NCBI RefSeq assembly: GCF_001742225.1
Contig: NZ_CP017077.1
Span: forward strand, 372,001 to 436,000
DNA from: Novosphingobium resinovorum
GTDB lineage: Bacteria; Pseudomonadota; Alphaproteobacteria; Sphingomonadales; Sphingomonadaceae
Reading direction: 5' to 3'
Length of the DNA stretch: 64,000 nucleotides
A model generated the notes under the pieces. It was not told the origin of the DNA. It ran no database searches and saw nothing but the letters and a program-made list of their open reading frames with translations. The translations under genes and the position numbers were made by a program. Every line of letters begins with the position of its first letter. The stretch's first letter is position 1. Below, piece by piece: positions 1-64,000 of the stretch.

Positions 1-543
1 GCCCGATCGGTCGGTGTCCCGCGCGCCAAGATGGCGGTACAGTTCGACGGCCATGCTCATGAGCATGGACTGGATCATCGTGGCGCTTGCGAAGCCGGGC
101 GCGCGCAATTCCGTCGCCAGCGCTTCGAACAGGCGGCGCATCGCAGCATTCTGCAAATTCACGCAGGGGTCGAGGCCCAGCAGCGGGCGTTCGCCATCGA
201 ACAGCGTGTCGAGAAACTGATCGCCCAAAGCCACGCAAACCAGATGGCGTTCCTGCAATGCGGGCTCGCCGATATATTCGCGATGGGGGGGCATGTAGAG
301 AATATCGCCCGCCGGCATGCACCGATTATGCGCCCCCAACCTGATGAGGCTGCGCCGTGGCTGGCTGTCGAGCGAGTAGTCGAGGTAGTGCTTTTGCGGG
401 CTGAAGATTCCGCGGGACGGCAGGACCCAGTTGAAATGACGCACGTCCACGGTAGCGTCCTGCACGGTCGCCATCGCCTCGATACAAAAGTCCTTCACGC
501 CGAACCTTCCCTGTCCGGTCCAATCGCTCTCCGGTCGAAACAT
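1..543 (-). CDS. AraC-family transcriptional regulator, N-terminal part (runs off the left edge)
   Basis: An open frame of 181 codons begins at an ATG at 543 and continues to base 1 without a stop. A good ribosome binding site (GGAGAGG) lies just upstream. The visible residues begin MFRPESDWTGQGRFGVKDF and continue with an AraC-type ligand-binding or dimerisation region: an HxxYLDYSLD stretch, a GDILYMPPH stretch and a helical end near EALATELRAPG. The C-terminal double helix-turn-helix would lie outside the window, so the family assignment rests on the N-terminal part alone. It is transcribed away from the MFS gene at 768 and is the obvious candidate to control it. Confidence 0.7.
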   Translation of the reverse strand, partial: MFRPESDWTGQGRFGVKDFCIEAMATVQDATVDVRHFNWVLPSRGIFSPQKHYLDYSLDSQPRRSLIRLGAHNRCMPAGDILYMPPHREYIGEPALQERHLVCVALGDQFLDTLFDGERPLLGLDPCVNLQNAAMRRLFEALATELRAPGFASATMIQSMLMSMAVELYRHLGARDTDRSG

Positions 544-732
544 TGCCTCTCCGCCTGTCCCGTTTCTCGTCGGCCATTCGATAGGCAGGTCGTCTCCCGG
601 TCTTCTATCCGCCGATAGGTGCCGGGCGATCTGTTCTCGCCAAACGCTGGCCGCCGGTGAGCATAGCGCAGGACCGACGAAAACCGCCAGAAAAGTTGCG
701 CGATCAATCGGGCACAATCGGAGAGGCATACC

Positions 733-771
733 ATGCAAACACAACCGACGTCGCGGCGGCACGCCCGATGA
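733..771 (+). other. Possible 12-residue leader peptide coupled to the MFS gene
   Basis: A GGAGAGG ribosome binding site at 720-726 is followed six bases later by an ATG at 733. This opens a 12-codon frame (MQTQPTSRRHAR) whose TGA overlaps the ATG at 768 of the transporter as ATGA. The transporter ATG has no comparable site of its own, so translation could be coupled through this leader. The alternative is that the transporter starts at an upstream GTG at 657. Peptide production is inferred only. Confidence 0.35.
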
Positions 772-2039
772 GCACGGCGACGCAGGTGAGCAGGTATCCC
801 TGGTATGTTCTGGGCGTCTTGACGCTGGCCCAGACCTGCCATGGGATCGATCGCGCGATCATCGGTCTGGTGCTGGCACCGCTGGGCCGTGAATTCGCTC
901 TTTCCGACACTCAGCTCGGCATCCTGGCGGGATTTGCCTACGGCATATTCTTCGCCCTGGCGGCCTTGCCCTTCGGTATTGCGGTGGACAAGTTCAATCG
1001 GCGCAACCTGATGACGGCGGCGCTGACGTTGTGGAGCGGAGCGACCGCGCTGTGCGGCCTGGCCACCGGCTTCTGGACCCTGCTGGCCGGCAGGGCCTGC
1101 GTGGGCGTGGCGGAAGCCGGAGGATCGCCGACGGGCATGTCGCTGCTCAGCGACTACTTCGGGGAAGACCGCCGCGCGACCGCGATCGGCATATGGTATC
1201 TGAGTTCCGGGATCGGCCTGGCCATCGCCTTCATACTGGGGGGCATGATCGTGCAGGAGGCGGGCTGGCGATGGGCGTTCGTCGCGGCCGGCATTCCCGG
1301 GCTGGTGCTGGCGCCGCTGCTCCTGTTCACCGTCCGCGAGCCGCGACGCGGCGCACACGACGCCGTGGTGGTGGCCGAGGCCGGCCAGCCGCTCGGCCTC
1401 TTGCAGCGCATCGGGCTGCTGGCGGGGCGGCCCGGGTTGCTGCTGTGCATTTGCGCGATCGTGCTCATCGCCGCCGGAATCTACGGGATGAGCACCTGGC
1501 TCACCACGTTCCTGATCCGCGTCCACGGCATCCCGATCGCGCGGGCAGGCATGTTCATCGCGATCGCCTATGGCGGACTCGGTTCGCTGGGCGGGTTCCT
1601 GGCAGGATGGGTCATCGATATCGTCAACCGTCGCCGAGGTGGGTTCGCGCCGGCGCGCACCACGCTGTTCGGCGCCACCATACCTTTGCTGACGGCGGCG
1701 ACCGGCATCGGGACCGTCCTCGTCCGGGATCTCGATTCGATGCTGGCGCTGCTGATGGTGTGCGGTTTTCTGAGCGCTTCGTACAATGGCCCGATCTACG
1801 CGGTGATCGTGACGATCGCCGGGCCGCGCCTGCGCGGTCTTGCCGTTTCGCTGGTGCAGTTGGGCGCGAACCTCATCGGCGTCGGGGCCGGCACGTATCT
1901 GATCGGCGCGATCAGCGACTACGTCGGCGGCACCGAGGGTGTGGCCTGGGGGATCGGCACGGCGATGCTCTTCACGTTCGCGGGAGGCGTGCTGTTGCTG
2001 CTGGCATCGCGATCGATCCGGCGGGCCAGCGGGCGATAG
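768..2039 (+). CDS. MFS transporter (spinster/aromatic-acid-type)
   Basis: A 423-residue polytopic inner-membrane protein with about 12 hydrophobic segments. Motifs of the major facilitator superfamily are visible: a conserved start of TM1 (GIDRAIIG), the loop 2-3 signature as GIAVDKFNRR, and SDTQLGILAGFAYGIFF in TM2. It resembles the MFS protein at 58421 in order and sequence (DTQLGIL and GIDRAI/GVDRAI are shared), so the two are paralogues within one catabolic region. The ATG at 768 was chosen because it begins just before the membrane part; a GTG at 657 would add 37 residues without recognisable content. It is followed by a strong terminator. Substrate unknown, probably an organic acid or a pathway intermediate. 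Confidence 0.85.
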   Translation: MSTATQVSRYPWYVLGVLTLAQTCHGIDRAIIGLVLAPLGREFALSDTQLGILAGFAYGIFFALAALPFGIAVDKFNRRNLMTAALTLWSGATALCGLATGFWTLLAGRACVGVAEAGGSPTGMSLLSDYFGEDRRATAIGIWYLSSGIGLAIAFILGGMIVQEAGWRWAFVAAGIPGLVLAPLLLFTVREPRRGAHDAVVVAEAGQPLGLLQRIGLLAGRPGLLLCICAIVLIAAGIYGMSTWLTTFLIRVHGIPIARAGMFIAIAYGGLGSLGGFLAGWVIDIVNRRRGGFAPARTTLFGATIPLLTAATGIGTVLVRDLDSMLALLMVCGFLSASYNGPIYAVIVTIAGPRLRGLAVSLVQLGANLIGVGAGTYLIGAISDYVGGTEGVAWGIGTAMLFTFAGGVLLLLASRSIRRASGR

Positions 2040-2046
2040 GCGATCG

Positions 2047-2086
2047 AAAAAGCGGCCCGATCGTTTCGGATCGGGCCGCCGTTTTT
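2047..2086. terminator. Bidirectional intrinsic terminator between convergent genes
   Basis: An 11-bp perfect stem (GCGGCCCGATC at 2052-2062 with GATCGGGCCGC at 2069-2079) is preceded by an A run and followed by five Ts. It therefore works in both directions, between the MFS gene and the convergent gene ending at 2107. Confidence 0.85.
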
Positions 2087-2106
2087 ACCTTCAAGTCTAT
2101 ACGCGC

Positions 2107-2499
2107 TTACTTCGCGGCGGCGCGTTCCTTGCGGCGTGCCTTGGCCGCCTCGATACCGCGGAACACGGCGGTGGTGTTCCCGGCTCCGGCGTAGAACAGG
2201 ACGAAGTGGGGAATGAAATCCAGCTCCTCGTCGGTGAACTCGCCGTTGATGAGGGCGCCGTTCATCTGGATCTCGACGAGGTCGGGCCGGCCGAGCATCG
2301 CGGTCGCACCCAGCACGAGCAGGCGCTTTTCACGCATCGAGAAGACGTCGCTCGCCCACAGGTTGGCGAACTGGTTGCCGACGATTTCCTGATTGAACGC
2401 GGAATCGCGGTAAGGCAGCGTCATTTCCGACGAGCCGGGGCCGTAGACCGCGTCGAACGTCTTGAGGCCCTTGTTCCACTGTGCGTCGTCGATGCTCAT
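2107..2499 (-). CDS. Carboxymuconolactone decarboxylase family protein
   Basis: 130 residues, the usual size of a gamma-carboxymuconolactone-decarboxylase-like single domain. The family core is visible: a REKRLLVLGATAMLGRPDLVEIQMNGA helix region (shown in part), GEFTDEELDF and HFVLFYAGAGN. There is no CxxC, so it belongs to the CMD rather than the peroxiredoxin AhpD branch. The ATG at 2499 overlaps the stop of the oxidoreductase upstream (ATGA), so the two are translationally coupled. The reaction is not predictable; members of this family in catabolic clusters often act on cyclic lactones or beta-keto acids. Confidence 0.75.
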   Translation of the reverse strand: MSIDDAQWNKGLKTFDAVYGPGSSEMTLPYRDSAFNQEIVGNQFANLWASDVFSMREKRLLVLGATAMLGRPDLVEIQMNGALINGEFTDEELDFIPHFVLFYAGAGNTTAVFRGIEAAKARRKERAAAK

Positions 2500-3344
2500 G
2501 CTTTCTCTCCCATCACGTCGGCGAGGCCGACGACGGCGTGATCCGTCTTGCGGGTCAGTTCGACCAGCGGCACGGTTATGCCGTAGCTGCGGGCCAGGTC
2601 GATCGCCGCATCCAGGTCCTTGACCATCAGCCCGCGGGTATATTCGCGAATGGCGGCTTCCTGCGCGCTGGACTCCGGATCGTCGCGCACGGCGAGCATC
2701 AGCGGGCCGCCGACGCTGTCCGAACTGGCATCGATGACTTCGCTCAACTGGCGAATGTCGACGCCGGCGTTGCGGCACAGGATCGATGCCTCGTATCCGG
2801 CACGCAGTCCGCCGAATACGATGACGTTACGCGCGATCTTCGCCGCCATCCCTGCGCCGGGACCGCCCATATGCGCGACAAGCTTGGCGAAGCCGTCCAG
2901 CACGGGGCGAACTTTCGCGACCGCGCCGTCGGTCCCGCCGACAAGGCATACCAGGCCGTTTTCGCGGGACTTGGGCCCGCCGGTCACGCCGCAGTCGATC
3001 AGGTCGACGCCCGCCGCGTCCGTCAGCGCCCGGATCGCATCGAGGTCCTCGATCGAGACGGTGGCGACCAGCACGACGCTCAAGCCGGGACGCGCCTGCG
3101 ACAGGACGCCGTCGGGCCCCGTCAGCACGTCCACCGTCTGCTTCGCGTTGACGACCGCGATGATGACGACATCGGCCTGCCGCGCCAGTTCGGCCGGCGT
3201 CGCCACGACGGCGGGAACGCCTTCAAGCGTCGCCGCTGCATCCGGGCGAATGTCGTACACCGCTGCCAGTTGGCCGGTCCGCGCGAGGCAGATGGCGACA
3301 CCCGCTCCGATCTGGCCGAGCCCTATAACGCCTGCTTTCCCCAT
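2496..3344 (-). CDS. NAD(P)-dependent 3-hydroxyisobutyrate-dehydrogenase-like oxidoreductase
   Basis: 282 residues of the beta-hydroxyacid dehydrogenase family. The N-terminal Rossmann motif GLGQIGAG is at residues 7-14, the substrate-binding DCGVTGG stretch replaces the usual DAPVSGG, and the catalytic lysine motif is GAGMAAKIARN. The start at 3344 is supported by an AAAGGA ribosome binding site; longer versions lack one. It probably oxidises a beta-hydroxy acid with NAD(P). It overlaps the next gene by ATGA and lies 78 bp downstream of the TetR gene. Confidence 0.8.
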   Translation of the reverse strand: MGKAGVIGLGQIGAGVAICLARTGQLAAVYDIRPDAAATLEGVPAVVATPAELARQADVVIIAVVNAKQTVDVLTGPDGVLSQARPGLSVVLVATVSIEDLDAIRALTDAAGVDLIDCGVTGGPKSRENGLVCLVGGTDGAVAKVRPVLDGFAKLVAHMGGPGAGMAAKIARNVIVFGGLRAGYEASILCRNAGVDIRQLSEVIDASSDSVGGPLMLAVRDDPESSAQEAAIREYTRGLMVKDLDAAIDLARSYGITVPLVELTRKTDHAVVGLADVMGEKA

Positions 3345-3422
3345 TCTTGATCCTTTCCACTGTAGGTATGGTTTTTGTGCAATGCCGGATCGTGACACGC
3401 CGCCTTCGCGGGCGTCATCCTG

Positions 3423-4130
3423 TTATCCGTGATTGGCCGGATGCCGACACGATTGCGCGGCATCGCGACACTTTCGGCGGTCCATGCCGTAGGTTCCGCG
3501 CGGTGCCGCGAGGGTATTCCTGGCAAGACTCGTCAATTCTCGTTCCAGCAGATCGGCAACGTAATGGCGCAGCGCGCCGTGATCCGTTCCGGGATGGAGT
3601 TCGCAGTGCGCCATCATGGCCCAGGCCGTTGAAATGATGAAGTCGGCCAGCCTGAAGCGCTGCTCCGGCAGCGCCAGCGGGGCGAGGCAATGGAGCGCTG
3701 AATCGAGGCTGCGGCGCAACCGTGCGTCCTGGGCGAGGTTGATCGCCGCGATCTTGGGATTGCGGCCGACTTCGGCCAGAAGCTCCGACATCAGCCGGCG
3801 GTTCTCGGCCGACGGTGTATCGGTTGCGATCCGGGTGATCCAGGCGCGGATGGCGGTGAAATCGCGCCGCTCGACGGCAGCCTGCAGTTTGGCCTCTTCA
3901 AGCCACGCGATCAGGTTCGCTTCGCAGATGGCGGCGACGATTTCCTCCTTGTTCGCGAAGTCCCGATAGATCTGGCCTACTGCGATCCCCGACGCCTGGG
4001 CGATCTGCGCCATGCCGGCCTGGTGGAACCCTTTCTCGACGAAAATCCGGCGAGCGGTGTCCAGAAGGTGCTGGCGGCGCACCGCGTATCGTGCGGTGCG
4101 GGGCCGATCGGGGGCGTTCACATCCGGCAT
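3423..4130 (-). CDS. TetR/AcrR-family transcriptional regulator
   Basis: 235 residues. An N-terminal TetR DNA-binding domain (RRIFVEKGFHQAGMAQIAQASG then IAVGQIYRDFANKEEIV, residues about 25-65) is followed by an all-helical ligand domain. The start at 4130 places the helix-turn-helix at the usual distance from the N-terminus. It is divergent from the TonB receptor at 4344 across 213 bp, so it is likely to regulate that receptor operon and the minus-strand genes behind it. No clear operator palindrome was found in the gap. Confidence 0.8.
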   Translation of the reverse strand: MPDVNAPDRPRTARYAVRRQHLLDTARRIFVEKGFHQAGMAQIAQASGIAVGQIYRDFANKEEIVAAICEANLIAWLEEAKLQAAVERRDFTAIRAWITRIATDTPSAENRRLMSELLAEVGRNPKIAAINLAQDARLRRSLDSALHCLAPLALPEQRFRLADFIISTAWAMMAHCELHPGTDHGALRHYVADLLERELTSLARNTLAAPRGTYGMDRRKCRDAAQSCRHPANHG

Positions 4131-4343
4131 TTTTTCCACGTTGCGGTTCCTGGCGAGATCGTGGCGATGAAGATCACGCGGAACATGGACGCGCACCTGT
4201 CCGAATGCGGGGCCTTGGAAAAATAGCCGACGGGCCGGGCGGCAAGATGAAGTGCCTTCCTTTCGGCAGGTCCGATCCCCGGCGCGCGGCACTTATGGGG
4301 CCACCAAGCGGCGGATCAACGTCGCAACTGGGGAGAGCCGGAT

Positions 4344-6746
4344 ATGCGTAGAACTGCTTGCCTGCGGGCGCTGATCGCCTCGACAACGATGCCGCTGGCA
4401 GCCATGCCCGCGATCGCGTCCGCGCAGGACGCCAATCCTCGGCAGGACACGGCCGCTGCTGCATCGCAGGACATCGTGGTGACGGCGCGCCGCGTCGCGG
4501 AGAACATCCAGTCGACCCCGGTATCGGTCACCGCGTTCAGCGCCGATACCCTGCGCCAGGCCACGATCCATGACACCCAGGACCTGCTCGTCAAGACGCC
4601 CGGCGTGTTCCTCGCCGGCTCGGGCGGGCGGGAAAACACGAACTTCTCCATTCGCGGCCAGGCCAAGGCGCTGGCGGGCAACAGCGCCGCCGCGGTCATC
4701 AGCTATTTCGCCGAAGTGCCGTCTCCTACCACCGGATCGAGCATTCCCACGTACGACCTGGGTTCGGTCCAGGTCCTGAAAGGTCCGCAAGGAACGCTGT
4801 TCGGCCGCAATACGACGGGCGGCGCCATCCTCTATTACCCGACGGCGCCTGACTATTCGGTCGGCGGCTACCTCCAGGGTACCTACGGAAACTACGACAG
4901 TCGCCTGCTGGAAGGGGCGCTCAACATGCCCATCGTGGATGGAAAACTGGCCCTGCGCCTCGCTGGCCAGTACCAGAAGCGTGACGGGTGGACCCGCAAC
5001 ATCGGTATCGGCAGGGATGCCGACGATTTGAATTCCCGCGCCTTGCGGGGCTCGCTCCTGTTCGAGCCGACCGACTGGATTTCCAACACCACCATCGTCG
5101 ATTTCTATCGCAATCGCTCCACCGGCGGTGGTTCGGTCCTCATCAACGTATTGCCGGGGCCCAATGCGCTTTCGGCCACCGGGACCTTGTCGGCGGCGCT
5201 GGCGCAACTGGCCCTGCAGCGGCAGCGGGGCCCGCGAGTCATCAATTCCGACGTCGACGCCTTCGAGCGGGTCAATCGCTTCGGCATCACCAACCGCACG
5301 GAAATCCACCTCGGCGACGATACCGAGTTCGTAAGCATCTTCGGCTATCGTCATACCAAGGTCGACTATTACTCCAGCGTGGATGGCTTGCCGACGCTGA
5401 TATCGGACGGCACCGGCGCCATTCCGGCGGGCCTGCCGGTCACGGTCGTGGGTGGCCGGCAAACCTCGGATGTGGAGCAGTACACCCAGGAAGTGCAGCT
5501 TCGCGGCAAGCTGTTCGACCAGAAGCTCGACTGGATCGTGGGCGGGTTCTACCTCGCCAGCGACCCGTCCGGCCCGAGCGGCACCTATATTCCGACGTTC
5601 ATTCTGCCGGGCATGACCGATGCGCCGTTCAACTACAATTTCTACTCGGAACGCAGCAAGGCGCTGTTCGCCAACATCGGCTACGATCTGGGTTCGGCGG
5701 TCGAAGGCCTGCGCTTCAATGCCGGTTTCCGCTACACCTGGGACGACATCACCGCGTGCATCGGCAGCGGCACCTCCTCCCAGCCGCAGGCGACGCGGGC
5801 GGACTGCCGCAACGGTTCGCCGCTGATCCGCAACGCCAGCAACAACAAGACCTCGTCCAAGGCCCCGACCTGGACGATCGGGCTGGACTGGCAGGCAACC
5901 AGCGATCTGTTCTTCTACGCCGTGACCCGGCGCGGCTATCGCTCGGGCGGCATCAACGGTCCGACGCTGGCGGGCCGGCTGACGCAGTTCCAGTCCTTCG
6001 CGCCTGAAAAGGTGACGGACGTGGAACTGGGCGTCCGCTCGGATTTCGACGTCGGCGGCGTCGCCATCCGGCTCAACGCATCGCCGTTCATCGGTTGGTA
6101 CAGCGGCGTGCAGGTGCCGATTTCCGGCCTGAATACCCAGGCTACCTGCAGCCTCACCGCGCCGGGTGGTACCGACGCACCGCGCTCGCCCGATGGCGAC
6201 TGCACCACCAGCAACGATCCCGCGGGCGGTACCCTGCTGGTCAACGCGGGCAAGACGCGTGTCGCCGGCGTGGACCTTTCGGGCCGGATCGCACCGACGC
6301 ATACGCTGTCGCTGGACCTTGGCGCGACGCTGCTCGATCCCAAGTCCCGCGCGTTGACGGTGCCGGCGGCGCTGCTGCCGTACCTGCGGATCGCCGAGGT
6401 GCCGTTCAACCTCGTCGCCAAGACCACCGTGACGATCGGCGGGCGCTGGGAACTGCCGTTGCCGGCGCACGTGGGACAAGGAAGCCTCGCGGTCGACTAC
6501 TACCATTCCAGCAAGGTGCGCTCCTCGGACAACGTGCTGCCCGCCTACGATCTCGTCAATGCCCGCCTCGACATCCGGCAGGTGGGCGGGACCGGGCTGG
6601 ATGCCGGCGTCTTCGTGCGGAACATCTTCGACAAGAACTACCTTGCGTCCAGCAATGTCGGCTCCGCCCAGCTCGGTATCATGAGCGGCTTCTACGGCGC
6701 GCCGCGCACGTACGGGATCGAGCTGCGCTATCATTTCGGAAACTGA
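4344..6746 (+). CDS. TonB-dependent outer-membrane receptor
   Basis: 800 residues, normal for the family. A signal peptide (about 1-27, ending ASA) is followed by a TonB-box-like stretch DIVVTARR at 43-50. The plug domain shows the VLKGPQGTLFGRNTTGGAI motif and the C-terminal barrel ends in YGIELRYHFGN. It imports a large or hydrophobic substrate across the outer membrane using TonB energy. GGGAGAG precedes the ATG. It heads a four-gene operon (SDR, epoxide-hydrolase-like protein, kinase-like protein), so its substrate should enter that pathway. Confidence 0.92.
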   Translation: MRRTACLRALIASTTMPLAAMPAIASAQDANPRQDTAAAASQDIVVTARRVAENIQSTPVSVTAFSADTLRQATIHDTQDLLVKTPGVFLAGSGGRENTNFSIRGQAKALAGNSAAAVISYFAEVPSPTTGSSIPTYDLGSVQVLKGPQGTLFGRNTTGGAILYYPTAPDYSVGGYLQGTYGNYDSRLLEGALNMPIVDGKLALRLAGQYQKRDGWTRNIGIGRDADDLNSRALRGSLLFEPTDWISNTTIVDFYRNRSTGGGSVLINVLPGPNALSATGTLSAALAQLALQRQRGPRVINSDVDAFERVNRFGITNRTEIHLGDDTEFVSIFGYRHTKVDYYSSVDGLPTLISDGTGAIPAGLPVTVVGGRQTSDVEQYTQEVQLRGKLFDQKLDWIVGGFYLASDPSGPSGTYIPTFILPGMTDAPFNYNFYSERSKALFANIGYDLGSAVEGLRFNAGFRYTWDDITACIGSGTSSQPQATRADCRNGSPLIRNASNNKTSSKAPTWTIGLDWQATSDLFFYAVTRRGYRSGGINGPTLAGRLTQFQSFAPEKVTDVELGVRSDFDVGGVAIRLNASPFIGWYSGVQVPISGLNTQATCSLTAPGGTDAPRSPDGDCTTSNDPAGGTLLVNAGKTRVAGVDLSGRIAPTHTLSLDLGATLLDPKSRALTVPAALLPYLRIAEVPFNLVAKTTVTIGGRWELPLPAHVGQGSLAVDYYHSSKVRSSDNVLPAYDLVNARLDIRQVGGTGLDAGVFVRNIFDKNYLASSNVGSAQLGIMSGFYGAPRTYGIELRYHFGN

Positions 6747-6795
6747 ACGCGATCGCCCCTGCTGCGTGAACGGCGGCGTAAAGGAAGGAAAAGGC

Positions 6796-7602
6796 ATGGC
6801 CCGGCTCGAGGACAAGGTCTGCATCATCACCGGCAGCGGGAGCGGTATCGGCCGGGCCAGCGCGCTGATGTTCGCGCGCGAAGGGGCGAGGGTGATCGTC
6901 GCCGACATTCGCGGCGAGACCGCCGAAGCGACCGCGCACGCGGTCTGCGAGGCAGGCGGCACGGCGCTGGCGATGACCGTGGACGTCGCGCGGGAGCCAG
7001 ACCTGGAAACGATGATCGCGCGGACGGTGGCGGAGTTCGGACGGATCGACGTGCTGTTCAACAACGCGCTCTACGTGAACAAGGAGCACGCGCTGCGCGA
7101 CATGGATTTCCTGTCGTTCGACCCGGACATCTTCCTTGCGAACTTGCGCGTGAACGTGCTGGGTGCGGTCCTTGCGAGCAAGCTGGCGATCCCTCACATG
7201 CTGGAGCGTGGCGGCGGCTCTATCATCTCCACCTCGTCCGGCAGTTCGATGGGCGGGGACATCACCGCCTATAGCTATGGTTCGTCGAAGGCCGCCTTGA
7301 ACTGGTTCGTCCAGGCGATCGCCGCGACTTATGGCAAGCGCGGGATCCGCAGCAACGCGATCCTTCCGGGCCCCACCCAGACGCCCGCCAAGCTGGACTG
7401 GTCGACGCCGGAAATGGACCGCCTGTTCCTCGAGGTGCTCAACACTCCCTTCATCGGCGAGCCCGAGGACATCGCCGCCATGGCGCTGTTCCTGGCCTCG
7501 GACGAATCTCGCTACGTCAACGGGATGCTCTACCCCGTCGACGGGGGGCAGAGCTGCACCGTGCCGTTCATCGGCGTCACCCGGGCCCTGATGCGCAACT
7601 GA
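6796..7602 (+). CDS. Short-chain dehydrogenase/reductase
   Basis: 268 residues of classical SDR fold. The cofactor motif TGSGSGIGR is near residue 12, an NNA motif is present (LFNNALY), serine lies in the STSSGSS strand and the catalytic pair is Y-GSS-K in AYSYGSSKAAL. The C-terminus is of the usual VNGMLYPVDGG type. The start at 6796 is chosen for its AAGGAAGG ribosome binding site. It lies 49 bp behind the receptor. Likely an NAD(H)-dependent alcohol dehydrogenase of the receptor substrate or its hydrolysis product. Confidence 0.85.
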   Translation: MARLEDKVCIITGSGSGIGRASALMFAREGARVIVADIRGETAEATAHAVCEAGGTALAMTVDVAREPDLETMIARTVAEFGRIDVLFNNALYVNKEHALRDMDFLSFDPDIFLANLRVNVLGAVLASKLAIPHMLERGGGSIISTSSGSSMGGDITAYSYGSSKAALNWFVQAIAATYGKRGIRSNAILPGPTQTPAKLDWSTPEMDRLFLEVLNTPFIGEPEDIAAMALFLASDESRYVNGMLYPVDGGQSCTVPFIGVTRALMRN

Positions 7603-7633
7603 ACGCGCAACCGTTACCGCGAAAGGACAGATC

Positions 7634-8095
7634 ATGGGAATCGAGATCGAGGACAAGGTCCGCGAGTTCTGCGCGGCGTGGGGCGATGGCAGCGATACAA
7701 GCCGGCCGGACGTCGACAGGATCCTGGCGATGATGGCGCAGGACGCCGAATGGCAATTGTGGGTGCCGGGTGGCCCGATCGTGAAGGGGCAGGCCGCGCT
7801 GCGCGCGGAAATCGAGCGCCAGATGGGCTTCGCGACCAACAACAAGTGCAACGAAGTCAACATCGTGTCGAACGAGCGAATGGTGATGCAGGAGCGCTCC
7901 GACACCGCGATCATCATGGGCAGGCCTTGCCCTCACCAGATGGTCGCGATCTACGAATTCGACGACGACGGACTGATCGTGCGCTGGCGCGAGTATCTCG
8001 ACATGGCCGATCTCACCCGCAAGATGGGCATCGACGAGGCCGCCGCGGGTGGCAGCGAGATCCCCGAACAGGCCGCCACGGGTGCCTCGGCATGA
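7634..8095 (+). CDS. Limonene-1,2-epoxide-hydrolase-like (SnoaL/NTF2-fold) protein
   Basis: 153 residues, a cone-shaped NTF2-like fold. The catalytic pattern of limonene-epoxide hydrolase appears to be present: an R-x-D pair in QERSDTA (matching Arg99 and Asp101 of the Rhodococcus enzyme) and an Asp in WREYLDMAD (matching Asp132). If so, it would add water to an epoxide. Other NTF2-fold proteins of this size are isomerases or have no activity, so the reaction is tentative. Its stop overlaps the next start as ATGA. In context it suggests an epoxide or strained-ring intermediate. Confidence 0.6.
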   Translation: MGIEIEDKVREFCAAWGDGSDTSRPDVDRILAMMAQDAEWQLWVPGGPIVKGQAALRAEIERQMGFATNNKCNEVNIVSNERMVMQERSDTAIIMGRPCPHQMVAIYEFDDDGLIVRWREYLDMADLTRKMGIDEAAAGGSEIPEQAATGASA

Positions 8096-9465
8096 CCGCG
8101 CCCACGGCCCTTAATGTCTACGACGATGCGGCGGTGGCGCGGATCACCGCCTTCGTCGAGCGCGAAACCGGCGGCAAGGTCGTCGGGCTCGAGCGTCTGG
8201 TGCGGTGGCGGCCTTCGTGGTTCGTCGACGTGGAGAGCGCCGGTGCGGTGCGCCGCTTCCACTTGCGCGGCGATCGCGGCGGCGACGTCTCCATCTTTCC
8301 CGATCTCAAGCGCGAGGCGGACATCATCGCGCTGCTGCACGGGCAAGGGCTGCCGGTGCCGGAGGTCCACGCCTATCTGGCCGATCCGCCCTGCATCCTC
8401 ATGGAAGCGATCGCGGGCACGCGCGATTTTTCGGGATTGGACGCCGCCACGAAAAGTGCGATCGGCCGGGTCTACATGCGGGCGGTCGCCGGGATGCACC
8501 GTCTGCCGGTGGAGCCGTTCGTCGAAGCGGGCGTGCATTTGCCCGAAAGCGCCGAAGGCGTCGCGCTGGTCGGGCTGGATGCCTACATGGACCACTACGT
8601 GCGCACCAAGAGCCGGCCCGAGCCGCTGATCGAGTTCGTGATCGTTTGGATGCGGCGGAACGTCCCGCGCCATCGCGGCGGGCGCGCCGGGTTCATCCAG
8701 TTCGATTCCGGTCAGTACTTGGTCGATGATGGGGCGATGACCAAGCTCTACGACTTCGAATTCTCGATGATCGGCGATCCTTTGTTCGACATCGCCACGA
8801 TGGGCATGCGCAACAGCTACGAGCCGCTTGGCGCGCCTTTGCCCGAGCTTGTGCGCTATTACGAAGAGGCAACCGGCGAGCCGCTCGATCACGCGGCGGT
8901 CGTCTTCTACGTGCTGCAGTTCTCGGTGCTGGGCACGATGCAGTTCACCGGGACCGTGGGCGAGCCGGTTCCCGGCGATCCGCATTCGGTCTATCTGATG
9001 TTCGACCTGTCGCTGCGGCGGTCGATCCTGCTGGCGCTGTCGGCGCTGATGGCCGCGCCCTTGCCGGAACTGCCGCCGCTGGGGCGGGATGCCGGCGACA
9101 ACGGCCCCCTGCTGGCCAAGCTCGCCGACACGCTGGCCACGCTGCCGGTCGAAACCGAAGCGGCGCGGGCGCACAAGGTGCAGGTTGCCGAACTCGTCGA
9201 ATGGGTGCGCCGGGCGGACAGCCACGGCGCCGATGTGATCGCGCGCAACCTCGCCGACGTATCGGCATTCCTCAAGCGCCCGTTCGGCACCTGGGGGGAA
9301 GCCAGCGCCGCGCTGGAGGCTCACATCAAGGTCGCGGGCCCGGCCGAGGACGCGGCGATCTTCACCTTGCTCGCAGCCCTGGAGGGGCGCCGCCTGCAAG
9401 TGTTCGGGCCGACCGCGCTAGGCGTAGCGGCGATGCACGTCGTATTGCCGGATACGCGCGGTTAG
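8092..9465 (+). CDS. Aminoglycoside-phosphotransferase-fold kinase-like protein, atypical catalytic loop
   Basis: 457 residues. The N-terminal 300 residues resemble the APH/choline-kinase fold. The metal-binding DFE-type motif is visible as LYDFEFSMIGDPLFD (near residue 220). The catalytic loop, normally HGDxxxxN, reads IQFDSGQY, so the His and Asn are replaced while the Asp remains. The C-terminal 150 residues are helical and unassigned. It is translationally coupled to the epoxide-hydrolase-like gene and is the last gene of the receptor operon. It may phosphorylate a hydroxy-acid or alcohol, or may be a non-catalytic binder. Confidence 0.65.
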   Translation: MTAPTALNVYDDAAVARITAFVERETGGKVVGLERLVRWRPSWFVDVESAGAVRRFHLRGDRGGDVSIFPDLKREADIIALLHGQGLPVPEVHAYLADPPCILMEAIAGTRDFSGLDAATKSAIGRVYMRAVAGMHRLPVEPFVEAGVHLPESAEGVALVGLDAYMDHYVRTKSRPEPLIEFVIVWMRRNVPRHRGGRAGFIQFDSGQYLVDDGAMTKLYDFEFSMIGDPLFDIATMGMRNSYEPLGAPLPELVRYYEEATGEPLDHAAVVFYVLQFSVLGTMQFTGTVGEPVPGDPHSVYLMFDLSLRRSILLALSALMAAPLPELPPLGRDAGDNGPLLAKLADTLATLPVETEAARAHKVQVAELVEWVRRADSHGADVIARNLADVSAFLKRPFGTWGEASAALEAHIKVAGPAEDAAIFTLLAALEGRRLQVFGPTALGVAAMHVVLPDTRG

Positions 9466-9605
9466 GCCGGCTTAGAAGCGGCAACGTCGGTTCTGCAAAT
9501 TACCGTCGCGCGGGTCGTTCGGCGGCACGTTCGAGTGAAGGCACGCTCAAGTCCAGCCCCAGAGGCGGGTTCCCACCACACGGACCAGCGGCCAAAGAGG
9601 CGGGC

Positions 9606-9868
9606 ATGGCCCGTCCAGCCCCGACGCCGCGTAGGCTGATCGAATGGGACCTCGACCTCAGCGGAGTGAGGTTCGAGCGCTGTTCGATGCCCGGCGTGCG
9701 GGTCGAGCGCGCGTTGCTGATCGGTGCAATGTTCCACGGCTGCCGGGGGTCGCAGCGCCTCGTTCGCGGGGGATGACCTGACCGACACGGCGATCGACGG
9801 GGGATTTCAACAACGCCTCGTTCCGCAATGCGCGGTTCGAACGCTGCAAGCTGACCGGCGCCGATCTA
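9606..9868 (+). pseudogene. Pentapeptide-repeat protein, 5' part, frameshifted and cut by an IS
   Basis: The frame from 9606 reads pentapeptide-type repeats (DLSGVRFERC, SMPGVRVERALLIGAMFHGC). It then breaks at a run of five Gs near 9745 and continues in a second frame (SASFAGDDLTDTAIDG). After another five-G run near 9799 it goes on in a third frame (FNNASFRNARFERCKLTGADL) up to the IS border at 9868. Removing the IS with one copy of the TA repeat rejoins the third frame exactly to the 3' part at 13303. The gene was therefore already decaying, or has homopolymer errors, besides being interrupted. Confidence 0.75.
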
Positions 9869-9881
9869 GGGCGCGGACTCA

Positions 9882-10092
9882 TTACGCGTTGCACCACAGC
9901 CTCACGCAGATGAGCTTGATGGCCGCGAGATAGTTGGCAGCGTCCTTGTCGTATCGCGTGGCGATGCCCCGGAACTGCTTGATCCGATTAAAGAAGCGCT
10001 CGACGAGATTACGCTGGCGGTAGAGCCATGACGAGAAGTCGAAGCGCTGCTTACGGTTGGAGCGGTTGGGAATGTTGGCCCAGATGTTTCGG
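9882..10092 (-). pseudogene. IS5-family transposase, C-terminal part
   Basis: The frame reads NIWANIPNRSNRK, then the conserved C-terminal block SSWLYRQRNLVERFFNRIKQ with the catalytic glutamate of the DDE triad (the E of LVERFF), then IATRYDKDAANYLAAIKL. It ends at a TAA 13 bp inside the IS end. It is separated from the N-terminal part by the serine-recombinase element. Excision leaving a single GCCGCC would restore IREAARNIWANIP in frame. Confidence 0.85.
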
Positions 10093-10132
10093 GCCGCCGC
10101 TATCACATGTTCATTCTGCCCATGTCGGGCAG

Positions 10133-10591
10133 ATGGTAGAGTTTCACTACCGTTGGCATCCATATTACGGCGGCCGTTTTCGGTATGAAGGCCGCGAGGA
10201 TCGGGCCAGTGGTGCGATTGTCCGGGTAGAGATCAGGCCGGGCGAGATCATTCAGGTTTCGGAGTGGATGCTGGATAGGGCGTTTTGCGCTGGTATGGCG
10301 ATGGGCGAACCGCGGATTGCGGTGACTGGCCTCGTGGAGCTTCATAGACTGCTTACCGATCGCGGTTTCAGGCAGACTTCGTCGGATGGTCTCACCCCCA
10401 TCCAGGAGGCGCCCTGTGAAGGCATTACCACCACCCTCGACGTTACCGATGCTGGCCCGTCAGTTGAGCATGCCGCTCGATATGCCGCAGATTCGGGGCC
10501 TGACCGACGCGGAACGCAGCACGGTTGTCGCCAAGTTGGCGACCCTCCTGATGGCGGCGGCCGGCGTCGCGGCGAAGGAGCCGAGCGATGA
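10133..10591 (+). CDS. Small conserved gene of the recombinase element (unassigned)
   Basis: The frame from the ATG at 10133 reads MVEFHYRWHPYYGGRFRYEG, then GAIVRVEIRPGEIIQVSEWMLD and CAGMAMGEPRIAVTGLVELHRLL. This gives a compact, probably beta-rich domain of about 90 residues, reminiscent of small proteins (DUF5372-like) found beside large serine recombinases. The remaining 60 residues are low-complexity and overlap the next gene by about 175 bp, so the true C-terminus is uncertain. No ribosome binding site is seen before 10133. The same frame is open back to the element border, and in a circular form it would join to an ATG at 12669 (see findings). Confidence 0.5.
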   Translation: MVEFHYRWHPYYGGRFRYEGREDRASGAIVRVEIRPGEIIQVSEWMLDRAFCAGMAMGEPRIAVTGLVELHRLLTDRGFRQTSSDGLTPIQEAPCEGITTTLDVTDAGPSVEHAARYAADSGPDRRGTQHGCRQVGDPPDGGGRRRGEGAER

Positions 10592-10601
10592 CGGGCAATA
10601 A
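10416..10601 (+). CDS. Small 61-residue gene preceding the serine recombinase
   Basis: A GTG at 10416 is preceded at six bases by AGGAGG (10404-10409), a near-perfect ribosome binding site. The product is short and ends with a helix of the type GLTDAERSTVVAKLATLLMAAAG. The last 14 bp overlap the recombinase start at 10588, so translation is probably coupled. Comparable small genes commonly sit before recombinases of this type. Its function is unknown; an accessory or directionality role is a guess from position only. Confidence 0.65.
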   Translation: MKALPPPSTLPMLARQLSMPLDMPQIRGLTDAERSTVVAKLATLLMAAAGVAAKEPSDDGQ

Positions 10602-12654
10602 TCTCATTCCGGCCACGGTGCTTAATCGCAAAGCTGTCGTCTACGTTCGGCAGTCCACCTCGGGCCAGGTCCAGAACAACCTGGAGAGCCAGCGGCGTCA
10701 ATATGAACTTGTCGATGTTGCGCGCCGCTGGGGGTTCCGTGATGTCGAAGTGATCGACGATGACCTCGGCCGTACCGCCAGTGGCGCTGCCGACCGCCCT
10801 GGTTTCGAACGACTGGTGAGCGGCCTGTGCACAGGTATGGTCGGCGCGGTGCTGTGCCTGGATGCATCGCGCCTTTCCCGTAATGGTCGAGACTGGCATC
10901 ACCTCCTGGAACTGTGCGGCCTGGTGGAAGCGCGCGTGATCGATCTCGATGGCGTGTATGATCCTTGTCGACCGAATGATCGCTTGTTGTTGGGCATGAA
11001 GGGCAGCATCAGCGAGTTTGAGCTCGGCATTTTGCGAACGCGCATGCTCGACGCGGCGCGCGCTAAAGCACGACGGGGGGAACTGCGCCTCAGTGTTCCG
11101 ATCGGCTATATCTGGCACCGCGATTATGGTCTGGGGCTTGATCCTGACCTTCGGGTGCAGGAGGCTATCCGCCTTATCTTTTCGCGCTTCCGCGAGCTTG
11201 GTAGCGCCCGCCAGGTGCTGATTTCGCTCACCACGGACAATTTCCATTTCCCCCGTCCTTCTGACGGGCGCAAAAGAGTGTCCTTCGATTGGGTGCCGCT
11301 TCGCTATCGGAGCGTCATTTCGATCCTGAAGAACCCGTTCTACGCTGGGGCATACGCCTATGGCAAAAGTGAGAAGCGGACAGAGATTGTCGATGGCAGG
11401 GCTCGCAAAAGCTACGGCCACGGCAAGCCTTTTGGAACGTGGGAAGTGCTGCTCCGGGATCATCATGAAGGCTACATTGATTGGAGCGAGTTTGAGAGGA
11501 ACCAGAGCCTTATTGCCGTTAATACCTTTGCAAAGAAGGGCGGCATCAAATCTGGTCGTGGCGGCCAGGCTTTGCTTGCTGGTCTGCTCACCTGTGGCCG
11601 ATGTGGAAGGCGGTTGTCTGTTTCCTATAGAGGGCGGCCAAGCCATCCCTATTATCAATGCAAAAGTATCAACCAAATGCTGGCCAAACCCCGATGCATG
11701 ACTTTTGGCGCGTCTCGGATCGACCCTGCTATTGGCAAAGAAATATTGAGCGCCGTAACGCCAATGGCAATCGAGGCCGCAATGGAAGCTGACCGGGCGC
11801 ATCGGGATAATCTGGAAGAGCGACATCGCATGATGGAGCTGGACTTGCAGCAAGCGCGATACGAGGCGTCTCTTGCTGAGCGCCGCTATGCCGCTTGCGA
11901 CCCTGACAACCGCCTGATCGCTGCTCAACTTGAGAAGAGTTGGGAATCCGCGCTCAGGCGCGTGGAAACCTGTGAAGCTGCTTTGACGCAGGCAAGACAA
12001 ATCGACGCAGGCATCCCAATCCCCGATTTCGCCGGCATTGCCACTGACTTGGAGGCTGCTTGGAGCGCACCAAACGTCGATACGCGGTGTCGCCAGCAAC
12101 TCCTGCGCACTCTCGTGACTGATATCGTTGCCGATGTTGACGAAGAGCAACGTGAAGTCATTTTGACGATCCACTGGAAAGGTGGTCAACACTCTCAGCT
12201 GCGTATTCGCAAACCGAACCCTGGCGAACATGGCCAGAAAACGCCGGATGCTGCCCTCGCTGTAATGCGGTCCATGGCCACCCGATGGTCCGACGCCGAC
12301 ATTGCCGCTACTCTGAACCGGATGGGAATGCAGACCGGGCAAGGAAAAACGTGGACCGCACGCCGTGTCGGTGCACTGCGCACGGTCCATAAAATCCACG
12401 GATACCGATCTGCTGAGAAGAATGGGGAGTGGCTCACACTGACCGAAGCCGCGAAAAAGCTTGGGGTTACGGCCCATCGCGTCCGTCGACTGATCAAGGA
12501 GGGCGTGCTCCCTACCGAACAAGTTGTACCGGATGCGCCGCACCAAATCCGAGCCGCAGACCTGGAAAAGGACGAGGTGATCCAGTTTCCGCGTTACAGA
12601 GGCCCGTGTCGCATTAAAATGGAAAACCAAAAGTCCCTGTTTCCGGACGTTTGA
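10588..12654 (+). CDS. Large serine recombinase
   Basis: 688 residues. The N-terminal resolvase catalytic domain carries the active serine at residue 23 (YVRQSTSG) and the arginine motif DASRLSRNGRD. It is followed by the recombinase domain (ending with ILKNPFYAGAYAYG), a zinc ribbon (CGRCGRRLS with later cysteines, from about residue 336) and a coiled-coil region rich in E, R and A. An unusual C-terminal helix-turn-helix of excisionase or MerR type follows (LTLTEAAKKLGVTAHRVRRL, about 615-660). It catalyses site-specific integration and excision of the element. Fusion of the excisionase-like domain to the recombinase may let one protein control direction; that is inference. Confidence 0.92.
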   Translation: MTGNNLIPATVLNRKAVVYVRQSTSGQVQNNLESQRRQYELVDVARRWGFRDVEVIDDDLGRTASGAADRPGFERLVSGLCTGMVGAVLCLDASRLSRNGRDWHHLLELCGLVEARVIDLDGVYDPCRPNDRLLLGMKGSISEFELGILRTRMLDAARAKARRGELRLSVPIGYIWHRDYGLGLDPDLRVQEAIRLIFSRFRELGSARQVLISLTTDNFHFPRPSDGRKRVSFDWVPLRYRSVISILKNPFYAGAYAYGKSEKRTEIVDGRARKSYGHGKPFGTWEVLLRDHHEGYIDWSEFERNQSLIAVNTFAKKGGIKSGRGGQALLAGLLTCGRCGRRLSVSYRGRPSHPYYQCKSINQMLAKPRCMTFGASRIDPAIGKEILSAVTPMAIEAAMEADRAHRDNLEERHRMMELDLQQARYEASLAERRYAACDPDNRLIAAQLEKSWESALRRVETCEAALTQARQIDAGIPIPDFAGIATDLEAAWSAPNVDTRCRQQLLRTLVTDIVADVDEEQREVILTIHWKGGQHSQLRIRKPNPGEHGQKTPDAALAVMRSMATRWSDADIAATLNRMGMQTGQGKTWTARRVGALRTVHKIHGYRSAEKNGEWLTLTEAAKKLGVTAHRVRRLIKEGVLPTEQVVPDAPHQIRAADLEKDEVIQFPRYRGPCRIKMENQKSLFPDV

Positions 12655-12688
12655 AGAGGAGGTGCATAATGAACCAGTCGTTGCCGCC

Positions 12689-13226
12689 TCGCGAATGGTG
12701 GTGCTGTCATAGCCCTTGTCGCCGAGCAGGGTAGCGCCCTCGGGGATGGTCTCTATCAGCGCTTCAGCTTCGCACGCATCATGGACCTGCCCACCCGTCA
12801 GTCGCAGGCCGACAGGACGTCCATCAGCGTCGACAAAAGCGTGGAGTTTGGTCGTAAGGCCGCCCCGGGAACGTCCCATGCCATGATCGCTGCATTCCCC
12901 TTTTTGCCCGTCGCACCGTGCTGGTGGACGCGCATGCAAGTAGAATCGATCATCACCAACTCGCCGTTGAAACCGGCGGAAACCGCCGCCAACAATCGGT
13001 CCCACACTCCGGCCTTTCGTCAGCGGATGAACCGGTTGTAGCAGGTCGTCGATGGACCATAGCGCTCCGGGACCTCTGCCCACGGCGCACCAGAACGGAA
13101 ACGCCAGAGTATCCCGTTCAGCACCCGGCGGTCATCGACGCGTGGCACTCCACGCGGCTTGTTGGGCAGCAACGGCTCGATGATGAGCCATTCCTTGTCC
13201 GTCAGTTCATACCGCCGCCGCGTCAT
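12689..13226 (-). pseudogene. IS5-family transposase, N-terminal and middle part
   Basis: From the ATG at 13226 the frame reads MTRRRYELTDKEWLIIEPLL and the block VLNGILWRFRSGAPWAEVPERYGP. It then meets a TGA where relatives have Trp (FIR-stop-RKAGVWDRLL). The same frame continues with the first catalytic Asp (VMIDSTCMRVHQH) to a run AAAAAGGGG, where a -1 shift leads into DHGMGRSRGGLTTKLHAFVDADGRP and the second Asp (LLGDKGYDS). The A5G4 run resembles a programmed frameshift site, but the TGA looks like a true inactivating mutation. Confidence 0.8.
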
Positions 13227-13302
13227 AAGCCCTCCGTTTCCGAAGGCCGCCTGAATCACGCCAAGGCCGACAACTCAACCCGATTTATGAGTTTGCACCC
13301 TA

Positions 13303-13538
13303 ATCAATGCTGGCACGATGGGCCTCGATTTCGAGGAAGTGCTGTTCTCCTACGCCAAGCTGCCGGGCGTCTCGTTCCGTTAGGCAGTGCTCAAGCGTGT
13401 GGACTGGCCGAGGCGGACTTGCGCGGCGCGGATCTCTGCGGGATCGAGATGATGGACGCGCGGCTGTTTCGCGGCGCCCTGATCTCGCGCGATCAGGCGG
13501 CGGATCCGCTGGCGCAGATGAGGCTCAAGGTGCTGTGA
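13303..13538 (+). pseudogene. Pentapeptide-repeat protein, 3' part
   Basis: Directly after the TA duplication the frame reads INAGTMGLDFEEVLFSYAKLPGVSFR up to a TAG at 13381 (given here in pieces: INAGTMGLDF, EEVLFSYAKL, PGVSFR). A frameshift near 13380 leads to the original C-terminus LAEADLRGADLCGIEMMDAR and LFRGALISRDQ, ending at 13538. These are A(D/N)LxG-type repeats. It belongs with the fragment at 9606-9868. Confidence 0.75.
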
Positions 13539-13789
13539 GCGCGATCAATCCGCACGCGCGCAACTTGTCGCGGCTCTCGGTCTCGAGCACGATCGCGCTA
13601 CGCGAGCGGCGCTTGGGCGTCGTCTTGTTCGAGCGGCGGCGTGGCGGCATCGCGCTGACTCACGAGTGCGAAGTGCTGCGGCGCCGGGCCGAGGCGCTCT
13701 CCACCCTGCTGGCCGACGCCGCCAGCGAGGTCGAGCGTGCCCGCCACGACATCCTTGGCCTCTTGCGCCTGTTCGCAGGACTACGGAGA
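13535..13789 (+). pseudogene. LysR-family regulator remnant
   Basis: A short frame beginning at a GTG that overlaps the stop of the pentapeptide remnant encodes the later half of a LysR helix-turn-helix and linker helix: LSRLSVSSTIALRERRLGVV, LFERRRGGIALTHECEVLRR and RAEAL. The first helix and the whole effector domain are missing. It is too short to be functional and marks another decayed gene in this region. Confidence 0.6.
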
Positions 13790-13956
13790 TTATTCCCTAT
13801 TAACAATATGTTAAGTTCCGCAATAAGGTAAACAAAAAAACTATATACAGATAAATTAAATGCTATTAGTTTTTTGTCGAAATGAGGGATGCCGGAACGG
13901 CGGACCGACACGATAGAAGCCTGACATCACTGATTGGGCTGGAGAGAGGACCCCGA
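13790..13956 (+). promoter_or_regulatory. AT-rich promoter region before the first Tat-protein gene
   Basis: A sharp AT-rich stretch between remnants and the gene at 13957. It holds an inverted repeat TTAAC-N5-GTTAA (13800-13814) and, at 13859-13876, AATGCTATTAGTTTTTT. The latter resembles the motif in front of the paralogous module at about 23250 (AATGCTATAAAGTTTTTG on the minus strand). A GAGAGGA ribosome binding site precedes the ATG at 13957. Confidence 0.5.
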
Positions 13957-15180
13957 ATGCTGAGAGACACCGCTTTGTCGTTCGTTTCGCGCCGCTCGAT
14001 GTTGGTAGGCGGATCTACAATGTTGCTGGCTGGTACGGGGGCGGGTCGCTTGTTCGTGGATGATGCAATGGCGACCGTCGCCAAGCAGACACCGGCGCCG
14101 GGGAAAGTCGACCAGAGCGTGCTGTTCCAGATGGTGTCCCAACCCATCAAGCTTTCCGACGAAGGTGCGAACACCCGCGGCCGGGAGCAGATGGAGACGT
14201 TCAACGACAGCGGCTTCATGATCCGCGCACGCGCGGAGACCGGTGAAGACATTCAGCTTTGGACATTCCTGTACCAACAGCGTTCCAGCGAAGTCATCAT
14301 CAACGGCGATCTGTGCCAGACCTGCCTGATTGTCAGCGATTTTCCGGCCGACGAGCAGTCGACGATGCACGATACACCGTTCCTCAACAAGGGGCAGAGC
14401 GTCGAGGACTACTACAAGCCGGGCGACCTCAAGATCACCGAAACGCCCTCGAAGGTGACATGGTCCCTGGGCGGGCGCGAGATCATTGCCACCAAGGACC
14501 TCTGGGAAATCAAGGGGACGCACAACGGCGTTCGGACCGACCTGCGGGCCAGGCCGCTCGGGCCGGGCTTCTTCCACGTGGGCACCTTCGAGAAGCTGGG
14601 CAAGCAGGGCGCTGCCGGATACCAGGCGCACATGGCCATTGAGGGCGAGATCGAGGCGAAGGGCAAAGTCTACAAGATCACCGGGTACGCCGTCCACGAA
14701 CGTATCTACATCGCCTTCCCGACCATTCCCCCGCGCCTTGAAAAGAACCGGGGAGGCGGCTCCAACTGGCTGCACTGCTTCGGCCCGGAATTCAGCTTCT
14801 ACATCCTGAATGCGTCGGTCGGCGGCCATGCCACGGCGATGGTCCAGGCCGGGGGCAAGCAGTATCTCGCCGGGGGCGATGCCAACATCCGCACCACGCC
14901 CACGGAATACTGGATCGACCCGAAAAGCGCCCAACGCGTGCCGTGCAAATGGGACATCTGGATCAAGACGTCCGACGGGAGCGAGATGAAGGCGACCGCG
15001 GTGGCCAATGGCCGCAGCTATTACTACTGGCTCCGCCGCGGTGGCCTGCTGACCGTGCACCAGTTCAAGGGGGACAGCGAGGCGACGTTCACGATGGCGG
15101 ACGGCAAAGTGCTGCGTTCGAAGCAGTTCTTCCACAACGAATTCATGCGCACGTACTACGAGCAGGTCACCGGAGACTGA
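13957..15180 (+). CDS. Tat-exported protein of unknown function, copy 1
   Basis: 407 residues with a twin-arginine signal (SRRSMLVGGS at 11-20 followed by a hydrophobic stretch), so it is probably exported folded to the periplasm. The mature part is beta-rich, with conserved blocks such as LWTFLYQQR, GQSVEDYYKPGDLKI, GPGFFHVGTFE, GYAVHERIYIAFPT and the C-terminal SYYYWLRRGGLLTVHQF. The pattern is loosely reminiscent of the lipocalin-like CrtC/AttH hydratase group, but this is not certain. Copy 2 is at 23363. It is followed after 69 bp by a TonB receptor, implying joint work on the imported substrate. Confidence 0.75.
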   Translation: MLRDTALSFVSRRSMLVGGSTMLLAGTGAGRLFVDDAMATVAKQTPAPGKVDQSVLFQMVSQPIKLSDEGANTRGREQMETFNDSGFMIRARAETGEDIQLWTFLYQQRSSEVIINGDLCQTCLIVSDFPADEQSTMHDTPFLNKGQSVEDYYKPGDLKITETPSKVTWSLGGREIIATKDLWEIKGTHNGVRTDLRARPLGPGFFHVGTFEKLGKQGAAGYQAHMAIEGEIEAKGKVYKITGYAVHERIYIAFPTIPPRLEKNRGGGSNWLHCFGPEFSFYILNASVGGHATAMVQAGGKQYLAGGDANIRTTPTEYWIDPKSAQRVPCKWDIWIKTSDGSEMKATAVANGRSYYYWLRRGGLLTVHQFKGDSEATFTMADGKVLRSKQFFHNEFMRTYYEQVTGD

Positions 15181-15249
15181 CGCCCTGCGTCACCGTCGGC
15201 CGCTCAGCAAGGCTGCGGCGATAACATAGAAAAAATGGGGGAAGAGACG

Positions 15250-17601
15250 ATGAATATCCGTGCAGTGCTGGCCTGCGGTGCAGGATTGATGAGTTTGGTC
15301 GCAGTGCCCTTCCAGGCGCGGGCCCAGGAGGAAGCACAGGGCGTTGTGCAGGAGGATGCCGATGCGCCCCAGCACCACGCCCCGGCGGCCGGCGCGGGCG
15401 ACATCATCGTTACCGCGCGCCGCGTCGCGGAGAAGCTTCAGGACATTCCGTTGGCGGTGACCGCCCTGAGCGGCGAGGCGCTGGCGGCGCAGGGTGTGCG
15501 GCAGCTCACCGATCTCAGCGCGACGGTGCCCAACCTCAACATCGTGGGCGCCAACGCCGATGCCCAGACGCTGTTGGTGACGATCCGCGGCCAGAACGCG
15601 GCGAATTCGATCCTGACGACCGACAACTCGGTGGGTCTGTACATCGATGGCGTGAACGTGCCGCGGACTTATGGCCTGCGTGCCGGGCTGGTGGACATGC
15701 AGCGTGTCGAAGTGCTGCGCGGGCCCCAAGGCACGCTCTATGGGCGCAACACCACGGGCGGCGCGATCAGCTTCATCACCAAGGACCCGAACGACGAACT
15801 GGGCGGACAGGTCCAGGCCACGCTGGGGAACTACGATCTGCGCGGCGTCACCGGCATTCTCAACCTGCCGGTGACGGACGGGGTCGGCGTCCGCTTCGTC
15901 GCGGTCCGGTCGAAGCGTGATGGCTTCGGCAGGTCTCCGATCACCGACAGGCAGCTGATGAGCGATGATTCGACGTACCTGCGCGGCAAGCTCAAGGTCG
16001 ACAAGGGTGATTTCACGGTATCGATCACCGGGGACTACCAGCGCAACAATGCCGGCGGCCTGATGTCCAAGTTGACGGGCCTCACGGCATCGCCGACGTC
16101 TTCGATTATCCGGGAAGCGGCGGCCGAAACCTTTGGGACTTCGACGCCGGATGCGGCGCAGCTTGCGGCGGCACGCACCATTCTGGAATCCTACATCAAG
16201 CGCGGGCCGTTTCGGACCAGCTACGGATACGGGAACAGCATCTTCGGCGCCAACTCGTCGGGAGTGGACCGCCGGCCGGCATCGCGCAGCGAAACCTGGA
16301 GCGCGGCGCTCAACGTGGACTACAACCTGTCCGACTCTCTTACCTTGCGGTCGATCACCGGGTATCGCAACGTCAAGAAGTTCTCGACCAACGATTACGA
16401 TGGAACGCCGTTCATCGTGAACAGTTCGCAGCTATCCACCAAGGACGACTTCTTCAGCGAGGAGTTCCAGCTACTTGGAGAGGTGGGCAGCCTGAATTAC
16501 GTGGCCGGGCTGTTCTACAGCTACGAAGACGGGACCGAGAAGCAGGAAGCCACCAGCCTGTACTACCTCAACAATCGTTCCCTCACCGTCTTCGACGGCG
16601 ACATCACCTCGAAAAGCTATGCCGTCTTCGGGCAGGCGAACTGGAATTTCGCGCCCGGCTTCTCGCTGACGGTGGGTGCACGGTACACCAAGGAGGTGCG
16701 TGAGTTCCTGAACCGCAACCGGCTCATCTCCGGGGCCGGGGTGGTCACGTATCTGCCTCCGGCCCTCAACGCCGACGGGACCCCGGGCAAGTTCTACGAG
16801 AACACCTTCAAGAAGCCCACCTGGCTGGCGTCGCTGGACTACAAGATTTCGGACGATGTCCTGGTCTATGGCAAGATCACGAGGGGCTTTCGCGGAGGCG
16901 GGCAGCAGCAGCGTTCGACCACGCTCATCAATGCAGTACCCTTCGGACCCGAAATCATCACCGAATACGAGATCGGCCTGAAGTCGCAGTTCTTCGATCG
17001 CAGGCTGACGCTGAACCTGGCGGGCTTCTACGACGACTACACCGATATCCAGCGTACGCTGCTGTTCGCGACCGACTTCGGGACCGGGACGCTGCTGACC
17101 AATGCCAGCAAGGCGCGGCTGATGGGCTTCGAAGGCGAGGCGACCTTGCGGGTCACCGACGAACTGACCCTGCGGGCCAGCGTCGGGACGTTCGATCCCA
17201 AGTACAAGGACTATGTCGACGCCGCCAACGTCGATCACTCGAACGAGCCGTGGCCGGCGCCGACGACGAACTACCAGCTTGGCGCGGATTTCCGTAAGCC
17301 CGTCGGGATCGGAGAGTTCGCGGCAAACGTGAACTGGAGCTGGCAGAGCGATTTCAACACTTATCCCAGCGCGGCGCTGGCCGACCAGGTCACGCAGAAG
17401 GGATATGGCCTGCTGAGCGGAAAGCTTGGGCTCAGCATCGATGCCTGGAATGCCGACATCTCGGTGTTCGGCCGCAACCTGCTGGCCAAGAAGTACTACA
17501 ATGCCGGCGTGAGCCTGGAGGCGCTCGGCTTCAACACACTTGCCGCGGGCGATCCGCGCACGTTCGGTGTGCTGTTCATCAAGCGGTTCGGCGGCGAATA
17601 G
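15250..17601 (+). CDS. TonB-dependent outer-membrane receptor, module copy 1
   Basis: 783 residues. Signal peptide about 1-25 (ending ARAQ), TonB box DIIVTARR at 51-58, plug with VEVLRGPQGTLYGRNTTGG, 22-strand-type barrel behind. The start at 15250 follows GGGGGAAGAG; an in-frame ATG at 15235 lies inside that site. It is closely similar to the receptor at 20734-23055: in the plug a run of 32 residues is identical, followed by 19 more after a single change. It is probably co-transcribed with the Tat protein before it and the SDR after it. Confidence 0.92.
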   Translation: MNIRAVLACGAGLMSLVAVPFQARAQEEAQGVVQEDADAPQHHAPAAGAGDIIVTARRVAEKLQDIPLAVTALSGEALAAQGVRQLTDLSATVPNLNIVGANADAQTLLVTIRGQNAANSILTTDNSVGLYIDGVNVPRTYGLRAGLVDMQRVEVLRGPQGTLYGRNTTGGAISFITKDPNDELGGQVQATLGNYDLRGVTGILNLPVTDGVGVRFVAVRSKRDGFGRSPITDRQLMSDDSTYLRGKLKVDKGDFTVSITGDYQRNNAGGLMSKLTGLTASPTSSIIREAAAETFGTSTPDAAQLAAARTILESYIKRGPFRTSYGYGNSIFGANSSGVDRRPASRSETWSAALNVDYNLSDSLTLRSITGYRNVKKFSTNDYDGTPFIVNSSQLSTKDDFFSEEFQLLGEVGSLNYVAGLFYSYEDGTEKQEATSLYYLNNRSLTVFDGDITSKSYAVFGQANWNFAPGFSLTVGARYTKEVREFLNRNRLISGAGVVTYLPPALNADGTPGKFYENTFKKPTWLASLDYKISDDVLVYGKITRGFRGGGQQQRSTTLINAVPFGPEIITEYEIGLKSQFFDRRLTLNLAGFYDDYTDIQRTLLFATDFGTGTLLTNASKARLMGFEGEATLRVTDELTLRASVGTFDPKYKDYVDAANVDHSNEPWPAPTTNYQLGADFRKPVGIGEFAANVNWSWQSDFNTYPSAALADQVTQKGYGLLSGKLGLSIDAWNADISVFGRNLLAKKYYNAGVSLEALGFNTLAAGDPRTFGVLFIKRFGGE

Positions 17602-17665
17602 CCGCCGTCCCGCGCCGGGTGGCGGCAGGCCGCGCCCGGGACTTGTCTGGACGAGGAGGTCGGAT

Positions 17666-18418
17666 ATGCCGCAACTCACGCTGGCAGGGAAAGTAGCGCT
17701 CGTTACCGGAGGGTCGCGCGGCATCGGCGCGGCGATCGTGCGCCGTCTTGCGAGCGAGGGCGCCCATGTTGCGTTCAGCTATGCAAGTTCGCCCGGGGCG
17801 GCCGAGCAGGTCGAGCGTGCCTGCATCGAGGCCGGAGGGACAGCCAAGGCGTTTCGGGCCGACCAAGGGGACGCCGCGCAAGCGGAGACCTTCGCGCGCG
17901 TCGCCGGGGATCATTTCGGGGGCGTCGACATCCTGGTCAATTCGGCGGGGATCTATGCACCCGGAAGCTTCGACGAGCCGGATTTCGACCTAGCCGCGTT
18001 CGACCGCATGATGCTGGTCAACGTCCAGGGCGTCGTGCGGACCGTTCTGGGCGTCGCGCCGATGCTGCGCGACGGAGGCAGGATCATAACCGTGGGGACC
18101 AGCGGCGTGCACATGGGGCGTTTCGTCGGCTCGGCGGGCTATGTCGGCGCAAAATCGGCACTCACCGGGTTCACGCGCGGCTGGGCGCGCGATTTCGGGC
18201 CGCGCGGCATCACCGCCAACATCATCCAGCCCGGCCCCATCGACACCGACATGAATCCCGAGGGCACTCGCTTCTCGGCCAGGCTGATTCGCACCACCTG
18301 CCTCGAACGCTATGGCAAGGTCGAGGAAGTAGCAGGGGTGGTGTCGTTCCTGGCGGGCCCGGACGCGGGGTACGTCACCGGCGTTTCGCTGCTGGTGGAT
18401 GGCGGGCAATGCGCATGA
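17666..18418 (+). CDS. Short-chain dehydrogenase/reductase (FabG-like)
   Basis: 250 residues. The motifs are complete: TGGSRGIG near residue 14, NSAG (LVNSAGIY), active Tyr and Lys in GYVGAKSALTG, and the C-terminal GYVTGVSLLVDGG. A strong GAGGAGG site precedes the ATG. It follows the first Tat/receptor module on the same strand and is convergent with the SDR ending at 18449. Likely oxidises a secondary alcohol or 3-hydroxyacyl-CoA of the imported compound. Confidence 0.85.
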   Translation: MPQLTLAGKVALVTGGSRGIGAAIVRRLASEGAHVAFSYASSPGAAEQVERACIEAGGTAKAFRADQGDAAQAETFARVAGDHFGGVDILVNSAGIYAPGSFDEPDFDLAAFDRMMLVNVQGVVRTVLGVAPMLRDGGRIITVGTSGVHMGRFVGSAGYVGAKSALTGFTRGWARDFGPRGITANIIQPGPIDTDMNPEGTRFSARLIRTTCLERYGKVEEVAGVVSFLAGPDAGYVTGVSLLVDGGQCA

Positions 18419-18448
18419 TGCGGCGGCCTCGACGGAACGAGGGCCGCT

Positions 18449-19225
18449 TCAGGGCCGGATGATCCAACCGCCGTCTACGTGCAGGACCTGGCCTTGTATC
18501 CAGCTTCCGGCGTCGCTGCACAGCAACAGGAGGGGGCCTACGAGGTCCTCCGGCTGGCCATCGACCCGCATCGCCACCGTGCGTTCCAGCATCTGGCGAA
18601 TCGGCGATTCCTGCGGCGTCAGCTTCTTGCCGGCATCGCTGTTGGTGATCCCCGGTGCGATGGCGTTGACGTTGATGTTGCGGGGCCCCAGTTCGTAGGC
18701 GAGCGCGGTCGTCAGGCCGACCAGCGCCAGCTTGCTGATGCCGTACAGCCCCATCGGCGGGAAAGCACCGCCCGAGACTTGGTTGACGATCTTGCCGCCA
18801 CCACGCTCCACCATCATCGGCACGACCGCCTGGCAACAGTTCAGGGCACCCGTCAGGTTCACCTGCAGGACCTTGTTCCAGTCTTCGAGCGGGCAGTCCA
18901 TCAGGGGGCGCCGCGTGATTTCAGCCATCATCGCCGCGTTGTTCACCAGGATGTCGACGCCGCCCCAGGCACTGCGCGCGACTTCGGCCATCGCGCCGAC
19001 GGAATCGGGATCCGCGATGTCCACGCGTACCGCCCCGGCCTCGCCGCCGCGCGATGCGATCTCGTCGACGACCGCTTGGGCGCCTTCCAAGTTGAGGTCC
19101 GCCACCAGCACGCGTGCGCCCGCCGCGGCGAGGGCCAGGGCGTAGGCGCGACCGATGGAGTTGCCGCGCCCGCCGGCGCCTGTGACGATCGCGACCTTGT
19201 CGGCCAGGGTTTTGGCCACGCTCAT
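18449..19225 (-). CDS. Short-chain dehydrogenase/reductase
   Basis: 258 residues with an expanded glycine motif (TGAGGRGNSIGRAYA), NNAAMM, and Y-GIS-K in LYGISKLALVG. Its ATG overlaps the stop of the aldehyde dehydrogenase upstream as ATGA, so the two enzymes are made together. Sequential alcohol and aldehyde oxidation is a reasonable reading. Ends 31 bp from the convergent SDR. Confidence 0.85.
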   Translation of the reverse strand: MSVAKTLADKVAIVTGAGGRGNSIGRAYALALAAAGARVLVADLNLEGAQAVVDEIASRGGEAGAVRVDIADPDSVGAMAEVARSAWGGVDILVNNAAMMAEITRRPLMDCPLEDWNKVLQVNLTGALNCCQAVVPMMVERGGGKIVNQVSGGAFPPMGLYGISKLALVGLTTALAYELGPRNINVNAIAPGITNSDAGKKLTPQESPIRQMLERTVAMRVDGQPEDLVGPLLLLCSDAGSWIQGQVLHVDGGWIIRP

Positions 19226-20694
19226 GCGACTACGACCGTCTTGTAGCGTAGGAACTCGTCCAGGCCGGCGCGCCCGCCTTCCTTCCCGTACCCGCTCAGG
19301 CCCAGTCCTCCGAAGGGCATGTAGGGTGCGGTCTGCGGTGCCCCATTGACGTAGACCCCGCCGGCTTTGAGGCGTTCGGCGATGCGGTGGACGCGGGCGA
19401 TGTCGTTCGACTGGATATAGGCGGCCAGTCCGTAGGGGGTACTGTTGGCGAGTTCGACGCCGTGGTCGTCGTCGTCGAACGGCATGCAGATGACGACCGG
19501 GCCGAAGATCTCGGTCTGCGCGATCTCGCTGTCGGGATCGACGTCGACGATGATGGTCGGTTCGATGAAATTGCCGCCGACCAGGTCGCCGCCGCAACGC
19601 TTTCCGCCCAGGACGATCCGCCCGCTGTTATCTTCGCGGACCCGGTCGATCATCGCGATCACCCGGTCGCAGGCCTGGGCGCTGACCAGCGGACCGACTT
19701 TCACGTCCTCGTCGAACGGGTCGCCCACCTTGTAGCCCCTGGTGATCTCGATCAGCCGTTCGATCACCTGATCGTAGATGCTGCGATGGATAATCAGGCG
19801 GGTCGGCAAGGCGCAGCCCTGGCCGGCGAGGATCGCGAACGTCCAGGCGGCGGCGCGTTGGCACACGGCGTCGATGTCGACATCGGGATAGACGAGGCTG
19901 GCGGACTTTCCGCCAAGTTCGAGGACGGCGGGCTTGAGCTGCTCGGCGCAGGCCACCAGGATCTTCTTCGCGGCGACCGGCCCGCCCGTAAAGCTGATCT
20001 TCTCCACCCGGGGATCGCGGACCAGGGCCTCGCCGGCCTCGATGCCGCCGGGGAGGATCGACAGCACCCCGTCGGGAATGCCGGCATCCTTGGCCAGGCG
20101 TGCGAAGAGGTCGGGCGCGAACGGCGTGTTCTCTGCGGGCTTCACCACCACGCAGTTTCCTGCCGCGAGGGCCGGGGCCACTTTCATTCCGAGCGAGATG
20201 AGCGGCCCGTTCCAGGTGATGATGATACCCACGATGCCGATCGGTTCGGGGCTGGAGTAGCTCAGGTGGCCGCGCGTGTGGTGGGTGGAAATCAGCTGGC
20301 CATCGATCTTGTCGGCCCATCCGGCATAAGTCGCGAACCAGTCCCCCGCGCGCTGGGCCATGCGGCGCCCATGCGCGAGCGGAGTGCCGCCATCCCTGGC
20401 AGCGAGCCGGGCGAATTCCTCGACATGGTCCCAGATCAACTGGGCGAACCGCAGAAGGATCTGTCGCCGTTCGTCCGGGTTCGTGAAGCGCCAGGCCTCG
20501 GCTGCCTGCGCGGCGCGGTCCACGGCCTTGCGGACCTCGACCGCGCCGGCCAGCGGAATGGTGCCCTGGGGCGCGCCGCTGACCGGGTCGTGATGGACGA
20601 ACGTTCCGGCGCTGCCCTCGGACAGCGCATCGTGACCGATGCGAATACTGGCGGAAAGCGGACTGGAATCGAGCATGGGACGAGCCTCGGACAA
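19222..20694 (-). CDS. Aldehyde dehydrogenase (NAD(P)+)
   Basis: 490 residues, the normal size. Family residues are visible: the catalytic-site Asn in ITWNGPL, the general-base Glu in VLELGGKSAS, and the nucleophilic Cys in GQGCALPTR. The C-terminal EIFGPVV and FGGLGLSGYGKEGG motifs are present. It oxidises an aldehyde to the acid. It lies directly downstream of the second TonB receptor (20734-23055, same strand) and is coupled to the SDR behind it, so these three form an operon. Confidence 0.9.
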   Translation of the reverse strand: MSEARPMLDSSPLSASIRIGHDALSEGSAGTFVHHDPVSGAPQGTIPLAGAVEVRKAVDRAAQAAEAWRFTNPDERRQILLRFAQLIWDHVEEFARLAARDGGTPLAHGRRMAQRAGDWFATYAGWADKIDGQLISTHHTRGHLSYSSPEPIGIVGIIITWNGPLISLGMKVAPALAAGNCVVVKPAENTPFAPDLFARLAKDAGIPDGVLSILPGGIEAGEALVRDPRVEKISFTGGPVAAKKILVACAEQLKPAVLELGGKSASLVYPDVDIDAVCQRAAAWTFAILAGQGCALPTRLIIHRSIYDQVIERLIEITRGYKVGDPFDEDVKVGPLVSAQACDRVIAMIDRVREDNSGRIVLGGKRCGGDLVGGNFIEPTIIVDVDPDSEIAQTEIFGPVVICMPFDDDDHGVELANSTPYGLAAYIQSNDIARVHRIAERLKAGGVYVNGAPQTAPYMPFGGLGLSGYGKEGGRAGLDEFLRYKTVVVA

Positions 20695-20733
20695 CGGAAA
20701 AGGCGAAGGGAGGATGGATGCCTCGGGGCCGGG

Positions 20734-23055
20734 CTACATGCCCCCGAACCGGAAGCGGACCTGCACGCCCACCGTGCGGGGGTCGCCGGCGGCCAGCGTG
20801 TTGAAGCCCAGGCCTTCGAGGCTGACGCCGGCGTTGTAGTATTTCTTGCCGAGGATGTTCCGCCCGAAGATCGATATGTCGGCGTTCCAGTCGTCGAGAG
20901 CCAATGCGATCCTGCCGTTGAGCAGTCCGTAAGCCTTCTGGGTCACCTGGTCGGTCTTTACCGCGCTGGGATAAGTATTGAAGGCGCTCTGCCAGCTCCA
21001 GTTCGCATCGAGGGTGAGGTCGCCTACCCCGGTGGGCAACACGTAGTTCGCTCCGAGCTGATAGTTCGTCGTCGGAGCCGGCCAGTCCTCATCGGAGTGG
21101 TCGACGCCGTTGTCGTCGACATAGCCCTTGTATTTGGCATCGAAGGTGCCGATGCTCGCGCGGAGCGTGAATTCCGGCGTAACCTTGAATGTCGCCTCTC
21201 CCTCGAAGCCGAGGATGCGCGCCTTGCTGGCATTGGTCAGCGCGGTTGCGGCGCCATAGGGCGTGACGATGAACAGCACGCGCTGGACGTCGGTGTAGTT
21301 GTCGTAGAACCCGGCCAGGTTGAGCGTGAGGCGTCGGTCTAACAGTTCCGACTTCAGGCCGAGCTCATACTCGGTGATGACTTCCGGGTCGAACGAGGTT
21401 GCCGCCGCCAGCGAGGTCGCGCGCTGCTGCTGGCCGCCCCCGCGGAAGCCCCGCGCGGACTTGGCATAGACCATGACGTCGTCGCTGATCTTGTAGTCGA
21501 GCGAGGCGAGCCAGGTGAACTTCTTGTAGCTTTCCTCGTACTTCCTGCCCGGCGTCCCGTCGTCGTTGAGCGCCGGAGGCACATAAGTGATGGTTCCGGC
21601 CGCATTGACCACCCGGTTGCGGTTGACCAGTTCACGCACTTCTTTGGTGTATCGCCCGCCAAGGGTGAGCGAGAAGCCGGGCGCGAACTTCCAGTTGGCC
21701 TGTCCGAAAGCGGCGTAGCTCTTCGAGGTCACGTCACCGTCGAACACGGTACGCGAACGGCTGATGTAGTAGGTGGAGTTCGATTGCTGGACTTCGGTGC
21801 CGTCCTCGTAGCTGTAGAACAGGCCGCCGACGTAGTTGAACTGGCTATCTCCGCCAAGGACCTGAAGTTCCTGGCTGTAGAAGTCGTCCTTCGTCTCCAA
21901 CTGTGCGCTGTTGATGATGAAGGGCGTGCCGTCGAAGTCGGTGGTGGTGAACTTCTCGACATTGCGGTAGCCGCTGATCGACCGGATGGCGAGATCGTCG
22001 GAAAGATCGAATTTCAGGTCGAGCGACGCGCTCCAGGTCTTGCTCGTCGATGCCGGCGACCAGTCCACGCCGCCCGCGTTCTTTGCGAAGATGCTGCTAC
22101 CGTAGCTGTAGCTGTCGTGGAACGGCGCGCGCTTGACGTAGGACTGCAGGATGTTGCGCGCGGCCGCCAACTGGTCCGCGGTAGGCGACGTGGTGCCGTA
22201 GACTTCGGCCGCGACTTCGCGGATGGCAGGCGAGGTGGCCGCGTCGGTGATACCAGTGAGCTTGGAGATCAGGCCTCCGGCGTTGTTCTTCTGATAGTCC
22301 ACCGTCGCCGCAGCCGTCAGCGGGCCGCCGGTATCGGCCTTGATCTTGGCGCGCAGATACGTGCTGTCGTCGCTCATCAGGTCGTCGCCGGTATTGGCGG
22401 ACTTGCCGTAGCCGTCGTGCTGGCTGCGCACCGCTACGAAGCGGGCGCCCACGCCATCGGTGATCGGGACGTTGAGGATGCCGGTCAGGCCCCACAGGTT
22501 GTAGTTGCCGCCGGTCGCCTGGATCGAGGCCCCGAGCTTGTCGTCCGGGTCCTTGGTGATGAAGCTGATCGCGCCGCCGGTCGTGTTGCGGCCGTAAAGC
22601 GTACCCTGGGGCCCGCGCAGCACTTCGACCCGGGCGATGTCGACCAGGCCGGCACGCAGGCCATAGGTGCGCGGGACGTTGACGCCATCGATGTACATGC
22701 CCACCGAGTTGTCGGTCGTGAGGATGGAGTTGGCGGCGTTCTGGCCGCGGATCGTCACCAGCAGCGTCTGGGCATCGGCGTTGGCGCCCACGATGCTGAG
22801 GTTCGGAACCGTGGCGCTGAGGTCGGTGATCTGGCGGACGCCCTGTTGTTCCAGCGCAGCCCCCGACACCGCCGAAATCGCGATGGGCACGTCTTGCAGC
22901 CGTTCCTCTACCCGCCGTGCCGTCACGATGATGTCGTTGTCGGTCGCAGGCGCGGCCTGCTGCTGGTCTTCGGCATCAGCCGCCTGCGAGGCAAGCGGCC
23001 ATGCGAGCACGATCAAGCTTGCATGGCACAGCAGCATCTTCGCCTTGGTAAGCAC
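20734..23055 (-). CDS. TonB-dependent outer-membrane receptor, module copy 2
   Basis: About 773 residues from the GTG at 23055, which is preceded by GGAGAGG; an ATG at 23037 is an alternative. Signal peptide to about residue 26 (SQA-AD), TonB box DIIVTARR at 41-48, plug motif VEVLRGPQGTLYGRNTTGG. Strong similarity to the receptor at 15250 over its whole length shows duplication. It is divergent from the Tat-protein gene at 23363, sharing a promoter region with two 20-bp palindromes. Confidence 0.92.
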   Translation of the reverse strand: MLTKAKMLLCHASLIVLAWPLASQAADAEDQQQAAPATDNDIIVTARRVEERLQDVPIAISAVSGAALEQQGVRQITDLSATVPNLSIVGANADAQTLLVTIRGQNAANSILTTDNSVGMYIDGVNVPRTYGLRAGLVDIARVEVLRGPQGTLYGRNTTGGAISFITKDPDDKLGASIQATGGNYNLWGLTGILNVPITDGVGARFVAVRSQHDGYGKSANTGDDLMSDDSTYLRAKIKADTGGPLTAAATVDYQKNNAGGLISKLTGITDAATSPAIREVAAEVYGTTSPTADQLAAARNILQSYVKRAPFHDSYSYGSSIFAKNAGGVDWSPASTSKTWSASLDLKFDLSDDLAIRSISGYRNVEKFTTTDFDGTPFIINSAQLETKDDFYSQELQVLGGDSQFNYVGGLFYSYEDGTEVQQSNSTYYISRSRTVFDGDVTSKSYAAFGQANWKFAPGFSLTLGGRYTKEVRELVNRNRVVNAAGTITYVPPALNDDGTPGRKYEESYKKFTWLASLDYKISDDVMVYAKSARGFRGGGQQQRATSLAAATSFDPEVITEYELGLKSELLDRRLTLNLAGFYDNYTDVQRVLFIVTPYGAATALTNASKARILGFEGEATFKVTPEFTLRASIGTFDAKYKGYVDDNGVDHSDEDWPAPTTNYQLGANYVLPTGVGDLTLDANWSWQSAFNTYPSAVKTDQVTQKAYGLLNGRIALALDDWNADISIFGRNILGKKYYNAGVSLEGLGFNTLAAGDPRTVGVQVRFRFGGM

Positions 23056-23198
23056 ACCTTCTCTCCCCTCTCCAACGCCCGCGCGATCTGCGTCGGCAGG
23101 CGGCATATCGCAAACAGTTCATTCCTGACGCGCGGCCATCAGGCGGAATATGGAAATTGGACCCGGCCCATCCGCTGTCCGGCGATGGTGGGGGATCA

Positions 23199-23218
23199 AT
23201 GATACCGATTGGGATCAT
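23199..23218. promoter_or_regulatory. Operator-like 20-bp palindrome, site 1
   Basis: The sequence ATGATACCGATTGGGATCAT is nearly self-complementary. A second version lies at 23294-23313. The site sits between the divergent receptor and Tat-protein genes. The TetR regulator at 24594 is the nearest candidate to bind it. Confidence 0.6.
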
Positions 23219-23245
23219 AACAGCGATATCAGGGCGCGCAACAAA

Positions 23246-23260
23246 AACTTTATAGCATTC
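23246..23260 (-). promoter_or_regulatory. Recurrent AT-rich motif (identical 15-mer also at 41846)
   Basis: The plus strand reads AACTTTATAGCATTC (minus strand GAATGCTATAAAGTT). Exactly the same 15 bases occur at 41846-41860, in another divergent promoter of the window. Looser versions are at 13859, 38372, 53901, 58352 and 62734. It could be a shared operator or promoter element. Confidence 0.55.
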
Positions 23261-23293
23261 TTTTATTGTTGCTCATTGAGTTGGCGTCGATAT

Positions 23294-23313
23294 ATGATAC
23301 CAATCGGTGTCAT
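23294..23313. promoter_or_regulatory. Operator-like 20-bp palindrome, site 2
   Basis: ATGATACCAATCGGTGTCAT matches the reverse complement of site 1 (23199-23218) at most positions and is itself nearly self-complementary. The two sites are 95 bp apart, about nine helical turns, and flank the recurrent AT-rich motif. Both would allow one dimeric repressor to control the two divergent genes. Confidence 0.6.
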
Positions 23314-23362
23314 TATAGCCGACTTGTGGTTAAGCCCAAGCGCCGGAAAAGAGGAGTGGGAA

Positions 23363-24577
23363 ATGCGTGCTGGCTACGACTTGTTCGACATGGGAATCAG
23401 CCGTCGGGCAACGCTGGGCGGCGGTGGAATGCTGCTGGCCGGGGCGATGCTGCCCGGGGTGGGCGCGCTGGCGCGGGAAAGCGCCGACAAGGCACCGGAC
23501 GCGGCCAAGTCGTCCGCCGTGCTGTTCCAGATGATCTCCGCACCGCTGACGCTTGCCTACGAGGGCGCGTTCACCCGGGGGCGCGAACAGTTCGAGCTGT
23601 TCAACGACACGGGCTTCCTCGTTCGCGCCACGGCCGAGACCGGCGAAGACGTGCAGCTCTGGGTGTTCTTCTACCAGCAGCGCGGGAAGGAAATGGTGAT
23701 CGATGGCGATCTGACCCAGACCGCGCTGGTCGTCACCGACTTTTCAGGCCCGGACTCCGAGAAAATGCACGACACGCCCTTCATCAACAAGGGGCAGAGC
23801 GTGGAGGACTATTTCGCCCCCGGAACCATGAAGATCGTCGAAACACCGACCAGCGTCACCTGGTCGATCGGCGGGCGTGAAATGCACACCGATGGGAAGA
23901 CCTGGAGAGTGACGGGCGAGCATGCAGGCGTGAAAACCGATCTGCGCTTCACGCCCCGCGGCCCGGGCTTCTTCCATGTCGGTCGGTTCGAGGACCTGGG
24001 CACCCGGCCGGGAGCCGCCGGATACCAGGCGCACATGAATGCCGAAGGGCTGATCGAATTCCGGGGCAGGGTATTGAAGGTCAAGGGTTACGCGGTCCAC
24101 GAGCGCATCATCCTCTCGTTCCCGACCCTGCCGCCCCGCCTCGCCAAGAATCGCGGTGCCGGATCCAACTGGATGCACAGCTTCGGCGACGAGTTCAGCT
24201 TCTACATCCTGAATGCAGCCGAAGGCGGGCATGCGACCGGGATGATAAACATGAAAAGCGGGGAGCAGTACCGTGCCGTCGGCATGGAGAACATCATCGT
24301 CGAACCGACCGACGTCTGGGTCGATCCGCTCACCCTCCAGCAACTGCCGCGGCAATGGCGTATCACCATGAAGACCCCGCAGGGCGATCTGCATGCGACC
24401 ATGTCGGCCAATGGCAGGGGATATTACTACTGGATGCGCGAGGGGGGGCTGATGATCGTCAACCAGTTCGCCGGCGTTTCGGACGCATCGTTCACGCCGA
24501 AGGACGGCAAGGCGATCGTTTCGCGGCAGCTGGCGCACAACGAGTTCATGCGCACGTTCTACGAACAGCACGCATGA
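23363..24577 (+). CDS. Tat-exported protein of unknown function, copy 2
   Basis: 404 residues with a twin-arginine signal (GISRRATLGGGGMLLAG, Arg at 14-15). It shares with copy 1 (13957) the blocks TAETGEDVQLW, INKGQSVEDYF, GPGFFHVGRFE, AAGYQAHM, GYAVHERIILSFPT, FSFYILNA and YYYWMREGGL. GAGGAG precedes the ATG. The TonB receptor of this module is on the opposite strand, unlike copy 1. A periplasmic hydrolase, hydratase or binding role acting on the receptor substrate is possible; the family is not recognised with confidence. Confidence 0.75.
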   Translation: MRAGYDLFDMGISRRATLGGGGMLLAGAMLPGVGALARESADKAPDAAKSSAVLFQMISAPLTLAYEGAFTRGREQFELFNDTGFLVRATAETGEDVQLWVFFYQQRGKEMVIDGDLTQTALVVTDFSGPDSEKMHDTPFINKGQSVEDYFAPGTMKIVETPTSVTWSIGGREMHTDGKTWRVTGEHAGVKTDLRFTPRGPGFFHVGRFEDLGTRPGAAGYQAHMNAEGLIEFRGRVLKVKGYAVHERIILSFPTLPPRLAKNRGAGSNWMHSFGDEFSFYILNAAEGGHATGMINMKSGEQYRAVGMENIIVEPTDVWVDPLTLQQLPRQWRITMKTPQGDLHATMSANGRGYYYWMREGGLMIVNQFAGVSDASFTPKDGKAIVSRQLAHNEFMRTFYEQHA

Positions 24578-24593
24578 CGGAACCGAGGGGAGC

Positions 24594-25244
24594 TCACGGT
24601 GGGGTGATGGCGCCGTTCAGTAGCAAGGCGACGGCGCTGCGCACCCAGTCCTCGCATTTCTCGGGGGGCCAGGGCGCGCCGATCAGGGCGGCGCGCTGTG
24701 GATCGAAAAGGATCATGACCGTCGCAAGCCGCGCGTTACGATCGATATCGTCCATTCGCAGGCGCCCGCGCGCCACTTCGTCGCGCAGGATTTCCGCAAG
24801 CTGGGCCTCGCTGCTCTTGGACCGCACCGTGCCGGCAAGTTCGGCAAGGTGCGGGAACCGCCAGCCGTCCGTGATGAGCAACCGGAACAGGCCCATGATC
24901 TCCGGGCGCAGCGCCAAGCGGACCAGGCTGTTCCCGAACGTGATGAGTCGCTCCGTCGGGCTTACGTCAGGGCCCGGGTCTTCGAGCGTCACGCGTGCGC
25001 CCGTCAGCAGGCTCTCGATCACTTCGACGAGCAGTGCGTCCTTGTCACCCAGCTTGAGATAGATGGTTCGCTTGGTGACCCCCGCCGCCACCGCGATCTG
25101 GTTGAGGCTGGTGGCCTCGAACCCCTGTGCGAGCATGAGCTGCTTCGCGGTTTCGACGATCCGGTGCGGAAGCTGGTCCGCGTCGTCTTTCGTGGGCCGG
25201 CCAAGCTTGGAACCTTCGGCTTTCGGGTGTTGCGTGCGAACCAT
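24594..25244 (-). CDS. TetR-family transcriptional regulator
   Basis: 216 residues. The DNA-binding domain is clear (AKQLMLAQGFEATSLNQIAV then AAGVTKRTIYLKLGDKDALL). The start at 25244 gives a normal N-terminal length but has no strong ribosome binding site; ATGs at 25346 and 25355 are alternatives. It ends 17 bp from the convergent copy-2 Tat gene and diverges from the MFS gene at 25405, so it may regulate either. Confidence 0.8.
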   Translation of the reverse strand: MVRTQHPKAEGSKLGRPTKDDADQLPHRIVETAKQLMLAQGFEATSLNQIAVAAGVTKRTIYLKLGDKDALLVEVIESLLTGARVTLEDPGPDVSPTERLITFGNSLVRLALRPEIMGLFRLLITDGWRFPHLAELAGTVRSKSSEAQLAEILRDEVARGRLRMDDIDRNARLATVMILFDPQRAALIGAPWPPEKCEDWVRSAVALLLNGAITPP

Positions 25245-25404
25245 TTGGCGGCGGGAATAGCAGGACCAAGTCAGTGTTGTCACGCGCGTCCTGCGAGGTT
25301 CTGGAACTGCCGATCGGGGAGCGTGTATTGTCGGCCGTTTTGTCATCGCCCTCATCTTTCCCCTGCCACGGCCTGGATCGGCCCTTGTATGGAGATTTTC
25401 AATC

Positions 25405-26589
25405 GTGACTGCCCGAAAGATACCCCTGTGGCTGCTGGGGCTCATCACGCTGAGCGGATCGCTCGGCATGCACGTCTTCGTGCCCGCGCTGCCGCTGGCA
25501 GGCATGGAGCTGGGAGCGGACCCCCGCCTGATGCAGTGGACGATCGTGGCCTACATCCTCGGCATGGCGCTGGGTCAGCCGTTCTACGGGCCGATCGCGG
25601 ATCGCTGGGGACGCCGGCCGGTGCTGCTGGCCGGTCTCGCCACGTTCGTCGTCGGCGGCGCGGCGGCGGGGCTGGCGACGGGCGCGCATGGTCTCATCGC
25701 GTCCCGCTTCGTGCAGGCGCTGGGCGGATCGGCGGGGCTGGTGCTGGGCCGCGCGATCGTGCGCGATTCGGCGATGGCGGGCGAGGCGGCGAGCAAGCTG
25801 GCGCTGATGAACCTGAGCATGACGATCGGCCCCGGCCTAGCGCCGCTGGTGGGCGGGGCGATCGCCACACTGCTGGGCTGGCGGGCGATCTTCGCGGTGC
25901 TGACCGTGGTGGGCCTCGCCAACCTGGCCTGCGTCTACGCGCTGCTGCCCGAGACCCGCGCGGTGCGGGCCGACAAGGGGCCTTCGGTGCTGCGCGGATA
26001 CGGGCATTTGCTGCGCTCGCCGGCCTATCTGTACTACACCATCGGCGGGGGCTGCGCGACCTCGTCGCTCTACGCCTTCATCAGCGCGGCGCCGCTGATT
26101 TTCGTGCATCAACTGCACAAGGACCCCGCAAATCTGGGGTTCTACCTCACCACTATCGCGTTAGGGCTTTCGGCCGGGGCGCTCACCGCGAACCGGATTT
26201 CGCGGCGGGTGGCGGTGCATCGGCTGCTCGGCTGGGCCACGCTGGTGAGCCTGCTGGGGGCGGGGACGTTCCTCGCCTCGGTGCTGGCGGGGCAGCTTGG
26301 AGTGGCGGTGACGCTGGCCTCGATCGCGGTCTTCACCTTCGGGGCGGGGTTGGCGAGTCCCTCGGCATTGGCGGAAGCCTTGGGGGTGGACCCGGCGCTG
26401 GCGGGTTCGGCTTCGGGCCTTTACGGTGGGTTGCAGATGGCGAGTGGGTCGGTTTTCGCGGCTTTGTCAGGGGTCGGGGGCAATCCGGCGCTGGCGGCGG
26501 CGCTGGTGCTGGTGGGGGCGGTGCTGGCGAGCCAGTGGTGTTTCTGGCGCGCCGACCGGCTTCAGGCGAGGGCTCCGGCGCTGGCCTGA
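25405..26589 (+). CDS. MFS transporter, Bcr/CflA drug-efflux type
   Basis: 394 residues with about 12 membrane segments. The loop motif GPIADRWGRRPVLLAG and the helix-5 type stretch GPGLAPLVGGAIATLLGWRA fit the Bcr/CflA multidrug subfamily. GTG start. It overlaps the convergent kinase gene end by 28 bp. Divergent from the TetR gene, a common arrangement for efflux pumps that export a toxic substrate or intermediate. Confidence 0.85.
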   Translation: MTARKIPLWLLGLITLSGSLGMHVFVPALPLAGMELGADPRLMQWTIVAYILGMALGQPFYGPIADRWGRRPVLLAGLATFVVGGAAAGLATGAHGLIASRFVQALGGSAGLVLGRAIVRDSAMAGEAASKLALMNLSMTIGPGLAPLVGGAIATLLGWRAIFAVLTVVGLANLACVYALLPETRAVRADKGPSVLRGYGHLLRSPAYLYYTIGGGCATSSLYAFISAAPLIFVHQLHKDPANLGFYLTTIALGLSAGALTANRISRRVAVHRLLGWATLVSLLGAGTFLASVLAGQLGVAVTLASIAVFTFGAGLASPSALAEALGVDPALAGSASGLYGGLQMASGSVFAALSGVGGNPALAAALVLVGAVLASQWCFWRADRLQARAPALA

Positions 26590-27665
26590 AGGTCGATGAT
26601 CGCCTTGCATTCCTCGAGCAGGCGGGGGACCAGGCTTTCGAATATCGCGCCGACTTCCTTGCTTTCGAGGCCGATAGCGGCCCTCGCCACCTTGTACTCG
26701 ACAATGCAGGCCAGTTTGAACTGGGCTAGGGTCATGTAGTAGTCGAGACCTCCCGTATCGCGTCCAGTGCGTTCGGAGTAGCGGCGGGCGACGGCCTGGC
26801 GGGTGGGCATGCCGGCGGGGTCGAAGTAGGCGGAAACCGGGCGTCTGAGCGGATCGCGCTCGTCGTGGAGACTGTAGACCAGCAGGCCGAGGTCGAGCAG
26901 CGGATCGCCGATCGTGCACAGTTCCCAGTCCAGAATCGCCGCCAGACGGGTGGGCAGGCCATGCCCGAACAGGCAGTTGGGTGCACCTATGTCGCCATGA
27001 ACGATACCTGGGAGTGACATGGGCGGCCGGTTGGCGTCCAGCCACGCCGAGACTTCCTCCAGCCAGGGCAGATCGCGCGCCGTCCACCCCGGATACTCCC
27101 TGGGATAGCTGGCGAGCTGCGAGCGCCAGCGTCCGACCTGCCGTTCGAGGAACCCTTCGGGCCGCCCGAAATCCTCCAGCCCCGCCGCCCGCCAGTCGAC
27201 GCTGGCGAGCGCGGCGATCGCGTCGGCCATCGCGAACATCACCTCGCCCCGGTGCGGTGCGCGGTCGAACGGGGGCGGATAGTCGCAGCCGGTGGCGGTG
27301 AGTTGCCCGGCCCAGCCTTCGACTTTGGCGGTGATCGTGAACGGCGCGCCGATCACGCCTGCATCCTCGCACACCGCGTAGAGGTGGGGGTGGGGCACGG
27401 CGGTCCCCGCCAGCGCGCCGAGCAGCCGCGCCTCGCGCAGCATCGAGCGGGCGCTGCCCGGCGGCGCGTCGAGCGGAGTGCGACGCAGGATCGCCAGGGG
27501 ACCGCCGCGATCGACTCCGATCGTCGCATTGCTGGTGCCGCCGTGCAGGAACGCGAGCTCCAGCGGCCCCGATCCCAGTTCGGGTACATGCGCATCGAGC
27601 CACTGGGCCAGGCGCGCGCGGTCGACCAGGGAATCGAGGTCCATCTTCTGGCGCATCATGCTCAT
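26562..27665 (-). CDS. ACAD10/11-type kinase domain protein (phosphotransferase)
   Basis: 367 residues of the APH fold with an intact catalytic loop HGDIGAPNCLF and metal motif ILDWELCTIGDPLLDLG. An N-terminal nucleotide-binding region with HGGTSNATIGV precedes these. It resembles the kinase half of human ACAD10/ACAD11 and bacterial proteins found beside acyl-CoA dehydrogenases. Its divergent neighbour at 27748 is an ACAD10/11-like dehydrogenase, so the two probably handle hydroxyacyl substrates by phosphorylation and elimination. Start at 27665 chosen for length; ATGs at 27659, 27656 and 27644 also fit. Confidence 0.85.
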   Translation of the reverse strand: MSMMRQKMDLDSLVDRARLAQWLDAHVPELGSGPLELAFLHGGTSNATIGVDRGGPLAILRRTPLDAPPGSARSMLREARLLGALAGTAVPHPHLYAVCEDAGVIGAPFTITAKVEGWAGQLTATGCDYPPPFDRAPHRGEVMFAMADAIAALASVDWRAAGLEDFGRPEGFLERQVGRWRSQLASYPREYPGWTARDLPWLEEVSAWLDANRPPMSLPGIVHGDIGAPNCLFGHGLPTRLAAILDWELCTIGDPLLDLGLLVYSLHDERDPLRRPVSAYFDPAGMPTRQAVARRYSERTGRDTGGLDYYMTLAQFKLACIVEYKVARAAIGLESKEVGAIFESLVPRLLEECKAIIDLQASAGALA

Positions 27666-27686
27666 ACCGCAACTACTTCCCAAATT

Positions 27687-27700
27687 GACAATATGTTGTC
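27687..27700. promoter_or_regulatory. Inverted repeat GACAA-N4-TTGTC in a divergent promoter
   Basis: GACAATATGTTGTC is a perfect 5-bp inverted repeat between the kinase (27665) and dehydrogenase (27748) genes and overlaps a TTGACA at 27685. It could be an operator, for example for the MarR protein at 29100; nothing shows the binder directly. Confidence 0.4.
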
Positions 27701-27747
27701 GTTTAGCTAGGGAGGCCCCAGCAAGGCAAGGCAAAGAGGATGCGCGC

Positions 27748-29103
27748 ATGATCTCGTTCGACGTCGAGCCGAAATATCAGGAGCAACTGGACTGGGCCCG
27801 CGCCTTCGTGCGCGAGGAGGTCGAGCCGATCGACTTCCTGTTCCACCAGGACCAGGTCTACAATCCCGCCAACCAGAGCCTGCGCGCGATCCTGGCGCCC
27901 TTGCGCGAACAGGTGCGCGCCAGGGGGCTATGGGCCTGCCACTTGCCCAAGAGCCTGGGCGGTGACGGCTACGGCCAAGTCAAGCTGGCGCTGCTCAACG
28001 AGATCCTGGGCTACAGCTTCGCCGCCCCCACCGTGTTCGGCACCGCCGCGCCCGATACCGGCAATGCCGAGATTATCGCGCACTTTGGCACCGATGAGCA
28101 GAAGCGTACCTACCTTCAGCCGCTGCTCGATGGCGACATCGTGAGCTGCTATTCGATGACCGAGCCAGGCGGCGGCGCCGACCCGCGCGTATTCACCACC
28201 CGGGCGATCCGGCAGGACGACGGCACCTGGAAGCTCTCCGGCCGCAAGTGGTACTCCTCGAACGCGCGCTGGGCCTCGTTCCTGATCGTCTTCGCGGTGA
28301 CCGACCCCGACGTCCCCGTCCACCAGGGCGCCTCGCTGTTCCTCGTCCCGCGTGAGCGCGAGGGGGTGCGGATCATCCGCAATGTCGGCACCGTGGGCGA
28401 CCTTCCGGGCACGGGCTCGGAAGGCTATATCCACTATGACGACGTCGTCGTCACCGATGCCGATCTGCTCGGCGCCCCGGGCGATGCCTTCAAGATCGCC
28501 CAGTTCCGCCTCGGCGGCGGGCGGGTCCACCATGCGATGCGCAGTGTGGCGCAGGCACAGAAGGCGCTCGACCTGCTGTGCCGCCGCGCGCTGGGGCGCT
28601 ACACGCAAGGCAGTCTGCTGTCGGAAAAGCAGATGGTGCAGGACGTGATCGCCGAATGCTGGATGGACATCCAGCAGTTCCGCCTCTTCGTGCTCCACAC
28701 CGCCTGGAAGATCGACAAGGAGCAGAACTACAAGTCGGTGCGCGAGCATATCTCCGCCGCCAAGACGCTCGGCGCGCGGGTGGTGGTCAACACCGTCAGC
28801 AAGGCGATGCACCTGCACGGCTCGCTCGGCCTGTCGAACGAGCTGCCCTTCGGCGAGATGCTGATGCGCGGCTTCGTGATGGGCATGGCCGATGGCCCGG
28901 ACGAGGCGCACAAGGTCGCGGTTGCCAAGCAGGTGCTGCGCCAATATCAGCCGGACGAGGCCGAGTTCACCGCGATGCATCAGGTGACGCAGGTAGGAAA
29001 CGCCATGGACAAGTTCGCGACCGAGCTGGCGCTGCCGGGCGAAAAGAGCCCCTGGATCGATTACGTCCGCGAATTGCAGGAACAGGGATTGTACGGGCAT
29101 TGA
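27748..29103 (+). CDS. Acyl-CoA dehydrogenase, ACAD10/11-like
   Basis: 451 residues, longer than usual (about 390). Typical features: CYSMTEPGGGADPR near the flavin, WKLSGRKWYSSNA, HHAMRSVAQAQKALDLL and the ACAD10/11-type C-terminal ADGPDEAHKVAVAKQVLRQ in place of the usual YEGT region. An AGAGGA site precedes the ATG at 27748. A FAD enzyme of alpha,beta-dehydrogenation, or of phosphate elimination if it works with the divergent kinase. The MarR and MaoC genes follow on the same strand. Confidence 0.88.
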   Translation: MISFDVEPKYQEQLDWARAFVREEVEPIDFLFHQDQVYNPANQSLRAILAPLREQVRARGLWACHLPKSLGGDGYGQVKLALLNEILGYSFAAPTVFGTAAPDTGNAEIIAHFGTDEQKRTYLQPLLDGDIVSCYSMTEPGGGADPRVFTTRAIRQDDGTWKLSGRKWYSSNARWASFLIVFAVTDPDVPVHQGASLFLVPREREGVRIIRNVGTVGDLPGTGSEGYIHYDDVVVTDADLLGAPGDAFKIAQFRLGGGRVHHAMRSVAQAQKALDLLCRRALGRYTQGSLLSEKQMVQDVIAECWMDIQQFRLFVLHTAWKIDKEQNYKSVREHISAAKTLGARVVVNTVSKAMHLHGSLGLSNELPFGEMLMRGFVMGMADGPDEAHKVAVAKQVLRQYQPDEAEFTAMHQVTQVGNAMDKFATELALPGEKSPWIDYVRELQEQGLYGH

Positions 29104-29588
29104 GGACGCGCGCCGACTACCATGACGCCCACTCGCCGCAGGGCGCGCGCTTCGTCGACTTGCTCGACGAGGTGATGCGCCTCAACGGCCGGATGCTGGC
29201 GGCGATGCGGCGCTCGACGCGGGTGACGGGGCTCAGCCCCGCCGAATCGATCCTGCTGTCGACCGTGGTGTGCTCGCCCAGCCCGCCCACGGTGCCGCGC
29301 GTGGGCCGCGCGCTGGGGCAGACGCGCCAGGGCGTGCAGCGCACCGCCGACCGCCTCGTCGAGCTGGGGCTGATCGAATGGTTGCCCAACCCCGACCATG
29401 CCCGCGCGCACTGCATGGGGCCGACGGCGGAAGGCCGCGAACTCTACGACCGCGACAACGCCGAAAGCGCGCAGTGGGCCGACCGCACCGTGGCGGGCAT
29501 GGACCCGGCCGCGCTCGACCTGACGCTGGAAACGCTGCGCGAATTGCGCCGCCGGCTCGAGGAGGCGGAGCGCGATGCTGGACCCTGA
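29100..29588 (+). CDS. MarR-family transcriptional regulator
   Basis: About 162 residues. Winged helix-turn-helix with RVTGLSPAESILLSTVV, GRALGQTRQGVQRTADRLVE and GLIEWLPNPDHARAHCMGPT. The first plausible codon is a TTG at 29100 overlapping the dehydrogenase stop; no clear ATG exists nearer the N-terminus, and the next start would cut into the first helix. It overlaps the MaoC gene by 14 bp. It probably senses a CoA-thioester or aromatic-type ligand and controls this operon. Confidence 0.8.
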   Translation: MRTRADYHDAHSPQGARFVDLLDEVMRLNGRMLAAMRRSTRVTGLSPAESILLSTVVCSPSPPTVPRVGRALGQTRQGVQRTADRLVELGLIEWLPNPDHARAHCMGPTAEGRELYDRDNAESAQWADRTVAGMDPAALDLTLETLRELRRRLEEAERDAGP

Positions 29589-30411
29589 TTACCTGCGCGC
29601 GCTCGACATGGGCGAGGCGCGCACCGTGATCGCCGGGCGCGACGCGATGCTCTATGCGCTGTCGATCGGCCTCGGCGCCGATCCCATCGATCCGTTCGAC
29701 TTGTGCTACACTTACGAACGCGACCTTGCGGTGTTCCCGACGATGGCGCTGGTGGTGATGGGCGCACCGCACTGGCTGGACGATCCGCGCACCGGCATCT
29801 CGTGGAATCACGTCGTCCACGGCGCCGAACATCTGGTGGTCCACCGCGAGTTGCCGCTGGACCGCCCGATCACCGCGCGCCTGCATGTGGCCGAGATCTT
29901 CGACCGCGACGACAAGGGCGCGCTGCTGGTGCTCGAACGCCGGCTGAGCGACGCGGACGGAGCGCCGCTGGCGACCATCCGCCAGCAGGTCCTGTGCCGC
30001 GCCGACGGCGGCTTCGGCGGGCAGCGCGGCAGCGTGGCGCGGCGCCCGGTGCCGGAGCGGGCGCCCGACCGCGTGCTGGACGTGGCGCTCCCAGGCTCTG
30101 CGGCATTGCTTTACCGGCTGAACCAGGACCGCAATCCGCTGCACGTCGATCCCGCCTATGCAGCGGCGGCAGGCTTCGCGCGCCCGATCATGCACGGGCT
30201 GGGCACGTTCGGCTTCGCGGTGGCGGCGCTCCTGCGCGCGCTCGGCGGCGGCCGGGTGGCGGAGACCGGAGTGCGCTTCGCCGGGCCGGTCTATCCCGGC
30301 GAGACGCTGGCGCTGTCGGTATGGGACGAACCCGGCGGCGCGGCGTTCCGCGGCATGATCGAGACGCGCGGCGCGATAGGGCTGGACGACGGTTTCGTGC
30401 ACCTCGCCTGA
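29575..30411 (+). CDS. MaoC-like enoyl-CoA hydratase (hydratase 2 type)
   Basis: 278 residues with two hot-dog repeats, the size of the hydratase-2 unit of peroxisomal multifunctional enzyme 2. The second half carries the hydratase-2 signature as YRLNQDRNPLHVDPAYAAAA with the catalytic Asp and His, then GFARPIMHGLGTFGFA. It hydrates trans-2-enoyl-CoA to (R)-3-hydroxyacyl-CoA. Overlaps the MarR gene; it follows the dehydrogenase and so provides the second step of a beta-oxidation turn. Confidence 0.88.
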   Translation: MLDPDYLRALDMGEARTVIAGRDAMLYALSIGLGADPIDPFDLCYTYERDLAVFPTMALVVMGAPHWLDDPRTGISWNHVVHGAEHLVVHRELPLDRPITARLHVAEIFDRDDKGALLVLERRLSDADGAPLATIRQQVLCRADGGFGGQRGSVARRPVPERAPDRVLDVALPGSAALLYRLNQDRNPLHVDPAYAAAAGFARPIMHGLGTFGFAVAALLRALGGGRVAETGVRFAGPVYPGETLALSVWDEPGGAAFRGMIETRGAIGLDDGFVHLA

Positions 30412-30420
30412 CCGCCAGCG

Positions 30421-30456
30421 CCATTCCTCCCCATTGCTGCGCAACAGGGAGGATGG
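30421..30456. terminator. Hairpin between convergent genes
   Basis: CCATTCCTCCC (30421-30431) pairs with GGGAGGATGG (30447-30456), leaving one bulge. No T run follows, so it is a weak terminator candidate. Confidence 0.4.
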
Positions 30457-30458
30457 GA

Positions 30459-31448
30459 TCACTCCATCTCCACCACCACCCGGCCTACCGTCTCGCCTGC
30501 GCGCACGTCCTCCATCGCAGCGCGGAAGTCCGCCAGGGCATAGCGTCGGCCCACCGCCGGGACGATCGCGCCTTGCGCATGAAGCGCCAGCAGCGCGGCC
30601 AGGTTCTGCGCTGCCGCCTCGGGAAAGCGCTCCTCGAACTGCTTGATGTCCACGCCCACCAGCGCCGCGCCCTTGAGCAGCGCGAGGTTGGTGGCGAGGC
30701 GCGGGATGGCGCCGCCGGCGAAGCCGATCACCAGATGGCGGCCGCCCCAGCCGAGCGAGCGGAACGCAGGCTCGGTCGCCGTGTCGCCGAGCGGATCGAC
30801 CACGAGGTCGAGCGGGCGGCCTGCGCAGGCGGCGCGCACGTCCTCGCGCCAGGTCTCGCTGCGCGCTTCGATCGCGGCTTCGGCGCCGCCGGCAAGGGCG
30901 AGGGTGCGCTTGGCGGGGGAGGAGGCCGAGGCGATCACCCGGGCGCCCAGCGCGCGGGCGACCTGTACCGCCGCGTGGCCCACCGCACCGCCGGCGCCCA
31001 GCACCAGCACCGTCTCGCCGGGGCGCAAGGCGCCGCGCTGGACCAGCGCGTGCCAGGCGGTGGTGAAGCTGACGCGAAACACCGCCGCCTGGTCGAACGG
31101 CATCGTCGCGGGGATCGCCAGCACTCGCTCGGCCGGCGCGATGGCGCGCTGGGTGAGGGCGCCGCCCCAGCCAGAGCCGCAGACCCGTTCGCCCGCGCGG
31201 ACGTGGTCGACGCCTTCGCCTACCGCCTCGACGATGCCGGCGAACTCGGTGCCGGGGATGAACGGCAGGGGCGGGCGCACCTGGTATTCGCCCGAAGCGA
31301 TCAGCAGGTCGACGTGCGAGAGCCCGGCGGCAGCGACGCGTACCGCGACTTCGCCCGCGCCCGGCGCGCGGGAAGGGGCGGGGCCGAGCGCGAAGCTTTC
31401 GGGCGGGCCGAAGCGCTCGACGACGACGGCGCGAGGGGTGGCGGGCAT
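30459..31448 (-). CDS. Zinc-free quinone-oxidoreductase-type MDR alcohol dehydrogenase
   Basis: 329 residues of the medium-chain dehydrogenase family: GroES-like N-terminus (VDLLIASGEYQVRPPLPFIP, GTEFAGIV) and Rossmann domain with VLGAGGAVGHAAVQVARALG. No zinc cysteines are seen. Members reduce quinones or the double bond of enones with NADPH, and may act here as an enoyl-CoA reductase or enone reductase. Four bases separate it from the nitroreductase gene upstream. Confidence 0.85.
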   Translation of the reverse strand: MPATPRAVVVERFGPPESFALGPAPSRAPGAGEVAVRVAAAGLSHVDLLIASGEYQVRPPLPFIPGTEFAGIVEAVGEGVDHVRAGERVCGSGWGGALTQRAIAPAERVLAIPATMPFDQAAVFRVSFTTAWHALVQRGALRPGETVLVLGAGGAVGHAAVQVARALGARVIASASSPAKRTLALAGGAEAAIEARSETWREDVRAACAGRPLDLVVDPLGDTATEPAFRSLGWGGRHLVIGFAGGAIPRLATNLALLKGAALVGVDIKQFEERFPEAAAQNLAALLALHAQGAIVPAVGRRYALADFRAAMEDVRAGETVGRVVVEME

Positions 31449-31452
31449 CGGC

Positions 31453-32124
31453 TCAGGCCTCGTGGAAGCGGGCGAAGGCGTCCACCGGCACGCGCGGGGA
31501 AGCGAGCCCGTTGATCGGCGCGGCAGGGTCCTCCTTCCCGATCGAGAGCCCGGCGAACAGCATCGCATGGTCGGGAAGGTCGAGGAAGTGGCCGACGGTT
31601 TCGGGATACATCGCCCAGCACCCCTGCGGGCAGCTCGCGAGGCCATTCTCGGTCAGCAGCAGCATGAGGCTCTGCAGGTACATGCCCAGTTCCGCCCACT
31701 GCGCGGGGCCGAGGCGGCGGTCGATGCAGCACATCAGGCCCACCGGCGCGCCGAAGAACGCGAAGTTGCGGGCGAACTGCGCGCGGCGCGCCGGCCGGTC
31801 GGCGCGGTCGATGCCGATCTGGCCGTAGAGCGCCTCGCCGATTCCGGCGATGCGCTCGGCATAGGGGCTGACCGGCTCGGGCGGATAGACGGGGTACTGC
31901 GGCTCCTCGCCGCGCGGCAGTTCGGCGATGCGCGCGGCGATCGCCTCGCGGAACCGCGCGAGGGCGGGGCCAGTGAGGACGTGGAGCTGCCAGGGCTGGA
32001 CGTTGCCGCCGCTGGGCGCGCGCGCAGCGACGGCGAGGAGGCGGCGCAGGAGATCCATGTCGATCGGGTCGGGCAGGAAGGCGCGGACGGACTTGCGGGC
32101 GTGGAGGGCATCTTCGATGGTCAT
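31453..32124 (-). CDS. Nitroreductase-family FMN oxidoreductase
   Basis: 223 residues. FMN-binding signatures are visible: the N-terminal RKSVRAFLPDPI, RAPSGGNVQPWQLHVL, and GLASCPQGCWAMYP plus LSIGKEDPAAPIN at the end. The substrate is unlikely to be a nitro compound in this setting; reduction of an enone or quinone is more plausible. It is divergent from the acyl-CoA dehydrogenase at 32262. Confidence 0.88.
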   Translation of the reverse strand: MTIEDALHARKSVRAFLPDPIDMDLLRRLLAVAARAPSGGNVQPWQLHVLTGPALARFREAIAARIAELPRGEEPQYPVYPPEPVSPYAERIAGIGEALYGQIGIDRADRPARRAQFARNFAFFGAPVGLMCCIDRRLGPAQWAELGMYLQSLMLLLTENGLASCPQGCWAMYPETVGHFLDLPDHAMLFAGLSIGKEDPAAPINGLASPRVPVDAFARFHEA

Positions 32125-32261
32125 GGGCGGCCTTGCTGGACGGGGATGAGGATAAAAATTAATTGGCTTTATTTTATGCTGGCGATGTTGGATAGGACAA
32201 GTCGAATCTCGATGCCGGGCCCCGGCGCGGGATAACAGAGAAGCCAGGAGAAGGATGGGCC
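32125..32261. promoter_or_regulatory. Divergent promoter region
   Basis: The 137-bp gap between the nitroreductase and the acyl-CoA dehydrogenase contains an AT-rich patch (AAAAATTAATTGGCTTTATT at 32154-32173), the usual sign of promoters in this high-GC DNA. No clean palindrome was found. Confidence 0.4.
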
Positions 32262-33425
32262 ATGACCGCGTTGCAGGTCGCGATTCCCGATTACATGCAG
32301 GACCCCGAACTGGAGATGTTCGCGGATTCGGTGGCGCGGTTCTTCCAGCGCGAGGCGCCGCCCGCCCGCGTCGAGCAGTGGCGCGAGGCAGGCCAGGTGG
32401 AGCGCGACATCTGGACGAAGGCGGGCGAGGCCGGGCTGATGGGGGTCAGCGTGCCGGCCGAATACGGCGGCGCCGGGGGCGATTTCCGTCACGACATCGT
32501 GATCTTCCAGCAACTGGTGCGCAACGACGTCGACGGCTTCGGGCTGCAACTGCACAACGGCATCGTCGTGCCCTACATCGTCGCGCACGGGACCGAGGAG
32601 CAGAAGCACCGCTGGCTCCCCCGGCTGTGCAGCGGCGAGCGGATAACCGCCATCGCCATGAGCGAGCCGGGCGCTGGCTCCGACCTCGCCGCGATCCGCA
32701 CTACGGCGGTCAGGGATAACGGCGGCTACCGGATCAACGGGTCGAAGACTTTCATCTCCAACGGCCAGCTCGCCGATTTCGTGGTGGTGGTGGCGCGTAC
32801 CGATCCGGCGCTCGGCAACAAGGGAATCTCGCTGCTGGTGGTCGAGACCGACGAAGTCGAAGGATTCCGGCGCGGCAAGAAGCTCGACAAGATCGGCCAC
32901 GATGCGCAGGATACTTCCGAACTCTACTTCGACGACGTATGGGTGCCGGCGGAAAACCTGCTCGGCGGTGAGGAGGGCCGGGGCTTTCCACAGTTGATGA
33001 AGGAACTGCCCAAGGAGCGCCTGATGATGGCGATCAACGGCGTCGAGACCATGGACATGGCGATCGCCGCGACGGTCGAGTACACCCGCTCGCGCAAGGC
33101 CTTCGGGCAGCCGATCTACGATTTCCAGAACACCCAGTTCAAGCTCGCCGAATGCCGCGCCAAGGCGGTGGTCGCGCGCCGCTTCGTCGAGGACTGCGTG
33201 CGCCGTCTGCTCGACGGCACGCTCGACGGCACCACCTCGGCGATCGCCAAGATGTGGGTCACCGACACCGAATGCCGGATCGTCGACGAATGCCTCCAGC
33301 TTCATGGCGGCTACGGCTACGTCAACGAATATCCGATCGCCCGCATGTACCGCAATTCGCGCGTGCAGCGCATCTACGGCGGCTCGAACGAGATCATGAA
33401 GGTCATCATCGCGCGCTCGCTGTGA
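32262..33425 (+). CDS. Acyl-CoA dehydrogenase, long-chain/isovaleryl type
   Basis: 387 residues, standard length. AMSEPGAGSDLAAIRT and ING-SKTFISNGQLAD bind the flavin and substrate; RSRKAFGQPI and LQLHGGYGYVNEYP are typical. The C-terminal loop is IYGGSNEI with Gly instead of the MCAD catalytic Glu, while a Glu at about residue 252 (LPKERLMM) sits at the position used by long-chain and isovaleryl-CoA dehydrogenases. Thus it is a complete catalytic enzyme. Start at an ATG after AGGAGAAGG. The SDR and CoA-transferase genes follow. Confidence 0.92.
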   Translation: MTALQVAIPDYMQDPELEMFADSVARFFQREAPPARVEQWREAGQVERDIWTKAGEAGLMGVSVPAEYGGAGGDFRHDIVIFQQLVRNDVDGFGLQLHNGIVVPYIVAHGTEEQKHRWLPRLCSGERITAIAMSEPGAGSDLAAIRTTAVRDNGGYRINGSKTFISNGQLADFVVVVARTDPALGNKGISLLVVETDEVEGFRRGKKLDKIGHDAQDTSELYFDDVWVPAENLLGGEEGRGFPQLMKELPKERLMMAINGVETMDMAIAATVEYTRSRKAFGQPIYDFQNTQFKLAECRAKAVVARRFVEDCVRRLLDGTLDGTTSAIAKMWVTDTECRIVDECLQLHGGYGYVNEYPIARMYRNSRVQRIYGGSNEIMKVIIARSL

Positions 33426-33456
33426 CGCGCGGCAGGCCTGGGGGAGAAAGAGTACG

Positions 33457-34203
33457 ATGTTCGACCTGACCGGCAAGCGGGCCCTCGTCACCGGCGCATC
33501 GAGCGGGCTGGGCGCCCATTTCGCCCGCGTCCTCGCACGCGCCGGGGCCCACGTCGTCGTCGCCGCGCGGCGCGAGGAGGCCTTGCGTACGCTGGTCGAG
33601 GAGATCATGCGCGCCGGCGGCAGCGCGGCGGCGGTGCGCCTCGACGTGACCGACGCGGCCTCGGTGGCCGAAGCGGTCGCGGCGGCGGGTCGGCTCGACG
33701 TGCTGGTCAACAACGCCGGGGTCACCAACACCAAGCCGGTGCTCGACCAGACCGAGGACGACTTCGACTTCATCCTCGACACCAACCTCAAGGGCGGCTT
33801 CCTCGTCGCCACGCAAGTCGCGCGGGCGATGCGCGATGCGGGCACGGGCGGGTCGATCGTCAATGTCGCCTCGATCCTGGGGTTGCGGCAAGGGGGGCAG
33901 GTGACGCCTTATGCGATCTCCAAGGCAGGCGTGATCCAGATGACCCGCCAGCTCGGGCTGGAGCTGGCGCGCTTCGGCATACGCGTCAACGCGCTGGCGC
34001 CCGGCTACGTCGCCACCGAACTCAACGACGCGTTCTTCGCCAGCGAGGCGGGGCAGGTGCTGGTCCGCCGCATCCCGCAGCGGCGGCTGGGCGCGCTGGA
34101 GGACCTCGACGGCCCGCTGCTGCTGCTCGCCTCCGACACCTCGCGCTACATGACCGGATCGACGATCACCGTCGATGGCGGCCACCTCGTCAGCACGCTT
34201 TGA
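33457..34203 (+). CDS. Short-chain dehydrogenase/reductase (FabG-like)
   Basis: 248 residues. [32 protein letters not shown] then Y-AIS-K, and the C-terminal [11 protein letters not shown]. It follows the acyl-CoA dehydrogenase by 31 bp and precedes the CoA-transferase pair, so a 3-hydroxyacyl-CoA dehydrogenase role is likely. Confidence 0.87.
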
Positions 34204-34216
34204 AAGGAGCGGATCG

Positions 34217-34924
34217 ATGGTCCAGAAAGTCTACCCCGATGCCGCCGCCGCACTCGACGGACTGCTGCGCGACGGCATGACCGTCGCCGCCGGGGGCTTC
34301 GGCCTTTGCGGCATTCCCGAGACGCTGATCGACGCCCTCGTCGCCAGCGGCGTGGGCGGGATGACCGCCGTATCCAACAACGCCGGCGTCGACGACTTCG
34401 GCCTCGGCAAGCTGCTGCGCACGCGCCAGATCCGCAAGATGGTCAGTTCCTACGTCGGCGAGAACAAGGAATTCGAGCGCCAGTACCTCTCGGGCGAACT
34501 TGAGATCGAGTTCAGCCCGCAAGGCACGCTGGCCGAGCGGATGCGCGCCGGCGGGGCGGGGATACCGGGGTTTTACACCCGCACCGGCGTCGGCACGCTG
34601 ATTGCTGAGGGCAAGGAAACCCGGGACTTCGATGGCGAGACATACGTGCTCGAACGGGGCATCGTCGCCGACCTCGCGATCGTCAAGGCGTGGAAGGGGG
34701 ACCCTTACGGCAACCTCGTGTTCCGCAAGTCGGCGCGCAATTTCAACCCGATGGCGGCGACCTGCGGGCGGGTGACGGTGGCCGAAGTGGAGCACCTCGT
34801 GGGCCCGGGCGAGCTTGAGCCCGACCAGATCCACACCCCGGGCGTCTTCGTCCAGCGCCTGATCCTCGCCACCGCGAACGAAAAGCGCATCGAGCAGCGC
34901 ACGATCCGGCAGGAGGCCGCCTGA
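34217..34924 (+). CDS. 3-oxoacid CoA-transferase, subunit A
   Basis: 235 residues. Family-I CoA-transferase alpha subunit with [55 protein letters not shown] and [20 protein letters not shown]. The pattern is that of succinyl-CoA:3-oxoacid CoA-transferase. An AAGGAG site precedes the ATG. It moves CoA between succinyl-CoA or acetyl-CoA and a 3-oxo acid together with subunit B, whose start overlaps by one base. Confidence 0.92.
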
Positions 34925-35610
34925 TGCCCTGGACCCGAGACGAAATGGCGGCCCGCGCCGCCCGAGAGCTCCAGGACGGGTTCTACGTGAACCTCGGCAT
35001 CGGCATCCCCACGCTGGTGGCCAACCACATCGCCCCCGGGCTCGACGTGACGCTGCAGTCGGAGAACGGCATGCTCGGCCTCGGCCCCTTCCCGCGCGAG
35101 GGGGAAGTCGACGCCGACGTCATCAACGCCGGTAAGCAGACCATCACGGAACTCGACCGCACCAGCTACGTCTCCTCGGCCGACAGCTTCGGCATGATCC
35201 GGGGCGGGCACATCCAGCTTTCGGTGCTGGGCGCGATGGAAGTGGCCCAGAACGGCGACCTCGCCAATTGGATGGTGCCGGGCAAGATGGTCAAGGGCCC
35301 CGGCGGCGCGATGGACCTCGTGGCGGGGGTCGGGCGCATCATCGTGCTGATGGACCACGTCGACAAGGCGGGCGCGCCCAAGTTCCGCAAGGCCTGCAGC
35401 CTGCCGCTGACCGGCGCCAACGTGGTGGACATGATCGTAACGAACCTTGCGGTATTCCGCCGGCCCGATCGCAGGAGCGGGTTCGAACTGGTGGAACTGG
35501 CTCCCGGCGTCAGTGCGGCAGAGGTGCGCGCGAAGACCGAGGCGGGGTATGTGGAGATGATTCCCGGCAGTGTCGCACCGCAACTTTCCGCTTCAACCCC
35601 GTCATCCTGA
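34924..35610 (+). CDS. 3-oxoacid CoA-transferase, subunit B
   Basis: 228 residues. The catalytic glutamate lies in [20 protein letters not shown] and [20 protein letters not shown] are typical of the beta subunit. The start overlaps the stop of subunit A (TGATG). The last residues (STPSS) and the TGA are supplied by a REP-like palindrome that begins at 35601, so the original end of the gene has been remodelled. Confidence 0.92.
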
Positions 35611-35734
35611 ACTCGTTTTAGGATACATCGGGCAGTTGCACCGGAGGGATAGCGTCACCATCGCCCCTTCGGTTTGCGGCGGCAAAACACAAGGCTTGGG
35701 GCACGATGGACCCTGAAACGAGTTCAGGGTGACG
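35601..35734. repeat. REP-like palindrome pair (inverted)
   Basis: GTCATCCTGAACTCGTTT (35601-35618) is repeated inverted near 35717-35734 as GTCACCCTGAACTCGTTT on the other strand. The right copy is a perfect hairpin (CCCTGAA-ACGAG-TTCAGGG). The two flank about 95 bp of non-coding DNA, like a REP doublet. Sequences of this type are common intergenic repeats in sphingomonads (from memory). Confidence 0.7.
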
Positions 35735-35770
35735 AAAAAAAGGGGATGGATCAGGCTGATCCTTACGCGA

Positions 35771-35792
35771 TGATCCTCCCCAGGGAGGATCA
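35771..35792. terminator. Hairpin at the end of the minus-strand operon
   Basis: TGATCCTCCC (35771-35780) and GGGAGGATCA (35783-35792) form a perfect 10-bp stem with a two-base loop. It overlaps the stop codon of the small gene ending at 35790. No T run follows on the minus strand. Confidence 0.45.
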
Positions 35793-36023
35793 GTACTCCG
35801 TCTGCCCCCATAGCTCCCACAATTCCGCCTGAAGCGCGGCGTGGTCCATCAGCACCGTGCCGTCCATCGCGACGATGCGCATCGGCGCCATGCGGCGATC
35901 GGCCAGCGCGTCGTAGGCGGCGTCGATGGCGCGGCTGACGTTGGCGTGGGGTTCGGCGAGGTCCGTCCCGTCGTGCAGGCCATGCAGCACGACGGGGCCG
36001 GTCAGCGGATCGATGCCGTGCAT
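35790..36023 (-). CDS. Small hypothetical protein (77 residues)
   Basis: Begins MHGIDPLTGPVVLHGLHDGT and continues with an acidic helical region (VSRAIDAAYDALADRRMAP, LMDHAALQAELWELW). The start is one base from the stop of the acyl-CoA ligase, so it belongs to that operon. No family was recognised. Confidence 0.5.
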   Translation of the reverse strand: MHGIDPLTGPVVLHGLHDGTDLAEPHANVSRAIDAAYDALADRRMAPMRIVAMDGTVLMDHAALQAELWELWGQTEY

Positions 36024-36024
36024 C

Positions 36025-37587
36025 TCAGCCCACCTTCGGGTAGCCGCCGCCGCCCCAGCCGGCATCGACCGCGGCGCGGTCGACGAAGCCGTTGGGAAGG
36101 CGGGGCAGGGCGGGTGCGAAAGCGACGATCTTGGGCTTCTTGTACGAGGCGATCGCGTGGCGGCAATGCTCGATGACCGCGTGCTCGTCGAGCGCGGCGG
36201 TGTCGTTCAGCACCACCACCGCCTTGACGCTTTGTGCCCAGCGTTCGTCGGGCACGCCGATCACGCAGACGTCGGAGACTTCGGGCAGTGCCCGGATGCA
36301 GGCCTCGACTTCGGCGGGGTAGATGTTCTCCAGTCCGGACTTTATCATCGTCGCCTTGGGGCCGACGAAGGACAGCGAGCCGTCGGGGTTGCGCCGCCCG
36401 AGGTCGTTGGTCCTGTACCAGCCGTCGGCGCTGCGGGCCTGGTTGACCGCGTCGGCGCCGTAGTAGCCGTTCATCACCAAGGGCCCGCGTGCGGCGATCT
36501 CGCCGGTCTCGCCATCGGGCACCTCGCGGCCGGCCTCGTCGAGCAGGCGGATTTGCAGGAACGGCCCGGGTCGCCCGGCGCCGCTGCCACCGAGCCATGC
36601 CAGCACCACCGAGCCCATCAGCTCGGTCTGTCCGTACTGTCCCATGTGGTGGCGCATCGGCGCGTGTTCGGGAATGGCGAGGGGGGGAGCCCAGTCCTTG
36701 AGGTCACGGCTGGGGAACAGCGAGGAGAGATCGCGCTTGCCCGCCGCATCCAGCTTCATCATCTGGTCGACCACGGGCCCCGGAAGATATGCGTGGCTGA
36801 CATGTTCGCGCTCGACGAGGTCGAGCAGCTCGGCGGCATCGACGCGCCGCACGTAGACGCAGCGGCCCCCGGCGACGAACGCGGCGAAGCCGCCCATCAA
36901 CACGCCGACGTGGAACATCGGCCCGGACATCAGGTAGCTGCTGGTCTCGTCGATCGCCTGCCCGCGGGCCGAAAGCAACGCCTGGAGCAGGATGGCGTTG
37001 TGCGAAAGCTGGGCGGCCTTGGCGGCGCCGTCGAACGCGGCGGTGTAGATTGCCAGAAGCGGCGTGTCGGCATCGACGAAGGTTTCGGGATCGTGGTCCT
37101 CACCCGATTCGATCAGCGCCTCGTAGCAGTCCGCCCCGGTGCCGTCGTGCTGCACCCACTGGCGATCGTGCGTCTTCCAGGTTTCCTTGTTGACGTGGTA
37201 GATGTCGCCCACCTCGATGTCCTGCCAGAAAACGATCTTGGGATCGAAACGGTGGACGAGATCGGCGAACTCGGGTGGGGAGACACGCCAGTTGGCCGGG
37301 CAAAGCTGTGCGCCGATCTTGGCACAGGCGAGCAGCAGCTCCATCACCCGCGCGGAGTTCTGGCCGACCCACATGATCCGGTCGCCCGGCCCGACGCCGC
37401 GCTTGCGCAACCCGTCGGCGACCTTGTTCACGCGGCAATCGAGTTGGCGGTAGGTCAGTCGTTCAGGCCCGTCGACCGAGGCGATCATGTTGGGCCGCGA
37501 GCGGCTGTGTTCACGCAAGGTGTCGGCAAAGTTGAACTGGCGGATGGCGGGGAACTGGTCGATCCGCATATCTGGAGCGCCGTGCAT
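36025..37587 (-). CDS. AMP-forming acyl-CoA ligase, non-canonical active site
   Basis: 520 residues of the ANL superfamily. N-terminal LTYRQLDCRVNKVADGLR, motif GQYGQTELMG and ATMIKSGLENIYPAEVEACI are clear. Two signatures are altered: the P-loop normally TSGTTGxPK reads YTAAFDGAAKAAQLSH, and the C-terminal NGK carrying the adenylation lysine reads LPRLPNGFVDR. The enzyme may still form acyl-CoA with substitutes for these residues, as some related actinobacterial ligases share the YTAAF form (from memory), or may act differently. Its ATG overlaps the stop of the gene at 37587. Confidence 0.8.
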   Translation of the reverse strand: MHGAPDMRIDQFPAIRQFNFADTLREHSRSRPNMIASVDGPERLTYRQLDCRVNKVADGLRKRGVGPGDRIMWVGQNSARVMELLLACAKIGAQLCPANWRVSPPEFADLVHRFDPKIVFWQDIEVGDIYHVNKETWKTHDRQWVQHDGTGADCYEALIESGEDHDPETFVDADTPLLAIYTAAFDGAAKAAQLSHNAILLQALLSARGQAIDETSSYLMSGPMFHVGVLMGGFAAFVAGGRCVYVRRVDAAELLDLVEREHVSHAYLPGPVVDQMMKLDAAGKRDLSSLFPSRDLKDWAPPLAIPEHAPMRHHMGQYGQTELMGSVVLAWLGGSGAGRPGPFLQIRLLDEAGREVPDGETGEIAARGPLVMNGYYGADAVNQARSADGWYRTNDLGRRNPDGSLSFVGPKATMIKSGLENIYPAEVEACIRALPEVSDVCVIGVPDERWAQSVKAVVVLNDTAALDEHAVIEHCRHAIASYKKPKIVAFAPALPRLPNGFVDRAAVDAGWGGGGYPKVG

Positions 37588-38261
37588 CAGCCCAGCGCCA
37601 GCCGCAGGTCGGCATTGCCGCAAGGGCAGGGTTCGGCGATCAACGCGCCGGGCACCTCGCTGCGGTGCGCCTCGAAGGGGGTCGCGCGCAGCAGCCGGCT
37701 GGACAGCACTATGGCACCGTCGCTGGCGGTGCAGTACCACTCTATGCTGTCGACGTGGACGCCTTCGCCCGCACTGCACTGGAGAGCGAAGGCGGGGCCG
37801 ACTTCGGCCATGAGACGCAGGCTGCGGATGCCGGGGACCTGCGAGAGCCGGTCGAAGGCATCGGCGCGGGCCCAAACGATGCGGTCGCGGAACACGGCGT
37901 CGAGCGCGAAGCCTGCCTCGTCGAGCCCGGTCAGCACTTCGGCGCTGACGCCGACGACCGCGGCGACGTCGAAGCGGCGGCAGATCGATTCGATCCGCAC
38001 GGCTTCGTAGCGGCTGTCGTCGGCATTGGTGCACAACAGGCCCATGTTCATGATCGCCCGTTCGAACGGCTGCGCGTAGGCGCCGTTCTCCAGCAGCGAG
38101 ATGAGCAGGACGAACCGGCCATAGGCAAGCGGGAAGCTGCCCAGCACCCGCTCGATGGCGAACTGGGTGCGGCCAAGTTCGGGGCCGGAGACGGGCAGGA
38201 ATTCCCGGCCATTAGCGGCGGGGTAGCTGCCCACCAGTGCTGGTTCGATGGTTCTGGTCAC
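37587..38261 (-). CDS. Adenylate-forming-enzyme-like partial protein (unassigned)
   Basis: About 224 residues from a GTG at 38261 (an ATG at 38309 adds 16 residues of unclear value). It shows PVSGPELGRTQFAIERVLGS, YEAVRIESICRRFDVAAVVG and an end CPCGNADLRLALG. The pattern recalls the PaaK-type adenylating fold, but no ATP-binding loop or C-terminal lysine domain is present, so it would not be active by itself. Translational overlap with the non-canonical ligase suggests that the two act as partners. Confidence 0.45.
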   Translation of the reverse strand: MTRTIEPALVGSYPAANGREFLPVSGPELGRTQFAIERVLGSFPLAYGRFVLLISLLENGAYAQPFERAIMNMGLLCTNADDSRYEAVRIESICRRFDVAAVVGVSAEVLTGLDEAGFALDAVFRDRIVWARADAFDRLSQVPGIRSLRLMAEVGPAFALQCSAGEGVHVDSIEWYCTASDGAIVLSSRLLRATPFEAHRSEVPGALIAEPCPCGNADLRLALG

Positions 38262-38675
38262 GATAGGCCTGCCCTTCTTGTGGGATATGGATGCACCGCG
38301 GCGGGCCATGAGGGCCGGACGGGAAATCGTGGTGCCGTCACATGCCTCTCCCCCGTGCGCCGCAATTAAATGAATGCAGTTAAGTGACGTCTAGGGTGAT
38401 ATCGAGGGATTCGCAAGGCGTAGATGATGATGGCAGGTCCCGGGCCCGGCTGCTTGTGCCCCTAAAGCGCGTATCTGCGCCGCTGGCGGAAATGAACGCA
38501 ATTATAATTTATGCACTTCATTTCTAATATCGGCTGTTCTAAGGATGAGTGGCCGTCAGGTCAGCGGGTCCAGGCTCGTCGACCATGCGCGGAGGCATTC
38601 GCCTCCAAGCGTCGTCACAAGGTCGCAGGCTCCGCCAAGAGAGAGCTGCACGACCCCATTGGGAGGGAATATATC
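38262..38675 (+). promoter_or_regulatory. Long divergent regulatory region before the TonB receptor
   Basis: The gap holds a copy of the recurrent motif (GAATGCAGTTAAGTG from 38372). It also has an inverted repeat GAAATGAA (38489-38496) with TTCATTTC (38517-38524) around an AT-rich centre, and a 6-bp hairpin GGAGGC-ATTC-GCCTCC (38591-38606) in the presumed leader. No gene was found in it. Confidence 0.5.
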
Positions 38676-40946
38676 TTGAGAAGCACATTGCTGTGTTCCG
38701 TCGGCGCCCTTGCGCTCGTCTCCAGCGCGGCGGTCGCCCAGGCGCAGGAAAGCGCAGGCGCGACCGCGCAGCCGCAGGATACCAGCGGCCAGATCGGCGA
38801 CATCATCGTCACCGCCCAGCGCGTGTCCGAAAGCCTGCAGACCACCCCCGTCGCGGTCAGCGCGGTGACTGGCGAGGCGCTCGATCGCAAGCAGATCAGC
38901 AACGTCACGCAGATCCAGTACACCATCCCCACGCTGCAGATCGCTACCGCCAAGGACGGCGACAGCTCCAGCGCCAACATCGGCCTGCGCGGGCAGATCC
39001 AGACGTATTCATCGATCACCGTCGATCCTTCGGTCGGGCTCTACGTCGACGGTATCTACGTAGCGCGCAATGCAGGCGCGGCGCTCGACCTGCTCGACCT
39101 GGAGCGGGTCGAGGTGCTGCGCGGGCCGCAGGGTACGCTGTTTGGGCGCAACACCACGGGCGGCGCGATCAACCTGATCGCCAACAAGCCGGTCTACGAA
39201 CTGACCGGGTCGGTGCGTGCCAGCTACGGCAACTACGATGCGGTGAACGGCCAGATCGTGCTCAACGCGCCCCTGGTCGACGATCAACTGGCGGTGCGCG
39301 TCGCCTACCAGCACAACCAGCGCGACGGGTATGGCCGCTCGCTCTACACCGGGCAGTCGCTCGCCGACCAGAACGTCGACTTCTTCCGCGCGCAACTGCT
39401 GATCGAGCCGGGGGCGGGGCCGCTCAAGATCCTGCTCAGCGCCGATGGTAGCTGGAGCGAGAACAACGGCAGCCTCCAGCACACTTACTACGTCAGCCCC
39501 ACCGGCCTCGCGCCGGCGGTGGTCGCGGCCTGTGCGGCCAATTCGGCGCGGGTGGGGTGTCCTGCCGGCAGCCCGCCGCTGGTCGACGCGTCGGACGGGT
39601 TCTACACCAGCCGGGCGGGCCTGCTCGGCTATAACAAGAGCCGCACCCTGGGGTTCGGCGGCACCATCGAGTACGATCTGGGCGGGGCGACGTTCAAGTC
39701 GATCACCTCCTATCGCGAACTCCAGCGCACGTATCACCAGGACCTTGACGGCACCTCGTATTCGCTGCTCGATACGTATCGCGGCTATATCGACCAGGAC
39801 CAGGTCTCGCAGGAACTGCAACTGCTCGGCAAGGCGTTCGGCGACCGGCTGTCGTGGATCGTGGGTGCCTTCTACTTTCGCGAGAAGGGGCAGGACCTCA
39901 CCGATTCCAACTCGCTGGCGCCGGTCTCGCCGACCCGGGCGGTCAAGGACGTCTATGCCCGCAATACGTCCAAGGCGGGCTACGGGCAGCTCACTTACGA
40001 GATCGTCGACGGGGTGCGGCTGACCGGGGGCCTGCGCTATACTGACGACGTGCGCCGGATGCGCAAACGCGCGCCCACGCTCAACATGGCGACCGGGGCC
40101 ACCGGCTGCGCGCTGCGCAGTGGGCTGACCGCGCCGTGCGAGTTCGAAGGCAAGGCCAGCTTCAACTACTGGTCCTATACAGCCGGAGTCGACTGGCAGG
40201 CCAGCCGCAACGCCTTCGTCTACGCCAAGGTGACCAAGGGCTACCGCGCCGGCGGGCTCAACCAGGGCGGCGTCGACACCGTCAGCCTGGCGCCGTTCGA
40301 TCCCGAGTCCGTCCAGTCGTTCGAGGTCGGCGCCAAGCTCGACCTGTTCGACCGCCGGCTGCGGATCAATGCCGACTACTTCTACGGCAACTACGACAAT
40401 GTGCAGCGCGCCACGGTGCGGGTCATCAACAACCTGTCGAGCAACTTCGTCGTCAATGCCGCCAAGGCGCGCATCCAGGGCATCGAAGCGGAGATCGTCG
40501 CCAAGCCGTTCAAGCCGCTGACATTGAGCGGCAGCTTCGGATGGATCGATCCCAAGTACAAGGAATTCATCGACATCTACAGCGGTCTCGACCGCAGCGC
40601 CGAGCCCTTCCCGCAATCGCCCAAGTACACCGCCGGCGGCGCGGCGGACTTCGTGATCCCCGCCTCGTTCGGCTCGGTGACGCTGCACAGCGACTATAGC
40701 TGGCGCTCGGCGCAGTACTACGAGGCCACGCAAGTCTCGCGGGTCGGGGCTTACGGGCTGTGGAACGCGCAAGTCAGCGTGCAGCTCAACGATCCCGACC
40801 TGCAACTTTCGGTGTGGGGACGCAACCTGACCAAGGTGCGGTACTACCAGTCGGTTACCGACGTGAGCAGCACGGTCCTGGGTTACGCCACCGCCAACCC
40901 GGGCGAGCCGCGCATGTATGGCGTGACCGGGACTTATCGCTTCTAG
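38676..40946 (+). CDS. TonB-dependent outer-membrane receptor (TTG start)
   Basis: 756 residues from a TTG at 38676, which follows GGGAGGGAA at a proper distance and directly starts a signal peptide (MRSTLLCSVGALALVSSAAV, ending AQA). An upstream ATG at 38511 would add 55 residues with no signal character. TonB box DIIVTAQR at 42-49, plug motif VEVLRGPQGTLFGRNTTGG, C-terminal end VTGTYRF with the terminal Phe. It is not a close copy of the other three receptors. Followed by a terminator hairpin. Confidence 0.92.
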   Translation: MRSTLLCSVGALALVSSAAVAQAQESAGATAQPQDTSGQIGDIIVTAQRVSESLQTTPVAVSAVTGEALDRKQISNVTQIQYTIPTLQIATAKDGDSSSANIGLRGQIQTYSSITVDPSVGLYVDGIYVARNAGAALDLLDLERVEVLRGPQGTLFGRNTTGGAINLIANKPVYELTGSVRASYGNYDAVNGQIVLNAPLVDDQLAVRVAYQHNQRDGYGRSLYTGQSLADQNVDFFRAQLLIEPGAGPLKILLSADGSWSENNGSLQHTYYVSPTGLAPAVVAACAANSARVGCPAGSPPLVDASDGFYTSRAGLLGYNKSRTLGFGGTIEYDLGGATFKSITSYRELQRTYHQDLDGTSYSLLDTYRGYIDQDQVSQELQLLGKAFGDRLSWIVGAFYFREKGQDLTDSNSLAPVSPTRAVKDVYARNTSKAGYGQLTYEIVDGVRLTGGLRYTDDVRRMRKRAPTLNMATGATGCALRSGLTAPCEFEGKASFNYWSYTAGVDWQASRNAFVYAKVTKGYRAGGLNQGGVDTVSLAPFDPESVQSFEVGAKLDLFDRRLRINADYFYGNYDNVQRATVRVINNLSSNFVVNAAKARIQGIEAEIVAKPFKPLTLSGSFGWIDPKYKEFIDIYSGLDRSAEPFPQSPKYTAGGAADFVIPASFGSVTLHSDYSWRSAQYYEATQVSRVGAYGLWNAQVSVQLNDPDLQLSVWGRNLTKVRYYQSVTDVSSTVLGYATANPGEPRMYGVTGTYRF

Positions 40947-40952
40947 GCATTC

Positions 40953-40981
40953 GGGAGGGCCCTCATCTCGAGGGCTCTCCC
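40953..40981. terminator. Bidirectional hairpin between convergent receptor and TetR genes
   Basis: GGGAGGGCCCTC (40953-40964) pairs with GAGGGCTCTCCC (40970-40981) in 11 of 12 positions, with a five-base loop. No T run is present, so termination efficiency is uncertain. Confidence 0.6.
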
Positions 40982-40989
40982 TATCCCCG

Positions 40990-41715
40990 TCAGCCCGCTG
41001 CGGCGGCCGCTTCCTCGTCGCTGCGGTACTTGCCGCGCACCATGCCGATCAGCATGAATGCCGCGGCGTCGAGGAAGCGGTCGCGGTCCCAGCGCGAATC
41101 GCCGAAGCTGCCGTAGGGCGAACTCGCGGTGGCGGCGCAGTGGTCCACCAGCGACAGCGCGGCGCCGGCAGTTTCGGGCACTGAAAGCTCCTTGGGGATG
41201 AAGCCGCTCTGCTGCGATTCCGCGACGCGCTGCTCCAGCCGTTTGCCGATCGGCTTGGTCATTTCCACGCGCATGCGCATGAACCGCTCGTCGCCCTGTT
41301 CGGACATCAAGTTGCGGTAGTGCAGCGCCACTTCATATTCCTGCCAGTAGGCGGCATAGGCGCGCACGAAGCGGCGGGCGCGGTCCCAAAGCTGGGTTTC
41401 GGGCCAAGGCTCCTCAAGCATGTCCATGTAGGGATGGCGCAACGTCATGATCTCCTCCAGCCGCGCCAGCACGACCTCGGGAACGCCCGCGAAATACAGG
41501 TAGAGCGCGGGCGGAGTCAGCCCGCAGGCGCGCGCCACGTCGGCGGAGGACAGGCGGTGCGCGGGAGTTTCGCGCAGCAGCAGCATCGTCTGGTCGATGA
41601 TCCGGCGCCGCGTCGACAGGCCCTTGTTGCGCATGACCTGGCCGACCTTGTTCTGCCCTTTCGGCTTGGCCTTGGCCTTCGGCTTGGTTTTCGCTGCGTT
41701 TTCCACTTTCGACAT
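40990..41715 (-). CDS. TetR-family transcriptional regulator with Lys-rich N-terminal tail
   Basis: 241 residues. A basic tail (AKTKPKAKAKPKGQNK, about residues 7-22) comes before the helix-turn-helix (SSADVARACGLTPPALYLYF). The C-terminal domain is helical. The tail may add non-specific DNA contact. It diverges from the paired acyl-CoA dehydrogenases at 41965, with a copy of the recurrent 15-mer between them, so it is the leading candidate for the regulator of the motif. Confidence 0.82.
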   Translation of the reverse strand: MSKVENAAKTKPKAKAKPKGQNKVGQVMRNKGLSTRRRIIDQTMLLLRETPAHRLSSADVARACGLTPPALYLYFAGVPEVVLARLEEIMTLRHPYMDMLEEPWPETQLWDRARRFVRAYAAYWQEYEVALHYRNLMSEQGDERFMRMRVEMTKPIGKRLEQRVAESQQSGFIPKELSVPETAGAALSLVDHCAATASSPYGSFGDSRWDRDRFLDAAAFMLIGMVRGKYRSDEEAAAAAG

Positions 41716-41845
41716 GACGTGTCGCTGCCCTCGATCCAATCCCCCCCTTCACGCCCGGGCATCTGCCCTTCGGACCGGGAAAGGTCCCTTCTCGCACGAG
41801 AGCCGATGTTGACACAACACGCGCGCGACCATATGCCCGACTCAT

Positions 41846-41860
41846 AACTTTATAGCATTC
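41846..41860 (-). promoter_or_regulatory. Recurrent AT-rich motif (identical to 23246-23260)
   Basis: AACTTTATAGCATTC on the plus strand, GAATGCTATAAAGTT on the minus strand, between the TetR gene (41715) and the acyl-CoA dehydrogenase (41965). The exact 15-mer recurs 18.6 kb away. Confidence 0.55.
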
Positions 41861-41964
41861 ATCTTTGGAGAGGACGGTGAAGCGGATGGCCGGCGTGCAT
41901 GGAGCGCCCCGGTCGAGGCTCGCCCCCGCTCCGGCAAATCATCCGCGACGGGGAGCGTACTTCG

Positions 41965-43086
41965 GTGAACTTCGATTTGACCGACGAACAGAAGATGCTG
42001 CAAGAACAGGCGCGCCGCTACCTGGCCGAACGCGTCGGCTACGACCGCCTGCGAACCGCGATCGAGCAGGGCGACGAGACCGACCCGGCACTGTGGAATG
42101 GCATGGCCGAACTCGGCTGGCTGATGGTCGGCATTCCCGAGGAATACGGCGGGCTGGGGCTGGGCACTTTGGAACAGTGCGTCATCGCCGAGGAACTGGG
42201 GCGGGTGGTGGCGCCGGTGCCGTTCACCTCTTCGCTGGGCCTCGCCGCCGAAGCGATCCTGGCCCGTGGCTCGCACGCGCAGAAGGAACGCCTGCTACCC
42301 GCGCTCGGGACCGGCGAGGCAGTCGCGGCGCTGGCTTTCTTCGAAGGCCCCGGCGCGCCCGAACACGCGGTCATGGACGCTTTCGCCTGCACGGTGCGCG
42401 ACGGGTTCCTCAGCGGCGTCAAATGGCCGGTGCTCGATGGCGGCGTGGCGGATCACCTGATCGTCGCGGCGAAGGACGCGGCCGGCGTCGTCGGCCTTTA
42501 CTGCGTCGATGCGCGCGGGGAGGGTGTCGCGCGCGAGCGGATCAGCGGGTTCGACCAGCTACGCGCCGGCCACGTCGTCACCTTCACCGCGGCGCCTGCC
42601 GAACGCCTCGGCACCGGCGATGCACGCGCGGCGATTCTCGCCTGCTTCGACAAGGCCGCGGTGCTCACCGCGTTCGAGCAGGTCGGCGGGGCAGAAGCCG
42701 CGCTCTACATGGGCCGCGACTATGCGCTGGAGCGCAAGGCCTTCGGCCGCGCCATCGGCTCGTACCAGGCGATCAAGCACAAGCTGGCGGACATGCTGAC
42801 CAAAGTGGAGCTCGCGCGCTCCAATGCCTACTACGCCGGCTGGGCGATGGAGAACGAGGCACCCGACCGGGCGCTGGCCGCCGCCACCGCGCGGGTCAGC
42901 GCGATCGAGGCCTACGAATTCGCGGCGCGCGAGAACATGCAGGTACACGGCGGCATCAGCTTCACCTGGGAGGCGAACTGCCACTTCCACTACCGCCGAT
43001 CGCGCCTGCTCGCGGTCTCGCTGGGCGCCGCCTCGCACTGGAGCGGGCGCATCATCGACCAGTTGCTGTCCGCGCAGAGCGCTTGA
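41965..43086 (+). CDS. Acyl-CoA dehydrogenase, likely subunit of a heteromeric enzyme (pair 1)
   Basis: 373 residues from a GTG at 41965 behind GGGGAGCG. It has VNFDLTDEQKMLQEQARRYL, EYGGLGLGTLEQCVIAEELG, RKAFGRAIGSYQAIKHKLAD and ENMQVHGGISFTWEANCHF. The standard catalytic Glu position near the C-terminus is not evident (QVHGGISFTWE type). Together with the second gene at 43100 it matches the adjacent-pair arrangement of alpha2beta2 acyl-CoA dehydrogenases of steroid side-chain degradation. Confidence 0.85.
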   Translation: MNFDLTDEQKMLQEQARRYLAERVGYDRLRTAIEQGDETDPALWNGMAELGWLMVGIPEEYGGLGLGTLEQCVIAEELGRVVAPVPFTSSLGLAAEAILARGSHAQKERLLPALGTGEAVAALAFFEGPGAPEHAVMDAFACTVRDGFLSGVKWPVLDGGVADHLIVAAKDAAGVVGLYCVDARGEGVARERISGFDQLRAGHVVTFTAAPAERLGTGDARAAILACFDKAAVLTAFEQVGGAEAALYMGRDYALERKAFGRAIGSYQAIKHKLADMLTKVELARSNAYYAGWAMENEAPDRALAAATARVSAIEAYEFAARENMQVHGGISFTWEANCHFHYRRSRLLAVSLGAASHWSGRIIDQLLSAQSA

Positions 43087-43099
43087 GAGGGTCACCGCC

Positions 43100-44317
43100 A
43101 TGGACTTTTCCGACACCCCTAGCGAAGCCGCCTTCCGCGCCGAGGCGCGCGCCTGGCTGGCCGAGAACGCAGCCGAATACGCCGCCCCGCCGCCCCACCC
43201 GTGGGGCGAGGCCGAACTGGTCGAGCGCGCCCGCGCCTGGCAGCGGCGCAAGCTGGAGGCGGGCTTCGCCGGGATCACCCTGCCGGCCAGCGTCGGCGGC
43301 CGCGGCGGCTCGACGATGGAAGCGCTGATCTTCGGCGAGGAGGAGGCACGCTACCACATCCCCACCGGGCCGTTCCTCCACGTCGGCGTGCAGATGACGG
43401 TGCCGGCGTTGCTGGCCCACGCCCGGCCCGACCAGGTCGAGGACCTAGCCGCGCCGACGCTGCGCGGCGACGTGCTGTGGTGCCAGCTCTATTCCGAGCC
43501 CAGCGCCGGGTCAGACCTTGCCGGCATCCGCACCAAGGCGGTGCGCGAGGGCGACAACTGGGTGGTCAACGGCCAGAAGGTATGGTCGAGCTGGGCGCAT
43601 CACGCGCACAAGGCGATCCTGCTGGCGCGCACCGATGCCACCGTGCCCAAGCACAAGGGGCTGACCTTCTTCCTCCTCGACATGGCGACGCCGGGAATCG
43701 AAATCCGTCCCATCCGCCAGATCACCGGGCAGTCGGAATTCAACGAGGTGTTCCTCACCGACGTGGTGATCCCCGACAGCGCGCGGCTGGGGGCGGTCAG
43801 CGGCGGCTGGGGCGTCTCGATGGCGACCTTGATGAGCGAACGGATGATCGGCGACGAGGCGGGCGAGAGCATCACGTTCGACGACGTCTTCGCGCTGGCG
43901 CAGCGGCCGGGCCCATCGGGCCGCGCGCCGGTCGAGGACGGTGCCACGCGCGAGAAGCTGGCGCAGTGGTACGCGCGCGGGCAGGGGCTGGCGTGGTATC
44001 GCTATCGCCTGATGACGCTGATGTCCAAGGGCGGGGTGCCCGGGCCCGAGGCGGCGCTCGCGAAGCTCGCCTTCGCCACCAAGGTGCAGGAGATGGCGGC
44101 CTTCGCGATGGAACTGGACGATGCCGCCGGGGTCTTCGCCGGGCCGCTCAACCCGCACCAGCGCCAGAGCTTCGAGGCCTACATGTTCGCCATCACCATG
44201 CGCATCGCCGGCGGCACCGACGAGATCCTGCGCAACCAGATCGGCGAGCGGTGCCTGGGCCTGCCGGGCGAGCCGCGGGTCGACAAGGACAAGGCGTTCC
44301 AGGACCTCGTGGCATGA
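43100..44317 (+). CDS. Acyl-CoA dehydrogenase, second subunit (pair 1)
   Basis: 405 residues. LYSEPSAGSDLAGIRTKAVR and WVVNGQKVWSSWAHHA are the flavin/substrate motifs; the end is RIAGGTDEILRNQIGERCLG. The gene starts 13 bp after the stop of the first subunit and its own end overlaps the crotonase start (ATGA). The two would form one heterotetramer and introduce an alpha,beta double bond. Confidence 0.87.
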   Translation: MDFSDTPSEAAFRAEARAWLAENAAEYAAPPPHPWGEAELVERARAWQRRKLEAGFAGITLPASVGGRGGSTMEALIFGEEEARYHIPTGPFLHVGVQMTVPALLAHARPDQVEDLAAPTLRGDVLWCQLYSEPSAGSDLAGIRTKAVREGDNWVVNGQKVWSSWAHHAHKAILLARTDATVPKHKGLTFFLLDMATPGIEIRPIRQITGQSEFNEVFLTDVVIPDSARLGAVSGGWGVSMATLMSERMIGDEAGESITFDDVFALAQRPGPSGRAPVEDGATREKLAQWYARGQGLAWYRYRLMTLMSKGGVPGPEAALAKLAFATKVQEMAAFAMELDDAAGVFAGPLNPHQRQSFEAYMFAITMRIAGGTDEILRNQIGERCLGLPGEPRVDKDKAFQDLVA

Positions 44318-45116
44318 GCGAAACTCAGGACCACGCGCTGCTGCACGAGGCGGACGGTGTGCTCACCGTCACGCTCGCGCGGCCCGAAAAGCTCAACGCC
44401 ATCGACGATGCGATCACCGAGACTTTGTGGCAGGCGGTGACCGCGCTGCGCGACCGGCCGGACTTGCGCGTCCTCGTCATCGCCGCACAGGGGCGCTACT
44501 TCTCCGCCGGGATCGACCTGAAGACGGTGACCGGCCGCGGCGGTGACATTGCCGCCGACACCCCGGCTGCAGGAGCGGAATACCGGACGTTCTACCGCCG
44601 GCACCACCTGCTCTACGACGAGATGGAAGCGGTGGAGAAGCCGATCGTGCTGGCGGCGCAGGGGCCGTGCCTGGGCGCGGGGCTGGAGATGGCGGTCTCG
44701 TGCGATTTCCGCCTCGCCAGCGACGCGGCCAGTTTCCGTCTGCCGGAAGTGGGGTTGGGGACGATATCGGGAAGCGGCGGGGTCAGCCGGATGACACGCC
44801 TCGTCGGCCCCCACTGGAGCAAGTGGATCGCGATGGCGGGGCAGTCGGTCGATGCGGCGCAGGCCCTGGCCATCGGCCTTGTCCACGCGGTCCATCCGGC
44901 CGAGGTCTTCGCCGAGCGGGTCGATGCCTTCGCCCGTGAGCTGGCAGCGCTCCCGCGCGAGGCGCTGGGCTTGAGCAAGCTGACGATCGATGCGGTCGCC
45001 GCCACCGATCGCGGCACCGCGCGCGATATCGAGCGGATCGCCCAGACCTCGCTGATCTTCGGGCACGAATTCCAGGCCCGGCGCGAGGCTTTCACCAACC
45101 GCAGCAAGGACGGCCG

Positions 45117-45120
<4 letters not shown>
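44314..45120 (+). CDS. Enoyl-CoA hydratase/isomerase (crotonase), both catalytic Glu present
   Basis: 268 residues. Oxyanion-hole segments RYFSAGIDLK and AAQGPCLGAGLEM; the two acid/base glutamates of enoyl-CoA hydratase are seen in GAGLEMA and RLPEVGLGTISG. It should be a true hydratase. Overlapping starts tie it to the dehydrogenase before it and the crotonase after it. Confidence 0.88.
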
Positions 45121-46875
<1,755 letters not shown>

Positions 46876-46907
46876 ACCGATCGCCGCTGCACGAAACCGA
46901 CCACACC

Positions 46908-47750
46908 TTAACCGCCGGAAAACTCCAGCACCGCGCCGATGCCGCCGTCGACCAGCAGGTCGGTGCCGGTGATGAAGGAGGCCTTGTCCGAGGCTAGGAA
47001 TTCCACCGCGTCGGCGGTTTCCAGCATCGTGCCTTCGCGGGCCAGCGGTGTGCGGTCGAGAAGGTCGATCTTGCCGGGCTGGTTGGCGAACTCCAGCGCG
47101 CCCATCGGCGTCGCGATGAGGCCCGGCGACATCGAGACGATCCGCGCGCCGCGTGCCCCCCAGCGCGGCGCGGCGCGGCGGCACAGGCGGTTGAGGGCGA
47201 GCTTGGAGAGGATGTAGGCCTGCGTCGGTGTGTGCTCCGCCACGGTCTCGCTCAGCCGGTCGAGGAAGTCGGCGGCGAGCGGGTCGTCGAGCAGGTCTCG
47301 CAGCGCCGGTGCCAGCGGCGGGGCCATGTGCGCGGCGAGCGAGGAGACGAAGATCGCGACGCTGCCCTGGCTCGCCAAGCCGAGCATCGCGCGCTCCATC
47401 CGCGCCGCGCCGACCAGGTTGACCCGCCAGATCGTATCCCAGTCCGCCATGCTAGGCGAAAGCGCCGCGACGTGCGCCAGCGTGCGGAAGCGGCCATGCC
47501 CCCCCACGAAGCGCGCCAGTCCCTCGACCGACGCGGGATCGGTGACGTCGCACTGCACCACCGCGACGTCGAGGCCTTCGCCTTCGAGTTGTTCGCGGCG
47601 CGCTTCCATCCGGCCGGCGGACTGGCTCGCCAGCACCAGACGGTGGTTCTGCCCGAGGCGGCGGGCGATCGCCATGCCCATGCCCCCGGCGCCGAGCACG
47701 ACGGCGATCGGCAGGTCGGGACGTTCGCTCGATCCGGTGCGGCGGGTCAT
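46908..47750 (-). CDS. Short-chain dehydrogenase/reductase
   Basis: 280 residues. Gly motif VVLGAGGMGMAIARR, SSLAAH serine and Y-ILS-K in AYILSKLALNRL, then GTDLLVDGG. It carries an insert (APPLAPALRDLLDDPLAADF) longer than usual for the family. Convergent with the flavoprotein gene; the lactonase gene follows eight bases upstream on the same strand. Confidence 0.82.
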   Translation of the reverse strand: MTRRTGSSERPDLPIAVVLGAGGMGMAIARRLGQNHRLVLASQSAGRMEARREQLEGEGLDVAVVQCDVTDPASVEGLARFVGGHGRFRTLAHVAALSPSMADWDTIWRVNLVGAARMERAMLGLASQGSVAIFVSSLAAHMAPPLAPALRDLLDDPLAADFLDRLSETVAEHTPTQAYILSKLALNRLCRRAAPRWGARGARIVSMSPGLIATPMGALEFANQPGKIDLLDRTPLAREGTMLETADAVEFLASDKASFITGTDLLVDGGIGAVLEFSGG

Positions 47751-47757
47751 GGGCGTG

Positions 47758-48666
47758 CTATCCGTTGTAGGCAAGGCGCAGGCCCGGCTCGTGCCAGTCG
47801 AGCGCCACCAGCTTGCCGGCGCCGGCGAGGGTGACGTAGGCGGTGCGCAGGTCCTCGCCGCCGAAGGCCAGGTTGGTGACGTGCCCGTCGGGCAGCGGAT
47901 GGTGGCGCATCGCCGACCCATCGGGCCAGATCTCGCTGATGCCGCCATTGGTCAGGGTGCCGACGAGGACTTTGCCCGAGGCCGAGATCGCGAGGCTGTC
48001 GAACCGCTGGAAGTTGGCCGAGCCGATCACGAAGCGCCCGCCGTGGGGAATGTCGTTCTGCTTGAGCTTTCGCACCTGCCCCGGCCCGGTGACCTCGAAG
48101 GCCCAGAGCCGTGCGGTGGGCGTCTCGCTGACGTAGAGCGTCTTTCCATCGGGCGAAAGGCCGATGCCGTTGGGGCTGGTCAGCGGGAAGGCGACGCGCC
48201 GGATCGCCGAGCCATCGGGCAGGGCGTAGTAGATCGCCCCGCGCTCGTTGATGGCGGCGGTCGTCTTGCCGCTGTCGGTGAAGTAGAAGCCGCCGTGTTC
48301 ATCGAACACGAGGTCGTTGGCGTGGCGCAGCGGGCGGCCGTCGCAGGCATCGTAGAGGCGTTCGACGGCGCCGGTGGCAAGGTCCACCGCCTCGATCCAG
48401 GCCGGATCGGGCAGGTTGCCGGCGGGGCGCAGCTTGCCGCCTGCCTCGACGAACTTCACCCCGCCGTTGTTGGCGACGTAGCACCGCCCGTCCGGGCCGA
48501 TGGCGGCGCCGTTGGGCGATCCGCCGAGGTCCGCGATGATTTCGACCTTGCCTTCGCCCCAGGCTCGGCTGAGCGTGCCCCGCGCCAGTTCGACGAAGAT
48601 CACCGAGCCGTCCTTCATCGCGACGGGTCCTTCGGGGAACTTGAGCCCCTCGGCGACGATCCTCAT
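47758..48666 (-). CDS. SMP-30/gluconolactonase-like beta-propeller hydrolase
   Basis: 302 residues. Blade motifs LKFPEGPVAMKDGSVIF, GSPNGAAIGPDGRCYVANNG, RHANDLVFDEHGGFYFTDSG and SPNGIGLSPDGKTLYVSET carry the divalent-metal ligands (E, N, N, D) of the family. It is expected to open a lactone ring. Its ATG overlaps the stop of the acyl-CoA dehydrogenase upstream (ATGA). Lactone intermediates fit with ring opening of the substrate. Confidence 0.87.
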   Translation of the reverse strand: MRIVAEGLKFPEGPVAMKDGSVIFVELARGTLSRAWGEGKVEIIADLGGSPNGAAIGPDGRCYVANNGGVKFVEAGGKLRPAGNLPDPAWIEAVDLATGAVERLYDACDGRPLRHANDLVFDEHGGFYFTDSGKTTAAINERGAIYYALPDGSAIRRVAFPLTSPNGIGLSPDGKTLYVSETPTARLWAFEVTGPGQVRKLKQNDIPHGGRFVIGSANFQRFDSLAISASGKVLVGTLTNGGISEIWPDGSAMRHHPLPDGHVTNLAFGGEDLRTAYVTLAGAGKLVALDWHEPGLRLAYNG

Positions 48667-49592
48667 GCCGCTTCGCTCCACTGCAGTTGCGCCGCGCGGC
48701 GGCCCTGCACCGAAGCGCCGCCCAGCTCGCCCGCTAGCGCCTTGAGCTTGTAGGTCCAATGGTGCAGCACGTATTCGAGCGTCAGCCCCATGGCGCCGTG
48801 GAACTGGTGGCAGTCGTAGACGATCTGCGGAACGTGTTGCTGCGCGTAGCTGGTCGCCAGCGCAATCTCGGCGGAATCCCCGCCAATCGCCGCGCGGTGG
48901 GCGAGGTAGTGCAGCGCCTCGATGTGGGTGGCGCCTTCGGCCAGCCGGTGCTGCACCGCCTGAAACGCGCCGATCGCGCGCTTGAACTGGTGGCGCTGCT
49001 TGACGTAGTCCACCGTCAGCGCGTGCGCGGCGCGCAGCGCGCCAAGGATTTCGAAGGTCAGCCCCAGCGCCCAGCCGTCGCGCAACTGCTGTGCGTTCAC
49101 GCCTGCGAGCGGACGCAGGGCATCGGCCGGGTAGCTGGCGAGGCGGGCGAAAGGATAGGCGAAGATGGTGTCCTGCGGCACGATCTCGGCGCCTTCGAGG
49201 TCCAGCGCCAGGACCTGTTCTCCTTGCGCCACCAGCAGCGTGCGCGACTGGGCAAGGAAGCGGATCGGCACCCGGGGGTCGAGGCTTTCGGCCAGCGCGA
49301 TCGGGCGGGGCAGGGCAATCCCCAGCGCCGGCGCCACCGTCAGCGAGGCCATCGCCGGGACCGCGAAGGGGCACTGCGCGATCTGGTCGAGCAGCAGTGC
49401 GGCATCGGCGCGTTCGAGGTCGAAGCCGTCCGCGTCGCCGTAGAAACCGGCGGCGTCAAGTGCCGCGTCGAGGTCGCCCCCGACGACCACGTAGTCTGGC
49501 GCGGCAGGCTGGGGCAACTGGCGATGCTGCGCCAGCAGCGGCTCGATGGCGCTGAGCAGCATGCGCTGGTCGGAGGACAGGTCGAGGTCCAT
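48663..49592 (-). CDS. Short acyl-CoA dehydrogenase-like subunit (pair 2)
   Basis: 309 residues, about 70 shorter than a full family member. The N-terminus (LDLSSDQRMLL) and C-terminal helical domain with KQRHQFKRAIGAFQAVQHRL and FHGAMGLTLEYVLHHW remain, while the middle beta domain is reduced and no catalytic Glu is obvious. It would serve as the partner chain of the dehydrogenase ending at 49595. The ATG at 49592 is three bases from that stop. Confidence 0.8.
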   Translation of the reverse strand: MDLDLSSDQRMLLSAIEPLLAQHRQLPQPAAPDYVVVGGDLDAALDAAGFYGDADGFDLERADAALLLDQIAQCPFAVPAMASLTVAPALGIALPRPIALAESLDPRVPIRFLAQSRTLLVAQGEQVLALDLEGAEIVPQDTIFAYPFARLASYPADALRPLAGVNAQQLRDGWALGLTFEILGALRAAHALTVDYVKQRHQFKRAIGAFQAVQHRLAEGATHIEALHYLAHRAAIGGDSAEIALATSYAQQHVPQIVYDCHQFHGAMGLTLEYVLHHWTYKLKALAGELGGASVQGRRAAQLQWSEAA

Positions 49593-49594
49593 GG

Positions 49595-50737
49595 TCAATG
49601 GCTCCGGGGCAGTTCGAGGAAGCTCTGGGCGACGATGTCAAGCTGGATTTCGGCGGCGCCCGCGCCAAGCCCGGTCGAGGCGGCTCGGCGGAACTGGGTG
49701 AGGATGGTCTGTTCCTCGCGCGCCAGCAGCGCATCGTGGAGATGCTCGCCGATGAAGTCGCCCACCGCGCGATCCGCCAGCGCCAGCGCATAGCGCGCGA
49801 CGTTGGTTTCGCCGCCGGGTGAGACGTTCTTCATGCGCCCGTCGATGATGCGGAAGCACAGCAACTGGCAGGCATCGACGGCGGCGCGCGCCTTGCCGAG
49901 CCCGGCCTGGATCGAGGGAACGTCGAACCGCCCGTCCTGGCGCAATACGCGCGCCGCCGCATCGAGCGCGCGCTGCGCCATGATGTAGCGCGGGGCGCCG
50001 ATCCGCTCGTTGTGGAGCACCGCCTTGACGATCGCCCAGCCGGCGTTCTCCTCGCCCAGCCGGGTCTCCTCGCCGACGCGGACGTCGGTCAGGAACACTT
50101 CGTGGAGCGAGCGGCGCCCGGTCAGCGACATGACCTCGCGCACTTCGATGCCCGGCGTGTCCATCGGCACCAGGAACACCGATATGTCGCGCTTGGTCGG
50201 GCCGGTGCGGGCGAGCAGGAAGCAGTAGCTGGCGAAGCTGGCGGCCGAGGTCCAGATCTTCTGCCCGTTGATCACGTAACCGTCGCCGTCACGCTCGGCC
50301 CGGGTCTTGAGCGCGGCGAGGTCGGAGCCCGCGCTCGGCTCGGAGAAGCCCTGGCACCAAAACACCGAACCGCCGGTGATCTGCGGGATGTGCAGCGCCT
50401 GCTGCGCCGCGCTGCCGTAGCGCAGCAGGGCCGGGCCGATCCAGTTGACGTTCATGTACTGGTAGCTGCGCGGCTCGCCTACCGCGAACATTTCCTCGCC
50501 CAGAATCCAGTGGAACCACGGGTCGGCGCCGCCGCCGCCGTGTTCGACCGGCCAGTGCGGGATCAGCAGGCCTTCGGCGGCCAGCGCCGGGCAGAAGTCT
50601 CGCGCGAAATCGACGACGTAGGGCGAGCCCGGATCGTAGTTCGATTTCGCCTCCCAGTCGGCCGGCAGCGCCCTGGCGATGAAGGCGCGCAAGTGCTGGC
50701 GATAGTCCTGCTGTTCGGGTGTCCAGGTGAAGTCCAT
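49595..50737 (-). CDS. Acyl-CoA dehydrogenase (pair 2)
   Basis: 380 residues. GFSEPSAGSDLAALKTRA, GYVINGQKIWTSAASFA and LTGRRSLHEVFLTDVRVGEE are clear. The second of two adjacent dehydrogenase pairs in the window. It starts at 50737; an extension to 50800 would add only 21 residues. The DUF35 and thiolase genes lie upstream on the same strand, which links dehydrogenation with C-C cleavage. Confidence 0.87.
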   Translation of the reverse strand: MDFTWTPEQQDYRQHLRAFIARALPADWEAKSNYDPGSPYVVDFARDFCPALAAEGLLIPHWPVEHGGGGADPWFHWILGEEMFAVGEPRSYQYMNVNWIGPALLRYGSAAQQALHIPQITGGSVFWCQGFSEPSAGSDLAALKTRAERDGDGYVINGQKIWTSAASFASYCFLLARTGPTKRDISVFLVPMDTPGIEVREVMSLTGRRSLHEVFLTDVRVGEETRLGEENAGWAIVKAVLHNERIGAPRYIMAQRALDAAARVLRQDGRFDVPSIQAGLGKARAAVDACQLLCFRIIDGRMKNVSPGGETNVARYALALADRAVGDFIGEHLHDALLAREEQTILTQFRRAASTGLGAGAAEIQLDIVAQSFLELPRSH

Positions 50738-50762
50738 AATCGTGTTCTGCCGTTCGTCGGGG

Positions 50763-51194
50763 TCAGGCGAGGGGGCGGAAGGCGGGCAGGCCCCAGCCAT
50801 CGCCGTTGAAGATCCAGTCCGTTTCGACCCGCATGCCGATGGCGAGGTCGGCGGTGTCGACGTCGATCATGTTGCCGGCGTAGCGCACCCCCGGAGCCTG
50901 CGCGAACTCGACGATCGCGGGAGCGAGCATGGTCTGGTCGTCCGCCGTCTCGCGCTGCGGGTGGGGGTAAAAGGTGAAGCTGTAGAGCGTGCCGGGTTCG
51001 GTCAGCTCCACCCATTCGACCTCCTGCGCGTTGCAGTTGGGGCAGAACGGCAGGAACGGCACGCGAAAGTGCGCGCAGTGGGTGCACCTGGCCGCCACCA
51101 GCCGGCGTTCGCGCGTGGCCTGCCAGTAGGGTTCGGTCATCGGGCTGACGGTCACGGCGATGCCCTCGCCGGTCAGGGCCTTGGTCTGTGCCAT
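50763..51194 (-). CDS. DUF35 OB-fold/zinc-ribbon protein (thiolase partner)
   Basis: 143 residues. Zinc ribbon CTHCAHFRVPFLPFCPNC (four Cys) followed by the OB-fold with TLYSFTFYPHPQ and GNMIDVDTADLAIGMRVE. In steroid and acyl-CoA systems DUF35 proteins bind and enable thiolase-like aldolases. It ends 25 bp before the dehydrogenase and starts five bases after the stop of the thiolase-like gene, so the two are presumably a complex. Confidence 0.88.
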   Translation of the reverse strand: MAQTKALTGEGIAVTVSPMTEPYWQATRERRLVAARCTHCAHFRVPFLPFCPNCNAQEVEWVELTEPGTLYSFTFYPHPQRETADDQTMLAPAIVEFAQAPGVRYAGNMIDVDTADLAIGMRVETDWIFNGDGWGLPAFRPLA

Positions 51195-51199
51195 ATCCG

Positions 51200-52390
51200 T
51201 TATCTCCGAAGGATCATGCCGCTGACGGGCAGGTTGGCGGGGCCGCCGGTGACAAGCGCAATCTCGGCGCCGGCGACCTGGTTGGTCGCCTCGCCGCGCA
51301 GTTGCTCCACCGCCTCGCGGATGTGGGTCATGCCGATGATGTAGGCTTCCGAAAGCTGGCCGCCGTGGGTGTTCACCGGCAGCGAGCCACCGTCGAAGCG
51401 GATCGCCCCGCTTTCGACGAAGGCGCCGCCTTCTCCCTTCGCGCAGAACCCGTAGTCCTCGAGCTGCATCAGCACCATCGGTGAGAAGTGGTCGTAGATC
51501 AGCGCCACGTCGATGTCCTGCGGGCCGACGCTGGCCTTCTCGTAAAGCCGGCGGGCGACCGGGGCATGACCTGACGAGGCGAAGTATTCGTCGCTCATCT
51601 GCATGCCCATGAAAGCGCGGCCCCAGTCCTTGGAACCACCATGGGTCGAGCCCATCACGTAGACGGGTTTGCTCTTGCCGTCCCTGGCGCGGTCGGCGGT
51701 GGTGGTGATGATCGCGATGCAGCCGTCGGTTTCCAGGCAGAAGTCGAACAGGCACAAGGGGTCGGAGACCATGCGCGCGTTGAAGTAGTCGTCGAGCGTC
51801 ATCGGCTCGCGCATGATTGCGCTCGGCCGGTTCATCGCGTTGATGCGGCTGGAGATCGCGATCTCGGCGAAGGCTTCGCGCCGGGTGCCAAACTCGTGCA
51901 TGTGGCGGCGCGCCAGGATCGACATCAGGTGCCCCGGCCCGACGAGGCCCGAGGGCTGGAGGAACGAGGTCTCGGGCGTGGGCGCCAGGGCGGCGAACGA
52001 GGAGCCGAGCCGCTGCTTGCGCTGCTGCAGCGCCATCAGCGTGACGCAGTATTTGGTTTCGCCCGCCAGCAGTGCCGCCGCCGCCAGCCCCACCGCACCC
52101 GCCGAGCCGCCGCCGCCGCCGGTCAGGGTGCCGGTGAAAGTGACTTCGGGAATGCCAAGCATCTCGACAATGGTGGCCGTGTCCATCGCCTCGGCATAGC
52201 CGGAGGAGGCGTTGGAATAGTACGCGAAGCCGTCGATGTCCTTTACCGAGATGCCGGCGTCCTCGGCCGCGGCGATGATGGCCTCGCCGATCATCGTGTA
52301 GATCGTCTTGGGCCAGCTCTGCCCGCGCCTGTAATAGGGCGTGGCGCCGACGCCGACGATGGCGACCTTGTCCCTGATATTACCGTCCAC
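51200..52390 (-). CDS. Thiolase-like protein (Ltp2/SCP-x type)
   Basis: 396 residues from a GTG at 52390 behind a strong GAGGAGG. DKVAIVGVGATPYYRRG, the Gly-rich loop GGGGGSAGAVGLA and C-terminal VNTHGGQLSEAYIIGMTH (catalytic His) mark the lipid-transfer thiolase group. The usual nucleophile loop with Cys near residue 90 is not seen; this is characteristic of the retro-aldol enzymes such as Ltp2 rather than true thiolases. With the DUF35 protein it would cleave a 3-hydroxyacyl-CoA with a branched carbon. Confidence 0.85.
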   Translation of the reverse strand: MDGNIRDKVAIVGVGATPYYRRGQSWPKTIYTMIGEAIIAAAEDAGISVKDIDGFAYYSNASSGYAEAMDTATIVEMLGIPEVTFTGTLTGGGGGSAGAVGLAAAALLAGETKYCVTLMALQQRKQRLGSSFAALAPTPETSFLQPSGLVGPGHLMSILARRHMHEFGTRREAFAEIAISSRINAMNRPSAIMREPMTLDDYFNARMVSDPLCLFDFCLETDGCIAIITTTADRARDGKSKPVYVMGSTHGGSKDWGRAFMGMQMSDEYFASSGHAPVARRLYEKASVGPQDIDVALIYDHFSPMVLMQLEDYGFCAKGEGGAFVESGAIRFDGGSLPVNTHGGQLSEAYIIGMTHIREAVEQLRGEATNQVAGAEIALVTGGPANLPVSGMILRR

Positions 52391-52460
52391 CCGATCCTCC
52401 TCTTGTCCCGGCCTGTCGCCGGCTGTCGTTCCCGTTTTGCCGTTCAGGCCCGTTTGCCGT

Positions 52461-53816
52461 TCAGGCTTTCGCGACGCGCGGTATCTTGTGCGGTGGGCCC
52501 AGCTTGAGCAGCTCCGCATCGGGCGTCAGCAATACCTCCACCGGCACGCCCACCGCCCCTTCGAGCGCATCGCGCAGCGCCTCACCGTGCGCCTCGATCG
52601 TGCCCGCCAGCGCGGCGGGGTCGTAGCCGATGCGGATGCGAAGAGCGTCCATCTCGTCGGCGAAGCGGATGATCTGGAACAGCCCGGCGCGGCTGGCGCG
52701 CTGGCCCTCGATCGCCAGTTGCAGGTCGCGCGGCATGACCGGCCTGCCGGCGACGAACGTCTGGTCGCTCTTGCGCCCGACGATGCGGATGCGCGCATGG
52801 GTGCGCCCGCAGGCGCAGGGGCTGCGGCTCACGGTGACGAGATCGTCGGTGCGATAGCGCACCATCGGCTGGAACGGATCGTTGAGCACGGTCACTACCA
52901 GCTCGCCCACTTCGCCGTCGGGCACCGGGCTGTCGTCGCGCACGTCGAGGCATTCGATCAGCGCCTGGTCCTCCCAGGCGTGCATGCCGTCGTGCGCGGG
53001 GCATTCCACCAGCGTCAGCGATTCGCCAAGGCCGCTGACTTCGAACAGGTCGAGCCCCCAGCTTCGCACCACTTCCAGCCGCCGGGGGCTGAGCGGTTCG
53101 CCGCCCACGGTGGCGCCGTGGCAGCCGTCGAATATGGCGCGAGGATCGGTGCCGGTCTTCTCGAAATACTCCTCCATCGCGATCAGCAGCGGGGTGGAGA
53201 GGAAGTAGTGCAGGCTCGGGCGATAGAGCCGGGCGGCGCGGAAGAAGTCGGGCAGGATCGCGGGCGCGTGCTTGAACAGGATCGGGATCAGCCCCGCCTC
53301 CTGGTAATGCCGGTTGACGTGGCCGACGCGGAAGGTCGGGCGCACCACGGTTACGTAGTCGCCCGGCCGTGCGCCCAGCATCCAGCTATCGCGCATCGTG
53401 CAGATTTCCGAGATCGAGCGCCCGCCGCGTAGCACCGGGGTGGGATCGCCGGTGGTGCCCGAAGTGAAGGTCACGCCCTTGAGATAGTGCGGATCGGCGC
53501 TGTTCATGCCCCCGAACGGATCGCCGCCCTGGTCCCGGAACGCGCGGACGTGATCCTTCGAAGTGAACGGCGCCTTGGCCGCGAAGTCGTCCAGCGAGCG
53601 GATGTCCGACGGGGAGACGCCGGCCGCCTGCCACACCTGCCGGATCAGCGGCGCATGCTCGTAGGCGTGGCGCAGCAGCAGGCGCAGACGCGCTTCCTGC
53701 AGTGCGGTGATGTCGGCACGCGGCATCGTCTCGACCCGTTCGTCGAAGTAGGCCGGGAAACGCCCGCCACCCGCCGCGACCGGTACGCTGCCCACGCTGT
53801 CTGAACGCACTTGCAA
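52461..53816 (-). CDS. Phenylacetate-CoA ligase-like (PaaK family) acyl-CoA ligase
   Basis: 451 residues. FTSGTTGDPTPVLRGGRS is the ATP-binding loop, YRTDDLVTV and CACGRTHARIRIVGRKSD are PaaK-type motifs. The start codon appears to be a TTG at 53816, behind AGGAAGAGG; a GTG at 53810 is equally possible. It forms an aryl- or acyl-CoA thioester from an acid. A copy of the recurrent motif (GAATACTATTAAGCT) is 85 bp upstream. Confidence 0.87.
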   Translation of the reverse strand: MQVRSDSVGSVPVAAGGGRFPAYFDERVETMPRADITALQEARLRLLLRHAYEHAPLIRQVWQAAGVSPSDIRSLDDFAAKAPFTSKDHVRAFRDQGGDPFGGMNSADPHYLKGVTFTSGTTGDPTPVLRGGRSISEICTMRDSWMLGARPGDYVTVVRPTFRVGHVNRHYQEAGLIPILFKHAPAILPDFFRAARLYRPSLHYFLSTPLLIAMEEYFEKTGTDPRAIFDGCHGATVGGEPLSPRRLEVVRSWGLDLFEVSGLGESLTLVECPAHDGMHAWEDQALIECLDVRDDSPVPDGEVGELVVTVLNDPFQPMVRYRTDDLVTVSRSPCACGRTHARIRIVGRKSDQTFVAGRPVMPRDLQLAIEGQRASRAGLFQIIRFADEMDALRIRIGYDPAALAGTIEAHGEALRDALEGAVGVPVEVLLTPDAELLKLGPPHKIPRVAKA

Positions 53817-53900
53817 GCCCTTGCCCTCTTCCTGGTCCCATGCGGTCGGGGGAGGGGGCTCGTCGCCGAGCCGGCCGATCCATCATCCCCGCCAACAAAT

Positions 53901-53915
53901 GAATACTATTAAGCT
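53901..53915 (+). promoter_or_regulatory. Recurrent AT-rich motif
   Basis: GAATACTATTAAGCT, close to the motif at 41846 and 23246. Located between the ligase gene (start 53816) and the hydrolase gene ending at 53920, so it must act on the ligase if it is a promoter element. Confidence 0.5.
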
Positions 53916-53919
53916 ATCA

Positions 53920-54819
53920 CTAGCTGCGCGTCTCGCCCTGCGCAAGCCCCTCGCTGCGAACGATCTCGTCCGCGATGGCGCCGATCGCCTCTGCAAGCGC
54001 GAGCGGCTGGTCGATGGGGACGTGGTGGGCAGCTTCGGCTATCTCGATCACCTGCGTGCCGGCGGGCGCCTGCGCCAGGATCAGCGCCATGCGCGCGGGC
54101 GTGGTGACGCTGGATTGCGCGCCGTTGACGACGTGGAGCGGGCACTGGATACGCGGCAGCAGGTCCCACGCCGCGCGTGCGCTGAACGTGCCGCGCAACG
54201 CCGGGTCAAACGACCAGGTCCACCCGCCCGGCACCCGGCGCAGCGACTTTGCGGCGACCCACGCGACGAGGAACGGGTGGACGATCGCCTGCGCCGGCAC
54301 CAGCCGGTAGCGCGCCACCGCTTCCGCCACCGTCGCATAGACGCGGGCGGGCTTGCCCGGTGGCTCGCCGAACTCGACCCCGCCCGGCAGGATCGCGCTG
54401 TCGACGATGATCGCCGCGCCGCACCGCTCGGGCCCCGCGCGCGTCGCCAGTTGCACCGCCACGCCGCCGCCCGCCGAATGGCCGGCTACCACCGGCGCCA
54501 CCCCGCTCGCGAACAGCCCGGCGGCGCGCGCGGCGGCGATCGCCTCGTCGGCATAACCGGCCACGGTGTAGGGCGGGTTGTGCGCGGAGGCGCCCATCCC
54601 CGAGAATGAGAGCGCGGCGACGCGGAAGCGGTCGGCCAGCAGCGGCGCGATGACGGCCCACCACCAGGCGTTCGCCATGCTGCCGTGAAGCAGCAGCAGT
54701 CCGGGTCGTCCCGCATCGCCCCACACGAGCAGTTCGATCCGCTTGTCGCCCAGCGCCAACGTGGAGACCTCGGGCGCGGCCGCGACCGCGCCGTCGAACC
54801 ACGCCGGCGTTGCGCTCAT
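53920..54819 (-). CDS. Alpha/beta-fold hydrolase
   Basis: 299 residues. LLLLHGSMANAWWW (oxyanion region), nucleophile Ser in VVAGHSAGGGVAV, and catalytic His in AEAAHHVPIDQP; the acid is likely the Asp of the DSAILPGG or a later strand. Hydrolyses an ester, lactone or C-C bond of a vinylogous diketone. The ATG overlaps the stop of the enoyl-CoA hydratase before it. Confidence 0.87.
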   Translation of the reverse strand: MSATPAWFDGAVAAAPEVSTLALGDKRIELLVWGDAGRPGLLLLHGSMANAWWWAVIAPLLADRFRVAALSFSGMGASAHNPPYTVAGYADEAIAAARAAGLFASGVAPVVAGHSAGGGVAVQLATRAGPERCGAAIIVDSAILPGGVEFGEPPGKPARVYATVAEAVARYRLVPAQAIVHPFLVAWVAAKSLRRVPGGWTWSFDPALRGTFSARAAWDLLPRIQCPLHVVNGAQSSVTTPARMALILAQAPAGTQVIEIAEAAHHVPIDQPLALAEAIGAIADEIVRSEGLAQGETRS

Positions 54820-55613
54820 CGCCCCTGCCACTGCGGCGCGCGCTTTTCGAGGAAAGCGCGCGAGCCCTCCTGCGCATCGTCCGAGGCGAAGACCGGGCCG
54901 CCCAGCGTGAGCGACAACTCGCGCAAGTCCGCGTCGCCCCGTTCCGAAGCCTGCCGCGCGACCACGAGGCTTGCCGTCACCGCAAGCGGTGCGTTCGCCG
55001 CGATCGTGCGCGCCAGTGCCAGCGCCGCGCCCAGCACCTCGGCGCTGGGCACCACGCGGTTGACGAGGCCATAGGCGCGCGCGTCGGCGGCGCTCATCGG
55101 GTCGCCCGTGGCGATCAGTTCGAGCGCGACGTTGCGCGGGATGGCACGTGGCAGGCGGTGCACGCCACCGGCGCCCGCAAACAGGCCGCGCTTGACTTCG
55201 GGCAGGCCGAAGCGCGCATCGTCCGAGGCGACGATCATGTCGCAGGCGAGCGCCAGTTCGCACCCGCCGCCGAGCGCCGCGCCGCGCACCGCCGCGATCA
55301 GCGGCTTGCGGCGCTGCGCGTCGATCAGCCCGGCAAAGCCGCCGTCGGGCGTCGACAGTTCGTGGCCCCGCCCCTCGGCCATCTCCTTGATGTCGGCCCC
55401 GGCGCAGAACACGTTCTCCAGCGAGGAGGCGAGGATCGCGACGCGAATCGCCACGTTGCCCTCGATCTCCTTGAGGTAGCCATCGACCAGCCGGGCGATT
55501 TCGCCATTGATCGCGTTGCGCTTTTCCGGGCGGTTCAGGGTGATGACGGCGATGTGGTCGTCGACCAGTTCAAACGTCGCCGGCTTGGCTGTGACCTCGG
55601 TATTCGTGCTCAT
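54816..55613 (-). CDS. Enoyl-CoA hydratase/isomerase
   Basis: 265 residues. FCAGADIKEMAEG is the oxyanion segment, ALGGGCELALACD and FGLPEVKRGLFAGAGG hold the two catalytic Glu. Complete hydratase. Divergent from the racemase at 55735 and translationally coupled to the hydrolase. Confidence 0.9.
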   Translation of the reverse strand: MSTNTEVTAKPATFELVDDHIAVITLNRPEKRNAINGEIARLVDGYLKEIEGNVAIRVAILASSLENVFCAGADIKEMAEGRGHELSTPDGGFAGLIDAQRRKPLIAAVRGAALGGGCELALACDMIVASDDARFGLPEVKRGLFAGAGGVHRLPRAIPRNVALELIATGDPMSAADARAYGLVNRVVPSAEVLGAALALARTIAANAPLAVTASLVVARQASERGDADLRELSLTLGGPVFASDDAQEGSRAFLEKRAPQWQGR

Positions 55614-55734
55614 CCCTAACTCCACTTGGTCTTGCCCGCAGCTTTTTCCGCAGGGGTGATGCTCAGGCTTTACATTCCGGCGCGACAAAGCCAAGAAAAA
55701 ATAAAAGATGTTCAGTTATTGGGAGAGCGAGCCG

Positions 55735-56904
55735 ATGGGCCCCTTGCACGGGATACGGATCATCGAGATGGGCGGCGTCGGGCCGGGGCCTTTCGCTTGC
55801 ATGCTGCTGGCGGACCTGGGCGCCGAGGTCATCCGCGTCGACCGCCCCGGCGGCGCCAACCAGGGCGGGCTGCTGCAGGATTACGACGTGCTGGCACGCT
55901 CGCGCAGATCGATCGTGCTCGACATGAAAGTGCCTGGCGCGATCGACGTCCTGCGCGATCTGGTGCGCGGCGCCGATGCGTTCGTCGAAGGTTTCCGCCC
56001 GGGCGTCGCCGAACGACTCGGGCTGGGGCCCGAGGCGCTGCTCGCGGTCAATCCGGCGCTGGTCTACGGGCGCATCACTGGCTGGGGGCAGGACGGCCCG
56101 CTGGCGCCGACCGCCGGCCACGACCTCACCTACATAGCGATCTCGGGCAACCTGCACGGCTATGGCCGCGCCGGGGGCAAGCCTACGCCCGCGACCAACG
56201 CGGTGGGCGATTTCGGCGGCGGCGGCATGTTGCTGGTCGCGGGCCTGCTCTCCGCGCTGTTCGCCGCGCGCGCCAGCGGCACGGGGCAGGTAGTCGACGT
56301 GGCGATGGCGGACGGCGCGGCGCTGCTTTCCAGCATGTTCTGGGGGATGCTGGCGCAAGGCACCTGGCGCGACGAGCGCGGCGTCAACCTGCTTGATACC
56401 GGCGCGCCGTTCTACGACACCTACGAGACCGCCGATGGCCGCTTCGTCGCCATCGCCCCGATCGAACCGCAGTTCTACGCGCAGTTGCGCAAGCTGACCC
56501 GCATTGCCGACGACCCCGATTTCGACGAGCAGTTCGACGAAGGCCGCTGGCCCGTCATGCGCGAAAAGCTCGCCGCGATCTTCGCCAGGCGCACCCGCGA
56601 CGAATGGGAGGCAATCTTCGCGGGCAGCGACGCCTGCCTCGCCCCCGTACTCTCAATGAACGAGGCGCCGCGCCACCCGCACAACCTCGCGCGCGGGGCA
56701 TTCGTCGACGTCGCCGGCATCGTCCAGCCCGCTCCCGCACCCCGCTTCAGCGCCACCCCGCTGCCGCCCCCGCGCCCACCCCGGCCGCTCGGCGCAGATG
56801 GCGAAAGCGTGCTCCTCGACCTCGGATACACGACCGACGCGATCGCAAACCTCGCCTCCGAGGGCGTGTTCGGCGCGAATCGCAGCGAAAGGACCAGACC
56901 ATGA
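55735..56904 (+). CDS. Alpha-methylacyl-CoA racemase (family III CoA-transferase fold)
   Basis: 389 residues. GPGPFACMLLADLGAEVIRV and the catalytic pair His in TAGHDLTYI and Asp in AVGDFGGGGM are present, as is GAPFYDTYETADGRF; this is the racemase rather than the CoA-transfer pattern. It interconverts (2R)- and (2S)-methylacyl-CoA, needed for beta-oxidation of methyl-branched chains. GGGAGAG precedes the ATG at 55735; an ATG at 55708 is also in frame. Confidence 0.9.
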   Translation: MGPLHGIRIIEMGGVGPGPFACMLLADLGAEVIRVDRPGGANQGGLLQDYDVLARSRRSIVLDMKVPGAIDVLRDLVRGADAFVEGFRPGVAERLGLGPEALLAVNPALVYGRITGWGQDGPLAPTAGHDLTYIAISGNLHGYGRAGGKPTPATNAVGDFGGGGMLLVAGLLSALFAARASGTGQVVDVAMADGAALLSSMFWGMLAQGTWRDERGVNLLDTGAPFYDTYETADGRFVAIAPIEPQFYAQLRKLTRIADDPDFDEQFDEGRWPVMREKLAAIFARRTRDEWEAIFAGSDACLAPVLSMNEAPRHPHNLARGAFVDVAGIVQPAPAPRFSATPLPPPRPPRPLGADGESVLLDLGYTTDAIANLASEGVFGANRSERTRP

Positions 56905-57446
56905 CGCAAGGCAGGACGCTCAACCGGGACACCGAGGCGATCGCCTACCAGTTGCCGCAGCCGGCCGGGATGATCGCCGACCTGTTGGTGCCCGGCGGCG
57001 CGCAGATCGACTGCGACGAGCGGCTTTGGGTGCCACAGGGCGAGAACGTGTGGTTCCGCCCGGTTTCCTTCGCGCCCGAGCAGGGGTTCTACATCAATTA
57101 TTTGCGCGTGCGCGGCGCCGGCGTGCTGTCGCGCCATCGCCACAACGGCGCGGTCCACGCCTTCACCCAGCGGGGCACGTGGCGCTATCTGGAGCACGAC
57201 TGGGTGGCGACGCCGGGCGACTACGCCTTCGAGCCGCCGGGCGAGACGCACACCCTCGTCATCCCCGATGGCGTGAGCGAGATGATTACGCTGTTCTTCG
57301 TGACCGGCGGCTACGTCTACGTCGACCCCTATGGCAAGGCGATGGGGTACGAGGACTGCTTCACCAAGATGGCCGCCGCGCGCGAGCACTACGTCGCCTG
57401 CGGGCTTTGCGCCGACTATGTCGACCGGCTGGTCATAGGGCGCTGA
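56901..57446 (+). CDS. Cupin, 2,4'-dihydroxyacetophenone-dioxygenase-like
   Basis: 181 residues, beta-barrel cupin. Metal-ligand pattern HRHNGAVHAF (HxH) and later GETHTLVI fit the ChrR-like group. A plausible role is oxygenolytic cleavage of a side-chain ketone or aromatic ketone. Coupled to the racemase by an ATGA overlap, with a GAAAGGA site. Confidence 0.75.
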   Translation: MTQGRTLNRDTEAIAYQLPQPAGMIADLLVPGGAQIDCDERLWVPQGENVWFRPVSFAPEQGFYINYLRVRGAGVLSRHRHNGAVHAFTQRGTWRYLEHDWVATPGDYAFEPPGETHTLVIPDGVSEMITLFFVTGGYVYVDPYGKAMGYEDCFTKMAAAREHYVACGLCADYVDRLVIGR

Positions 57447-57459
57447 GCTGACCAGGCGC

Positions 57460-58281
57460 TCAGGGCGTGACCGCGCGGTGGGCGAGCATCGCCTCCCGCG
57501 CGGTTTCGTAGTTGCGGTCGGAGCCGGAGAGGCGGAACGCGACGTCGCGCTGGCCGGGCTGGAAGCTGTGGCAGGCGGCGGGCATGTTCTGCGCGGCCGA
57601 GGTGGGGAACACGTCAAGGTCTTGGTAGCGCCCGCCCGCGACCAGCAGTGCACGACGGATAATCGTCGCGTGTTCTGCCTCTTCCTCGGGCATCGTCTCG
57701 GTCCACTGGCGGAAGCCCTGGCCCAGCGAATGGCCGCCATAGGGGTCTGGGCCGGTGATCGTCTGCCCGTCGAGGCTCCAGTGCATCACCCGCTCGCCGT
57801 CGCGCAGCAGCGAGACTTCGCCAGGGCCGAACAGGTTGATCTCGGCGGCATTGGCGGCATCGGGATTGACGGTGACGGCGCGGTCGGGGACCTGCACCTC
57901 GTAAGTGCGGTCCGGCCGCCCGGTCGCCGCCTGGACCAGCGCCAGCGCCACGAGGTCGAAGACGTGGGTGCATTGCAGGCGCATGTCGATCAGCCGGCCC
58001 AGGTCCGAGGCGCGGGTGATAAGTGGCTGGCCGACCAGTGCGCGCAGCGGTACGGCGGCCCCGGCGCAGGTCGCCCAAGGAAAGCGCGGCGCGGCCATGC
58101 GCACGTCGCGCACATGCCCCTCGGCATGGTCGATGGTTACGCCGAAGTGGTGGTAGTGGTCCTCCAGCCAGCCAACAACGCGGCCGGGGCCGCGGTGATC
58201 GAGCGAGATCGCCCGACGGAACAGCCCGCCGGGGTGCGCCTGGACGCCGAACACCGGGGTCTGGCCTGCCTTGGACGTCAT
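57460..58281 (-). CDS. DUF2889 family protein
   Basis: 273 residues. The motifs WLEDHYHHFGVTIDH, RFPWATCAGAAVPLRALVG and LGRLIDMRLQCTHVFD fit the DUF2889 family, which is common in catabolic clusters of sphingomonads and actinobacteria; its function is not established. Divergent from the MFS gene at 58421, with a motif copy in the gap. Confidence 0.75.
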   Translation of the reverse strand: MTSKAGQTPVFGVQAHPGGLFRRAISLDHRGPGRVVGWLEDHYHHFGVTIDHAEGHVRDVRMAAPRFPWATCAGAAVPLRALVGQPLITRASDLGRLIDMRLQCTHVFDLVALALVQAATGRPDRTYEVQVPDRAVTVNPDAANAAEINLFGPGEVSLLRDGERVMHWSLDGQTITGPDPYGGHSLGQGFRQWTETMPEEEAEHATIIRRALLVAGGRYQDLDVFPTSAAQNMPAACHSFQPGQRDVAFRLSGSDRNYETAREAMLAHRAVTP

Positions 58282-58351
58282 TGCGCGAACTCTCCCGTGT
58301 CGCCGCCGGGCCGCGCATTTTGGTGCAGCTCAAATTGGCAGTTTCAAAAAT

Positions 58352-58366
58352 GAATGGTGTAAGTTA
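58352..58366 (+). promoter_or_regulatory. Recurrent AT-rich motif (diverged)
   Basis: GAATGGTGTAAGTTA between the DUF2889 and MFS genes, sharing GAATG and a TAAGT core with the motif at 38372. Weaker match than the others. Confidence 0.4.
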
Positions 58367-58420
58367 ATGGGGGTCGGGTCAAGCGGTTCTCGCCAGAAGG
58401 TCCGCTCGGGAGAAGACGGC

Positions 58421-59761
58421 ATGGATCAAGAGGCGAAATTCGCGCGGCGGAACCGGGCCCTCAGGCTGGGACGGGCGCAGTGGTATCTGCTTGTCCTGTT
58501 CATGGTCGTCCATGTCATGCTAGGTGTCGATCGGGCCATTCTCTCGGTGCTCGCCGAACCGATCAAGCGGGAGTTCGGGCTGACCGACACACAGCTTGGA
58601 ATCCTCGTCGGAATCGGCTTTTCGGCCTTCTATTCGGTCGCCGGGCTGATCCTGGGCTGGGCGGTCGACAACCTCGACAGAAGCCGGATTCTCGCGGGTT
58701 GCGTGGTGGTTTTCGGCGCCGCGACCGCCAGCGCGGCATGGGCTGGGACCTTCGCCCACTTGCTCGCCTCGCGCCTCCTCGTCGGCGCCGGCGAGGCCGG
58801 CGGCGGACCGGCGATGGTCTCGATCATATCCGAGCGTTTTCCCCCCGAACGGCGCGGCCTGGCGATGAGCATCTTCTACGCGGGGGCTCCGCTCGGGTTG
58901 CTGTGCACTTTCCTCCTCGGCGGCCTGATCGCCGCGACCTACGGCTGGCGCGCCACGTTCCTCATCGCGGGTGTGCCGGCGGTCCTGCTGGGCCTGCTGG
59001 CCGGTTTCACCATCGACGATTCAGATCGCCGCAAGAGCCCCGAGGCAGAAGCCCTGCCGTTCCGCGTGGCCCTGCGCCACATCGCCGGCCAGCGCAGCGC
59101 GCGGCTGATCCTGACAGGCGTGATCTTCTACACCGGCTCGCTGACCGCGATGGTGGCGTTCCTCACCTCGTTCCTGATGCGCGTCCACGGCTTGAGCCTT
59201 GCCTCCGCCTCTGCCTTCCTGGCGCTCGCGTTCGGCGGTGCGGGGGCGCTGGGCGTACCGCTATCCGGCTACATCGTCGACCGCCTTGCCGCGCGCGACC
59301 TGCGTTGGCGGTCGTGGTGGTGCGCGGCGACGCTGCTGGCCTCGTTCGTGTTCTCGGTGGCGGCGTTGCTGGTCGACGTGACGGTGGGCGCGCTGGCGCT
59401 GTTCTGCGCGTGGGGGCTGTTCTCCAACGCGGTGAGCGGGCCGGGCGTCGCCACATACCAGTCGTTGCTGGCGGTGCGCGCGCGCGGGATCGGCATGGCG
59501 ATCTACTACCTCGTCGCGCACCTGCTGGGCAGTACTTGCGGAGCGCTGCTGACGGGCATGCTGAGCGACCATTTCCAGGCGCGGCACGGCAACCTGTCGC
59601 TGCGCTATGCCCTTGCCCTGGTGGCTTTCGCCAACCTCGTCGGCGCGTGGCTGTGGTTCCGCTCAGGACGCAGCGTGGCGCAGGACATGCAGCGCGCGGA
59701 CGATTTTCATTTTCAGGTCGGCCCGGCTGTGACCGGGCCCGTTTCGAGAGGAGTTGCGTGA
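58421..59761 (+). CDS. MFS transporter (spinster/aromatic-acid-type), paralogue of the first
   Basis: 446 residues. GVDRAILSVLAEPIKREFGL and DTQLGILVGIGFSAFYSVAG at the N-terminus, loop motif GWAVDNLDRSRI. It resembles the transporter at 768. GGGAGAAG precedes the ATG. Followed directly (no gap) by the HSD10-like SDR gene, so transport and oxidation are joined in one transcript. Confidence 0.87.
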   Translation: MDQEAKFARRNRALRLGRAQWYLLVLFMVVHVMLGVDRAILSVLAEPIKREFGLTDTQLGILVGIGFSAFYSVAGLILGWAVDNLDRSRILAGCVVVFGAATASAAWAGTFAHLLASRLLVGAGEAGGGPAMVSIISERFPPERRGLAMSIFYAGAPLGLLCTFLLGGLIAATYGWRATFLIAGVPAVLLGLLAGFTIDDSDRRKSPEAEALPFRVALRHIAGQRSARLILTGVIFYTGSLTAMVAFLTSFLMRVHGLSLASASAFLALAFGGAGALGVPLSGYIVDRLAARDLRWRSWWCAATLLASFVFSVAALLVDVTVGALALFCAWGLFSNAVSGPGVATYQSLLAVRARGIGMAIYYLVAHLLGSTCGALLTGMLSDHFQARHGNLSLRYALALVAFANLVGAWLWFRSGRSVAQDMQRADDFHFQVGPAVTGPVSRGVA

Positions 59762-60541
59762 ATGGAGATTGCAAACATCGCCGCCGTCGTCACCGGCGGG
59801 GCATCGGGGCTCGGTGCCGCGACGGCGCGGGCGCTGGCGGCACAGGGAGCCAAGGTGGCGCTGTTCGACCTCAATGCCGATAAGGGCGAGGCTCTGGCCG
59901 CCGAACTGGGCGGCGCGTTCTGCAAGGTGGACATCTGCAACGACGCCGAAGTCGACGCGGCTTTCGCGAAGGCCCGCGCCGCCCACGGGCAGGAGCGCGT
60001 GCTGATCAACTGCGCGGGCACCGGCAAGGCGGTCAAGTCGGTCCGCCGTGACCGCAAGACGGGCGAGATCGTGGTGCTGGCGGCCGAAGACTTCGACCGC
60101 GAGATCCAGATCAACCTCGTCGGCACCTACCGTTGCATAGTCAAGGCGGCGGCGGGAATGCTGACCCTGGACCCGCTGGAGAACGGCGAGCGCGGGGCGA
60201 TCGTCAACACCGCCAGCATCGCGGCGGAGGACGGCCAGACGGGACAGGTGCCCTATTCGGCATCCAAGGCCGGCATCGTCGGCATGACCCTGCCGCTGGC
60301 GCGCGACCTGTCGGGCGAGGCGATCCGGGTCAACACGATCCTGCCCGGCATCTTCGACACCCCACTGATGCAGGGCGCGCCCGATGCGGTGAAGGAGGCG
60401 CTCTACGGCTCGATCCCGTTCCCCAAGCGCTTCGGCGCGGCGGAGGAATTTGCCCGGCTCGCGGTCGAACTGGTGGGCAACGGCTACATCAACGGCGAGG
60501 ATATCCGGCTCGACGGCGGCATTCGCATGGGACTGCGCTGA
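59762..60541 (+). CDS. HSD10-like short-chain dehydrogenase
   Basis: 259 residues. VTGGASGLGAATARAL, NCAGTG, NTASIAAEDGQTGQV then Y-SAS-K, and INGEDIRLDGG. The GQVPYSASKAGIVGMTLPLA sequence is that of type-10 hydroxysteroid/2-methyl-3-hydroxyacyl-CoA dehydrogenase. It fits oxidation of a 3-hydroxy-2-methylacyl-CoA after the racemase-linked steps. Confidence 0.88.
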   Translation: MEIANIAAVVTGGASGLGAATARALAAQGAKVALFDLNADKGEALAAELGGAFCKVDICNDAEVDAAFAKARAAHGQERVLINCAGTGKAVKSVRRDRKTGEIVVLAAEDFDREIQINLVGTYRCIVKAAAGMLTLDPLENGERGAIVNTASIAAEDGQTGQVPYSASKAGIVGMTLPLARDLSGEAIRVNTILPGIFDTPLMQGAPDAVKEALYGSIPFPKRFGAAEEFARLAVELVGNGYINGEDIRLDGGIRMGLR

Positions 60542-60547
60542 ACGGTT

Positions 60548-60577
60548 CGCAGGCGCCGGTTCCGGCCGGCGCCTGCG
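60548..60577. terminator. Bidirectional hairpin between convergent SDR and thiolase genes
   Basis: CGCAGGCGCCGG (60548-60559) and CCGGCGCCTGCG (60566-60577) form a perfect 12-bp stem with a six-base loop, between the stop codons of the SDR and the thiolase. Confidence 0.7.
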
Positions 60578-60583
60578 ATATCC

Positions 60584-61759
60584 TTAAAGCGCCTCGACGA
60601 TGGTGACGTTGGCGATGCCGCCGCCTTCGCACATCGTCTGCAACCCGTAGCGCAGGCCCCGCGCCTTCAGGGCATGGATCAGCGTCGTCATCAGCTTGGT
60701 GCCCGAACTGCCCAGCGGATGGCCGAGCGCGATGGCGCCGCCGTTGACGTTGAGCTTCGCCGGATCGGCGCCCAGTTCCTTGAGCCAGGCGAGCGGGACG
60801 GGGGCGAAGGCCTCGTTCACTTCGTAGAGGTCGATCTCTCCGATCGTCATCCCGGCTTTGCCAAGGACATGCCGAGTCGCGGGGATCGGCTCCTCCAGCA
60901 TGATGACCGGGTCGCCCGCCGTCACCCCGAAGGCGTGGATGCGCGCGATGGGAGTGAGGCCGTGCGCCTTGAGCGCTTCGCCCGAGACGATCATCACCGC
61001 CGAGGCGCCGTCGCAGATCTGGCTGGAGGTTGCGGCGGTGATGATACCGCCCGGCGTCACCAGCTTGACGCTCTGGATCGCCTCCAGCGTGGCGTCGAAG
61101 CGGATGCCCTCGTCGACGACGTGGAGTTCGGTGGCGCCTTCCGCCGTCACCACTTCCAGCGGCAGGATCTCGGCCTCGAAGGCACCGGCGCGGGTGGCGG
61201 CGATGGCGCGCTGCTGGCTTTCGAAGCCGAAGGCGTCGAGATCGTCGCGGGTCAGGCCGTGCTTGGCGGCGATCATCTCGGCGCCGGCGAATTGGGTGAT
61301 CTCGGTGACGCCGTAGCGGTCGAATATGGCCTGGGTATAGGGGCCGGTGCCGATGCCCTGCTGCAATGGTGCACTCAGCGCCAGGCCCATCGGCACGCGC
61401 GACATGCTTTCCACGCCCGCAGCGATGACGACGTCCTGCGTGCCCGAGAGCACCGCCTGCGCCGCGAACTGGATCGCCTGCTGCGACGATCCGCACTGGC
61501 GGTCGATCGTCACTGCCGGAATGCGGTCGGGCAGCGAGGAGGCGAGGACGGCGTTGCGCCCGACATGGAACGCCTGCTCACCGGCCTGCGTGACGCAGCC
61601 CATGATGACGTCGTCGATGACGTTGGGGTCGATGCCGCTGCGCGCGACCACCGCTTCGAGCACGCGCGCGGCCATGTCGACCGGGTGCCAGTCGCGCAGG
61701 CGGCCGTTGCGGCGTCCGCCGGCGGTTCGTACGGCGCTTACGATATAGGCTTCAGGCAT
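60584..61759 (-). CDS. Acetyl-CoA acetyltransferase-type thiolase
   Basis: 391 residues. Nucleophile Cys89 in DRQCGSSQQA, catalytic His in GGAIALGHPLGSSG, and second Cys in MCEGGGIANV: all three residues of the degradative thiolases. Releases acetyl- or propionyl-CoA from a 3-ketoacyl-CoA. It follows the SDR gene (61818) upstream on the same strand. Confidence 0.92.
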   Translation of the reverse strand: MPEAYIVSAVRTAGGRRNGRLRDWHPVDMAARVLEAVVARSGIDPNVIDDVIMGCVTQAGEQAFHVGRNAVLASSLPDRIPAVTIDRQCGSSQQAIQFAAQAVLSGTQDVVIAAGVESMSRVPMGLALSAPLQQGIGTGPYTQAIFDRYGVTEITQFAGAEMIAAKHGLTRDDLDAFGFESQQRAIAATRAGAFEAEILPLEVVTAEGATELHVVDEGIRFDATLEAIQSVKLVTPGGIITAATSSQICDGASAVMIVSGEALKAHGLTPIARIHAFGVTAGDPVIMLEEPIPATRHVLGKAGMTIGEIDLYEVNEAFAPVPLAWLKELGADPAKLNVNGGAIALGHPLGSSGTKLMTTLIHALKARGLRYGLQTMCEGGGIANVTIVEAL

Positions 61760-61817
61760 TTCGGGTTCTCTCCGTTGGATCGTGGGAATATGGGGTGCGT
61801 CGCAGGTTAGGCGAGGG

Positions 61818-62636
61818 TTACGTGCCCGTGCCCGCCTGCCGCGCGGCGGTGTTCCAGCCGCCGCTGAACGAGAAGTACTGCGCGGTCTGGTAGCGGCTGG
61901 AGCCGTCGAGCAGCGGCATGCAGAAGGCCGCGAGTTCGGCCATCGTGCCCATGCGGCCGGCCGGACTCTCGCTTTCGAGTTGGCGGCTCCAGGGGCCGGA
62001 GGGGACGTGGCGGTCGTCCAGCCCCTCGGCCGGCGCGCCGGGGAAACCGGGGCCGACGACGTTCTTTGAGCCCACCGCGTTGATACTCAGCCCTTCGCCC
62101 GCATGTTCGAGCGCGGCGGCCTGTACGAGAAAACTCTGGCCTGCACGCACGGCGCCGTAGATCGACCAGCCGGGTTCGGGGCGAGCGCCGGCGTCGCTGG
62201 TGAAGACGACGATCTGGCCGCCGCCCGCTGCCCGCAGGGGCGGGATCAGGACCTGCAGTGCGTGCAGCGTGCTCGTCGCATAGCCGGCGAGTTCGGTGAG
62301 ATCGGAAGGGGCGGCGGCCAGCAGCGGTCCGCTGCAGAAGACCGCAGCAGTCCCGCTCGGCGGATAGATCGCCGCGCAATCGAGGCGGCCGAAACGGGCG
62401 AGCGCGCCATCGACCAGGCGTCGCCAGCCCGTTGCCTCGGCAAGCGAGCCGGGCCCGGTGAGCGGCACTTCGGCGAGGCCGATCGCACAGACCTGCGTTT
62501 GCCCGCCCAGTTCCTCCACCAACGCTTCGTCGGCGCCATGGAGGACGAGCGAATGGCCACCCGCGGCGAGCGCTCGGGCCAAGGCCGGCCCGACGTATTC
62601 ACCGGCCCGAGTCACCAGCGCAACGCGATGGTCCAT
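61818..62636 (-). CDS. Divergent SDR-like protein lacking the catalytic lysine
   Basis: 272 residues. The Gly-rich nucleotide motif is weak (VTRAGEYVGPALARAL) and the active-site stretch reads Y-GAV-R (IYGAVRAGQSF), so the Lys of YxxxK is Arg. The end (YQTAQYFSFSGGWNT) still looks SDR-like. It may be inactive, act as a scaffold, or have an altered reaction. Confidence 0.7.
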   Translation of the reverse strand: MDHRVALVTRAGEYVGPALARALAAGGHSLVLHGADEALVEELGGQTQVCAIGLAEVPLTGPGSLAEATGWRRLVDGALARFGRLDCAAIYPPSGTAAVFCSGPLLAAAPSDLTELAGYATSTLHALQVLIPPLRAAGGGQIVVFTSDAGARPEPGWSIYGAVRAGQSFLVQAAALEHAGEGLSINAVGSKNVVGPGFPGAPAEGLDDRHVPSGPWSRQLESESPAGRMGTMAELAAFCMPLLDGSSRYQTAQYFSFSGGWNTAARQAGTGT

Positions 62637-62733
62637 GCGAAAATTTCTCCTCTCTCCGGCGCAATCCGCGCTTTCGCGCCAGTTTCCCGGCAGCGCCGCG
62701 CCCTTGCGTTGCTATCAGGATCGGACTATAAAT

Positions 62734-62748
62734 TAATACAAGTAATTT
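62734..62748 (+). promoter_or_regulatory. Recurrent AT-rich motif (diverged)
   Basis: TAATACAAGTAATTT in the 133-bp divergent gap between the SDR-like gene and the amidohydrolase. The loosest member of the motif set. Confidence 0.35.
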
Positions 62749-62769
62749 CACAATCTCGTGGAGTGGATG

Positions 62770-63882
62770 ATGAAAAACCGCATTTTCAGCGCGGACGCGC
62801 ATATCGTCGAGCCGCGCACGCTGTTTCTCGACGGACTGCCCGCCAGCCTCCAGAAGCACGCCGTCAGCGCCGCGATGGAAGACGGCTACATGAAGATGAA
62901 AGTCGGCCCCGACGTCGTCCACCGCCAGCGTCTGTCGGCCGCCGCGCCCGATGGAGGAGACATCGGCCGCTCCAAGCGCAAGGGGGCCTCCAACCTCGTC
63001 GGCCGCCTGGAAGACATGGAGATGGAGGGCATCGACTGCGAACTGGTGTTCCCGACGCTTGGCCTCGTGCTCTACTTCGTGCGCGACCGCGAGGCCGCGG
63101 TGGCCTCCAGCCAGCTCTACAACGACTGGGCGCTGCAGTTCTTCGGGGAGCACCGGCACATGTTCGTGCCCTCTGCGATGCTGCCCGCGCTCGCGATCGA
63201 GGATATCCTCGCCGAACTGCGCCGGGTGGGCACGCTGGGCTACACCGCCGCGATGCTGCCCACGATTACCGGCGCGGCGCTGCCCGCCTACAACGACGAG
63301 GCGTGGGATCCGGTGTTCCGCCTTGCCGGCGACCTCGGCATCGTCTTCACTTTCCACACCGGCACCGGCGACCGGCCGTGGATTTCGGAGCGGGGCCCGG
63401 GCGCGGCGGTCATCAACTACGCGACGCAGATGAACGAGGGGATCGACGCGACGATGCGGCTGGTCTCGGGCGGAGTGCTCGATCGCAATCCCGATACGAA
63501 GATCTGCTTCGTGGAAAGCGGCGCGAGCTGGCTCGCCGCGCTCGCCGAGCGGATGGACGAGGTCTACGAGGCGCACAACTACTACGTGCGCCCGGTGCTG
63601 AGCCTCAAGCCCAGCGAGATCATCCAGCGGCAGGTGAGCTGTGCGTTCCAGCACGACCGCGCCTGCATCATGTCGCGCGAGGTCACGGGCCTGAAGTCGC
63701 TGCTCTGGGCGACCGACTACCCGCACGCCGAAGGCACTTTCCCGAAATCGCGCAAAGTCGCCGCACACTTGTTCGACGGGATCGAGATCGGCGAGGATGA
63801 GAAGGCGGCGATCCTGGGCGGCAACGCTTTTGACCTGTTCCGTCCCGCCCCGCCGCCGCAGGGAATCAAGGCGGCGGCCTGA
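62770..63882 (+). CDS. Amidohydrolase-2 family protein (TIM-barrel hydrolase/decarboxylase)
   Basis: 370 residues from the ATG at 62770, preceded by GTGGAG; an ATG at 62767 and GTG at 62758 are alternatives. SADAHIVEP (metal-site start), TFHTGTGD and WATDYPHAEGTFP are the amidohydrolase-2 signatures. The family includes decarboxylases of hydroxybenzoates and C-C hydrolases. Substrate not known. Confidence 0.85.
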   Translation: MKNRIFSADAHIVEPRTLFLDGLPASLQKHAVSAAMEDGYMKMKVGPDVVHRQRLSAAAPDGGDIGRSKRKGASNLVGRLEDMEMEGIDCELVFPTLGLVLYFVRDREAAVASSQLYNDWALQFFGEHRHMFVPSAMLPALAIEDILAELRRVGTLGYTAAMLPTITGAALPAYNDEAWDPVFRLAGDLGIVFTFHTGTGDRPWISERGPGAAVINYATQMNEGIDATMRLVSGGVLDRNPDTKICFVESGASWLAALAERMDEVYEAHNYYVRPVLSLKPSEIIQRQVSCAFQHDRACIMSREVTGLKSLLWATDYPHAEGTFPKSRKVAAHLFDGIEIGEDEKAAILGGNAFDLFRPAPPPQGIKAAA

Positions 63883-63909
63883 GCGGAACGGCATTTTCGG
63901 TCCATTCGC

Positions 63910-63932
63910 GGTGCCGCCAGGTTGGCGGCACC
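63910..63932. terminator. Hairpin downstream of the amidohydrolase gene
   Basis: GGTGCCGCCA (63910-63919) pairs perfectly with TGGCGGCACC (63923-63932) with a three-base loop. No T run. Confidence 0.5.
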
Positions 63933-63991
63933 GTTGGCGCGGGCGTTCGAGACGCGCGGGGCTGACCGGATTATTCGAGAAGGATGAAGGC

Positions 63992-64000
63992 ATGGAATTG
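63992..64000 (+). CDS. Start of a further gene cut by the window end
   Basis: An ATG at 63992 follows GAGAAGGATGAAGG, a good ribosome binding site. Only three codons (MEL) are visible, so nothing can be said about the product. Confidence 0.4.

Follow-up and report, generated by a model that had tools for sequence, protein, structure and literature searches.

How a mobile element can carry a conserved small gene that has no start codon of its own is the question raised by one locus in the window (the whole 64,000-nucleotide stretch of Novosphingobium resinovorum DNA that was analysed). Here a 2.6 kb large-serine-recombinase element sits in an IS5-type transposase gene, with the body of the small gene at its left end and a ribosome-binding-like stretch followed by a start codon at its right end. 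The sequence-only reading of this DNA had proposed that excision joins the two ends into one translatable gene. The features concerned are given below in window coordinates.

10099..12684, + strand: element with both core copies, 2586 nt (borders from IS copies lacking the element and from its two other full copies in this genome)
9882..10098, - strand: interrupted IS5-type transposase gene, 3' part (from flank sequence and empty IS copies)
12685..13259, - strand: interrupted IS5-type transposase gene, 5' part (DUF4096; joined flanks match DDE_Tnp_1)
10100..10591, + strand: small gene body without its own start codon; its stop overlaps the recombinase ATG, and the conserved domain extends to about 10399
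10101..10130, + strand: left half of the joined attachment site; TCATTCTGCCC mirrors the right-end GCATAATGA and forms a dyad with the right arm
10416..10601, + strand: ORF 2, with a GTG start and AGGAGG at 10404-10409; overlaps the small gene tail and the recombinase start
10588..12654, + strand: large serine recombinase of 688 aa with Resolvase, Recombinase, and zinc ribbon domains (Pfam)
12657..12662, + strand: ribosome-binding-like AGGAGG, 6 nt upstream of the ATG at 12669
12669..12682, + strand: start codon and first codons (MNQSL) of the small gene, severed from the body by integration

The interrupted gene is identified by its flanks, which match DDE_Tnp_1 of Pfam once joined. In the recombinase, the resolvase catalytic domain is followed by the recombinase and zinc ribbon domains (PF00239, PF07508, and PF13408, all above their cut-offs), and this domain order, combined with a shared core of two nucleotides, places the element by its sequence among the large serine recombinase elements. 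The same genome contains three full copies of the element and two copies of the IS without it. Since these empty IS copies fix the joint, the core is the dinucleotide GC, the only bases common to both borders (10099-10100 and 12683-12684). The ends had previously been joined through a single GCCGCC, a joint that the empty copies reject; the GCCGCC at either border is largely host sequence. Two of the element copies (C3:382000 and C3:718654) show no difference over 2586 nt despite 11 differences in 500 nt of the IS to their right, so the element must have moved, while the third (C3:277330) differs at 21 of 2586 nt and is hosted by an IS66 transposase gene (the L027 flank). Comparison of the three copies thus reveals recent movement inside one genome.

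With the joint corrected, the circle reads ATG AAC CAG TCG TTG CTA TCA CAT, giving MNQSLLSHV... in place of MNQSLPPLSHV..., and the circle-form small gene, MNQSLLSHVHSAHVGQMVEF..., comprises 168 residues up to the stop overlapping the recombinase start. The AGGAGG at 12657-12662, the ATG at 12669-12671, and the open left-end frame into MVEFHYRW are all present as first described, and because the corrected reading differs by six bases, the single continuous frame from right end to left end is retained. Briefly, the following mechanism is proposed. The large serine recombinase would carry the element, in circular form, into conserved parts of transposase genes, and the attachment site would span the 5' end of the element's own small gene, with the ribosome site, the start, and about five codons on the right and the body on the left. 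Closure of the circle would restore the small gene directly behind the recombinase and integration would separate start and body again, such that the circle, or a tandem array, would yield the product and an integrated copy would yield essentially none. The order in the circle would be recombinase, joint, small gene, ORF 2, and recombinase, with overlaps or gaps of at most 14 nt; given this tight spacing, reading would pass from the recombinase straight on to the small gene, and transcription through the joint would presumably be read-through from the recombinase gene.

Evidence that this layout is maintained comes from 101 loci with a related recombinase, comprising 21 from one search and the best 80 of 174 relatives from another. 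The small gene body, which is further documented by pN/pS calculated by frame and by an alignment of 64 sequences (A1), was detected by tblastn in 89 of them. An ATG with a ribosome-site-like stretch just past or overlapping the recombinase stop was found in all 77 complete relatives (recombinase aligned to at least residue 640 and left end available), at a distance of 14 nt from the stop in 61, 13 nt in five, and 8 nt in one, and overlapping it (ATGA) in ten. Removal of identical insertions left 72 distinct insertions, for which the host transposase reading frame on either side was used to obtain the element length modulo 3 with no border assumed, a length that this frame fixes because integration keeps all host bases. 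With flanks of 130 nt, 54 insertions were in frame and 5 out of frame, the remaining 13 being not evaluable (8 discordant, 4 short, and 1 without a match); with flanks of 500 nt, 52 were in frame and 7 out, with 2 discordant, 8 without a match, and 3 short, and one of these seven (L031) is a script artefact at a contig start. The contig in question, from a draft assembly of Sphingobium wenxiniae, has its first bases exactly at the core GC, which is where an assembly interrupted by repeated copies would be expected to end. Among the insertions out of frame with the shorter flanks, L017, L056, and L060 rest on weak host matches (E 0.0009 to 0.03). Strong matches fail the test at L042 and L043, which in a post hoc judgement from reading the letters appear to carry host frameshifts away from the border. 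At L093 a stop would fall in the joint if the right-hand core is used.

The reservation made at the outset, that the shared frame might be due to chance, is answered by the distribution of stops over the fused 5' region of 60 distinct left ends, since none of the 60 contains a stop in this frame as compared with 59 and 22 of 60 in the other two. A conserved start inside the left end had been named as the finding that would count against the proposal. The ATG of MVEF (codon 12) comes first among the in-frame ATGs in only 17 of 88 relatives, and codon 57 takes that place in 48 of 88; by this comparison the MVEF ATG does not qualify as a conserved start. In 43 of the 72 insertions, no ATG, GTG, or TTG occurs in the first 24 left-end codons. 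For the 39 distinct left ends without an in-frame ATG, GTG, or TTG, pN/pS over codons 8-24 is 0.33 in the gene frame versus 1.98 and 1.17 in the other frames, and for all 60 distinct left ends the values over codons 8-16 are 0.47 versus 1.38 and 1.45. These substitution patterns place the left-end frame under protein-level selection even where no start codon lies inside it, and for a selected frame without its own start, translation must begin at a site that lies upstream, beyond the left end itself. At the right end the signal is weak (codons 2-4, pN/pS 0.71 versus 1.24 and 1.11), as expected if this end contributes little beyond a start.

Application of the window geometry (14 nt, a 2-nt core, 2 nt, codon) to the relatives gave identical core dinucleotides on the two sides in 58 of 71 insertions, whereas a shift by one base gave agreement in 18 of 70 on one side and in 22 of 71 on the other, with 30 of 70 for the best remaining offset. 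The cores found include GC, AC, CC, TA, GT, and CA, and in the left half-site TCATTCTGCCCAT is near-invariant across the 72 distinct insertions. The ribosome-site score at the right-end start averages 5.1 of 6 in these insertions versus 3.4 in shuffles, a control that ignores the choice of the best-scoring site where several candidate ATGs were available. The commonest target is the IS66 transposase gene, entered in both orientations (e.g., L010, L013, L030, and L076) just after one conserved motif (NNxxE...LRG | xxGRK, the bar marking the insertion), which we take to hold the third catalytic residue; Pfam was used to check target identity for 5 of the 68 joined flanks. The right-end ribosome site and start codon of an integrated copy point outward into host DNA, where short fusion peptides might be made.

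The main-family geometry is inherited, so the 77 relatives are not 77 independent events and the independent part of the evidence amounts to about seven lineages. One of these is represented by a second element in the same genome (L135, contig C2), whose recombinase is 34% identical to that of the window and whose small gene is a DUF5372 above the Pfam cut-off. Together with 18 plasmid loci (L138-L155) it forms a distant set of 19, in which each of the 13 testable loci keeps the frame and has its start codon 14 nt upstream of the joint, one of these starts being GTG. The starts were picked by eye via the ribosome-site-like stretch prior to computation of the frame. Host homology is present on both sides of six loci (L135, L138, and L146-L149), all of them in frame, and their targets are TnpB of IS66, IstB of IS21, and an IS3-type transposase; each has a matching dinucleotide 14 nt past the start. 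Other matching dinucleotides lie nearby, and at L149 a long run matches between the sides, but in all six the frame is unaffected by which dinucleotide is the core. A further seven loci (L139, L150, and L151; L141, L153, L154, and L155) are in frame through shared ends, although in the L141 group of four the side dinucleotides differ and the frame rests on an assumed 2-nt core. The other six lie outside the test, namely L140, L142, L143, L144, and L145, which lack host homology, and L152, for which the left end was not found. L145, on a Leptolyngbya boryana plasmid, has a recombinase 36% identical to that of L135 and a ribosome-site-like stretch with an ATG past its stop. By our own grouping the lineages, including the main family, number seven; six recombinases representing different groups are 33-46% identical, with the L141 group at 47% to L135. 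For six further lineages to be in phase by chance at one in three each would occur about 1 time in 700 if they were independent, a figure that serves as a guide only, as the lineages have common ancestry. The right-end ATG and the left-end frame are thus in phase among relatives up to and including lineages with distant recombinases, and the view that the gene gains its start in the excised form is supported by sequence comparison. The borders, the in-frame joint, its conservation, and the selection acting on the frame can be read directly from the sequences, and the recurrence of the same layout in distant relatives suggests a real switch.

This evidence must be weighed against other readings of the locus. 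The right-end ATG might be kept solely as part of the recombinase binding site, with the frame across the joint an inherited accident of no meaning for expression. In the main family, GCAnAATGA on the right does mirror TCATTnTGC on the left at equal distance from the core, with the ATG inside, so conservation of the ATG by itself proves nothing, and the shared geometry of these elements by descent would fit the same account. The ribosome-site-like stretch, however, lies outside the mirrored part, selection on the left-end frame acts at the protein level even where no start lies within it, and ten of the 77 elements keep the signal although the recombinase frame overruns it, the start overlapping the stop. 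The position of the start codon is moreover constant in other lineages, including the L135 group, where a mirror of it at the left is not clear from the letters and one member has GTG and the others ATG. An explanation by binding alone is accordingly considered quite unlikely. Somewhat less improbable, but still doubtful, is that an integrated copy still expresses the small gene, with translation beginning at starts in the host flank or inside the left end, in which case integration would not silence it. For this question 65 of the 72 insertions were tallied, 5 with short flanks and 2 with a broken small gene being set aside. An in-frame upstream start before any stop is present in the host flank of 36 and a start within the first 17 codons in 22 (22 upstream only, 8 internal only, and 14 both), the window copy itself has an in-frame ATG at 10028, and IS66 targets with a TCATGG codon pair supply an in-frame ATG 6 codons upstream of the body (13 of 88 loci plus four plasmid loci). 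Yet 21 of the 65 have neither kind of start between the upstream stop and codon 17, and those starts that do exist score low for a ribosome site: 3 or less in 23, 4 in 12, and 5 in one of the 36 upstream starts, and 3 or less in 21 of the 22 internal ones, as compared with the mean of 5.1 at the joint start, while the ATG at 10028 has no ribosome-site-like stretch. Insertions also occur in both target orientations, and several have a stop beside the border.

As for its product, the small gene could encode a recombination directionality factor acting in excision, as might befit a gene that accompanies the recombinase so constantly (89 of 101 loci). An excision factor would be needed when the element is integrated, precisely where this gene has lost its start, and excision cannot be set off by a factor that integration removes. 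The small protein matched no family and showed no sequence match and no clear fold match to any named factor, weak matches only being obtained. ORF 2 would suit the role better, as a candidate for the missing excision factor; it matched no Pfam or NCBIfam family when scanned from the ATG at 10386 and overlaps a part of the small gene tail that is poorly conserved; there is thus little likelihood that the small protein is the directionality factor. Structure prediction yielded an SH3-like barrel with a C-terminal helix (pLDDT 82.6) and with the first eight left-end residues unstructured. The window protein gave no match to DUF5372 (PF17342) at E up to 1, the Pfam cut-off not being reached, and PF17342 matches were obtained for 4 of 64 of its relatives, with a best E of 0.012. 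As a guess, put at about one chance in three, the small protein might aid the recombinase in the circle and favour insertion into a new target, whereby integration would turn off its own helper. That circle closure restores the small gene and integration parts start from body is the probable explanation of the locus.

Searches for the circular form and for promoters gave the following results. The plasmid, phage, genome, and viral-contig collections searched yielded neither a circle junction nor a tandem copy. In tblastn of the fused N-terminus against plasmids (200 records), none of the 60 matches listed began before residue 3. With the Rhizobium version (180 plasmid records), four of the 60 matches listed begin at residue 1, but these were rejected as circles, being integrated copies with an in-frame ATG in the host flank. 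The fused N-terminus had no match in a sequence search of phages, and in the six of 396 genomes of the order that have a match, none begins before residue 5. A joint pattern that fits the main family only gave 11 matches in viral contigs, none with the small gene, and none in 385 genomes of the class. Of the 60 plasmid matches listed for the small gene, 43 have no annotated feature beneath them, in a collection whose gene table is incomplete. Promoter-like sites were no commoner in the scan than in shuffles and none was convincing; a promoter-like site at 12593-12620, upstream of the right-end ATG, was rejected as a conserved element, a 9-of-12 match occurring in 2 of 62 relatives only. In the L135 group, an AT-rich gap after DUF5372 and ahead of a downstream operon holds a promoter-like site whose match is at chance frequency, and from the position of this gap DUF5372 would end the recombinase transcript in the circle.

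Elements with an attachment site inside one of their own genes (BPs) and circle-dependent expression (Tn916, ICEKp1) are already known. A close parallel is the integration-dependent immunity of BPs-type mycobacteriophages, where the attachment site likewise lies inside the phage's own gene and integration alters the product: 33 residues are removed from the C-terminus of the repressor, which is active in its integrated form (PMC4557955). On the present annotation the attachment site again lies inside an element gene whose product is altered by integration, but it is the start codon and ribosome site that are lost and the circle that holds the complete gene. In Tn916 and other ICEs, including ICEKp1, the joint similarly brings in expression signals after circularisation, though in the portions of these reports drawn on it brings a promoter to intact genes (PMC11658703, PMC13023037), whereas here it would assemble the coding sequence together with its translation start. 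Excision by a serine recombinase also rebuilds a gene in the case of skin of C. difficile and gin of B. cereus, where, as far as the cited passages go, the rebuilt gene is the host's (PMC5025042, PMC5595907) and not, as here, the element's own, rebuilt on the circle. Multi-targeting large serine recombinases share the two-base core and the use of several target genes and are described, in the sections cited, for their target specificity (PMC10083194), while the feature of interest here is a gene restored at the joint. In the open-licence PMC papers searched, no mention of DUF5372 was found, nor any description of a start and body assembled on an element by circularisation across transposase-preying lineages.

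A broader proposal, which we hold tentatively and at somewhat less than even chance, is that these form a widespread class of minimal elements parasitic on the transposase genes of other mobile elements in alpha- and betaproteobacteria and carrying a self-erasing switch, in which a DUF5372-like gene would be translatable only in the circle, steer the recombinase to a new target, and be dismantled with each insertion. If true, recombination on the mobile element would itself put the coding sequence together, and a single protein would report the circular state with no regulator. Such a switch would explain why members of a conserved recombinase-adjacent protein family mostly have no start codon and escape annotation when integrated copies are sequenced, would give a DUF a testable function, and may offer a simple natural design for a circle-only excision reporter.
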